From Melioribacter sp. (GTDB lineage: Bacteria > Bacteroidota > Ignavibacteria > Ignavibacteriales > Melioribacteraceae): 43,455 bases of DNA. The stretch spans positions 1 to 43,455 of the forward strand of contig PMDS01000084.1 of the NCBI GenBank assembly GCA_003155655.1, given 5' to 3'. This document shows, in pieces, positions 1 to 43,455 of this stretch (position 1 is the first letter of the stretch; each line of letters opens with the position of its first letter). Position numbers and translations under genes: made by a program. The notes below the pieces were generated by a model, which saw only the letters and a program-made list of their open reading frames with translations, did not search any database and had not been told where the DNA came from.

Positions 1-286
1 GCTTGGCATAGCCATCCCTTCGGGAAAAGCCCGGATTTTTTTACTTGGTTAAACTCCACGTCCTGAAGGACATGGTTATAAATTAAATTATGCGTAAGGT
101 GACTTAATAAACTGAAAATGACAGACCATAAAATATTATTGAAATGATAAGTTATTGTAATAAAAATTTATGTAATTAAAATAATCTTGTATTAAAAGGG
201 TTTGGAATGTAAATTATTTACACTCCCATTTTATTTAATAAAATTTTAATCGTCATCCTAACAATCTCTAAAAATATAGTTTAACA
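1..286. other. Intergenic stretch with two small palindromes
   Basis: No gene is supported here. Two short inverted repeats are visible: TCCCTTCGGGA at 15-25 and GTCCTGAAGGAC at 60-71. A weak hairpin (CGGG, loop, CCCG) at 21-33 is followed by a T run at 36-42 and could be a plus-strand terminator for a gene lying left of the window. The remainder is AT-rich. The palindromes look like fragments of a dispersed intergenic repeat, but no second copy of either was seen in this window. Confidence 0.4.
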
Positions 287-327
287 AAAAATAGAAACGC
301 ATCCCAATTGGATGCGTTTCTATTTTT
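287..327 (-). terminator. Strong intrinsic terminator, likely bidirectional
   Basis: A perfect 18-bp stem runs from the A-rich left arm at 287-304 to the T-rich right arm at 310-327, with a 5-nt loop CAATT. The A tract at the left end becomes a U tract in the minus-strand transcript, so it can end the transcript of the acetylesterase gene about 130 nt upstream. The T tract on the right also allows termination of plus-strand transcripts. Confidence 0.85.
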
Positions 328-455
328 AGCCTCTGAAACATAATTATTCTGCGCTTTTAACTATAATCCCGTCAAACATATTGAAAAAAAATAGCAAGAG
401 ATTTTTTTTCAATTCAAATCTTCCTATGTAATTTATCAAAGTTTTAACTATGCAA

Positions 456-2474
456 TTAGTCTTTCCAATCATCAGTTCTAAAAGATGATGCGGGCAGCCC
501 CGCCTTATTAAATAAAGTCCCATCAACGTAATCTACCCAGCCGTAACGGACAGCAACAGGTTTTTTAACATCCGGTGAAGAAAGAACCAATTTTTTTCCG
601 TTATTTTGAACTTCAGCTATTTTAAATATATGATCTTCACCGGCGATCATAAAATTATTTGCACCTGGCTTATCAACAATTACCAGCCCGCCGTTAACAT
701 TTGTAAAATTCAATATTGCTTTATCATCTATTATCCTGATTGATTTATAAACCGGACCAGAACATATTACATTTTTATTGTAACTATTTTTTAACGCAAG
801 TAAAGCTAATCTATCACCTACTTCTTTTTTCTTGCCGGGATGAATTGTTGCGGGACTGCCAATATCCATAGTAACAGCCATTCCTGTTTTTGGTGTTGAA
901 AGGGAGAACAACTGAGCTTCTCTTAGCTTTTGCGGCTGTGACCCTGCATTATATTTCCAGGGCGCTATCTGAACATAGTAAAATGGAAAATTTCCCTGGA
1001 GCCATTCATCTCTCCAGGATTTTATCATTGCAGGAAACAGTTTTTTATAAAGTTCCGGTTGACTAATATTAGCTTCACCCTGATACCAAATTACCCCTTT
1101 AATTGTATACGGAATTAATGGCGCGATCATTCCATTAAATAAAGCAGAAGGAGTATTGGAAGAGACCGAAACTGGAACTACCGGATGTGAATAGAAGTCA
1201 TTAGCATTTACACTAAACAAATAAAATTTGTCTGCCAATAATTGTGCAACGGGCAAAAATTTCCAGTCCCCTGCCAGGGAGATCATCTCGTTACTATCTT
1301 TCAAGGATATTTTAAGCAATTCCGGATTTCCCCAAATACCTCCACCTCCCATAATGTCAACAACTCTCACAGCAATTGTTAAAACACTATCTTTAACAAT
1401 CTCTGCAGGTACTGAATAATTCCGGTGAGTTGCATAATAGCCTGCAACTTCAATACCACCCACCTTAACTCCATTAACATAAGACAAATCCATATCATCA
1501 ATTGCAGCCAGTTCAAGCACTAAATCTTTATTCAGCCATGTTTTAGGAATATCAATTTTTTTTCTGAACCATATAACGCCGTCAAAATCACCAAAGGATG
1601 TACTTTCCCACAACGTCGGCAGCTTCATTGTCTTCCAATCTGCATCATTAAATGCAGTGTCTGCACATTGTGAATCCTTGAAATCCAAATTCTTCCATTT
1701 TGAGGATTCATCTGTATTATCAACTGCCAAAACCGGATGAGATTTAATCCATTCTTCATAATTTTTAATTTCGCCCTGACTTTCGTTCAGCTTTTTAATA
1801 AGGTTTTTATATTCTTCAATATTTGAAAGCGCTTTACCGCTTGTCCATGATTCAGCCGGAGTTCCTCCCCAGCTTGAGTGAATCAATCCAACCGGAATTT
1901 TTAAAGCCTGAGTTAATTTTTTACCAAAGAAATATGCAGTAGCGCTAAACTTCTTTGCTGTTTCAGGGTTACATTCAACCCATTTTCCGATACAATCAGT
2001 TTCCTGTTTTCCAGAAGCTACTTGTGTAACAGTAAAGAGTTTCAAATATGGATTGTCTGCTGAATTAATTTCCTGTGCAGAATTAGCAACAGTATCGGTT
2101 GGAAATCCCCTTAACGGCATTTCCATGTTGGACTGCCCGGAACAGACCCAAACTTCACCAGAAAAAACATTTTTATATGTTATAGTTGTATCACCAATTT
2201 GAATAGAAACCTCATAAGGTCCGCCGGCTTTTGGTGTCTTCAATTTGGCTGACCAATTACCATCCTTATTCACAATAGTTTTTGATGATGCGCCCCAACT
2301 ACTCTTAATCAAAACAGTCAGATCAGGAGATGCCTTTCCCCAAAGATTAACTTTAGTTTGGCGCTGTAAAACCATGTTATCACCAAACAGAGGCGGAATT
2401 ACAATATTTTTTCCGTTTGCTGCATAAGCATTAATGAATCCAAATATCATAATAAGCAATAAATATTTTTTCAC
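456..2474 (-). CDS. Secreted sialate O-acetylesterase-like SGNH hydrolase
   Basis: Likely removes O-acetyl groups from sialic acids or other acetylated sugars outside the cytoplasm. The protein has 672 aa and a signal peptide (residues 1-19, Ala-Tyr-Ala end). The SGNH nucleophile motif GQSNM places the catalytic Ser at 115; the WYQGE block follows at 463-467, and the DxxH-type dyad is plausibly Asp537 and His545. Residues about 260-400 form an inserted galactose-binding-like jelly roll, as in many bacterial members that split the catalytic domain. The start is GTG, read from the codon at 2472-2474 and supported by AGAGGA 8 nt upstream. It is the last gene of the minus-strand carbohydrate block and is followed by a strong terminator. 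The family call is confident; the exact acetylated substrate cannot be read from sequence. Confidence 0.88.
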   Translation of the reverse strand: MKKYLLLIMIFGFINAYAANGKNIVIPPLFGDNMVLQRQTKVNLWGKASPDLTVLIKSSWGASSKTIVNKDGNWSAKLKTPKAGGPYEVSIQIGDTTITYKNVFSGEVWVCSGQSNMEMPLRGFPTDTVANSAQEINSADNPYLKLFTVTQVASGKQETDCIGKWVECNPETAKKFSATAYFFGKKLTQALKIPVGLIHSSWGGTPAESWTSGKALSNIEEYKNLIKKLNESQGEIKNYEEWIKSHPVLAVDNTDESSKWKNLDFKDSQCADTAFNDADWKTMKLPTLWESTSFGDFDGVIWFRKKIDIPKTWLNKDLVLELAAIDDMDLSYVNGVKVGGIEVAGYYATHRNYSVPAEIVKDSVLTIAVRVVDIMGGGGIWGNPELLKISLKDSNEMISLAGDWKFLPVAQLLADKFYLFSVNANDFYSHPVVPVSVSSNTPSALFNGMIAPLIPYTIKGVIWYQGEANISQPELYKKLFPAMIKSWRDEWLQGNFPFYYVQIAPWKYNAGSQPQKLREAQLFSLSTPKTGMAVTMDIGSPATIHPGKKKEVGDRLALLALKNSYNKNVICSGPVYKSIRIIDDKAILNFTNVNGGLVIVDKPGANNFMIAGEDHIFKIAEVQNNGKKLVLSSPDVKKPVAVRYGWVDYVDGTLFNKAGLPASSFRTDDWKD

Positions 2475-2772
2475 TTTGAATTCCTCTTATTTTATTTCCA
2501 ATAGGTAAATTGTTTCAGGATTCTCATTATTCGACATTAATCATACTATTTTTTTTACACTGCAAAGTATTGAGTGCTAAATTTACGAAAAATATTGAAT
2601 GCCGCATACCGGATAATTATAATCTTCTGCGGCTTTATTTAACTAAAATAAAAACCAATTATTGAATAACTCCGGGTTCTGCGTCCGGGAGGGAAATACC
2701 GCTATTCCTCTAAAAATACCCCGCTCAATAAAACCGGATTTTCATTTTCATATAACTGAATCCGTATGAAAC

Positions 2773-5403
2773 TTAAAGAGAGAACCAATAATTAAATTTT
2801 ACCAGGAAAATATTATCAGGAACAATCTTTCTAATATCATTAATTGCGCTGCCAACCGATTTTGATGTTGAGCCAAGACCAGTCAAATCGCCAGCCCATA
2901 CAATAAAGAGTTGTGAACCGGGTTTATATTCCCATCTAAAGACAAGATTTGAGCGGAATTGTGAAAAACTAAAATCAGGATTTGATATTTGAGCTTCATA
3001 TTTTCCGTTATAGTTTGCATCAAGCAATACATTATCGCCCGATAATTTTGAATTATAAACAAGAAATCTGTCAAAATAATTATCCGCGCGTCCATTTACG
3101 GCGTCTTTGAATTCAGAATATGAGCCTACCGCTGCAAAAGGACTTCCGTAATATTGTATTGACAACTCCGGCGTAATATTCCAATCAACTCTGAATGTAA
3201 AACCAAGAGTTTCCTGTTCCAATTTTCCGAGTATATAATGTTCCTTTGAATTAAAATTTGTTGTGCATACATACTGCAGGTTATCGTTATTTCTTGTATA
3301 GCTGGTATTAAACGAAATATAAAGAGTATTAACCGGCCTGAAATTAATTCCCGCTTGATAGGAAATACTTTCCGCACTATTTTCAGAGGAATGTTGAAAG
3401 CTCATGCCGGCATTAAAAAATACTTTTTTGGAATTATCGGAGCTAAGCGATAGATCATAAGAAAGCGATGACGGAAGTTTCATTGCAAAGCCGCCGCGCA
3501 GTATTCTTGGGTCCAGTTTTGCTGTATTAAATGCAGCATCCGTCGAAATGCTCCAGTTATTAGTAAAACCAAAACTTAATGAGCCTCCGATGCCGGATGA
3601 CAAAAATTCTCCCGCGTAATTCCAATTATTGCTTTCAGTTAATCCTGCTGAAAACGAATTTAATATTCCAGACGGCTGGTTAATTGAATATGAAATTGAA
3701 TTACCCTGCGACAGCAGGTCTGCTGTCTGCATAAAACCGACATCATTCAACTCAAGTCCCGGTGACCGCCAGTTGATATTTGTTGAATATCTCCATAAGC
3801 CTTTACTAGCCTTACCAAAAATTACTTTTCCGCCCTGCCCGTATAAACTTGTCATAGAGGAATCAAAATGAACACCTATTATATCCGGTCTTTGATAATA
3901 TCTTGCAGATGAATTTTGAAGATCCAGCATTGCATTTTTATCTCCGGTAACAATGCTGCCAACAAATTTTGCATTCACATAAAATTCCTTATCGTTCCAA
4001 TAGTGAAGAAAATCCAGCCCGCCGGTATACGCTCCACGATTCATAAAATTAAGATTATCGTCATGAATAAAACGGTTTGTTGCTGTTAGAATACCGCCAA
4101 TTATAGTTGCTCCTTCATTGAAATCTTTTTGAACTCTTCCTATAATGTAATTTGTCATCGGCTCTACTGTTTTGCTTTTTTCAATGCCGTTTTGGGAAAT
4201 CAGAGCAGGTTCATCTGAAGTCAGGCTTTGAATAATCCCAATTGACATGCCGTCATCAGTTTTACCGCTTAATTTCACAGCATCAAGAATAGTTGCCTTA
4301 TCCGGCATTTTAAGATATTCATCACTGTTAATAGATGGAGTATAAGTTGGCTGGTGACCAATTCTTCTTGAATAGAATGCATTAAGATCATCGATGCTAA
4401 AATCAAAAATACTTTTCCCTTCCAAAAAAAATGGGCGTTTTTCTTCAAAGAAAGTTTCAAAGGCGGTTAAATTCATTACTGATGGGTCTGCTTCAACCTG
4501 GCCAAAATCAGGATTGATAGTGAAGTTGAAAACAAAACTGTTTGATAGATTTATTTTACCGTCAACACCGGCATTTCCAGCCCAGCTTTTTCCATACTGT
4601 TTATATGGGTTATTTAGTTCTCTCTGATAGGTATTTAATTTTTCCAGAATATACGGAGTCAATTCCAAATCCAAATGTTTTTTTAATCCATTTATTCCGT
4701 TCAGGTGACCAAAGAAGTAAAGCATACCAGGACCATTTTGTTCTTGAACTTCCCAATCATCTTCTTCTTTCAGGCGGTCTATCCATCTCCAGCAGTGCAA
4801 ACCCCAGGTTTGCTGATCTTGATCTCTAAACCTAAGCTGGCTGAGAGGGATTTGCATCTCTGCAACCCAGGCAGAATCTTCAGAGCCTGCGCTGGCATAC
4901 CATACCGCATTCCAATTTGCATCGCCATTCATTGGGTTGGTTAGAATAACATCTGCTTTTTGTCCGGCGGCAGTAACATCAAATTCAAAACCTGTACGGT
5001 GGTCATGATAACTATCGAAACAGACACCGGCAACATCGCCGGTAAATTCGTCTCTTCTGCCGGCAATTCTTAATATTTTCTCCGGTTCTTTATCATACGC
5101 GCGTATAGCTACATATAAATTTTCATCATCGTATAGAATCTTCAATTCAGTTTTTTGAGAAGGCACCCCTTTTTCTTTCGGAATCCATTGAGTAAAATTT
5201 CCAGTCCATTCGCCAATTTTCCAACATTCATCATTTAACTTCCCGTCAATTAAAGGGGGAGCTGTAGTTAATCTAATGATAGTATATGTTCTTACTTTTC
5301 TTAGGGAGGAAGAATCCTGTCCGCTTACATATTCATTTTTAGAAGCATAAACCGTACTTATTACGGCACATAACCAAATAAATAAACACTTGAACAGTCG
5401 CAT
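2773..5403 (-). CDS. CBM9-like / DUF5916 outer-membrane protein
   Basis: The 876-aa protein has a signal peptide (about 1-20). A carbohydrate-binding family 9-like domain occupies about residues 45-210, recognisable from the PPLIDGKLNDECW start and the LYDDENLYVAIRAYD strand. A long beta-rich DUF5916 region follows, ending in an aromatic residue pattern typical of outer-membrane barrels (FNYWFSL). Family members are usually surface or outer-membrane proteins of unknown biochemical role in Bacteroidota-related bacteria; the N-terminal domain suggests glycan contact. ATG start with a good AAGGAG 6 nt upstream. It lies between the pullulanase and the acetylesterase on the same strand, with gaps of about 290-300 nt on both sides, so it probably has its own promoter. 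Domain identity is confident; function is inferred from context. Confidence 0.82.
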   Translation of the reverse strand: MRLFKCLFIWLCAVISTVYASKNEYVSGQDSSSLRKVRTYTIIRLTTAPPLIDGKLNDECWKIGEWTGNFTQWIPKEKGVPSQKTELKILYDDENLYVAIRAYDKEPEKILRIAGRRDEFTGDVAGVCFDSYHDHRTGFEFDVTAAGQKADVILTNPMNGDANWNAVWYASAGSEDSAWVAEMQIPLSQLRFRDQDQQTWGLHCWRWIDRLKEEDDWEVQEQNGPGMLYFFGHLNGINGLKKHLDLELTPYILEKLNTYQRELNNPYKQYGKSWAGNAGVDGKINLSNSFVFNFTINPDFGQVEADPSVMNLTAFETFFEEKRPFFLEGKSIFDFSIDDLNAFYSRRIGHQPTYTPSINSDEYLKMPDKATILDAVKLSGKTDDGMSIGIIQSLTSDEPALISQNGIEKSKTVEPMTNYIIGRVQKDFNEGATIIGGILTATNRFIHDDNLNFMNRGAYTGGLDFLHYWNDKEFYVNAKFVGSIVTGDKNAMLDLQNSSARYYQRPDIIGVHFDSSMTSLYGQGGKVIFGKASKGLWRYSTNINWRSPGLELNDVGFMQTADLLSQGNSISYSINQPSGILNSFSAGLTESNNWNYAGEFLSSGIGGSLSFGFTNNWSISTDAAFNTAKLDPRILRGGFAMKLPSSLSYDLSLSSDNSKKVFFNAGMSFQHSSENSAESISYQAGINFRPVNTLYISFNTSYTRNNDNLQYVCTTNFNSKEHYILGKLEQETLGFTFRVDWNITPELSIQYYGSPFAAVGSYSEFKDAVNGRADNYFDRFLVYNSKLSGDNVLLDANYNGKYEAQISNPDFSFSQFRSNLVFRWEYKPGSQLFIVWAGDLTGLGSTSKSVGSAINDIRKIVPDNIFLVKFNYWFSL

Positions 5404-5512
5404 TTTTTCTCCTTTAAGTTGATAAAATTATTCAGTCAATTATGTATTTTTATAAAAAATTTTCATATCAACATATTAATGCAGAAAATAATTAAAACGG
5501 TTAAAATTGAAA

Positions 5513-5524
5513 TGAACCGGTTCA
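5513..5524. promoter_or_regulatory. LacI-type operator-like palindrome
   Basis: TGAACCGGTTCA is a perfect 12-bp palindrome with the central CG dinucleotide typical of LacI-family operators. A looser related sequence, TTAAAACGGTTAAA, lies just left of it at about 5492-5505. The site is about 110 nt upstream of the DUF5916 start and downstream of the pullulanase stop. No LacI-family gene lies in this window, so a regulator would have to act in trans. A short palindrome can arise by chance. Confidence 0.35.
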
Positions 5525-5695
5525 ATAATATAAATTACATCATTCAAATTCAAGGTGTTTTTTGATAATATTGATGAATTTAGCCCATTTTTATGTAAAC
5601 AGACTATCCCAACCTGATAAATATTCTCTTCCCCGGAATTGAACCAATAGAGTCTTGTCTAAGACTTTATCCATTGAATAACACTTTCCCTGCAA

Positions 5696-7831
5696 CTATT
5701 TCAATTTCAATACCATTCCCGTTGTTGTTTCGAGTTTGATTTTTCCTTCAACAACAGATGATGGTTTTATTCCAGCAGAATTTTTGTTTACAAGTACTTC
5801 CCACTGACCTGCGGGTAAAGAAAATTCCAATTCCTGTTTTGGATCTGCATTGAACGCAACAAAAAATTTATCGTTTTTATATTTCAATAAATAGCTTAGA
5901 CCAAATTTACTTTGCGGATGATCGATAAATGATATGCCTTCATACTCAGCCCTGCGGAATGCAGCAAAATTATTTCTGAGCATGATCAACCCTTTATAAT
6001 ACTCAACCAGATCTTTATTTATTCCGGCGTGTTTATAGTTTATATAATTTGTCCTGTTGTCTTTGTTGTACGAGTTGTGATCGATTTTCCCTTTGTTTTT
6101 ATCAAGTTGGAATATGTTCGGCTGAATAACTTTTGAACGAGCAAATTCCTGTCCCTCGCTTATCATTGTTATTCCCTGTGAAGTTAAAAGGAAAAGTGCA
6201 CCAAGTTTATTTAACTTCACCTGGTAAGGCGAAAGTTTAGCATTCTTATCAACGTCTTTAATTATTTTTTCAGGGTCAACTTCCTTAGAACCGATTCTAA
6301 TAAAATCTCCAAACGTCATATCATCGTGCGATTCGAGATAATTTACTGAATGTTCTTTCCTCTGGAAAAGTCCAAGTGAATCACGTACAAGTGTTCCGTT
6401 TACATAACTTTTTATTCTTTGCGGAGAATTATTATCAAACCACTTGCCAAAGATCCATCCAAGCCCGTCATTCGGATTCTGACCTTTGATACCGTTTCTT
6501 ATCTGGTCATTCCAGGGTGCCCAGTCACGTTTGGAAAAACCTGCAGGATCGTAACCACCTCCCCATGGTTCGCATGTAAAAATGACTTGCGGATTTACTT
6601 TTCTTGCTTCGGAAATTATTTCCTCAATTGTTTTCCAATCTAAAAGCTTGCCAAGATCAAAACGGAACCCGTCAATTTTATATTCTTTCATCCAGTACAA
6701 AATACTTTCTATAATTAAACGCCGTACCATAGGTCTTTCAGTCTTCAAATCATTTCCGCATCCGCTCTCAGCTAAATAATTTCCTTTTGAATCCAGACGG
6801 AAATAATATTCCTTATCAATCTGCTTTAGATTTCCAATTTCAAATTCCGAAAGATGATTATATACCACATCCATCATTACAGCAATACCTTCCTTATGGA
6901 ATGCCTTTACCATATCCTTAAACCCATTTATCTGCGAACCATCCGCGCCAATCCATCTATTCCATTTCAATTCTTTCCAGCTGTAGTTGTAATAAGCGCA
7001 TGGAGCAAAAAAATTTGAGGTCATATATCCCCAATGATTTCTCTCGTATAAATTCCATGTATTTAATCTGCCATCGAGTGAATCAAGAAATGGTAACTCA
7101 ATATTCCCAAATTCCTGTGCTGGTAATAGTTCAACAGTATTCACACCAAGTGATTTTATATAACCTATTCCGCCTCTTATTCCTTTTTCGGTTAGTCCTT
7201 TATAAGAACCCCGATATTTAGAGCCGGAAGATTTATGTGCTGTCATATCCCGGACATGCATTTCATAAATAATTAAATCGCGCCAATCTCTTTCCACACA
7301 GACTGTATTTTCCCAATCATAAGGTTTGTCTTTAACTACAATTGCGCGGCGGGGATTCAAATATGTTGTGTAAGTTGTAACAGCTTTTGCATAAGGATCA
7401 ACGCATACAGGCATATCAGGATTATGTTGATTATCACCTTCATGAAGAATCTTGAATCCGTAAAATTTTCCGTAAAGTTCTCCATCAACCGCGGTTTCCC
7501 AAACTCCGTTCTCATCTTTTACGAGCAGATATTCCTTTCCGATAGTTTCTTCCGGTTTATTAAAGATGCAAAGCTGAACTTTTTTTGCAGAAGGAGCGAA
7601 CAGTCTGAAATAAGTTTTTCCATTTTCTACAAATGATCCGAGTTTTTTATCAGAATAATACTTATCGAGTTCCTTATAATGCTTTTGAAACACGGTTGTG
7701 TCTTTAATAGTTTTTTCCGTATATGAATCTTTCAAATACAAATTTTCTCCGCATATAGTTTGTAAATAAAACGAGCAAATTAACAGTATTAATGTCTTTG
7801 TTATTATCGAATTAGTGTTCATATTTTTCAT
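5696..7831 (-). CDS. Pullulanase-like GH13 glycoside hydrolase
   Basis: Hydrolyses alpha-glucan linkages, probably alpha-1,6 branch points, outside the cytoplasm. The protein has 711 aa with an N-terminal hydrophobic signal (about 10-29) and a CBM48-like beta domain (about 70-165, motif YFRLFAPSAKKVQL). The TIM barrel carries the four GH13 regions: DVVYNH at 321-326, DGFRFD with nucleophile Asp392, FTCEPWGG with acid/base Glu421, and ESHDD with the third acid Asp503. A C-terminal beta domain ends near 711. The layout and the NHWGY segment at 265-269 fit type I pullulanases, but a related debranching or alpha-amylase specificity cannot be excluded. It starts 11 nt after the GH31 stop and is almost certainly co-transcribed with it. 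The ATG is preceded by a modest AAGG-like site. Confidence 0.88.
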   Translation of the reverse strand: MKNMNTNSIITKTLILLICSFYLQTICGENLYLKDSYTEKTIKDTTVFQKHYKELDKYYSDKKLGSFVENGKTYFRLFAPSAKKVQLCIFNKPEETIGKEYLLVKDENGVWETAVDGELYGKFYGFKILHEGDNQHNPDMPVCVDPYAKAVTTYTTYLNPRRAIVVKDKPYDWENTVCVERDWRDLIIYEMHVRDMTAHKSSGSKYRGSYKGLTEKGIRGGIGYIKSLGVNTVELLPAQEFGNIELPFLDSLDGRLNTWNLYERNHWGYMTSNFFAPCAYYNYSWKELKWNRWIGADGSQINGFKDMVKAFHKEGIAVMMDVVYNHLSEFEIGNLKQIDKEYYFRLDSKGNYLAESGCGNDLKTERPMVRRLIIESILYWMKEYKIDGFRFDLGKLLDWKTIEEIISEARKVNPQVIFTCEPWGGGYDPAGFSKRDWAPWNDQIRNGIKGQNPNDGLGWIFGKWFDNNSPQRIKSYVNGTLVRDSLGLFQRKEHSVNYLESHDDMTFGDFIRIGSKEVDPEKIIKDVDKNAKLSPYQVKLNKLGALFLLTSQGITMISEGQEFARSKVIQPNIFQLDKNKGKIDHNSYNKDNRTNYINYKHAGINKDLVEYYKGLIMLRNNFAAFRRAEYEGISFIDHPQSKFGLSYLLKYKNDKFFVAFNADPKQELEFSLPAGQWEVLVNKNSAGIKPSSVVEGKIKLETTTGMVLKLK

Positions 7832-7842
7832 TTGCCTTAAAT

Positions 7843-10251
7843 TTAATAATCTATTATAATTTCCGAATTTCCCGCAGCTTCAATTTTGAATTGTAAAACG
7901 GACGTTGACCCGTCATAATCTATATCTGTTAATGGTATATTTTTATTATTGATTGAGATTCTTTTAGGTTTTGGCGCGTCAACAAAAGTAAGAAGATAAT
8001 TCTTCACTGTTGAAGTATATCCGCTCTTTGTTTTTTCAACATTGAGTTTTAATGACTTGCTGTCTTTTTTCAATGAAAAATTTGTAAGTGAGTAAATACC
8101 TTTTTCATATTCGTAACTTATTCCGTCATCCTCGTAGAAAGCATAGCTGGATTTTGCGGCGGGGAATATAACAAATTCAATCTGTTCAATCTTTTTCTCT
8201 CCTACATAATTTTGAACATCCTGCATTGGAAATATGCCGCCCTCCTTAAAATAGATAGGAATTTTATTCAAACCCACTTCAATAACCAGCCACTGCCCGC
8301 CCTGCAATGTTTTATTCGCATTAACATCATACCATCTTCCTTCAGGCAGATATAATTTTTTGAACCTGTCTGTAGATTGAAGCACAGGGGCAATTAATGA
8401 ATATTCACCAAGCATATATTGATATTGAGCATCTTCTTTATAACAATTTTCATCATTCTGGTAATTCATGAACACCGGGCGCATAATCGGCAGTCCGGTT
8501 TGAGATGCGTTATAAAATTCACTATACCAAAATGGCAGCAGCTTATACCGCAATTGAATTACCTGTCTAACAAGATTTTCAACATCCTCATTGAAAGCCC
8601 ATGGTTCATGTGCTCTTGAATTTCTTTCTGCATGACCTCGGAAGAAAGGTGTAAATGCGCCAAGTTGCATCCAGCGGACGTACATATCATTCGTGGGTTC
8701 GCCAATGAATCCGCCAACATCGGAACCTACAAACGGCACACCGCTTAGACCAAGATTTTGCGGCATTGTACATGCTAATTTTAAGTGTTCTTCAGTAGCC
8801 TCATTATCACCTGTCCAGACTGCTGAATATCTTTGCACTCCTGCAAAACCTGCGCGCGTTAAAACGAAGTGCCGCATAGCGGAATATTTTCTTAAGCCCT
8901 CTCTTGTTGCACGCGCCATTGAAAGCGCATACACATTATGAATTTTTTTATGACCGGCAGTAAAGCCGTTGTCATTAAACTGAACTAAATCCGGAAAACT
9001 TTGTCCCCATGTAGAAGGTTCGTTCATGTCATTCCAGAATCCTTCAATGCCAAGATCAAGAAATGAAGAGAGATGGGTTCCCCACCAATCGCGGGTTTCT
9101 TTTTTTGTAAAATCGGGAAAGTATGCCCAGCTTGGCCATACTTCTCCCTGGTAAGGAATGCCATCGGGATATTTCGCAAAAAGATCTTTCTCAAGTCCTT
9201 CTTTTGCCATAAAATAATTGGGGTCTGCTTTTACACCGGGATCTATAATCGGAATAATTTTAAATCCGTCATTTTTCAAATCGGAGATCATTTTTGCAGG
9301 ATCAGGAAAGCGGTTCTTATCGAATGTAAAAACCCTGTAGCCGTTCATGTAATCTATATCAAGATAAATAACATCGCATGGAATATTTTTTTCGCGGAAG
9401 GTTTTTGCAATGCTTCTAACTTTTGATTCAGGATAATAACTCCACCTGCTCTGCTGGTAACCGAGCGCCCACATCGGCGGCATTTCAATTCTTCCTGTGA
9501 GCTTTGTATAATCTGAAACGATGCGTTTTATTTCCGGTCCGAATATGAAATAGTAATCCATTTCACCCTTATCGGCGCCGAACCAGTAAAAACGGTTGTT
9601 GCTTGCGCCAAAATTAAAATATGATTTATATGTGTTATCAAAAAATATTCCGTATGCTTTATAATTTCTTATTCCGATAAAAAACGGGATGGATTCATAA
9701 AGCTCGTCTTTTCTTCCGGTATACGAAGGGTAATCTGAGTTCCATAATGTGTACTGCTTGCCGTTTTTTAAAAGACCATCAGACTTCTCTCCAAGTCCAT
9801 AAAATTTTTCATCGCTAAAAAGTTTTTTGAAGCAGCGCACTTCTTCATTATCAAATGATACTCCAAAGCTTTCTTCATCAGTGTTGAGAAGATTCATCTG
9901 CTTATCATAAACAGAAACACGGCAGGGATTTTTTTTGATTTGTACAATTAGCTCATCAGTAGATAGCACATATTTGTCATTCTCTTCTTTCAACTCGCTA
10001 TTTACAGTTATTGCTTGCTTAAATACAACCGAATAAGAGGGTGCTTTTGAAAACTCATCAAGGCTAGTGTACCTAAAACGGATAATGTTAGAGTTTACAA
10101 CGTAAATGTTCAGCTTGGCATTGGATAATATAAATTCAATATGATCCATGTACGGTTTAAAACTTCTAATCTCTCCTGCATACTTAAATTCAGCTTGCAA
10201 CTCTGTAACAATTAAAATAATAATTAAAAAAAGAATGGATGCTTTTCTCAT
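7843..10251 (-). CDS. GH31 alpha-glucosidase, secreted
   Basis: Releases glucose from alpha-linked oligosaccharides, complementing the pullulanase just downstream. The reading frame stays open up to 10350, but a clear signal peptide (MRKASILFLIIILIVTELQA) begins at the ATG at 10251, so that start is chosen; it gives 802 aa. An N-terminal GH31 sandwich domain (about 25-240) precedes the catalytic barrel. The nucleophile is Asp408 in WNDMNEPSTW, and the acid/base is Asp482 in WTGDNEA. C-terminal beta domains fill residues about 590-802. It is the first gene of a two-gene operon with the pullulanase (11-nt gap). Close specificity (maltose, isomaltose, xyloside) cannot be settled from motifs alone. 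Upstream lies a 324-nt gap holding one dispersed repeat. Confidence 0.92.
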   Translation of the reverse strand: MRKASILFLIIILIVTELQAEFKYAGEIRSFKPYMDHIEFILSNAKLNIYVVNSNIIRFRYTSLDEFSKAPSYSVVFKQAITVNSELKEENDKYVLSTDELIVQIKKNPCRVSVYDKQMNLLNTDEESFGVSFDNEEVRCFKKLFSDEKFYGLGEKSDGLLKNGKQYTLWNSDYPSYTGRKDELYESIPFFIGIRNYKAYGIFFDNTYKSYFNFGASNNRFYWFGADKGEMDYYFIFGPEIKRIVSDYTKLTGRIEMPPMWALGYQQSRWSYYPESKVRSIAKTFREKNIPCDVIYLDIDYMNGYRVFTFDKNRFPDPAKMISDLKNDGFKIIPIIDPGVKADPNYFMAKEGLEKDLFAKYPDGIPYQGEVWPSWAYFPDFTKKETRDWWGTHLSSFLDLGIEGFWNDMNEPSTWGQSFPDLVQFNDNGFTAGHKKIHNVYALSMARATREGLRKYSAMRHFVLTRAGFAGVQRYSAVWTGDNEATEEHLKLACTMPQNLGLSGVPFVGSDVGGFIGEPTNDMYVRWMQLGAFTPFFRGHAERNSRAHEPWAFNEDVENLVRQVIQLRYKLLPFWYSEFYNASQTGLPIMRPVFMNYQNDENCYKEDAQYQYMLGEYSLIAPVLQSTDRFKKLYLPEGRWYDVNANKTLQGGQWLVIEVGLNKIPIYFKEGGIFPMQDVQNYVGEKKIEQIEFVIFPAAKSSYAFYEDDGISYEYEKGIYSLTNFSLKKDSKSLKLNVEKTKSGYTSTVKNYLLTFVDAPKPKRISINNKNIPLTDIDYDGSTSVLQFKIEAAGNSEIIIDY

Positions 10252-10424
10252 TTTATTATAGCCCGGAATATTTATTGTGAAAATAGGAAATGTGGGGAAG
10301 ATTAGGAAACGTAAGTGAGCGTGATTAAATGAACAGAGCATAATAACCATCCCTCGATGTGATTATATAATAATGGCGGCGGACAGGCCAGATGTCTGCC
10401 CTACGAGAGATTTTAGGATGTATC

Positions 10425-10468
10425 GATCCGTCATCCGTTTCCGTCAGCTGATGGATAATGGAGACGGA
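10425..10468. repeat. Dispersed intergenic repeat, copy A
   Basis: Contains the near-palindrome TCCGTCAGCTGATGGA (10440-10455) followed by GGAGACGGA. Related copies occur at 18116-18146 and 21324-21347. It sits in the 10252-10575 gap between divergent genes, where no gene is supported; the short minus-strand reading frame over it has no protein-like features. Upstream of the serine hydrolase, TAATTTTG at 10509-10516 matches the Bacteroidetes minus-7 promoter element, but no matching minus-33 element was found. Confidence 0.6.
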
Positions 10469-10575
10469 AACCGACACCGTTCCTAGCAAAAAATACCTTA
10501 TGTACAAATAATTTTGGTATTCTAACTTTTATTGAGCAAAGTAGTCTAAAGTGTCAACAATTAATGAAGGGAAGT

Positions 10576-12306
10576 ATGAAAAAGATATTCGGGTTTATTG
10601 CAGTAATATTTTTTGTATGCCTGCCGTTTGTATCATCAGCGCAGAACACTTCGGAAAAAATTGATCGGCTTATTCAAAAGTATAATGAATTTAATTACTT
10701 CAACGGCAGTGCACTTGTTGCAGATAATTTTGAAGTAATATTTAAGAAAGGTTACGGTTCTGCAAATTTTGAATGGAACATTCCAAATTCTCCTGATACA
10801 AAGTTCCGTCTTGGCTCAATTACAAAACAGTTTACTTCAATGCTTATTATGCAGCAGGTTGAAAAAGGAAAAATAAAACTTGATGGAAAAATAATAGATT
10901 ACCTGCCTTACTACAGAAAAGATACTGGCGGTAGGATTACAATTGAGATGCTGCTTACACACAGATCGGGAATTCCAAGTTACACAAGCCGCGAGGACTT
11001 TGGCGAAAAGATTATGCGCAAATTCTACAAACCTGATGACTTTGTAAAAGAGTACTGCAGCGGCGATCTTGAATTTGAACCGGGAAGCAAATTCCTTTAT
11101 GATAATTCCGGTTATTTTATTCTTGGAACTATACTTGAACATGTAACAAGCCTTACATATGAGCAGGCGCTTCAAAAATATATTCTTGATCCGCTTGGGA
11201 TGAAAAATACTGGTTATGACTGGTCGGAAAAAATACTGCCTAAACGCGCAGCGGGTTACGAAAGAACAATTTCTGCTATTAAGAACTCAGCATTTCTTGA
11301 TATGTCTTTACCTTTTGCCGCTGGTTCATTGTATTCAACAGTTGAAGATCTCTTAATATGGGATAAAGCCTTACGAACTGAAAGTTTACTCTCCAAAAAA
11401 TATCTTGATGAAATATTTAAAGGCAGGGTAGATGCATTCGGAGCCAAATACGGTTTCGGCTGGGTAATTCAAAAAAAGAAAATTGGCAATGAAGAATTTG
11501 ATGTTTTAACTCATGGCGGAGGAATTAATGGGTTTAACACAATCAATTATATAATTCCGCAAAAAGGAATTGCTGTAATCTTATTCAGTAATGCCGGCGG
11601 TGCCCCGCTTGACGAGATGACTGATAAAATAGTTGATATTATAAATGGGAAAGATGCCGCAATGCCGCCACAGTCACTAGCCCGGCGTTTGAATGAAATT
11701 GTTACCGGGGTAGGGATTAATGAAGCGCTAAGTCAATTCAAACAATTAAAAGAGGAAAAAGACCTGTTCCGTTTAAGCGAAAGTGAAATGAACGTGCTTG
11801 GATATGAATATTTAGGCAAGAATATGGTTAATGAATCTGTCGAGATATTCAAACTAAACGTGCAGGAATTTCCAAAGTCATATAACGTTTACGACAGTTA
11901 CGCTGAAGCCCTGCTTAAAAAAGGAGATAAAGAAGGAGCAATTGCAAATTATAAAAAATCCGTTGAATTAAATCCCCATAGTCAGAGCGGAATAAACGCG
12001 TTAAAAAATCTAGGTGTAAATGTAGATGAAAAGAAAGATGCGGATTTATCTGAAGAAACATTGAAACAATATGCCGGCAAGTATCAGCTTGCGCCAAATT
12101 TTATTCTCACAGTTACTGTTGAAGGAAAGCATATATTCACACAGGCTACCGGACAACAACAAGTTGAAATATTTCCACAAAGTGAAACAAAGTTTTACTT
12201 AAAAGTTGTTGATGCGCAGATAGAATTTGTTAAAGAAGGCGGAAAGGTTACAAAGCTTATTCTTAATCAGAACGGAAATCAAATGCCCGCGGCAAAGATC
12301 GAATAA
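10576..12306 (+). CDS. Class C beta-lactamase-type serine hydrolase with TPR tail
   Basis: A secreted serine hydrolase of the beta-lactamase/penicillin-binding-protein-4* (PF00144) family, acting on peptide, ester or lactam bonds. The second ATG (10576) is chosen because AAGGGAAG lies immediately before it and the signal peptide starts there; the first in-frame ATG is at 10564. In the 576-aa form the SxxK motif is Ser81-Ile-Thr-Lys84, the second motif is Tyr175-Asp-Asn177, and THGGGI supplies the third. Residues about 415-500 hold two TPR-like helices, and a beta-rich DUF3471-like tail follows. Many such proteins in Bacteroidota-like bacteria are not resistance enzymes. It stands alone on the plus strand and converges on the methyltransferase through a shared terminator. 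Confidence 0.87.
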   Translation: MKKIFGFIAVIFFVCLPFVSSAQNTSEKIDRLIQKYNEFNYFNGSALVADNFEVIFKKGYGSANFEWNIPNSPDTKFRLGSITKQFTSMLIMQQVEKGKIKLDGKIIDYLPYYRKDTGGRITIEMLLTHRSGIPSYTSREDFGEKIMRKFYKPDDFVKEYCSGDLEFEPGSKFLYDNSGYFILGTILEHVTSLTYEQALQKYILDPLGMKNTGYDWSEKILPKRAAGYERTISAIKNSAFLDMSLPFAAGSLYSTVEDLLIWDKALRTESLLSKKYLDEIFKGRVDAFGAKYGFGWVIQKKKIGNEEFDVLTHGGGINGFNTINYIIPQKGIAVILFSNAGGAPLDEMTDKIVDIINGKDAAMPPQSLARRLNEIVTGVGINEALSQFKQLKEEKDLFRLSESEMNVLGYEYLGKNMVNESVEIFKLNVQEFPKSYNVYDSYAEALLKKGDKEGAIANYKKSVELNPHSQSGINALKNLGVNVDEKKDADLSEETLKQYAGKYQLAPNFILTVTVEGKHIFTQATGQQQVEIFPQSETKFYLKVVDAQIEFVKEGGKVTKLILNQNGNQMPAAKIE

Positions 12307-12333
12307 CAAAATTAAATTTGGTATAAAACTTTT

Positions 12334-12364
12334 AGCGCCCATTCCGATAAGTTGAATGGGCACT
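12334..12364. terminator. Bidirectional terminator between convergent genes
   Basis: GCCCATTC (12337-12344) pairs perfectly with GAATGGGC (12354-12361) across a 9-nt loop. Short T-rich flanks lie on both sides, so transcripts of the plus-strand serine hydrolase and of the minus-strand methyltransferase can both end here. Confidence 0.75.
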
Positions 12365-12381
12365 TTAATTTTTGCTTGGAT

Positions 12382-13194
12382 TTAGTTTTCTTTTATTCCA
12401 ACTGCTTTGAAAAATGTATAACAGAAAACTCCGTCAGGTTCTGCAGTCCGGTATAGATCATTAATCCCTTTTTTAAATATTGAACCGTCAATAATGCCTT
12501 GTTTTACAGCTTTTTCACCAACGCCTTCAATCATTGCAGTAAATGTATTTTTTATAAATCCTTCTACAAGCTGCGGCTTTCCGGCGTCAACATAAACCAT
12601 ACGCGGTGAAACTGAAATACCCGAAAGCTCTACTGACTTAAACAATGGATATAATTCCCTTCCTATATTTGAATTGCCCCCGCTTTGTTTTTGGAGTTGA
12701 ATCTGGCAATCGATAGCCATGTGAGCATATTTACTATCGGGATAAAAAAAGGTTGAACCATGATCTCCCTCAATTGCTATCATTGTGCCACCTTGTTTCA
12801 ATACACGTTTTAATTCTTTAAGCGCTAGTACCGGATTGTGAAGATGTTCCAGCACAAAGCATACAATAACGCTGTCAAAAGTTTCTCCATTATACGGCAG
12901 ACGGTAAATATCCGCTTGTCTAAACTCAACATTTTTAATATCTAAAGATTTTATAAGCGCCTCAGCTTCGTTAATTGAAGTTGCGGATAAGTCGACTGAT
13001 ATAAAGTTTGAATCAAGATTTTTTGGAGCGATTATTTTAGTTTGTGCGCCAACTCAGCAGCCCGCTTCAAGAACAAGACTGCCCTTAGGGAATACAGTAT
13101 CGTTATGAATAATATCGTCTAATGTTTCAGCTTGATCTTTAAGCCTAAGAGCTTCTCTGTTTGAGTATCCGTGTACATATTCATTGTTTGTCAT
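12382..13194 (-). pseudogene. SAM-dependent methyltransferase interrupted by one in-frame TGA
   Basis: A class I methyltransferase frame runs from the ATG at 13194 (MTNNEYVHGYSNREALRL) to the stop at 12382, 270 codons, with a single TGA at codon 47 (13054-13056). The TGA replaces the Gly of SAM-binding motif I: the frame reads VLEAGC-stop-VGAQT, where the family has EAGCGVGAQT. GGA to TGA is one base change, and no other lesion is present; the later motifs (SVDLS, QADIYRLPY, EHLHNP) are intact. A truncated product from an internal ATG at 12855 would lack the SAM site. TGA is an ordinary stop elsewhere in the window, for example in hipT and the UbiB-like gene. Recent inactivation or a sequencing error are the likeliest causes. 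The substrate is unknown. Confidence 0.8.
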
Positions 13195-13422
13195 ATTGTT
13201 TAATCTTTTTCTGATTTAAATATTGTTAAATAAAATTCAAGATAGTTGTATTTACCCCGCTATTGGGATTTTTGTTCCTTCATTCCTTCGACAAACCAAT
13301 AGTTATACCCCATGAAGACTCTGACATAGGCAACGTTTTCAACTTGCCTGCCGCTAGGCATGGTTCTCAATTCTCCATTCTCAATTCTCAATTTTTGAAG
13401 GTTTATCCCCTTTGCACTTAAT

Positions 13423-14349
13423 TCAACCAAAAATCCGTTTTCTCTTTTCCAGCAGTTCAAAATATTTCTGCTTCATTTCAGCGGAGAGAAAACTTATTTC
13501 TATTAAATCATTCCATTTTTTAAATGAAGATATTATCTGGTCATAAACCTGCTGAATGCTTTTTTCCGGCAGCCCAAGCCTGTCATTTCCCCAATATTCA
13601 ATTAAATCTTTTTTTGTAAGATTATTTTTCTTTCCGTTTAACGGCAGGGCAATTTCTTCTTTCGGGTTTTTAATAGCTATAGTAGTGTTCAACAAATCGT
13701 AAGCGGGTGATAATTCCACTTTATCATCACGGTTTATAATAGAATAATTTTTCAGGTGCATATCCTCATTTCCCGTCAGGTAATTAAAGAGTGTAAGCCT
13801 GTAGAGTTTTAATTTTTCAAGCACTGGAAATGTGCAATACTTGTTTATTAGAACTGCTACCTTTTCCATACTGTAATCGTATTTAGTATTTCTGGATTTA
13901 CCGGCTAATTGCGCAAAGTCTTCAACGGCTCTTTTTTTTGTTTTTCCGCACCTGTCAAATCTTTTAATAAAGTATGTCAGCGCGCCTTCCCGTGAATACA
14001 CCATTCCGTGCAGCGGTACGTCAATGCCTGCAGTTTCCGCCATCCGCATTGTAAGATCCTCGTTTTCAGGCATCAGCGGAAATGCCGGGTTTTGAGGTTT
14101 TAATATGTAAGTGCCGAATTTGTCAACAATCTCAAATTTTCTTTCGGCAATGTTCAGTTTTGCGCTCAGTTTCGGTTGAACCCCTTGAATGGATAATTTA
14201 ATTGCCCGTGCGGCAGATTCCTGTAAAAGTTCTTCCTGCGTCAGTTCAAGATCATTCAGTTCTTTAAGTTTAGGCGATAATAACTTTAAGCCATTTGCAG
14301 AATATTTTTGACCGCCGCACAATTCATATGTTAACGGGCACCTATTCAT
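13423..14349 (-). CDS. hipT: HipT-type serine/threonine kinase toxin (HipA C-terminal domain)
   Basis: This 308-aa protein is the HipA kinase core without the N-terminal subdomain 1, which is encoded by the preceding gene. Visible kinase elements are a Gly-rich loop with Ser53-Ile-Gln-Gly56, Lys84 in YILKP for ATP binding, the catalytic GNEDMHLKN with Asp196 and Asn201, and the Mg-binding Asp218 in SPAYDLL. Known HipA/HipT toxins phosphorylate aminoacyl-tRNA synthetases and stop translation; the target here is unknown. The start overlaps the hipS stop by 4 nt (ATGA), so the two are translationally coupled. The split arrangement matches HipBST systems rather than two-gene HipBA. The 13195-13422 gap downstream holds a small hairpin (TGCCTGCCGCTAGGCA, 13345-13360) and no gene. 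Confidence 0.88.
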   Translation of the reverse strand: MNRCPLTYELCGGQKYSANGLKLLSPKLKELNDLELTQEELLQESAARAIKLSIQGVQPKLSAKLNIAERKFEIVDKFGTYILKPQNPAFPLMPENEDLTMRMAETAGIDVPLHGMVYSREGALTYFIKRFDRCGKTKKRAVEDFAQLAGKSRNTKYDYSMEKVAVLINKYCTFPVLEKLKLYRLTLFNYLTGNEDMHLKNYSIINRDDKVELSPAYDLLNTTIAIKNPKEEIALPLNGKKNNLTKKDLIEYWGNDRLGLPEKSIQQVYDQIISSFKKWNDLIEISFLSAEMKQKYFELLEKRKRIFG

Positions 14350-14657
14350 CCTTCTTCACCGGCGGTAACTGAGCCCACCATATCCTTGCCAACAATACTT
14401 AAATGAGTGAGAAAATCATCCCTGTCCGATTTTGTCTGCCGTAAAAGATTTTCCAGTTGGTTACCTTCAGGAAGAAGTCCGTCGAAGAACGGCGGGAACT
14501 CACTATATTCAAATTCCTTTTGTGAAACAGGCATTGTCTGCGAAATTGAAGGTCCGTTATAATTTTCATCATAAATAAATTTATACGATTTTCCTTTTTC
14601 AATCTCGTATAACCAGCCTGCAATCTTCCCAAAATTATAAATTTGTATTTTTCTCAT
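14346..14657 (-). CDS. hipS: HipS-type antitoxin (stand-alone HipA N-terminal subdomain)
   Basis: A 103-aa protein equal to the N-terminal subdomain of HipA (Couple_hipA/HipA_N), recognisable from the IYNFGKIAGWLYE start, the PFFDGLLPEG motif at about residues 54-63 and the IVGKDMVGSV end. In HipBST systems this small protein is the actual antitoxin that neutralises the kinase. It overlaps hipB by 23 nt at its start and hipT by 4 nt at its end, so expression of all three is tightly linked. A frameshift splitting one old hipA gene was considered, but the clean ATG, the ATGA junction and the known split family argue for a real separate gene. Confidence 0.87.
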   Translation of the reverse strand: MRKIQIYNFGKIAGWLYEIEKGKSYKFIYDENYNGPSISQTMPVSQKEFEYSEFPPFFDGLLPEGNQLENLLRQTKSDRDDFLTHLSIVGKDMVGSVTAGEEG

Positions 14658-14883
14658 CCGTTTCTCTTATCAAATTCATTAAAGGACTTTCAAAATTTAT
14701 TTTTACATTCAGAACATTAAGAACTTTTTGAATTGTATCATATTGAACGCTCGTCTTCCCTTTTTCAAGATTAAAAATCACAGTTTTGCCGACACCGGCA
14801 AGATCAGCCAATCCCTTTTGGGTCAGACCGCTCTTTTTTCTGTGAAATTTTATTATCTTCGAAATGTTCATTGTTCTAGTCAT
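14635..14883 (-). CDS. hipB: HipB-type XRE-family DNA-binding protein
   Basis: An 82-aa helix-turn-helix protein (XRE/Cro type, residues about 8-62, with the HRKKSGLTQKGLADLAGVGK helix pair). As the first gene of the hipB-hipS-hipT operon it most likely represses its own promoter and assists neutralisation. Two start codons are possible, ATG at 14883 and ATG at 14871; the second gives MNISKIIKFHRKK and lies closer to the usual HipB length. Neither has a clear ribosome-binding site. Four inverted repeats lie directly upstream, at 14888-15048, and are its natural candidate operators. Confidence 0.87.
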   Translation of the reverse strand: MTRTMNISKIIKFHRKKSGLTQKGLADLAGVGKTVIFNLEKGKTSVQYDTIQKVLNVLNVKINFESPLMNLIRETDEKNTNL

Positions 14884-14887
14884 ATTT

Positions 14888-15048
14888 TTACTGTTATAAC
14901 GGTAATTAATTGATATTTACCTGCTAAGTTAGCAAAAATAATTAAAAAGTCAAATTATTACTGCTTAAGCAGTAATAATTTGTAGTATTGGAATGAATCA
15001 GATTTATTTATTCGAATAGGGCTATTTTTTACTGCTAAAGCAGTAAAA
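14888..15048. promoter_or_regulatory. Cluster of four inverted repeats upstream of hipBST
   Basis: Three 18-bp inverted repeats share the pattern TTACTGYTNNARCRGTAA. They are TTACTGTTATAACGGTAA at 14888-14905, TTACTGCTTAAGCAGTAA at 14958-14975 and TTACTGCTAAAGCAGTAA at 15029-15046. The second is the core of a perfect 32-bp palindrome (14951-14982), and the third lies in 10-bp perfect arms at 15027-15048. Their centres are 70 and 71 bp apart. A fourth palindrome, TGCTAAGTTAGCA, lies at 14922-14934. This covers the hipB promoter region and suggests autoregulatory operators, but binding is inferred only. The surrounding gap, 14884-15207, has no supported gene. Confidence 0.6.
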
Positions 15049-15099
15049 TTACTCCACTTCCTCGCAATGTCTTTATGCAGGGATCTTTGTTGAGAGCTT

Positions 15100-15152
15100 G
15101 TCCCGACGTACTTTATCGAGGGCTGTGTCCCGACGTTCTCTGTCAGGGATGT
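15100..15152. repeat. Decayed 27-nt tandem repeat
   Basis: GTCCCGACGT occurs at 15100-15109 and again at 15127-15136, each followed by a similar CT-rich, GAGGG/CAGGG segment, giving two units of 27 nt. On the minus strand it reads as a fake repeat peptide (VGTQPSIKYVGT). No gene is supported over it. It resembles low-copy intergenic repeats rather than coding DNA. Confidence 0.5.
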
Positions 15153-15207
15153 ACCGTGGCAAACTAGAACATTCAACTTTTTAAAAATTCAGAAAAAAAC
15201 ATCTATA

Positions 15208-16449
15208 TTATTTTATCAAAACCATTTCCTTTGTTGAAATAAATTTTCCTGCTTGTAATCTGTAAAAATAAATACCGCCGGATAATTTACTTCCGTCAAA
15301 TTTTATAGAATAATTACCGGCTGTTTTCTCTTCATTAACTAGTGATGCAACTTCTCTTCCAAGCAAATCGTAAACTTTTAAACTCACATAACCCGAAGTC
15401 GGTAACTGATAGCTGATAACTGTTGAAGGATTAAAAGGGTTGGGGTAATTTTGATATAGAGAATAAAACGCGGGTATGTCAGAATCAGACGACGAAACAT
15501 TAACCGTGTTGGGTACTTCTATCTTAATATCCGGCGCAGAATTGTTATGTACACTGGGCTTTGATCTGAATATCTTGAACCACTTGCCTTGTAGGGAAGA
15601 CCAATTTGACAGTAAAGGAAATTTTCCGCTTTCACAGGCAATGCTATCCGCATCGCAATTTGAAGAACTTATCCACATTGATCTGAAAGCAGCAAGCGGA
15701 CGGTTTGAAGTAAAATTTGTCTTAATCTCAACTTTTGCTTCCTTTGTAGTTACAGAAGCATTTACTGATGCTGTGCTGCCATCATGGTACCAAATATTAA
15801 ATTTAACACCTGACAAATTAACTGTATTAAAGAGAACACTATCTATATCAGCGTATGGTCTGTTACAGGTTGAGGCTTTAATGCCTTCGGCGGGTCCAAT
15901 AATTACTGAACTTCCAAAACACGTTTTTATCAGACCCTGCGGAGGCTGAGGTATGAGCCGGATATAAGAATCGCAATAGAGTATTAAAAACTGCGGCCAC
16001 TCGTTTCTGTTTTCTATCTTTTTTGAGACCGCCAAATAATTCCCATAGGATGTTTTGCCGTTATTATCAATAACCTTCATTCTATTCGGTCTCCAGAAAT
16101 TATTCGTTGAATAAACCCAGATCACATTTATGCCGTCATCATCATATATTTTATTACTATCCGGGGTGAACGTATAATTTGAATCTTTACAAATAGTATT
16201 ACAATCAGAGCCCGAATTATCTGGCGGGCAATCTGAATCAGTAAAATTATATGGTGGATGGGTGGCAGTTATTATCAACGTAGAACCAACCGGTCCATAC
16301 ATTGGGATATTAACATTATCATGTTCTGCACAATTTGTTGTATACGATTTGTTTTCTATCCAGTATGTTTGTGTTTGTGCCGGGCTAAGCATTGGCATTA
16401 CAATAACAGGCAAGTATGCAATAAAGATTCCAAGAAAGCCGGTTTTCAT
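15208..16449 (-). CDS. Secreted protein with T9SS type A sorting domain
   Basis: A 413-aa exported protein of unrecognised main function. The frame also opens at a TTG at 16461, but GGAGGG followed by TTTT and ATG at 16449 marks the real start. The signal peptide ends near residue 25 (LSPAQT). The central region is beta-rich and Cys-containing, with no named domain recognised. Residues about 335-413 are a classic type IX secretion C-terminal domain: YQNYPNPFNPSTVISYQLP, then VYDLLGREVASLV, GGIYFYRL and STKEMVLIK. The protein should therefore cross the outer membrane and become surface-attached or released. It has no operon partner. The CTD wording is typical of Ignavibacteria. Confidence 0.85.
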   Translation of the reverse strand: MKTGFLGIFIAYLPVIVMPMLSPAQTQTYWIENKSYTTNCAEHDNVNIPMYGPVGSTLIITATHPPYNFTDSDCPPDNSGSDCNTICKDSNYTFTPDSNKIYDDDGINVIWVYSTNNFWRPNRMKVIDNNGKTSYGNYLAVSKKIENRNEWPQFLILYCDSYIRLIPQPPQGLIKTCFGSSVIIGPAEGIKASTCNRPYADIDSVLFNTVNLSGVKFNIWYHDGSTASVNASVTTKEAKVEIKTNFTSNRPLAAFRSMWISSSNCDADSIACESGKFPLLSNWSSLQGKWFKIFRSKPSVHNNSAPDIKIEVPNTVNVSSSDSDIPAFYSLYQNYPNPFNPSTVISYQLPTSGYVSLKVYDLLGREVASLVNEEKTAGNYSIKFDGSKLSGGIYFYRLQAGKFISTKEMVLIK

Positions 16450-16593
16450 AAAACCCTCCAAAAATCTATTTAAGAATTTTTAATATCTATATTAATCGTT
16501 CTGCTTTTCGGAATATTTTTTAGAGGTAGAGATATATTTCTCTTCCGTTTGAATAGGTAGAATTTAATTATTGAATTAGTAGACATGATTTTG

Positions 16594-16640
16594 CCCGCCA
16601 TGATTATTTGAAACTTAACAGAAATATGGAGTTAAATCAA
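16594..16640. repeat. Gene-bracketing repeat, copy 1
   Basis: A 47-nt unit starting CCCGCCA and ending TTAAATCAA, with its 29-nt core at 16612-16640. It lies about 34 nt past the stop of the two-TM gene. It matches copy 2 at 17078-17124 over the same 47 nt with about nine differences, and matches copy 3 at 18081-18109 over the core. Confidence 0.65.
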
Positions 16641-16673
16641 TGCCACCAAGAAATACAGTATGTGCTATGCTAT

Positions 16674-17036
16674 TCATTTATTAAAAACCGACAGTATTTT
16701 AAACAGCGTTTCCTTTTTTATATTTTCTATTTTCTGTTTAATATACAAGATAATTATTGACAGGAACACTATAAAACTTGTAATTGTACCCATTAAATTT
16801 TTTCTTAGAATTAATGGTCCTTTGTCGTACACAACCGAAAGCAGAAGACACGTAAATCCAATCAGTATTAGAACAATGGCTAATATCCTGTATTTTCTGG
16901 TTTTCTTGATTGCCGCAAGTTCTTTTTCAATTGACTCTTTATCAAGATCATGCGGAATCTTATTCTTAGCCATGTAGTTAAGGAAACCAAGTTCTGAGAG
17001 GATTTGATTTTTGATTTTGATTAAATTCTCATCCAT
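16674..17036 (-). CDS. Small membrane protein with two TM helices
   Basis: A 120-aa protein of unknown function. A charged N-terminal stretch (about 1-46, DLDKESIEKELAAIKKTRKYR) precedes two hydrophobic helices at about 49-69 (ILAIVLILIGFTCLLLSVVY) and 83-101. The short cytoplasmic tail is Lys-rich. The frame is intact, starts with ATG, and its amphipathic/TM composition is protein-like. It lies 84 nt downstream of the alpha/beta hydrolase on the same strand, with one repeat copy between them and one after it. No family was recognised. Confidence 0.62.
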   Translation of the reverse strand: MDENLIKIKNQILSELGFLNYMAKNKIPHDLDKESIEKELAAIKKTRKYRILAIVLILIGFTCLLLSVVYDKGPLILRKNLMGTITSFIVFLSIIILYIKQKIENIKKETLFKILSVFNK

Positions 17037-17077
17037 ATATCACCTATTTTAAAATAGTACAACTGCCCCGGAAACTA

Positions 17078-17124
17078 CCCGCCAATTTTATTTACAACTT
17101 AATGGAAATATGAATTTAAATCAA
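17078..17124. repeat. Gene-bracketing repeat, copy 2
   Basis: The 47-nt unit with core 17096-17124. Its right edge overlaps the TGA stop of the alpha/beta hydrolase (17121-17123), so it supplies the stop codon and lies directly at the 3' end of that gene. It starts CCCGCCA like copy 1. Confidence 0.65.
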
Positions 17125-17981
17125 TTAGTATTTCTAAACCCTATTTCCTCAAAAAAATTTATTATATCATCGATATAAAGATCAGGCTCATTAACAATAG
17201 CATGTCCGTTATCTTTGTAAGGTGGTTTTATAATTAATTTCCCCTTGCCGCCTGCTTTAATAAATGAATTAAACCATCTATTAACTGCATCCGGTGAATG
17301 ATTATCGTTTTCTGCATAAATCCATAATGCCGGCACCCGGCAAATTGTACCGAAATATTTAGCGGAATTTTCTAATGCGCTTTCAACCTCAAAAGAACGA
17401 AATGATTTACCTTTTGCCAGGCCGAAATTTGTTGCTCCGGAAATATTAACAATCCCGCGAATTCCATTTATATCTAATGTAGATGAAGCCAGTGAAACCC
17501 ACCCACCCTGAGATTGGCCAATAATGACAATGCGGTCTTTTGTAATTCCTGAATTAGTAATCATATAGTTAATTGCGCCTCTAATATCTTTGGCGCCTGC
17601 CAATCCCGACTCTTCCGGTGTATCGAGAAATTCACTATCAGGACCTTCAGAATTACCATAACCCCGCCGGACAAGCATCATAACAAGATAACCTCTTTCA
17701 GCCAATGCTTTACATAAACTCTGGTAATGGAATACCTCATGTTCATCAACCTTTGGCAATGGACCGTGTCTACCATGTGTCATGATTATTAAAGAATGTT
17801 GAGTTCTATTATCTAATGGTGTATAGATCATTGCTTCTAATCGATAACTCTTGTTATCAATTAAAGCGGAAAAATAAATGTGCTCCGTTTTAATTTGATA
17901 AGTATCTGCCCTTGTGTTAATTGGAATCAATCCCATCAAGGACAAATAGAAAATAAAATATTCAAAATGAAATAGTCTCAT
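17121..17981 (-). CDS. Alpha/beta hydrolase, exported or membrane-anchored
   Basis: A 286-aa serine hydrolase of the dienelactone hydrolase / acyl-peptidase-like group. A hydrophobic N-terminus (about 6-25) indicates export or anchoring. The oxyanion region is THGRHGP (68-74), the nucleophile elbow IGQSQGG puts Ser at 157, the acid is probably Asp226 (AENDNHSP), and the general base is His260 (DNGHAIV). The substrate cannot be predicted; ester, acyl or short peptide bonds are possible. It is the first gene ahead of the two-TM protein on the minus strand. The ATG at 17981 follows an AT-rich leader without a clear ribosome-binding site. Confidence 0.82.
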   Translation of the reverse strand: MRLFHFEYFIFYLSLMGLIPINTRADTYQIKTEHIYFSALIDNKSYRLEAMIYTPLDNRTQHSLIIMTHGRHGPLPKVDEHEVFHYQSLCKALAERGYLVMMLVRRGYGNSEGPDSEFLDTPEESGLAGAKDIRGAINYMITNSGITKDRIVIIGQSQGGWVSLASSTLDINGIRGIVNISGATNFGLAKGKSFRSFEVESALENSAKYFGTICRVPALWIYAENDNHSPDAVNRWFNSFIKAGGKGKLIIKPPYKDNGHAIVNEPDLYIDDIINFFEEIGFRNTN

Positions 17982-18080
17982 TTAATTTTTCAAAATAAAT
18001 TTGAAACTGTAAACGTCCAACTTGCTGAGAACAAGATATTCTGCATCTTAACTAATACTTATGTTACAAGTATTATTTAT

Positions 18081-18109
18081 AATTTAACGGAAATATGGAG
18101 TTAAATCAA
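18081..18109. repeat. Gene-bracketing repeat, copy 3
   Basis: The 29-nt core (AATTTAACGG, AAATATGGAG, TTAAATCAA) lies 100 nt upstream of the alpha/beta hydrolase start. It differs from copy 1 at only two core positions. The upstream CCCGCCA block of the other two copies is missing. Confidence 0.65.
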
Positions 18110-18115
18110 CACTTT

Positions 18116-18146
18116 GATCCGTCATCTGTTAGCCAACGGAGGCGGA
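18116..18146. repeat. Dispersed intergenic repeat, copy B
   Basis: GATCCGTCATCTGTTAGCC followed by AACGGAGGCGGA, related to copies at 10425-10468 and 21324-21347. It begins six nt after the gene-bracketing repeat copy 3. The whole 17982-18368 gap has no supported gene. Confidence 0.55.
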
Positions 18147-18210
18147 CTCAGGGCACAATGCTGTCAGGTTAGCAGCTTTGTATATTATTCTTATGAACTC
18201 AACCCCTATT

Positions 18211-18237
18211 TCCCCTTCTCTTATTAACAGAAGGGGA
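18211..18237. terminator. Hairpin in intergenic gap
   Basis: TCCCCTTCT (18211-18219) pairs with AGAAGGGGA (18229-18237) over a 9-nt loop, and TTATTTTTG follows. It lies between two divergent genes, so it may be a remnant of a repeat or a leader structure of the following barrel gene rather than a true terminator. Confidence 0.45.
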
Positions 18238-18368
18238 TGAGTTATTTTTGTTATCCTAACAACATTGTACTATCGAGTCTGTCCGAAAAAAATTATCATA
18301 CAAAATGATTTTATTAAACTTTTTCTAATTGTTTCTTGTCATAATAGCATAATTATGCAAGGAATTCA

Positions 18369-21203
18369 TTGTCCGGAAAATTTTCTAAACTTTGCCTTCT
18401 ATTTTGTTTTATTTCTTCCTTAATAACTGCCCAAGAATTTACTGTTAGAGGAAAGATCATCGACCAGAATAAGCAGCCGCTTCAATGGATCCATATAAAC
18501 CTGGTTGATATTTCAGATACAACAATAAACCATCATATGGTTTCCGGTTCCGATGGAATATTTCTATTTGGGAAAGTACCACCAAGCTTATATCAGCTAA
18601 GAGCCACTGCCGTAGGCCGCAAATCTATCAAACAAAATATCCAGGTTAAGAAACAAAACGTTGAATTGGGTAATCTAGTTATGAGTGAGATAGCAATCCA
18701 GTTTGGTGAGATGTTAATTGAAAGCCGGATGCCTCAAGCAATCCAAAATGGAGATACAACTGACTACATAGCAAATTCAATTAAGATTAACAGGAATGCT
18801 ACAGCTGAAGATCTGCTGGCAAAACTACCCGGAGTTATTGTTAATAACGGTACCATAACTGCAGGGGGTGAAACTATCCAAAGAGTCTTAGTTGACGGGA
18901 AACCATTTTTTGGCGATGACCCGACGCTATCTGTCCGGAATCTTCCTGCAGAAGTTGTTGATAAAATCCAGGTATTTGACCAAATGAGCGACCAGGCTCA
19001 ATTCACCGGGTTTGATGACGGACAATCAATTAGAACAATAAATGTAGTAACAAGAAGAAACAGGGGCGGCAACTTAAATTTTGGAAAACTTGCTGGTGGA
19101 TATGGTGAGAACAACCGGTATGATGCTGCCGGCAATATAAATTTATTCGACGGTAATAGAAGATTATCATTTTTAGGATCATCAAATAATACCAACACTC
19201 AAGATTTTTCGATGCAGGATATACTCGGGGTTATAGGATCAAACAGCCAGGTAAGACAACCCGGAATGGGACAACGACCCGGTGGTAACAGGGGCGGAGG
19301 TGCGGGCGGAGGAGGCGGACAACGATCGGGCGGTTTCGGAAGATCCGGTGGGGCAGGCTCAGGTTCTCAATTAGTTGGACAGCAGCAAGGAATAAATACT
19401 ACTTCTACATTAGGCACTAACGATTCCGATAGTCTTGCCAAAAATTTATTCATGCAGGCAAGTTATTTTTTTAATGCAGCTAATAACCAGAATATTCAGC
19501 TTGATCAACGTCAATATTTTTTAGGAGGCGATTCAACTTACTTATACAACCAGAGCAATAATTCAAACAGTAAAAATTATAATCATAGAATTAATTCGAG
19601 AATTGATTACGCAATGGACCCTTATAATTCTATAACTGTTTTACCGGTGCTTTATTTTCAGTCTAATAATGCAAATAGTGTATTAGATGCAGTCACAACT
19701 CAAACAGGTAGTGTAACTAATTCTCAATCGAATACAACTAATAATAATAACGGATATAATGTTTCAAGTCATTTTATTTTTCGTCATAAATTTGATCTTC
19801 CGGGAAGAACTATTTCAGCAGATATTGGTGCAAGTAAAAACTCACGAACTACTAATGGATTGCTATCTACGGCAGACCAGCTATATTCAGGCAGATTGGT
19901 TCAAATGGATTCTCTTTCGGAGCAGTCATTCTATAATTCCGATGTTAAAACAATAAGCGCAAATATTGTATACACAGAGCCAACCGATGTGAACAGCATT
20001 TTGCAGCTCTCATACAGTCCCGCTTACACAAAAAATATTGCGAATAAAAATACTTACGATTTCAACCCAATAGTGAATGGTTATACATCGTTTAATTCCC
20101 TGCTTTCCAATTCATACGATAATGAATACACCACGCAAAGTTTAGGAATTGGGCACAGGTGGCATTTTACAGAAGTTAATTTAATGCTTGACCTTTCTTA
20201 CCAGATGGCTGATTTGCATGGAATTGATTATACAAACTCTAATGGAACAATCTCCAAAAAATTTACAAGCCTGCTGCCGAGTATTCTTTTCAATTATACA
20301 TCTTCAGATCATAAGACTTTACGGTTATTCTACAGAACCTCGACCTCCGCACCATCAATTACACAGCTTCAGCAGGTAGTTAATAATTCTAATCCGCTTC
20401 TTCTATCCACAGGAAATCCGGATCTTGCCCAGTCTTATTCTCATTCGTTGATGGCAAGATATTCTTTAACGGCTATGCCAAGTGCAACAAGCATGTTTAT
20501 AATGTTATCGGGTACATATACAAATAATTATATCGCAACGGCGACTCTTATTCCCTCCCGTGATACTGTTATGGCAAATGGAATATCAATACCCCAGGGA
20601 GGTCAACTTTCTTACCCTGTAAATCTCGATGGCTACTGGAATATCAGATCATTTTTTACATATGGATTTCCTTTCGATTTAATTAGAAGTACAATTAATT
20701 TCAATACAGGAATTACATTTGCCCATACACCCGGAATGCTGAATAAAGTTAAAAGTATAAGCAATTCAACAAGTCCAAGCGCCGGTGTTGTTATTGGAAG
20801 CAATATAAGTCAGAATTTTGATTTTACAATATCTTATGCGGGTAGTTATACAATAGCTACAAATTCTCTTCAATCAACAGGCAACAGCAACTATTATTCT
20901 CATACAGCTTCATTAAAATGGGTTTGGGAGTTTTGGGAAGGAATTGTTCTGAACAATCAAATTTCTAATGTTTATACAAGCGGACTTGCCCAGGGATATA
21001 ATCAAAATATTATTTTGTGGAATATAAGTCTCGGAAAAAAATTTCTTGCTGATGAAAAAGGAGAAATTAAATTAGGAGTTACCGATCTGCTGGGGCAGAA
21101 TAAAAGTGTCAGCCGGTCAGTTACCAGCACATATATTGACGATACATATAACCAGGTACTTCCCCGTTATGTAATCCTCACTTTCACTTACACTATGAGA
21201 TAA
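18369..21203 (+). CDS. Outer-membrane beta-barrel protein with carboxypeptidase-regulatory and plug domains
   Basis: A 944-aa TonB-receptor-like outer-membrane protein. The start is TTG at 18369 with AAGGA just upstream, followed by a signal peptide (cleavage near ITAQ, residue 21). A carboxypeptidase regulatory-like domain fills about 24-105 (VRGKIIDQNKQPLQWIHI). A plug-like domain follows at about 125-228 (ATAEDLLAKLPGVIV, RVLVDGKPFFGDDP), then a long Asn/Ser-rich barrel of the outer-membrane-barrel family 3 type. A Gly/Arg-rich loop interrupts at residues about 299-333. The C-terminus is VILTFTYTMR. The ligand is unknown, and no SusD-like partner or TonB gene is adjacent, so an uptake role is only inferred. 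It converges on the DUF6515 gene through a shared terminator. Confidence 0.85.
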   Translation: MSGKFSKLCLLFCFISSLITAQEFTVRGKIIDQNKQPLQWIHINLVDISDTTINHHMVSGSDGIFLFGKVPPSLYQLRATAVGRKSIKQNIQVKKQNVELGNLVMSEIAIQFGEMLIESRMPQAIQNGDTTDYIANSIKINRNATAEDLLAKLPGVIVNNGTITAGGETIQRVLVDGKPFFGDDPTLSVRNLPAEVVDKIQVFDQMSDQAQFTGFDDGQSIRTINVVTRRNRGGNLNFGKLAGGYGENNRYDAAGNINLFDGNRRLSFLGSSNNTNTQDFSMQDILGVIGSNSQVRQPGMGQRPGGNRGGGAGGGGGQRSGGFGRSGGAGSGSQLVGQQQGINTTSTLGTNDSDSLAKNLFMQASYFFNAANNQNIQLDQRQYFLGGDSTYLYNQSNNSNSKNYNHRINSRIDYAMDPYNSITVLPVLYFQSNNANSVLDAVTTQTGSVTNSQSNTTNNNNGYNVSSHFIFRHKFDLPGRTISADIGASKNSRTTNGLLSTADQLYSGRLVQMDSLSEQSFYNSDVKTISANIVYTEPTDVNSILQLSYSPAYTKNIANKNTYDFNPIVNGYTSFNSLLSNSYDNEYTTQSLGIGHRWHFTEVNLMLDLSYQMADLHGIDYTNSNGTISKKFTSLLPSILFNYTSSDHKTLRLFYRTSTSAPSITQLQQVVNNSNPLLLSTGNPDLAQSYSHSLMARYSLTAMPSATSMFIMLSGTYTNNYIATATLIPSRDTVMANGISIPQGGQLSYPVNLDGYWNIRSFFTYGFPFDLIRSTINFNTGITFAHTPGMLNKVKSISNSTSPSAGVVIGSNISQNFDFTISYAGSYTIATNSLQSTGNSNYYSHTASLKWVWEFWEGIVLNNQISNVYTSGLAQGYNQNIILWNISLGKKFLADEKGEIKLGVTDLLGQNKSVSRSVTSTYIDDTYNQVLPRYVILTFTYTMR

Positions 21204-21313
21204 AGACTTTTTCAGAAATACTTGCAACTAAAAATTGATTAAAAAAAGAATCCAGCAAACTTTGATTTAAATGTTTCACGTAGAGATAGGATTTATCCAT
21301 TCAGGTAGAAAAT

Positions 21314-21358
21314 AAAAACCCCACATCCGTCAGCTAACGGAGACGGAGCGGGGTTTTT
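21314..21358. terminator. Bidirectional terminator whose loop is a dispersed repeat
   Basis: AAAAACCCC (21314-21322) pairs with GGGGTTTTT (21350-21358). The interior, 21324-21347, is dispersed repeat copy C (ATCCGTCAGCTAACGGAGACGGA minus ends), which can fold on itself through TCCGT/ACGGA. The A and T tracts at both ends allow termination of both convergent genes. Confidence 0.85.
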
Positions 21359-21391
21359 AAAAGCCGTTTCAGTTAAAAGTTTAGGTCTAAA

Positions 21392-21763
21392 TTACCTCGG
21401 GAATTCAACAACTTCATAGACTTTTTCGCGCGGTAAGAACTTATAATAAACTCCGCCAAACTTATAATAATTAGCTCTATGAATTTTCACCATTCTATAA
21501 CCGTGCGGTAATACATCTATTCTTGCGCCTATAGGTGCAGCAATTTTCACATATCCTTCGTGTCTTTTATCATAGAAATATCCTTCGCGGTAGAAGTAAT
21601 GACGGTCTCTCACAGATATATCCCTGTAATCGTCATGTCTTGCTTCAATTCTCTTTTCCCTCCCGCGTTCTTTATCATCTCTGCGTTGCGCATTTGCTAA
21701 AACGACAAAGGCTAGAAGAAATACTGCAATCAAACCGGTGAATCTGAATATTTTCTTTTTCAT
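21392..21763 (-). CDS. DUF6515 family secreted protein
   Basis: A 123-aa exported protein. The frame also opens at TTG 21799, but GGAG seven nt before the ATG at 21763 and a clean signal peptide (MKKKIFRFTGLIAVFLLAFV, cleaved near ANAQ) fix the start. The mature part begins with a highly charged Arg/Asp/Glu-rich stretch (RRDDKERGREKRIEARHDD). The DUF6515 signature follows: APIGARIDVLPHGYRMV, then YYKFGGVYYKFLP and YEVVEFP. The family is found in envelopes of Bacteroidota-like bacteria; its role is unknown. Single-gene unit, minus strand. Confidence 0.82.
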   Translation of the reverse strand: MKKKIFRFTGLIAVFLLAFVVLANAQRRDDKERGREKRIEARHDDYRDISVRDRHYFYREGYFYDKRHEGYVKIAAPIGARIDVLPHGYRMVKIHRANYYKFGGVYYKFLPREKVYEVVEFPR

Positions 21764-21932
21764 GGCTTTCTCCAAATGTGTTTGATTATTATTAAGCAAT
21801 TATTAGACCACTAAAACTTTAAGTTTAACAAACAAATATACCATAGTTGAAAGAAAATGTATAATTTAAAAGACAAATGCTGTATCATTTTTATTTAAGG
21901 GATACTAAAAGTTCGCCTATTTTTGGGAAATA

Positions 21933-24125
21933 TTATTTCATCAGGATCATTTTCTTGCTTTGAGTAAAACTATCTGTTTTAATTCTATAAATATAAATTC
22001 CGCTTGCAAATTCTCTTGCATCAAAAACTATTTCATAATGCCCGGGGTTTTTCTGTTCATTTACTAATGTATTGATTTTTCTGCCCAGCATGTCAAACAC
22101 GCTAATATTTACAAGAGTAGTTTTTGGTATATCATATCTAATTGTTGATGTGGGATTGAAAGGGTTAGGGTAATTTTGCAAAAGATCAAATTTTGCTGGA
22201 ATATTAAGCGCATTATCTACAACTGTAAGTGTAAAGGTCAATAATCCGGTTCCACTTTGCGGACTGTAATTTGCATCTCCGCTGTACACCGCATATATAG
22301 TATGTGAAGAGGCAACCGAATCCTGAGGTATAGTGAACGTTAAGCTAGCTATGCCATTTGCGTTGGTTGTAGCTCTGTCGAGAGGTATAGGTGATTGATT
22401 CTCGCTTATTTTAAACATTAGTGCTTCATTAGAGATACCTTTTTTGTTATTGTCATTATCTGACAATGTTGCCGTAAATACAACCGGTTGCCCAAAAACA
22501 GCAATAGACGGAGTAACAGCGATACTTGTAACGTGTCTTACTACTGTCAATTTACCTGTACCGCTTTGTGAGTTGTAATTTACGTCTCCGCCATATGATG
22601 CTGAGAGCGTATGTGCTACTGAATCCTGCTGTACTGAGATTGACTGTGCAGCGGAATCCTGTGGTATTGTATACATTAAACTGGCAACTCCGCTTGCATT
22701 GGTTGTGCCTGAATTTACAAATTTGTTGTCAACATAAAACTGTATAGTCTGGTTTGGCAAATTTGTATTTCCTGCCAATCCTGATTCTTGAAGCTTGGCT
22801 GTTAACAAAACTGACTTATTCCATTTACCTGCAGCATCTGTTATTTGTATTGCAGTAAATTTTTTTAATTTCGCTGTACTGCTTTGTGCACTATAATTTG
22901 CATCTCCTGTGTATGACACTGAGATTGAACGTGTAACTGAATCTTGCGGTACAGTATACATAACACTTGCAACTCCATTTGTATTGGTAGTAGCTGATCC
23001 GGTAAATACAACTTTAGATTGAAGTCCATTTCCTTCGGCTATATTAAACTTTAGTGCTTTATTAGGAATACCGTTTTTATTGTTGTCATTATCTGTTAGA
23101 GTTGCCTCAAACTTTATTATCCTTGTCGGCAGTTGATTTACAGGGGTTGGCGATATAGTTGCAGTAAATGTTACCATTGTAGTATGTGACAATGCAGTCA
23201 ATTTACCAAGGGAACTTTGCGGGTTGTAGTTTGCATCTCCGGCAAATGATGCTGTGAGAGTATGGGCGACTGAATCCTGCTGTACTGAGATTGACTGTGC
23301 AGCGGAATCCGATGGTATTGTATACATTAAACTGGCAACTCCGCTTGTATTGGTGGTGCCTGAATTTACAAATTTGTTGTCAACATAAAACTGTATGGTC
23401 TGGTTTGGCAAATTGGTATTACCAACCATACCCTGTTCTTGCAGCTTCGCTGTTAACAAAACTGACTTATTCCATTTGTCTTTAACATCAGTAACCTGTA
23501 ATACTGCCATTTTTTTTGTTGAAATTGTACCGGAAATAACAACATTATTATGAATTGCAAAAGTTGGACTCCCGGCTGAACTGTTATGAACCGCATAAGG
23601 ATATATTCTTACTGAAAAAGTTGATCCGGAAGTCACAGTAACATTTAAGGTTCCATTAAATGATGATGAAGCTGAGTTTAAATACAACAAGGGATTTGAG
23701 CTCAACGCCACTCTATTTGCCCAATTATCAATTGAATAATAGACATTAGAATTCAAGTAATTGGTGTTAATAGAATTTGCAAAATCACGATAGTTGAAGG
23801 ATACACCTGTTACAGTAAAGCTATTTCCGCTTGCAGGTAAAGCGTTGAATTGAATATACCGGTTTGATTCTTCCGAACCGGCTATCCAGCCGGCAGTACC
23901 CTCCCAAAGTCTTTGACCATCGGCATTATAATCGAAAACATTCATCCCAAATTGCCCGGAACCGGCACTGATAGATTCCACTGATCCTGTTACATTACCA
24001 ATATTCACAGAAGTCAGCTGAGTTGTATTGTTAAGTGCCCATGTAACAGATGCAGCTTGTGCAAATATGTTTGTAGCACAGAACAAACTGGAAAGAACAA
24101 TAAACACTTTATATAATTTTTTCAA
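21933..24125 (-). CDS. T9SS-exported protein with duplicated Ig-like domains
   Basis: A 730-aa secreted protein. TTG start at 24125 with GAGG upstream; signal peptide to about residue 23 (NIFAQA). An N-terminal beta domain (about 25-200) is not recognised. Four bacterial Ig-like domains follow in an A-B-A-B order: A1 about 204-310, B1 311-420, A2 421-528, B2 529-632, each closing with a GDANY-like strand. The period of 217 residues shows a tandem duplication of about 651 bp. Residues about 645-730 are a type IX secretion C-terminal domain (LQNYPNPFNPTSTIRYDIP, SVFDMLGRKI, SGIYIYRI, SKKMILMK). It is the last gene of the minus-strand operon running from 29052. A structural or adhesive surface role is likely but not shown. 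Confidence 0.86.
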   Translation of the reverse strand: MKKLYKVFIVLSSLFCATNIFAQAASVTWALNNTTQLTSVNIGNVTGSVESISAGSGQFGMNVFDYNADGQRLWEGTAGWIAGSEESNRYIQFNALPASGNSFTVTGVSFNYRDFANSINTNYLNSNVYYSIDNWANRVALSSNPLLYLNSASSSFNGTLNVTVTSGSTFSVRIYPYAVHNSSAGSPTFAIHNNVVISGTISTKKMAVLQVTDVKDKWNKSVLLTAKLQEQGMVGNTNLPNQTIQFYVDNKFVNSGTTNTSGVASLMYTIPSDSAAQSISVQQDSVAHTLTASFAGDANYNPQSSLGKLTALSHTTMVTFTATISPTPVNQLPTRIIKFEATLTDNDNNKNGIPNKALKFNIAEGNGLQSKVVFTGSATTNTNGVASVMYTVPQDSVTRSISVSYTGDANYSAQSSTAKLKKFTAIQITDAAGKWNKSVLLTAKLQESGLAGNTNLPNQTIQFYVDNKFVNSGTTNASGVASLMYTIPQDSAAQSISVQQDSVAHTLSASYGGDVNYNSQSGTGKLTVVRHVTSIAVTPSIAVFGQPVVFTATLSDNDNNKKGISNEALMFKISENQSPIPLDRATTNANGIASLTFTIPQDSVASSHTIYAVYSGDANYSPQSGTGLLTFTLTVVDNALNIPAKFDLLQNYPNPFNPTSTIRYDIPKTTLVNISVFDMLGRKINTLVNEQKNPGHYEIVFDAREFASGIYIYRIKTDSFTQSKKMILMK

Positions 24126-24177
24126 ATAAACCTCTTCATTTTAATAAATCTTTTTTTTTGAAAATTATCTTCAACTG

Positions 24178-25047
24178 CTAAATAGAAAACTTTACCCCTA
24201 AGACTAGAGTTTGATCGAGCTGCCTTCTATTGGATAATTCTTTATCATAAACCAGTCTGTTTGTATACTGTATAGAGAGTATTCCAAAATCAATTCCCGA
24301 AGTTAACATTGAACTGAATCTTGAATTAGATGTACTCTTTAGAAAATCTTTTTTAGCAAGAAGAAGCGAGCTTAGGGAAACGTTTGCGCAGATCCCATCT
24401 TTAATCTGTTTTGTAAAAGTAAGATTGAATACTGCTGTAGGACCCTGAATATAGTCAACATTGCTGCTAGGCTGGCTCTCGTTTGAAAGCTGGAAATGCT
24501 TTTTAATAATTTGCTGGAATGAATAGCCTATTCCATAAGTAATTTGAAAATTTTGTTCCTGGGTTTGAGTTATAAACTGATTTTTATTTCCGACAAATAA
24601 TGTGTGCGTTAAAAATGCGGGGTCAAGAAATCCGGTCTGTTGATTATTCAGAATTCCTTGTTTCATTTGAGTCTCGACTTTTGTCTGCCAGAATAATCTA
24701 ATGGTTGGTGACTGCATCAACCTGATTGATGGTATTAAGTTTAGAAGAAAATCATCCTGCGTTTTTTGCGGATTTTGTCTTGCAGCTACTGTTTGACCAT
24801 ATAGAATAGTGAGGTCAGAATCGAATTGAAAATTTTCACTTGTGTAATTAAGGTTTGACTGCAAATTCAACAGCCATTGAAGGTTTTCGACCTCACTTGA
24901 AGTTTCACTGGAATTTGTATATGTAACACCTAAACTTGGATGAATTCCAAAATTAATAGGGCTTTGATCTTGTGCTTTGTAGATTAATGGAGAGAATAAG
25001 AATATTGTAAAAATAATCCACAACAATTTATTAACTAGTTCTTTCAT
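24178..25047 (-). CDS. Outer-membrane beta-barrel protein (DUF3078-like)
   Basis: A 289-aa exported protein; the ATG at 25047 with AGGA eight nt upstream is preferred over the TTG one codon earlier. After a signal peptide (about 1-27) the chain is a series of amphipathic strands with aromatic girdle residues. It closes with LDQTLVLGVKFSI, as expected for an outer-membrane barrel. It resembles DUF3078-type proteins of Bacteroidota, but the match is by general appearance rather than a signature motif. It lies 43 nt downstream of the thioredoxin-like gene and 52 nt upstream of the Ig-repeat gene, so all are probably co-transcribed. Confidence 0.6.
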   Translation of the reverse strand: MKELVNKLLWIIFTIFLFSPLIYKAQDQSPINFGIHPSLGVTYTNSSETSSEVENLQWLLNLQSNLNYTSENFQFDSDLTILYGQTVAARQNPQKTQDDFLLNLIPSIRLMQSPTIRLFWQTKVETQMKQGILNNQQTGFLDPAFLTHTLFVGNKNQFITQTQEQNFQITYGIGYSFQQIIKKHFQLSNESQPSSNVDYIQGPTAVFNLTFTKQIKDGICANVSLSSLLLAKKDFLKSTSNSRFSSMLTSGIDFGILSIQYTNRLVYDKELSNRRQLDQTLVLGVKFSI

Positions 25048-25090
25048 CAATTTATCCTAATTTGAAATGATTATTGTTTTTAGATTTTCT

Positions 25091-26575
25091 TTAGTCGTGA
25101 TCAATTGATCCCAAATTTCTATTGGTGTCAATTATTTGCAAAAGTTGGGCTGTGTCTTCGGGTTTGCCAATTATTTTTTTCTCTTTATCTAATAAAAACA
25201 TTGTTGGCGTTGCATACACATTGTATTTTTTTGGCACCTCTCCGTTCCATCCCTTAAGTTCGGAAGTGTTCAACCAGGAAGAATAATTGCCTTTATTAAT
25301 AAACTCCTGCCATTCTTCCATTTTATTATCCAATGATACGGCTACCACAGTAATCTGTTTTTTAATTTCTTGTTCCTTATTGTACATTTCTACAGCTTTT
25401 TTAATTTCCGGTAATACAAGTACACAGTGTGAACACCAGCTTGCCCAAAAGATTAATAAAGTATAATTGCTTTTTAAAGATGACATTCTGAGTGTTCCCT
25501 TATCTATATCAAAATCGGGAACAACGCTGCCCATTTGAATATTGCGTAAAGTATTAGTTTTTTCCCTTATCCAATTGAATGTAGTGTTCGATGGATTGCA
25601 ATCACCAGCTTCTGTTTTAACATAGAGATCGTACAAATACAATAAAGCATTGTCAAAATGTTCTTTGTTCACTTTCTTAAGGATGTAATTCAATGTAAAT
25701 TCAAAGATTTGAGAATGCGCGTCTGTTCCATTTTTCAATTTGTCTAAAAATATTTCAGATGCTTGCTGCATTTCATTTTCGTTCAATTTAAGGCTTTCAC
25801 TATTACCGGAATGAAGTGTGAACCACTCTTCTATTTTTTCAGGCAGAATATTGGTATGCAGATAGAAATTTTCAGCAGGATTGAAATAATCAAAAAAATG
25901 TTCAATAATAATTTTATTGCGGTCAGGGTCAGGATCTTTCCAATCCGGATTTACTGGCATGAAGAATGCATTTGCAATGAAATGTGACAGGTTTTGAACC
26001 CGGCCAAAGCCTGACTTTCTGGATGATTGTTTTTTAACAAACAATTCCATTGCTTTATAGCGTTTAGAATATTCGTCTTCTATTTTCTTATGAAAAGGAT
26101 CAGTTAAAGGATAAAGACGCATCATCTGCAATAGCCATCCGCGGGCAATATTAACTTTCTGCTGCAAACTCTGAAATTCATACAATTGTTTGTTTTCTTC
26201 CGATATTAATATTTTTAAACTATCTATAGCTATGTTATAAAAAACATCGGGGTTATAAACGGTTTGAATTTCAACCGGACTGCCATTATAGAGAATATAA
26301 AAGAACTGATTGCTCTTAAGTATAACTTTAAATAAGCCAGACAGATTTTTGGAATCTGTCTGGTATTTAAAGATAAATTTCCCTTTTTCATTTGTCATCA
26401 GAGAATCGGAGAATAAAAGAGTATCTCCATAGCATCTATAGAAGTATATCTGTTTATTCGCATAATTTTTTATAGTCCCTTTTACAACTCCTTCAAATTG
26501 CTTTTGTCCGAAACAATATGTGGTTAGCAAAAGAATTAAGAGCGCTAAAAAAATATTATTGTTTGAATTTATCAT
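25091..26575 (-). CDS. TlpA-like thiol-disulfide protein with DUF4369-like N-terminus
   Basis: A 494-aa exported thioredoxin-fold protein. An ATG at 26599 overlaps the upstream gene, but the ATG at 26575 directly precedes the hydrophobic signal sequence (NNNIFLALLILLLTTYCFGQ) and lies nine nt after the upstream stop. A DUF4369-like beta domain covers about 28-125 (VKGTIKNYANKQIYFYRCYG), and a helical linker covers about 130-345. The C-terminal thioredoxin domain has LLIFWASWCSHC with redox Cys381 and Cys384, and the cis-Pro in ATPTMFLLD. The CSHC centre differs from the common CGPC/CxPC and should shift redox potential. A role in handling disulfides of envelope proteins, notably the Cys-rich neighbour, is inferred from context. 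Confidence 0.83.
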   Translation of the reverse strand: MINSNNNIFLALLILLLTTYCFGQKQFEGVVKGTIKNYANKQIYFYRCYGDTLLFSDSLMTNEKGKFIFKYQTDSKNLSGLFKVILKSNQFFYILYNGSPVEIQTVYNPDVFYNIAIDSLKILISEENKQLYEFQSLQQKVNIARGWLLQMMRLYPLTDPFHKKIEDEYSKRYKAMELFVKKQSSRKSGFGRVQNLSHFIANAFFMPVNPDWKDPDPDRNKIIIEHFFDYFNPAENFYLHTNILPEKIEEWFTLHSGNSESLKLNENEMQQASEIFLDKLKNGTDAHSQIFEFTLNYILKKVNKEHFDNALLYLYDLYVKTEAGDCNPSNTTFNWIREKTNTLRNIQMGSVVPDFDIDKGTLRMSSLKSNYTLLIFWASWCSHCVLVLPEIKKAVEMYNKEQEIKKQITVVAVSLDNKMEEWQEFINKGNYSSWLNTSELKGWNGEVPKKYNVYATPTMFLLDKEKKIIGKPEDTAQLLQIIDTNRNLGSIDHD

Positions 26576-26583
26576 ATCTATTA

Positions 26584-29052
26584 CTAATCCTTTACACATC
26601 GAACACTTAGACCGTAATCCTTCTGAGTATTATTGCGTCCAATTTGTTCAACTATTGGATTTAAAGCTTGATACCAGCCTCTAGTTGCGCTGCTTTCAGT
26701 AGCTGACCAGAAAGCAGTCCAGGTTCCCAAATCGGAGAAGCCTCCAACTCCGCTCACGCGTTCACCTGCAGGTAATGCTTTAAAGCCGCTTGCATTGGTG
26801 CCATCCCAACCAGGACTTGCTGCTTTCATTTTAGCACCCGGACCTTTACTTCCTGTTGCAGTACCCATCCACGAGAATGTTGTTGTTTGAAATGTTACTA
26901 AAGTAGTTGTTCCGGTTGGTGCTATGTTATTTTCTACGCAATATTCATAACGGGCCCACTCCAAATTACTAGGTATATGATAACCGGTTGGACAAATTCC
27001 CTGCGCTCTTGGACCGGTTTGATCATTGTTATTGCTTGGAGCATAACCCATTGCTTCGCCCCATTCATATAAGCCGCCGTATGTTGCGCAGTTGGCAGCT
27101 ACGTTATTGTAACAGTATTTTTCAACTATGCCGTTGTTGGTTTGTTGTTGTCCTGGGGCATTACTTTCTATCATGGTGCCTACATTTAAATTGGCACTTG
27201 CAAATATCAGAGGTGTGTCACATATCGAACCTGTCGAAGGTTTTGTTCTAATCCAAAATTCACATGAGCACTTATTACCGCTGCAGTTTCCTGTTAATTC
27301 AATTCTGTATCCTGCAGTAGAGTTCAAAGTAAGTGCAAAAGATGAGCTGCTTCCGGTTCCATTACCACTTGTAACTAAAGCGCCCGATTGAGCGTCATAA
27401 ACCTGCATACTCCATTGTGTTAAACAATCAGCCGGGTTACATATATTTTGTGGGATAAGATTTACCGTTGCTCCATAGCTAAAAATTTGTGTTTCTTTGC
27501 ATCTGACTTTTAAGTTTCCAGGATTTACGATTACATACATATCTTTATTACAATCGCATGTTTTGCAATCTTTCACAACAACTGTATAAGTACATGGCGG
27601 GCATTTTATTCCATTACATTCTGCATTTAATGTTATTGTGTAAGTGCCGTTTGATGTTGGAGTGAAATTATCGGTTATACTATTTGTTCCGCTTCCTGTT
27701 TTAATGTTGGTGCCGTCTTTTTTAATTTCCCAGGATGTTTTTGCCAGGCAGCTTTCATTATTTGCAGGACTGCACTGATAGGTATCTGTAAAATTAAATG
27801 GTTGGTTGCAATTCCAGGGTATTTGTACTCTACTATTACAATCATATTTTACAACTCTGCCGGCAGTCTGTATAACTAATTGTCCCCATGTGCCACAATC
27901 GCACTTAGCAACACAATCTTCAACAACTATTGTATAAATACATGCAGGACATTTTATTCCGTTGCATTCGGCATTTAATGTTATTGTGTAAGTGCCGTTT
28001 GCAGTCGGAGTGAAACTATCGGTTATACTGTTGGTTCCGCTTCCTGTTTTAATACTGGTGCCGTCTTTTTTAATATCCCATGATGTTTTTGCCTGGCAGC
28101 TTTTGTCATTAGCCGGACTGCACTGGTAAGAGGTTGTAAAATTAAAAGGTGTACTGCATTTCCAGGGTATTTTACTTCCGCAATCATATTTTATTGGACC
28201 AGTTGCAAGACGTAAAACTAATGGAGTCCATGATCCACAATCGCAAGCAGCAACACAGTTTGGTAATCTCATGTCAAGTTCTGCACCCGGCTGACAAACA
28301 ATTGGTCCGGGATCTTTATCATCTCCCTGCAGCCCAACCTTTAAAGCTGTTTGCCCAACGGGTACACTTACATCAATACAATAGTTTACTGTAGTAGCTG
28401 AACCACTGTTTTGAACTTGCAAGGCAGGTGTTATATTGGAGACAGTATAAGCAGGAGTATAGGATGGTGAATAAGCTTTAAACCCGCTTCCTGTATTTGA
28501 ATAAGTTAAATTGTAGTTAGAACTGGTGTATGTTGCAGACACACAAATTTTATAATTATTGAAACCAGTGGTCGGGCGAGAACATTCAACAGATTTCAAT
28601 TTCAAAGCTAAATTCACATCGCAATTCTGTACACTCTGATCAATACAATTTCTGGTTACTTCTTCACCCTTTTCATTTTTAATATATAAGCAGATGGTAT
28701 AATTACCATCGGGGGCATTCAAATTCTTTCCAAATGCTTCTTGAAGTTTAGTGTTGGTGTATGTTAAATCTGCTGTATTGAAATCCTTGAATGAAAAACT
28801 TTTTGAGCCTGCGATCGTAACCGAACTTAATTTACTCTCTACTTGAATTCCGGAAGTTTTTTCCCTTAGCTCGACAGTAATAAGAAATGCCTTGTAGGCT
28901 ACCGCGTTTGAATTGGTTGCTACTATTCTCCAGAGATCAGTAGCTTTAAGTTGATTGGGTGGAGGTTGCGTTAGCTTTACTTGCACTTGTGCCTGGGCAA
29001 AACATAACCCGGTAATTAAGAGCAAATTTAACAGCAAAAATAATTTTCGCAT
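26584..29052 (-). CDS. Cys-rich secreted protein with FISUMP domain
   Basis: An 822-aa exported protein with about 42 cysteines after the signal peptide (cleaved near CFAQ, residue 20). An N-terminal beta region (about 22-260) precedes three Cys-rich PKD/Ig-like repeats: about 267-380, 381-496 and a diverged 497-605. Each contains CDCG-type pairs, YQCSPAN..SC and AECNGIKCP.C. The C-terminal 610-822 is a Fibrobacter succinogenes major domain (FISUMP): YGGLYEWGEAM, CPTGYHIPSNLEW, ATGSKGPGAKMK, FWSATES and LSVRCVKD. FISUMP proteins are surface or secreted; function is poorly known. It is the first gene of the envelope operon and is followed within nine nt by the thioredoxin-like gene. No T9SS CTD is visible. 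Confidence 0.85.
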   Translation of the reverse strand: MRKLFLLLNLLLITGLCFAQAQVQVKLTQPPPNQLKATDLWRIVATNSNAVAYKAFLITVELREKTSGIQVESKLSSVTIAGSKSFSFKDFNTADLTYTNTKLQEAFGKNLNAPDGNYTICLYIKNEKGEEVTRNCIDQSVQNCDVNLALKLKSVECSRPTTGFNNYKICVSATYTSSNYNLTYSNTGSGFKAYSPSYTPAYTVSNITPALQVQNSGSATTVNYCIDVSVPVGQTALKVGLQGDDKDPGPIVCQPGAELDMRLPNCVAACDCGSWTPLVLRLATGPIKYDCGSKIPWKCSTPFNFTTSYQCSPANDKSCQAKTSWDIKKDGTSIKTGSGTNSITDSFTPTANGTYTITLNAECNGIKCPACIYTIVVEDCVAKCDCGTWGQLVIQTAGRVVKYDCNSRVQIPWNCNQPFNFTDTYQCSPANNESCLAKTSWEIKKDGTNIKTGSGTNSITDNFTPTSNGTYTITLNAECNGIKCPPCTYTVVVKDCKTCDCNKDMYVIVNPGNLKVRCKETQIFSYGATVNLIPQNICNPADCLTQWSMQVYDAQSGALVTSGNGTGSSSSFALTLNSTAGYRIELTGNCSGNKCSCEFWIRTKPSTGSICDTPLIFASANLNVGTMIESNAPGQQQTNNGIVEKYCYNNVAANCATYGGLYEWGEAMGYAPSNNNDQTGPRAQGICPTGYHIPSNLEWARYEYCVENNIAPTGTTTLVTFQTTTFSWMGTATGSKGPGAKMKAASPGWDGTNASGFKALPAGERVSGVGGFSDLGTWTAFWSATESSATRGWYQALNPIVEQIGRNNTQKDYGLSVRCVKD

Positions 29053-29154
29053 GATATTCCTTCATTGATTGTTAAACAATTATTTTTTACCAGTATATAC
29101 CTTGTGTAATAAGCAAAGCAAGATGCCTATTATTTTTAATTCTGTAAAAAAATC

Positions 29155-29415
29155 TCATTTTATAATTTCACCATTCTTAATCTTTATTGAAGTTTTGTAC
29201 TTTAGGTTTTTAAGCGATGATTTTAACTTTTCTATTTTAAAAGCAGGAACATTCGGATCGTTTTCCAGATCTGCAATTGCTTCTTCAATTGACATGTATT
29301 CTTTTATGTTAACATTATCTTTTTCAGTTTTTATAATTAAAAGAGGCGGAGACATTGAATGTTTTCTCTTAAATAAACCCACTAGCTTTTGTATAGTTTT
29401 CAATTTGTTTGCCAA
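29155..29415 (-). CDS. Small hypothetical protein, uncertain start
   Basis: An 86-codon frame from a TTG at 29415 with no clear ribosome-binding site. The sequence reads like a soluble alpha/beta protein (VGLFKRKHSMSPPLLIIKT, SIEEAIADLENDPNVPAF, KTSIKIKNGEIIK). The frame extends a further ten codons upstream to a TGA with no ATG or GTG. It lies alone in the 29053-29507 gap, upstream of the FISUMP gene on the same strand. A weaker plus-strand frame overlaps it. It could be a real small gene or the 3' remnant of a longer one. Confidence 0.4.
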   Translation of the reverse strand: MANKLKTIQKLVGLFKRKHSMSPPLLIIKTEKDNVNIKEYMSIEEAIADLENDPNVPAFKIEKLKSSLKNLKYKTSIKIKNGEIIK

Positions 29416-29507
29416 ATTTTTGTTCGAATCTAAATACGATAGTCAGTTATAACAATAGCTAACAAGCGTGCGGCGTGTATTGGTAAGTAAACGGTATAAA
29501 GGAAGAA

Positions 29508-32500
29508 TTAATCGGCAGGTGAAAAAGGAGAATCTGAATCCGGGTTGACGAGTTTATAAAGCGGAGCCGGGAGCGAAATAATTACTTCCGTTCCGTGTGA
29601 ATCATTATTTCGGGCACTTAGATCTTCGAACATAATTGGCTGCGGAAGCTGCATCTTTGTGCTCAGTAATCTGAGACGTTCTTCAATAATTTGTATCCCT
29701 TTGGAAATGTGATCTTCTTTTTTATTCTTTCTTGCTTCTTTAATTCCTATTCCGTTATCGGTAACCTTTATTATTAATGACTGGCAAATGACTGAATCAA
29801 TGTCAACATCTTCAAATAAAAATGAGATGGTTATCATTCCTTTATTTCCTGAATTAATTATTCCATGCCAAAGAGTATTTTCTACGAACGGTTGGATAAT
29901 CATATTCGGTATCATAATGGAGCCGGAGTTAACATCGGCGCCTGTAACAATCTCATAAGAAAAACTTTCCTGAAATCTTAGTTTCTCAAGATCCAAATAA
30001 AGTTTAAGCCGGTTTATCTCTTCGGATAAGAGAATAAACCCGCTTCCGGCTGTATCAAGATTTTTTCTGATCAGTTTAGCCATCATTGCTATATAATCAT
30101 TTGCTTCTTCATTTCTTTGGCAATTAATGAGGTATTGTACTGAATTGAGTGAATTAAAAATAAAATGAGGATTCATCATCGCAGATAGAGCTTGATGCTT
30201 CAGTTCGTTGATTCTTTCAGTGAGTTCCAACTTCTCCTTTATTTTTTTATTATTCAGTTTTAATCTATTAGTTATTATGAATCCGGATAAACAAATAAAT
30301 ATTGATATAATCAAAAGATCAAACCATATTGTCTCAACAAAATGTGGTAAAACACGGAAGGTTAGGAAATACGGTTTACTCCAATCTGCATTCTGTGATT
30401 TAGCCATTATCTGCAGTTCATATTTTCCTTTCTTAAGAGAAACGAAGTCCAGAAAATTATGATCGGTTTCATTCCAAACGCCGTTCATTTTATATTTATA
30501 TTTTACCGAACCGGGTGAAGAGTAGCTAGGCGCGTTAAATTCGATATAAACATTATTTTGTTCCGGTTTAAAAACTAAATCATTATAGTTAGTATATAAC
30601 GAATCACCTGCTTTTATATTAATGATTTTCATATCAAGCGGAAGAGGAACATACTTGTCAAATAAATTTATATTTAGAAATGAAATACCATTACTTGTAC
30701 CGATGTATAAATAGTTTTTCTCTTTATCATAAAAAAGAGAATATACTTCATCTGAAGGAAGACCCGTTTGCCTGTTAAGTTGTTTAATTGAATTACCGTC
30801 AAATAAATAAAGCCCCTTCATATTTCCAATCCAAATCCTATCCCGGCTGTCTGAAACAATAGAATTCGAGGATGATAAATTGGAGCCAAGAATATTAGTG
30901 TAACTTGTAACTGAATCATTATTAAGGTTGAAGCTGGCTATTCCTTTTTCACCGGCAAACCATATTATATTTTTTTTGTCTTGAAAGATTGAATTTATCC
31001 TAGAATTTAGGACGGGATTAGTTGGGAATAAAGATTTCTTCAATTCTGCCTTGTCAATAGACAGATTAGATACTTTGCATAAACCAAGGTTTGTTCCTAT
31101 CCAGATATTCTTTTTTGTATCCTCAAAAATTTCGTTTATGCGGTCTAGTTTAGTGCTATCTCCCCAAATATAGAACGTGTAAGTTCGATTATCATTATAG
31201 TGAAGATCTTTTTGGACTCTTATATAACTTCCTCCTGCTCCGAACAGGTAAAGCCCGTTGCTGGTTTTTAAGAATGATGACTTGTCGAATAGGTGAAACT
31301 TTATTCCATTGTAAAAAACATTTTTCATTTCATTCCCGCCGAATCCGAATGCGCCGCAAACATAAAAATCATTATCAATATTTTTAATGTGGTAGATGTA
31401 TTCAGTCAAAGTTTTATTAATATTACTTTTGATGTGGCCGAATTTTCCATTTTCTAAAATATTTACACCATTAAAAGTACCTATCAATAATTTACCGGAT
31501 CTTTCTTCCTCAATTGAATAAACATTATTACTGCTCAATCCGTCATTTTCATTATAGTTTCTGAGATAAAGATTGTTCAAACAATAAACACCTTTGCCGT
31601 ATGTGCTTATCCAAATATTTCCTTCATTATCTTCAAGATAATTATTTATAAGAGTGTTCTGCAGATCCATCTTTTTTCCGATATCAATAATTTTATCTGA
31701 ACCGTTGGGAATAAGATAGAAACCTCTGTTCATTACAGAAAACCAGAGATTATCATTTTTGTCTCTTAATATGGATACAACATCCTTGTTGCCGGTGTTT
31801 AGGTCTATTTTATATTTTTTAATTAAAATATTATTTTTTATTTGATAGATAAATCCTTTTGTGCCGATAAAGTAACTGCCGTCATCACTACTAGTAAAAC
31901 AAAAAACATTGGTATCAGGAAGGCCGGGAATTATCAGTTTAGTTAATTTGTTATTTTTAAAATTGTATAAGCCGGTTGTAGTCAATGCGATCATTTCATA
32001 AGTCAATATTCTTTCTAATTTTATTATTTGAACTGGATATGTACTAATAGTGTAATTTGAAAAACCTGATGGTATTTTTTCATTAATTACATTTATGTTT
32101 CCCCATCTTCGGTAGGCATATAATTTTTCCTGGTAGTTACCCGAAGGGATATGCAACAAATATGAGAGAGCAAAACTTTTCCCGTCAATTTCATCACAAT
32201 AATTTTCAATTTTACCGTTTTTTAATACATTAATTCCTTTTTCATAATTACCTATATACAATTCACCGTTTTTCCCTTCTGCGAGAGAAATAATCGAATT
32301 GGAATTAAGACCATCATTTGTTCTGAATGTTGTGAAATTTTTTCCGTCAAACTTGCTGATTCCATTCAATGTGGCGAACCAGATAAATCCGTTTCTATCC
32401 TGAATTATATCAAAAACAGTTGAAGAGGCAAGCCCATCGGATGAAGTATAATGATAATAAGAAGGTGTCTGAGAATAAACCCGGGCAAACTGAAGAAAAG

Positions 32501-32534
32501 TAAGTGTTACAAGAATTAAAAATTTATTAAACAT
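29508..32534 (-). CDS. Propeller-domain sensor histidine kinase (LytS/YehU type)
   Basis: A 1008-aa membrane sensor. The ATG at 32534 begins a signal sequence (MFNKFLILVTLTFLQFARVYS); a TTG six nt earlier is less likely. The periplasmic part is a two-component-regulator propeller of many repeats (HYTSSDGLASSTVFDIIQD, GFIWFATLNGISKFDG and similar) to about residue 640, then a Y_Y_Y domain (about 645-725), a TM helix (about 733-755) and a coiled segment. The cytoplasmic kinase has the H-box MNPHFIFNSLN with His790, the N-box PNMIIQPFVENTLWHG, and the DNGIG ATP lid. It starts 2 nt after the response-regulator stop, so the two are co-translated. Related sensors detect extracytoplasmic sugars or envelope signals; the ligand is unknown. 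Confidence 0.92.
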   Translation of the reverse strand: MFNKFLILVTLTFLQFARVYSQTPSYYHYTSSDGLASSTVFDIIQDRNGFIWFATLNGISKFDGKNFTTFRTNDGLNSNSIISLAEGKNGELYIGNYEKGINVLKNGKIENYCDEIDGKSFALSYLLHIPSGNYQEKLYAYRRWGNINVINEKIPSGFSNYTISTYPVQIIKLERILTYEMIALTTTGLYNFKNNKLTKLIIPGLPDTNVFCFTSSDDGSYFIGTKGFIYQIKNNILIKKYKIDLNTGNKDVVSILRDKNDNLWFSVMNRGFYLIPNGSDKIIDIGKKMDLQNTLINNYLEDNEGNIWISTYGKGVYCLNNLYLRNYNENDGLSSNNVYSIEEERSGKLLIGTFNGVNILENGKFGHIKSNINKTLTEYIYHIKNIDNDFYVCGAFGFGGNEMKNVFYNGIKFHLFDKSSFLKTSNGLYLFGAGGSYIRVQKDLHYNDNRTYTFYIWGDSTKLDRINEIFEDTKKNIWIGTNLGLCKVSNLSIDKAELKKSLFPTNPVLNSRINSIFQDKKNIIWFAGEKGIASFNLNNDSVTSYTNILGSNLSSSNSIVSDSRDRIWIGNMKGLYLFDGNSIKQLNRQTGLPSDEVYSLFYDKEKNYLYIGTSNGISFLNINLFDKYVPLPLDMKIINIKAGDSLYTNYNDLVFKPEQNNVYIEFNAPSYSSPGSVKYKYKMNGVWNETDHNFLDFVSLKKGKYELQIMAKSQNADWSKPYFLTFRVLPHFVETIWFDLLIISIFICLSGFIITNRLKLNNKKIKEKLELTERINELKHQALSAMMNPHFIFNSLNSVQYLINCQRNEEANDYIAMMAKLIRKNLDTAGSGFILLSEEINRLKLYLDLEKLRFQESFSYEIVTGADVNSGSIMIPNMIIQPFVENTLWHGIINSGNKGMITISFLFEDVDIDSVICQSLIIKVTDNGIGIKEARKNKKEDHISKGIQIIEERLRLLSTKMQLPQPIMFEDLSARNNDSHGTEVIISLPAPLYKLVNPDSDSPFSPAD

Positions 32535-32536
32535 AT

Positions 32537-33289
32537 TCAAACTGAATTATGTACTGCTTTTATTTTCTGTACAAAATCCGGAGTTTTCCTGCGCGATATC
32601 TCAATCCTGCTGCCGTCTGTCATTGTAACAAAGTTCCCGCTGAGGTTTGAATATTCTTTTATATATTTTAAGTTGATTAAGTGCGATTTATGAATTCTGA
32701 AAAATTTTTCTTTCGGTAAAGTATCCTCAAAATCTTTTAACGTGCGGGAAACAATTGTATCCTTTCCGTCTTTAATAATTACCTTGGTGTAGCATCCTTC
32801 AGCTTCGAACCTTATTATATCATCAATTATCAATACATTAAACCCGTGTGATGCAGGAAGAACAATTTTATCTGTATTGTAAATCTGTTTATCTTTAATA
32901 TTTTTATTCCTAATCAGCAAAAGTTTTTTAACTGTCTGTTTAAGCTCCTTAATATTTATTGGCTTAAGAAGATAATCTACTGCGCCGGCTTTTACAGCAT
33001 TGATTCCAAATTCTTCGTGCGCGCTTACAAAAACTACCATAAAGTTCCGCTCATCATATTCGTCAAGAAAGTCAAATCCATCCAGAACGGGCATATTAAT
33101 ATCAAGGAATACAACATCAGGTTTATGGACAGATACAAGTTCCTTTGCATGAACAACGGAATCAGCGCATTCAAGAATTTCGACTTCAAAGCAATAAGCT
33201 TCAATTATCTTCTTTAGATTTTCTCTTCCATGAAGTTCATCATCAACAATTATTGCAGTTAATTTATCTGACGCATTTTGAATATTCAT
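32537..33289 (-). CDS. LytTR-family response regulator
   Basis: A 250-aa cytoplasmic DNA-binding response regulator. The receiver domain (about 10-130) has the acidic pair Asp16-Asp17, phosphoacceptor Asp63 in FLDINMPVLDG, and Lys109. The LytTR DNA-binding domain spans about 140-247 (FEAEGCYTKV, FFRIHKSHLINLKYI, TMTDGSRIEISRRK). It is the first gene of a two-gene operon with the propeller sensor kinase, which presumably phosphorylates it. Start ATG at 33289; an AT-rich leader without a clear ribosome-binding site precedes it. The target genes are unknown; the nearby envelope operon is one candidate by proximity only. Confidence 0.93.
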   Translation of the reverse strand: MNIQNASDKLTAIIVDDELHGRENLKKIIEAYCFEVEILECADSVVHAKELVSVHKPDVVFLDINMPVLDGFDFLDEYDERNFMVVFVSAHEEFGINAVKAGAVDYLLKPINIKELKQTVKKLLLIRNKNIKDKQIYNTDKIVLPASHGFNVLIIDDIIRFEAEGCYTKVIIKDGKDTIVSRTLKDFEDTLPKEKFFRIHKSHLINLKYIKEYSNLSGNFVTMTDGSRIEISRRKTPDFVQKIKAVHNSV

Positions 33290-33664
33290 AACTTATTTTT
33301 TTTAAATTACTTTCTACGGAAATCATCTTGCCATATTTAACACTCACTAAAAAAGATGAGTGTTGAATATTTATACGAAACTAAAACAACTACTAAAAAA
33401 TTGAATTAACGGTAAGATTGGAATTACGGGAAATTATTTAGTTATATGATTAATATCTTATCAATTAACTTTTCTCTACGGAGATTAAGATACTTTGAAT
33501 AAGATAATAAGTCAAGAAATCTGTTAAAGATAATTAACCAAGTACATATTAATAATCTATCCACAGTAAAAACAATGATTACAAATAATAACTAATGTTT
33601 TTATGTATCCTACATTCACATTAAGAACTAAATATTATAAAATCAATTTTCTCCAACAGTACTA
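33290..33664. other. AT-rich intergenic gap with a 13-bp hairpin
   Basis: The 375-nt gap lies between the reductase stop and the LytTR regulator start and contains no supported gene. An inverted repeat at 33334-33369 has 13-bp arms (TATTTAACACTCA and TGAGTGTTGAATA, one G-T pair) around a 10-nt loop. It could be a weak terminator for the reductase or an operator or leader structure of the regulator operon. Confidence 0.5.
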
Positions 33665-34522
33665 TTAAGTTTTTGACAACTGCTTGAGCACTTCACTTAC
33701 ACTTACTGAAAGCGGTGTTGTTTGCCTGCCTATTAACGCTGAAAGCTGCCTGCTATTGTCGAACAGAGCGCCCTGGGAGGCGCCGGTATCCCAGCCGGCT
33801 ATTGAGTTCGCAAACGCTTCAGGCAATCCGAAATTTTTTAGCGCATTAGCATATTCTGCTTCGGATAAATTTTTATACGTAATTTCTTTCCCTGTCTGCT
33901 TTGAAATTTCCACTGCCAGATCACTTAGAGTATATGCTTGATCTCCTGCGAGTTCGTAAGTTTTGCCCTGATGCCCTTTACCGGTTAAAACCGCAGCTGC
34001 CGCTTCTGCAAAATCTTCACGTGCGGCAGAAGAAATTTTACCATTTCCTGCGCATCCTATAAAAGCGCCGCCGGCAATAGCACCGGGAATTGAGTTGGTG
34101 TAATTTTCGGTGTACCAGCCGTTACGCAATATTGTGTAAGCTATGCCTGATTCTTTAATAGCTGTTTCAGTCGGAAAATGTTCTTTTGCAAGATTGAGAG
34201 GCGATTTATCTGCGTGCAGCAGACTTGTGTAAACTATCCACTTTATTCCTTCTTTCTTTGCTGCGTTAATTATATTATTATGTTGTACTAAACGCTTTCC
34301 AACCTCACTTGCAGATATTAGCAGAAGTGTATCTATACCTGCAAGAGCTTTTTCAAGTGTTTCTGGTTTGTCATAGTTTGCTTCACGAACAATAACACCA
34401 AGATCAGCTGCTTTCTCAGGTGAACGTACTAGTGCAACAATCTCATCGGTTCTTTTTGCTTTAAGATTTTTAACTACAAGACTGCCCAATTGTCCTGTAG
34501 CCCCGGTAATACCTATAGACAT
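33665..34522 (-). CDS. NmrA/QorB-like NAD(P)-binding reductase
   Basis: A 285-aa atypical short-chain dehydrogenase of the NmrA/QorB type, expected to reduce quinones or act as an NADPH-sensing protein in the cytoplasm. The N-terminal Rossmann motif is GITGATGQLGSLV. The substrate-side features (ILRNGWYTENY, ELAGDQAYTLSDLA) match QorB-like proteins, which replace the usual YxxxK catalytic pair. ATG start with GAAGGAG 8 nt upstream. It is a single gene divergent from the XRE-cupin/acyl-CoA synthetase pair. Confidence 0.87.
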   Translation of the reverse strand: MSIGITGATGQLGSLVVKNLKAKRTDEIVALVRSPEKAADLGVIVREANYDKPETLEKALAGIDTLLLISASEVGKRLVQHNNIINAAKKEGIKWIVYTSLLHADKSPLNLAKEHFPTETAIKESGIAYTILRNGWYTENYTNSIPGAIAGGAFIGCAGNGKISSAAREDFAEAAAAVLTGKGHQGKTYELAGDQAYTLSDLAVEISKQTGKEITYKNLSEAEYANALKNFGLPEAFANSIAGWDTGASQGALFDNSRQLSALIGRQTTPLSVSVSEVLKQLSKT

Positions 34523-34651
34523 ATTACAACTCCTTCAATTGTTTACACATTCTCTATAAATAGGACTAATTATTTTCTTTACAAAATTCATAAAATTAGC
34601 AACCCTGCAATGTATTGGTTAAACATCAATAATGTATTTAGGAGTTCCACT

Positions 34652-34768
34652 ATGTTTAGATGGAGTGCTGTATACGGATACACTTTTCTTTGTTGTCAAG
34701 CACGTCTTGTCCGGGTAAATCTTCCAGAAGAAGACAAACCTGCCGGGAAATTTTTTATAATAGGCTGA
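34652..34768 (+). CDS. Candidate 38-aa small protein
   Basis: A 38-codon frame starts at an ATG with AGGAG (34640-34644) seven nt upstream and ends in TGA. The peptide has an aromatic N-terminus with a Cys-Cys pair (TFLCCQARLV) and ends NLPEEDKPAGKFFIIG. Base composition inside it is richer in GC than its flanks, as in coding DNA. It lies in the 34523-34897 gap between divergent genes, where nothing else is supported. It may be a true small gene or the surviving tail of a decayed one; no family recognised. Confidence 0.4.
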   Translation: MFRWSAVYGYTFLCCQARLVRVNLPEEDKPAGKFFIIG

Positions 34769-34897
34769 ATTAAAAAACAGTTTAATCGGATGATGATATC
34801 GTTGATTATTTTAATATTTCCTGTTACATTCAATTCGGATTTTTACTTTTTCATAAAATAGTTCAAAACGAAATATTAACTATTATACCATCTGATT

Positions 34898-35452
34898 ATG
34901 GACGAGCAAATTAAATTAATTGCAGAAAGAATTAAGGAATTAAGAGAAATCTCCGGAGTATCATGCGAAACTTTATCGAATGAACTAAGTATTCCGGGTG
35001 ATCTTTTAGCTCAATATGAAAGCGGCAACATTGATATACCGGTAGGATTTTTATCTAAATTCGCGCACCGGTTCAATGTAGAGCTTTCCGCACTATTCAG
35101 CGGCGAAAACCCGCGGCTTCATGTATACAGTATTGTACGCAAAGGGAAAGGGCTCAACATTGAAAGGCGAAAACAATACAAATACGAAAACCTTGCGTAC
35201 AATTTCATAAATAAAAAAGCAGAACCATTCATTGTTACTATCGAACCATCCTCCGGTCAAACTCAGATGGAATTTAATTCACATCCCGGTCAGGAATTTA
35301 ATTATGTGATTCAAGGTTCAATGAAAATTGTGATTGATGGTCATGAAATAATTCTTAACGAGGGTGATTCAATTTACTATGATTCAAATTATAGCCATGC
35401 AATGAAAGCGCTGAACAATACAACAGTAAAAATGCTTGCAATTATTTTATAA
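34898..35452 (+). CDS. XRE-family regulator with C-terminal cupin
   Basis: A 184-aa transcriptional regulator. The N-terminal helix-turn-helix (about 7-62) has the RIKELREISGVSCETLSNEL form, and a single cupin barrel fills about 105-182 (HPGQEFNYVIQGSMKIVIDG, LNEGDSIYYDSNYSHAM). The cupin probably senses a small ligand. It is directly followed, 22 nt later, by the acyl-CoA synthetase gene. An XRE-cupin regulator beside an AMP-forming ligase is a recurring pair, so it most likely controls that gene and perhaps the divergent reductase. ATG start without a strong ribosome-binding site. Confidence 0.9.
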   Translation: MDEQIKLIAERIKELREISGVSCETLSNELSIPGDLLAQYESGNIDIPVGFLSKFAHRFNVELSALFSGENPRLHVYSIVRKGKGLNIERRKQYKYENLAYNFINKKAEPFIVTIEPSSGQTQMEFNSHPGQEFNYVIQGSMKIVIDGHEIILNEGDSIYYDSNYSHAMKALNNTTVKMLAIIL

Positions 35453-35474
35453 TATTTCACGGAATTAAAAACAC

Positions 35475-37136
35475 ATGCTGCTTGACAAATATCTAAAAAA
35501 AACTAATTTTGATTCGTATCAGGATTTTATTGATAATTTTGAAATACTGGTAACCAAAAATTTTAATTTTGCCTTCGATGTTGTTGACGAAATAGCTTTA
35601 AAATCACCTGATAAAATTGCTATGGTTTGGTGCGATGATAAAGGAAATGAAGATGTATTCTCGTTCGGGCAAATGAAACTCTATAGCGATAAGCTTGCCA
35701 ATTTCTTTAGATCAATCGGCATAAAGAAAGGCGATCCGGTTATGCTTATTCTGAAAAGACGTTACGAATATTGGTTCTGCACTCTTGCGTTAAATAAAAT
35801 CGGCGCCGTAACAATTCCGGCTACGCACCTTCTTACATCAAAAGATATTATTTACAGAAATAATGCTGCAAATATTAAAATGATTGTATGTGTTCCGGAT
35901 CCATTGGTCATACAACATGTTGAAGAAGCAGTAGAGAAATCACCAACATTAAAACACAAAGCCGTAATCGGTGAAACCCGCGAAGGCTGGATTAATCTTA
36001 CACAAGAAATGGAAAAAGCGCCGGATATCTTCACCCGGCAGAAGGATAACGAAGCTGAACTTAGCGATACAATGCTGCTATACTTTACTTCAGGTACTAC
36101 CGGAATGCCTAAAATGGTTAATCATAATTTTTCTTACCCGCTTGGGCATATTCTAACAGCAAAATACTGGCAAAACGTTAAAGATAACGGACTTCATTTT
36201 ACTGTTGCCGATACCGGCTGGGCTAAATCGGCATGGGGTAAAATTTACGGGCAGTGGCTATCAGGCTCGGCAGTTATGACCTACGATTATGATAAATTTG
36301 TTCCGAAACTTATGATGGAAGTAATTTCAAAAAATAAAGTAACCACCTTCTGCGCCCCTCCAACTATTTACCGTTTTTTGATTAAAGAAGATTTGACAAA
36401 ATATGATTTGAGCAATCTGGAATATTGCGTAGTTGCCGGAGAGCCCTTAAATCCTGAAGTGTACAAGCAATTTCTTGATGCTACAGGTCTTAAATTAATG
36501 GAAGGATACGGACAAACAGAATGCACAGTTGCAGTTGCTGTAAATCAGTGGATAGCGCCCAAACCCGGTTCTATGGGAAAACCTTTACCCGGTTACGACA
36601 TAGATATTATTGATCCTGACGGCAAAGTATGCGAAGTTGGCGAGATAGGACAGATAGTTATTTTTACTGATAAACGAAAACCTGTTGGAATGTTTAACGG
36701 TTATTACCGCGATGAAGAACTAACAAATAAAGTTTGGAAGAATAATATTTACTTCACGGGTGATACCGCATGGCGAGATGAGGATGGCTATTATTGGTTT
36801 GTTGGAAGAGCCGATGATATTATCAAAAGTTCGGGATACAGGATTGGTCCTTTCGAAGTGGAAAGCGCGCTAATGGAACATCCGGCAGTATTAGAATGCG
36901 CTATAACTGCAGTTCCGGATGAAGTAAGAGGGCAAATTGTAAAGGCTACAATTGTTACATCAAAAAATTATAAGCCAAGTGACGAACTTGCAAAAGAATT
37001 GCAGGAACATGTAAAAAAAATAACAGCTCCTTATAAATATCCGCGCATTGTTGAATTTGTAACCGAACTGCCAAAAACTATAAGCGGCAAAATCCGGCGG
37101 GTTGAGATTAGAGAAAGTGATTCTTCGGGTGAGTAA
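35475..37136 (+). CDS. AMP-forming acyl-CoA synthetase
   Basis: A 553-aa cytoplasmic ligase of the ANL family that activates a carboxylic acid with ATP and joins it to CoA. Motifs are in order: phosphate loop [11 protein letters not shown] (203-213), GYGQTE (344-349), [20 protein letters not shown] with the hinge region, and the C-terminal [10 protein letters not shown] with catalytic Lys539. Length and motifs fit the medium-chain acyl-CoA or acetyl/propionyl-CoA synthetase-like group; the acid cannot be named. It forms an operon with the preceding XRE-cupin regulator (22-nt gap). The ATG is the one at 35475. Confidence 0.92.
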
Positions 37137-37341
37137 TTGTTTAATATTATCCGCTTTCGCGAATTCAAAGATTTCAATTATATCCTGATATTAATCTCCC
37201 CATTTTTTATAATTAATTTATTCTATTAATAATAAAAACTAAAGACAAAAATATTTTACAGAATATTGAATATAGACAATGTATCGTTTGAAAATAATTG
37301 TAATGTTCTCAATAAATCATTTTTCTAAAATTTATTTTTTT

Positions 37342-38061
37342 CTAATGACCGCTGTTGAATACTGTATTAAAAGCATTTAGAAAAATTGGATAACATTCCA
37401 GGAAATCATCTTTTGTAATATCATCATCACCTGCATAAAGCATAACCCTTTTACCTTTGTTTTTGCACCATGTTAGTAGTTCAGTAAAGTCGTTTTTATT
37501 TTTAGTAAGATGTATCCAGCAGCAATTAAATCTTTCCTGAAAAGTATTTTCCAGCTTCTCCCATGCCCATATCTGGTTTGTCCATGGGAGCCATAAACGA
37601 ATTCCGAACCAGCTCTCAAGAAATAGTGGATACCATTTATAACCCGAGAAAGTAACATTACAATTCAAGTCTAAATATTTATCAAGAAGAAGAATTGAGG
37701 GCTCGTCAGCAAGCAACTTCGGGAATGACCTGAGATCAAATGACTGACCATTTGCGTACATTTCACTGATATAACAGGTCTGATGAGCATATTTCGGGTC
37801 ATAGTTTCCAATCGAATAAATATTATTGACAGAATCAAATGGTTCTCCGAAATCCGCTGATTTTTGAATCCAGGCAGTGACCAGACACCCGTCGATATTA
37901 CCTTTAAGTAAATCATAAACCTCTTTAGTCCACAATTGAGTATTTTTATCAGTATGGAGCCAAATAAAATGCTTGGTCTGCCCTTCCGTATTTGGACAGA
38001 TAAGAAGGAAAAGAAGAAATATCTGAATTGCAAATATTGTTGAACGTCTAATTTGTTTCAT
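37342..38061 (-). CDS. Exported protein of unknown function
   Basis: A 239-aa secreted protein. GGAGAG about six nt before the ATG at 38061 and a signal peptide (about 1-27, ending near NTEGQ) select this start over the ATG at 38085. The mature part is rich in Trp and aromatic residues (WYPLFLESWFGIRLWLPWTNQIWAW). Its strands, such as FIWLHTDKN, CLVTAWI and RVMLYAGDDD, suggest a compact alpha/beta fold. No family recognised. It lies downstream of the 729-aa gene, separated by a terminator, so it is probably transcribed alone. Confidence 0.65.
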   Translation of the reverse strand: MKQIRRSTIFAIQIFLLFLLICPNTEGQTKHFIWLHTDKNTQLWTKEVYDLLKGNIDGCLVTAWIQKSADFGEPFDSVNNIYSIGNYDPKYAHQTCYISEMYANGQSFDLRSFPKLLADEPSILLLDKYLDLNCNVTFSGYKWYPLFLESWFGIRLWLPWTNQIWAWEKLENTFQERFNCCWIHLTKNKNDFTELLTWCKNKGKRVMLYAGDDDITKDDFLECYPIFLNAFNTVFNSGH

Positions 38062-38181
38062 TTTAATCTCTCCTGTTTGAATCATTTTAATTTTTGTTAT
38101 TACATTAAGTTTATTTCAGTTAGTCCCAATTTTTCTGTTTTACATATTCGGAGAAAATATTGAATAGAAACAATATTTATT

Positions 38182-38217
38182 AACCCCGCCTCCATTTAAA
38201 ATTATGGAAGCGGGTTT
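38182..38217 (-). terminator. Terminator after the 729-aa gene
   Basis: An imperfect inverted repeat pairs CCCCGCCTCCAT (38184-38195) with ATGGAAGCGGG (38204-38214) across an 8-nt AT-rich loop. It lies about 40 nt beyond the stop of the 38254-40443 gene and before the next start. The U tract is weak. Confidence 0.55.
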
Positions 38218-38253
38218 GAATCTTCTCCAATAAAGTTTCAGTTGTGTTTGAAC

Positions 38254-40443
38254 CTACGATTCTGGTTCAACAGCAAAGGCAGCTACTGCATCGCTATCGT
38301 AATTGCCTATTCGATTAGTTCCATCTGTATGGTAAGCATAAACATCTAAGGTTTCAGCAAATGCAGCCTTATCACATCCTCCAAGTAGATCAGAGAGAAG
38401 CGGATCATATTGATAACTAATCCATATACCTTGAGCATACCTGAAATTAATAGGTTCAGGAACCTGACTTACGTTAGAATAAACGTTACCTGAATTGCCT
38501 CTGTTAACGTAATAGCTAAACATGCCAAATCGATGCGGTTGTCGGGCGGTAAAATGAAGCAACACTGTATCTCCAGTTTTGGGTGGTTTATACTGAGCAA
38601 ACCCGCATTGAGTATCCGAACTAACAATCGTTCCGTCATAATTTAATATTTGGGCATTATAAATACTGCAAGTTGTGGGGTCATTATCGATTCGTATTAG
38701 AAAACGGAAACCAGCTTCTTGTATTCCATTCCATACAACATAATTATGATCTACGTTATTTGCCGACACAGAAGCAGGGTTTGGCGGCGAGGGCAAAAAT
38801 GAATCAACCTGGAATACATTATTTCCGAAATTATTTATCACTTTGCCGGTACTATCGCACAATTCAAGGACAAATTCATATAATCCGTTTTGCAAGCTTA
38901 GGGCATCCACATTAATACTTACAGTATCCTGGTTCCATTCGGCGGTGGCAATACCAGTATCGATTGAGGCATCTACATGTGGAATTTTATAAATTTTAAT
39001 TGTTATATCATTAACTTTTACATCTTCATCAAGTTTGAAATTGCCCGAAAAAAATACATCATTGCCTTGATTATCTTTCACCTGATAAGTATATGATTTT
39101 GCTAACGGCCCTTCCTGAAGAATAAAGGGTTCATTGACATCTTGCAAATCTGCATCAGTAATGCGGTGATATTTCCAACGAAAATGTGAAACAGCCGCAG
39201 AGGGAAATCCATCACCAAATTGAATATATAACGGGAATGAACCAGAAAATGGACTTACATATTTTCCACCTTCAAGACCAACACTATTCGTCAATCCTCT
39301 TGCATCTGCAAACAAACTCGGCTTTGATGGATCGGCCGGGGACATGGAAAGATTACGAATGGATGTGCCATTACCAATTCTTTTAACCCAGACTATATCA
39401 CCTTGTATTGGAACAGAAACACATGGGGGGATGCGCGAATCATTAAGATTTATATTGATTGGAGAACCGCAGCTATAATTCCACAAGGTGTTACAAGGAA
39501 TTGCCGGATTATAGACAGTAACCCACTGACCATTAATTTGTACTTCTACCCATGTATAAATATTTAGCGGCCCATCTTCGGTAGTTGTGTTTTCCCAATA
39601 TTCAAAATGACCGTTGCTGTCGGTATAAGCAATATTATCTTCATCACATTCATATAGCCATGGCCAGAAAATAGGCCAAAGACAAATGTATGGATGTAAA
39701 AGGAGATGATTGTCGGCAAAAGTCTGTCGGATTGTATCCAGCGAGGAAGATTTTATTCCGTTTATAATATCCTGTGGCAGTTGTGGAAGTGCTCGCATTT
39801 TTAGAGTTCGTTGAAGACTGCTTTTCATGTTTAATGATTGAAGGGGAATATTTATTTTTCCTGATACACTAATAGGTCCAACCGGATCAGGAACAGGAGA
39901 ATCTTTTAAAATTTCATTTATACGTTTGCTTATTTCTACAATAACCCAATCCGGTATCCAGCGATAAATTAGGGGAAATTTATGGAATAAGAATTCAGTT
40001 TCTACTTCCATTAGATGAACACGTGCGTTACAAACAGGAACTGTTACTTCATTACCGTCAAGAGTAATCGTGTTCGAGATATTTCCTGTTATCAGGCAAT
40101 TACCCGGAATCCAGGGTTTAAGAACTTTCCCGGGAATACTATTTACAGTAATAGAATTACCAACTAAGGATTTTACCACCTGGTAGGCACCAGCTTGAAG
40201 AAGTACTCTTTCGTTGGTTTTACCACTTAATTGTTTTGGTATTGCTTGAGCAATGTATAACTTATTTTGACCCATGAGGTCGTTTTTAGTTGACTTTAAA
40301 CTTGCTTGCAAGTCTTTAAATGGCGTCTTCTCTAATATCTTACCGCTTTGATCAACTACATAGACGTAAAGATTTTCTTCTTTTTTAATTCCAGCATCTT
40401 TAGAAAGTTTGATAACCACCGAATTTTGATTTGCATTTTCCAA
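38254..40443 (-). CDS. Large beta-rich protein of unknown function
   Basis: A 729-aa protein without a visible signal peptide. It starts at TTG 40443, supported by a very strong AAAGGAGG seven nt upstream. The N-terminus (KLSKDAGIKKEENLYVYVVD) is soluble. A segment near 125-165 (CLITGNISNTITLDGNEVTV) and later parts look like transthyretin/carboxypeptidase-regulatory or Ig-like beta modules. The middle describes a Cys/Trp-containing region (YICLWPIFWPWLYECDED). Fibronectin-like strands appear near 530-600. No catalytic motif or T9SS domain was seen. It is the only gene in an otherwise gene-poor area and is probably a single transcription unit. Not recognised beyond its beta-rich character. 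Confidence 0.68.
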   Translation of the reverse strand: MENANQNSVVIKLSKDAGIKKEENLYVYVVDQSGKILEKTPFKDLQASLKSTKNDLMGQNKLYIAQAIPKQLSGKTNERVLLQAGAYQVVKSLVGNSITVNSIPGKVLKPWIPGNCLITGNISNTITLDGNEVTVPVCNARVHLMEVETEFLFHKFPLIYRWIPDWVIVEISKRINEILKDSPVPDPVGPISVSGKINIPLQSLNMKSSLQRTLKMRALPQLPQDIINGIKSSSLDTIRQTFADNHLLLHPYICLWPIFWPWLYECDEDNIAYTDSNGHFEYWENTTTEDGPLNIYTWVEVQINGQWVTVYNPAIPCNTLWNYSCGSPININLNDSRIPPCVSVPIQGDIVWVKRIGNGTSIRNLSMSPADPSKPSLFADARGLTNSVGLEGGKYVSPFSGSFPLYIQFGDGFPSAAVSHFRWKYHRITDADLQDVNEPFILQEGPLAKSYTYQVKDNQGNDVFFSGNFKLDEDVKVNDITIKIYKIPHVDASIDTGIATAEWNQDTVSINVDALSLQNGLYEFVLELCDSTGKVINNFGNNVFQVDSFLPSPPNPASVSANNVDHNYVVWNGIQEAGFRFLIRIDNDPTTCSIYNAQILNYDGTIVSSDTQCGFAQYKPPKTGDTVLLHFTARQPHRFGMFSYYVNRGNSGNVYSNVSQVPEPINFRYAQGIWISYQYDPLLSDLLGGCDKAAFAETLDVYAYHTDGTNRIGNYDSDAVAAFAVEPES

Positions 40444-41460
40444 ATGATTTCCTCCTTTGATTAAATTCTTTACCTGCTAAAAATCCACATTTCTTAGTGG
40501 GCATTAATTTTTCTTTTTAGTAGGTTAGTTAGTTATTGTTTCATTAAGCTTCATCATCAATCATCATCTGCATTTGCGATCGCCCCCATTTTTTCATTCT
40601 GCTGTGCTGTTTTAATTAGCAATAAGTTTTGGTACATTCAATTGTTATAACCTCACCTCCTTTTCGTAATCAAATTTCACTTGACTATTTTAATAATGCA
40701 GTCGGGCATTTTTCTAACCGTATTTGGGGTATTAATGCTTCGGTTCTATCTATTCAACAGAGTAAACTAGCTTTAAGAATAGCAAGAGTGGAAATATGAA
40801 AAACGCACGTTTTTTTCTTGCTCTTGTTCGTAATTTGAATTGATTATGCCTCCGGTACGTCAATTACATTTTCTACTGAATTCTTGGTATTGTGTGTCCC
40901 ATTAAAAGCAAAAAAATCTCATATCCAGCTAAAAGCATCAACCAGCAAGAATTCGGCATAGATATTTCTTAAACACGATATAAAAATCGTATTGGAATAA
41001 AAGAAGAATAAAGAAATCTATAATAGAAGTTTAATACATTACGAGAAAGTATATATTACTTACCCAACAATCTTTTAGATTATATGAGATTTAAACTTTC
41101 CCCAGACAGCATTTCTAAAATCAATCGGATTTCGAAATAAAATTATATTTGAAGTTATTTCTATAAATACCTTATAGAATTGTGAAATAAAGATTTATAT
41201 TCCGATTGATATTTTTCTATAAAAATAAATTTAAAGGAGGGATTCCGAAAGGATTTTTCCTTACAGCTAAACTTGTTCGTTCGAAGAATAAAAGAAGAAC
41301 GAAATGTAATTTGTTGAACAAATCGTTCCATTAAATTATACATTTAATTAACGGCAGTAAATATAATGTTATTTTATTAAAAATAAAGTTTCAACATTTT
41401 AATTTTCTCTGCTGTCAAGCCTGCCAAGAAATTTCTTCAATTGCATTCAGTAATCGAGCA
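40444..41460. other. Gene-poor AT-rich kilobase with orphan ribosome-binding site and hairpins
   Basis: No ordinary gene is supported. On the minus strand a strong AAAGGAGG-like site (complement of 40655-40662) precedes a 26-codon frame at 40557-40637 (MYQNLLLIKTAQQNEKMGAI, end ANADDD), but the spacing of 18 nt to the ATG is too long. A hairpin lies at 40783-40826: CAAGAG pairs with CTCTTG around AAAAAC/GTTTTT and a T run. A palindrome ATTTGTTGAACAAAT is at 41309-41323, and AAAGGAGGG on the plus strand near 41232 has no start after it. A 60-codon minus frame at 41161-41343 lacks protein-like features. Confidence 0.5.
40557..40637 (-). other. Possible 26-aa peptide frame
   Basis: ATG at 40637 to TGA at 40557, followed directly by two more in-frame TGA codons. 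The peptide is MYQNLLLIKTAQQNEKMGAI then ANADDD: a hydrophobic start, a polar middle and an acidic end. The best ribosome-binding site upstream is far (18 nt). Kept only as a possible leader or micropeptide upstream of the 729-aa gene on the same strand. Confidence 0.22.
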
Positions 41461-43080
41461 TCAACGCCGGCTTCGCTCTCGAAGCCACACACCAATTCGG
41501 GTTATCAACATACCAATAATTCCACCGATGATCATTGTAAAACCAAAAATGTCATGCCAGCCGCCCATTGGTGTCATTAAAAGCATCGAGCCGCCAACAA
41601 CGAGAGCGGCAAAAGCGATCGCACCCGTGAGCCGTGAAAGATTTCGGCTTAGGCGACTTCCCAAAGCTTCCAACGCCGGAGTCTGTATCCGGCCCAAATT
41701 ACCATCAGCAATATGTCGAAGAATACGACGTGTATCGCTGGGCGCATCATTTATTAATCGCTCCATTTCGCGCGCAAATTTCGTAGTCTTTTCTTTAATC
41801 CGAGCTAGTGAAAAATGTTTCGTCGTCAGGCGCGATATCTCTACACGAAACGATTTCATATAGTTATGATGCGGAGCGAGCGAGCTCATCAGAGATTCTA
41901 ATAGAATAAACGCACGCGTCAGAAGGAAAAACTCACTTGGATTATGAACACCGTTCCGGCTGCCGGCATTCAGCAAGGACTCGAATGCATCACCGATTGA
42001 AATGTCTTCCGGACCATTCTTATGCATTTCATACATCGTAGCTTTTATGTCAACTAATAGCGTTGCCCTGTTAACTTCTTCACTTGCAGGCGCCATCTCT
42101 AGATATGCTTCTGTTGCTGCACGTGCATCGCCTTTAACAACTGCTTCAAGCAGTAGTATCAATGATTCACGCATTGGTTCGTCAAGATCGCCGGTCATTC
42201 CAAAATCGAGAAGGGAAAGCCGCCCATCAGGCAGGACGAAAACATTACCGGGATGCGGATCAGCATGAAACAAACCTTCTTCAAAAATAGATTGCAGCAT
42301 TAGTTTTACAAGTACGCTGATCACCCTCGGCATTTCTTTGGGATGAGTCTTTGCATAAAGATCTACCCGTTCGCCGGCAGAGTACTCCATAGTGAGAACA
42401 GTTTTCCCCGAATACTCTGCAACGATATCCGGAATCCAAAGACCTTTAACATCGGCAAGCGCAGTTCGAAGTAATACTATTGAGCGCGATTCATGACCGA
42501 AGTCGAGTTCACTGTTAAGACTATTCGCAAATTCATGCACCACAACAGGGAGATCAAGTGCGCGTAATCGCGGAAAAAGCTTTTCACCCAAACCTACAAG
42601 ATATGACATTGCGGCTATATCTTTCGAAATTATTTCTTTAAGACCTGGTCTTTGAACTTTTACTGCCACATGTCGACCGGTATTCATTGTCGCCTCATGC
42701 ACCTGAGCAATTGATGCGGCAGCTAATGGTGTTTCGCTGAACGACGAGAACAACTTCGTCATTGATGCACCCAGTTCAGATTCGATTTTCGCTCTTACTG
42801 TTTTGATGCCCATCGGTGGCAGATGATCATGTAACAACTCAAGCTCATCTGTGTATATGGCAGGTAAAAGATCATGCCTCATGGCAAGTACTTGACCGAA
42901 TTTGATAAAGGTTAGCCCCAGTTCCTCGAATATTTTCCGTAATTCTTTAGGTGGGGGTAAGTGTTTCTTGCCGATAATGGAACGCAAAAACTTGTGTCGT
43001 CGAAGCACTCTTAGAATTTGCATTAATCTTGGCGCGGCTCGCAGAAGACTAATTTTCTCCGGGTCGATATTTACAGCCAT
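41461..43080 (-). CDS. ABC1/AarF/UbiB family kinase-like protein
   Basis: A 539-aa atypical kinase-like ATPase of the UbiB/ABC1 family, linked in characterised members to quinone biosynthesis or lipid transport. It shows the family KxGQ motif (KFGQ, 60-63), the Ala-rich nucleotide loop AAASIAQVH (120-128), Lys141 in VAVKVQRPG, the HADPHPGN catalytic loop with Asp274, and DFG with Asp292. Two C-terminal TM helices lie at about 485-530. ATG start at 43080; this ATG overlaps the last codons of a 43-codon membrane-protein gene, so the two are translationally coupled. The gene uses more GC-rich codons than its neighbours. It cannot be called ubiB proper because ubiquinone is not expected in this lineage. 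Confidence 0.9.
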   Translation of the reverse strand: MAVNIDPEKISLLRAAPRLMQILRVLRRHKFLRSIIGKKHLPPPKELRKIFEELGLTFIKFGQVLAMRHDLLPAIYTDELELLHDHLPPMGIKTVRAKIESELGASMTKLFSSFSETPLAAASIAQVHEATMNTGRHVAVKVQRPGLKEIISKDIAAMSYLVGLGEKLFPRLRALDLPVVVHEFANSLNSELDFGHESRSIVLLRTALADVKGLWIPDIVAEYSGKTVLTMEYSAGERVDLYAKTHPKEMPRVISVLVKLMLQSIFEEGLFHADPHPGNVFVLPDGRLSLLDFGMTGDLDEPMRESLILLLEAVVKGDARAATEAYLEMAPASEEVNRATLLVDIKATMYEMHKNGPEDISIGDAFESLLNAGSRNGVHNPSEFFLLTRAFILLESLMSSLAPHHNYMKSFRVEISRLTTKHFSLARIKEKTTKFAREMERLINDAPSDTRRILRHIADGNLGRIQTPALEALGSRLSRNLSRLTGAIAFAALVVGGSMLLMTPMGGWHDIFGFTMIIGGIIGMLITRIGVWLRERSRR

Positions 43081-43202
43081 GCGTTATTCATCATTCTTCC
43101 GGTCATCGCCCCGCCGCCAAAAATTAAAAAAAGTATAATGACAACTACCAACGCAATTACTAAAGGATAATTGGTTTTTGTATTAATTAGAATATTCTCC
43201 AC
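43071..43202 (-). CDS. Small single-pass membrane protein upstream of the UbiB-like gene
   Basis: A 43-aa frame from GTG at 43202 to TAA at 43071, ending ten nt inside the UbiB-like gene (AACGCATGGCTGTAA). A hydrophobic helix (PLVIALVVVIILFLIF) is followed by GGGAMTGRMMNNAWL, a Gly/Met motif known to me from other small membrane proteins. The frame opens just after an in-frame TAG, so GTG is the only start; its ribosome-binding site is weak. The overlap and motif make a real gene likely. The family version often continues further, so it may be shortened here. Confidence 0.6.
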   Translation of the reverse strand: MENILINTKTNYPLVIALVVVIILFLIFGGGAMTGRMMNNAWL

Positions 43203-43455
43203 CTGAAATTGAACCTATTAAATATGGATTAACCTATACAGAGAAGTGATGAAAGACAATCGTTCAAAGGGATGAAAAAGGAGTTAATTCTTTCATGATA
43301 GGGATTCTATATTTCCTCTGCTTTCAAACTAGTCTATGACGTGTAAACCTGCCTTACCTAGATCGAATCCATTTTTCTTTTTATAAATATTCCTCTTTTT
43401 TTTCCTGTATATTTAGATCATTAATTGATATTACTCAAGTTGACCGCCTAGAAGC
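43203..43455. other. Window-end gap without a supported gene
   Basis: AT-rich sequence upstream of the small membrane-protein gene; it should contain the promoter of the UbiB-like operon. A short minus-strand frame (FDLGKAGLHVID, near 43335-43370) has no start codon and is not called. Nothing else is supported. Confidence 0.4.

Follow-up and report, generated by a model that had tools for sequence, protein, structure and literature searches.

The window, by which the whole analysed stretch of 43,455 nucleotides is meant, carries three overlapping minus-strand genes in the order hipB-hipS-hipT that HipBST systems require, and just upstream of hipB it carries three palindromes of the form TACYGYNNNNRCRGTA that are treated here as predicted operators (Table 1). 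The overlap between hipB and hipS amounts to 23 nt (14635-14657) and that between hipS and hipT to 4 nt (14346-14349), so that the three genes, their B-S-T order and their overlaps as given in the first-pass annotation are exact to the base in the coordinates of the open reading frames. A second candidate start of hipB is the ATG at 14871.

Table 1. Genes and predicted operators of the hipBST locus, with positions in the window
Feature	Position	Strand	Description	Domain match
hipT	13423..14349	minus	308 aa, HipA-like Ser/Thr kinase core, predicted toxin	HipA_C, E 1.5e-47
hipS	14346..14657	minus	103 aa, HipA N-subdomain-1 protein, predicted antitoxin	Couple_hipA, E 1e-18
hipB	14635..14883	minus	82 aa, ATG start, Cro/C1-type HTH, predicted autorepressor	HTH_3, E 2.9e-12
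O1, predicted operator	14889..14904	.	TACTGTTATAACGGTA, fits TACYGYNNNNRCRGTA; 5 bp upstream of first hipB ATG	
O2, predicted operator	14959..14974	.	TACTGCTTAAGCAGTA, perfect palindrome; 70 bp from O1	
O3, predicted operator	15030..15045	.	TACTGCTAAAGCAGTA; 71 bp from O2	

The profile search of the three proteins that had been proposed along with the gene calls was run and returned HipA_C, Couple_hipA and HTH_3, with matches far beyond chance. Couple_hipA is confined to HipS and HipA_C to HipT, which leaves HipT without the N-subdomain 1 of HipA. The couple_hipB model TIGR03070 matches HipB at E 6.8e-18 with 64.4 bits, under its cut-off of 71.65. A classical HipBA system has one fused HipA of about 440 aa, while the corresponding parts are found here in two ORFs of 308 and 103 aa. 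The HipBA system of E. coli K-12 shares the HipB HTH repressor and the presence of multiple operators with the window, but its HipA is fused and its four TATCCN8GGATA sites are spaced 28, 39 and 28 bp.

Beside hipT, a methyltransferase frame on the minus strand (12382-13197) breaks off within its GC.VG motif at an in-frame TGA (13054-13056), which may be a nonsense mutation, an assembly error or the sign of a pseudogene. The ORF after this stop matches the end of Methyltransf_11 and gave no match at 1e-20 in 19 other relatives. A short dispersed repeat (13364-13394) adjoins hipT; the genome has 43 listed matches to parts of 13245-13425, the stretch itself counted, and most of these cover 13364-13394. 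The intergenic stretch upstream of the operator array (15060-15175) is matched in part at eight more places. For a neighbouring sugar-hydrolase gene, records named Melioribacter, Stygiobacter, Melioribacteraceae and Ignavibacteriales are among the relatives at 64-70% identity, which fits the earlier description of the genome as Ignavibacteria-like.

The catalytic residues of the HipT kinase are intact. Its P-loop reads KLSIQGVQPK and includes Ser53, the motif GNEDMHLKN contains Asp196, His198 and Asn201, and SPAYDLLN contains Asp218. In the structure-library alignment, S54, K61, K85 and R154 of the Legionella toxin HipT(Lp) correspond to S53, K60, K84 and R153 in the window, and D197, H199, N202 and D219 correspond to D196, H198, N201 and D218; K61, K85, D197, H199, N202 and D219 are reported as essential, either in HipT(Lp) itself or at the equivalent position of HipT(Ec) (PMC10653801, PMC9325769). 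HipT(Lp) is described in the same two sources as a toxin without a known target that is phosphorylated on Ser54, with both S54A and S54D still toxic. Three basic residues, K40 among them, are reported to hold phospho-Ser54 (PMC9325769), and the position of K40 is taken by Glu39 in the window's HipT.

The loop of HipS reads PPFFDGLLPEGNQLE and has Asn66, not Trp, at the position of Trp65 in HipS(Ec). E58, P62, I65 and M66 of HipS(Lp) correspond to D59, P63, N66 and Q67; HipT Arg154 is kept as Arg153, and its HipS partner Glu58 is replaced by Asp59 (roles as described in PMC10653801 and PMC9325769). According to these sources, HipS(Lp) neutralises HipT, which HipB does not, and acts by displacing the P-loop, without the Trp65 of E. 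coli; that HipS and not HipB neutralises HipT is established for both Legionella and E. coli. As M66A weakens neutralisation by HipS(Lp) (PMC10653801) and the pocket residues differ in the window, strong neutralisation by the window's HipS is not assured.

Relatives of the operon were placed in a tree of 66 kinases, with 39 from clade A, 13 from clade B, 12 from clade C and two HipA; the fragments L028, L032, L033, L036 and L041 were omitted, and the HipA rows lie on very long branches. Each group is separate, with support of 99/99 for A, 95/99 for B and 96/98 for C, and the window's kinase falls inside the 39-row group A, apart from both the fused HipA of its own genome (430 aa, with its own HTH gene before it) and the HipA of E. 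coli K-12. Joint support for A and B is weak (81/48). The two further split-kinase hipBST clades, B (L035, L037-L040, L053-L059, L061) and C (L043-L052, L060, L062), make up the other groups of this tree. Throughout the 64 tree loci hipS adjoins hipT, and in 63 of them HMMs also find hipB, with L011 cut by a contig end. For one clade B and one clade C kinase that were tried, the best solved chain was HipT(Lp), at 7e-65 and 3e-28, respectively.

The tree row closest to that of the window is L034 (70%), and Asn in the HipS loop occurs in these two only. Nearly throughout clade A the loop consists of PEG plus one of I, V, M, F, L, A, P or N; exceptions are L012, where the loop is changed, and L072 and L073, which have W. 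Clade B has PEGW at this place and clade C mostly (S/A/T)EG(E/D/V)N. P-loops are S(I/V)Q in most of clade A, S/T/A-(V/I/L)-T/P in clade B and SIS, SVS or SLS in clade C. All four clade B and C kinases whose sequences were read begin with several cysteines.

The B-S-T order recurs in relatives of the operon, and kinase matches at E <=1e-20 are present in 76 of 391 genomes of the window's class. A kinase with at least 50% identity (clade A) is present in 30 of the 391, counting the own genome and three partial genes. The operon is patchy: of 11 other genomes of the same genus, some of them incomplete, a single one (G393, 71%) has a kinase of this kind. Among 395 genomes drawn from the phylum, 17 match HipT at 1e-70, ten of which lie outside the class. 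Fourteen plasmid records match HipT at 1e-20, all below 60% identity, and on plasmid NZ_LR134418.1 the homologue is annotated as “lpg2370 family Dot/Icm T4SS effector”, a name which could spread by homology to other bacteria. HipT(Lp) is regarded as a bacterial toxin by Lin 2023 (PMC10653801), where the role of an injected effector is disputed, and homologues so far from Legionella fit this view.

Comparison with solved structures places HipT closest to HipT(Lp) (8ezr, 7vkb), at about 2e-114 over residues 1-304 against 9e-26 for HipT(Ec), and HipS likewise closest to HipS(Lp), at 2.6e-24 against 5e-11 for HipS(Ec). Together with the domains, the synteny and the tree, these matches support the HipBST identity proposed in the first-pass annotation. 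The locus is very probably a toxin-antitoxin operon of the HipBST(Lp) rather than the E. coli subclade, the subclade being assigned by pairwise score only. With the Legionella system (Lpg2368-70) it shares the B-S-T order with overlapping ORFs, the HipT and HipS sequences, the single-serine P-loop S(V/I)Q (SIQG in the window), the absence of Trp65 in HipS and three operator sites about 71 bp apart, which are predicted sites in the window. It differs in the HipS pocket, with Asn66/Gln67 for Ile65/Met66, in having Glu39 for Lys40 in HipT, in a hipB-hipS overlap of 23 nt compared to 4 nt, and in the position of O1, which is 24 nt from hipB in Legionella and 5 bp from the first or 17 bp from the second ATG in the window. 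HipBST(Lp) homologues are already reported to be widely distributed, particularly in the FCB superphylum (Lin 2023, PMC10653801), and finding HipBST in such a genome is therefore not new.

Several other readings of the operon have to be considered. The system of E. coli O127:H6 (PDB 7ab3-7ab5) has the same tripartite gene order, the same domains and HipS as the antitoxin, as predicted for the window, but in that system HipS acts via Trp65, the P-loop contains two serines and HipT phosphorylates TrpS. An operon of this kind is very improbable here given the Asn at the Trp65 position, the one serine of SIQG and a similarity to HipT(Ec) (E 9e-26 only) that is far weaker than that to HipT(Lp), and the E. 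coli-type mechanism was rejected on these three grounds; in addition, extra TrpS or GltX is reported not to have relieved the toxicity of HipT(Lp), and the HipBST(Lp) operators are reported to be absent from the HipBST(Ec) promoter (PMC10653801). It would also be conceivable that a classical hipBA had its hipA split recently by a frameshift or stop, leaving two halves of a broken toxin, as HipS and HipT do match the N-terminal part and the core of HipA and their reading frames overlap by 4 nt only. This can be dismissed with near certainty: no catalytic residue is damaged, a fused HipA is encoded elsewhere in the genome, the tree groups the split kinases together and apart from fused HipA, and relatives throughout the phylum are split in the same way. 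A kinase inside classical HipA and a recent frameshift, which the first-pass annotation had named among the results fatal to its proposal, were both looked for and not found, with the kinase in the 39-row group (99/99) and the split common to relatives in other classes of the phylum. The recent-frameshift and fused-HipA readings were rejected on tree and synteny, and the split between HipS and HipT is old.

A further possibility concerns the role of the operon, which could be intact and still serve chiefly as a phage-defence or regulatory module instead of an addiction module. This is in line with the view that curbing phage infection may be a major function of toxin-antitoxin systems (PMC8262856) and with a weak match of the kinase to the PADLOC candidate model PDC-M03A (E 6e-9, residues 153-218), but the three neighbouring proteins (15208-17981) are without a PADLOC match and the PADLOC matches of HipB are generic HTH proteins. 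Such a role is unlikely. No HipT match at 1e-5 was found in 50,697 phage records, an absence that says nothing on defence. The operon itself is an intact, ordinary and well-assigned member of the HipBST(Lp) subclade, the functionality of which is suggested by homology and intact residues.

The operator array (14889-15045) is new relative to the first-pass annotation and is the more interesting part of the operon. Its start-to-start spacings of 70 and 71 bp reproduce the even spacing of the Legionella promoter, for which three HipB-bound 18-nt operators with 53-bp gaps are reported (Lin 2023, PMC10653801), equivalent to 71 bp from start to start. The exact motif occurs at six places in the own genome, which are the three sites here and three single ones inside long ORFs. 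Promoter-like matches in 13200-15300 are no more numerous than in shuffles (6 vs 6.2), and a terminator-like match at 14951-14982 was rejected as being the O2 palindrome itself. Among openly licensed papers, and others by title or the start of the abstract, arrays of HipBST operators are described by Lin 2023 alone; in PMC6581861, PMC8262856 and PMC9325769 the word “operator” is used in general, about hipBA or in reference lists.

The array is conserved throughout nearly all of clade A. This clade has 31 loci in the class (L001, L005-L034), of which 28 were scanned. Three were excluded: in L011 and L030 the contig stops within the upstream region or directly before it, and L033 is a fragment with a stop. 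The 28 loci contain 90, 82 and 50 sites fitting TACYGYNNNNRCRGTA at >=10, >=11 and 12 of 12 positions, compared to shuffle means of 2.64, 0.18 and 0.0. Another 11 loci come from other classes; hipB was read in nine of these, eight with three sites 70-73 bp apart and one (L064) with two sites 61 bp apart. The remaining two, L072 and L073, in which hipB was found by HMM, were scanned whole and have no operator array. This pair, which comes from another class and has Trp in the HipS loop, joins clade A at its unresolved base. In total, 37 of 39 scanned loci have at least two sites (>=10/12 positions) and 34 have three or more, while L017, L029 and L064 have two only. A site lies 68-75 bp from O1 in 35 of the 37 loci, and a third lies 68-75 bp further in 29 of them. 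Variant spacings are 31, 40/41 and 61 bp, of which 31 and 40/41 represent few independent events, as they occur mostly in one branch of related loci. The operator columns carry information, whereas the spacers carry little, with no strongly conserved column between operators beyond a preference for A/T.

A total of 29 other Hip loci (102,418 bases) contain no exact and two near matches to the clade A motif, and the two-site pattern alone (gap 54-57) is found in 17 of 382 genomes of the class, 15 of which are genomes with a clade A HipT. Of the other two, G134 has its hipB cut by a contig end and G267 (91% complete) has an orphan array of three exact sites with spacings of 41 and 31 (L097:3618-3705), which precedes a gene for a factor of the sigma-70 type (regions 2 and 4 by Pfam). 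HipT has no match at 1e-20 in G267, where the best HipB-like match is at E 2e-5; the array may be what is left of an operon since lost, or else a control region that was captured.

Clades B and C, which belong to the same class, share with clade A the B-S-T order and, in most loci, evenly spaced palindromes upstream of hipB, but differ in their operator sequences, which are unrelated to that of clade A, in their HipS loops and P-loops, and in their spacings, which are mostly 40-41 bp in B and 60-61 bp in C. The clade B motif ATACCYNNNNRGGTAT, settled from an initial 13 loci ahead of any look at the rest, has 37 sites (>=10/12) in these 13 and 37 in 15 held-out loci, with shuffle means of 0.74 and 0.80. 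At least two sites are present in 13 of 13 first and 13 of 15 further loci with sufficient upstream DNA, with none in L126 and one in L114, which is short; L121, with 50 bp upstream, and L129, where hipB was not found, were excluded. Adjacent spacings are 39-41 in 43 of 47 cases, 81 in three and 94 in one. The clade C motif RTGYANNNNNNTRCAY has 28 sites (>=9/10) in a first set of 12 loci and 21 in a second set of 12, with a shuffle mean of 1.8 each, the second set not being strictly held out, as its results were known before the final motif was written. At least two sites are present in ten of 12 loci in each set, with none in L049, L050, L128 and L139; L128 and L130 had been reassigned from B to C on the catalytic motif. 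Spacings in clade C are 60-62 in 23 of 29 cases, and 10, 26, 34, 39, 40 and 92 once each, and in L134 the only pair is an overlapping one at 10 bp. At 11/12, neither the A nor the B motif occurs in the other clades, and the looser C motif has 3 sites in A and 6 in B versus 49 in C.

A preferred spacing within each of clades A, B and C is well supported, and the data are suggestive of all spacings being whole helical turns of about 10.2 bp. Within 1.5 bp of a multiple of 10.2 lie 63 of 68 spacings in A, 45 of 47 in B and 26 of 29 in C, where two A spacings of 141 are omitted and C includes the overlapping pair at 10; the same test at 10.5 bp leaves only 12 (A), 23 (B) and 2 (C) in phase. AT-rich DNA can have a helical repeat shorter than 10.5 bp. 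Five single exceptions exist, namely 38 (L014), 79 (L018), 94 (L123) and both 26 and 34 (L051), where one weak extra site splits a 60. For the 14 distinct spacing states with these exceptions the phase test gives a P of 0.32, without them 0 of 5000 random sets reach the value, and the three modal spacings alone give 0.06, all P values to be read with the related loci not being independent. In a motif-free search, 20 of 37 A, 18 of 27 B and 12 of 24 C loci had a pair that surpassed 20 shuffles, and 18, 14 and 12 of these pairs, respectively, are in phase. Of 19 fused HipBA control loci (L141-L159), only 7 could be parsed; 5 of them have such a pair, which is in phase in 3, and phased pairs therefore cannot be called special to split kinases.

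By analogy with the Legionella structures, HipS would bind HipT and push out its P-loop so that ATP cannot bind, with no bulky Trp at position 65 taking part. HipB would not neutralise the toxin but would bind the three upstream palindromes alone, with HipT or with HipS-HipT, and thereby repress the operon. The even spacing of 70/71 bp suggests that neighbouring HipB-HipT-HipS complexes may sit on one side of the DNA and touch, which would couple repression to the amounts of all three proteins. A contact along one DNA face would also explain why the spacing is fixed while the spacer sequence is free. Toxicity, rescue by HipS, binding of the three operators by HipB and displacement of the P-loop are established for Legionella by others; for the window we infer both the activity of its own proteins and the contact between neighbouring complexes. 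HipB-DNA and HipT-HipB-DNA complexes are reported by Lin 2023 (PMC10653801), along with shifts consistent with HipS-HipT-HipB-DNA, the E. coli HipBST heterohexamer is reported to partly dimerise in solution (PMC10627512), and HipA dimerisation within operator complexes is mentioned for HipBA (PMC7029023). The E. coli hipBST promoter is repressed by HipB. Lin 2023 (PMC10653801) stresses a possible intermediate occupancy of the three sites instead of contacts. Promoter geometry could alternatively set the spacing, but the O2-O3 distance is just as constant as that of O1-O2, and a single promoter close to hipB would not call for this.

In a more general model, split-kinase HipBST operons as a whole have HipB operator arrays at whole turns, seven (70-72 bp) in clade A, four (40-41 bp) in clade B and six (60-61 bp) in clade C, with the geometry of the assembly and not the DNA sequence being conserved, and with repression that is cooperative and sensitive to the ratio of toxin to antitoxin. 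This generalisation is tentative, with the chances slightly against it. If true, what is conserved would be the arrangement of HipB dimers, loaded with HipT and HipS, in contact on a single face of the DNA. The operon in the window adds an intact member of the less-studied HipBST(Lp) subclade from a lineage far from Legionella, and its spacing array may provide a simple handle on how such units shut themselves off.
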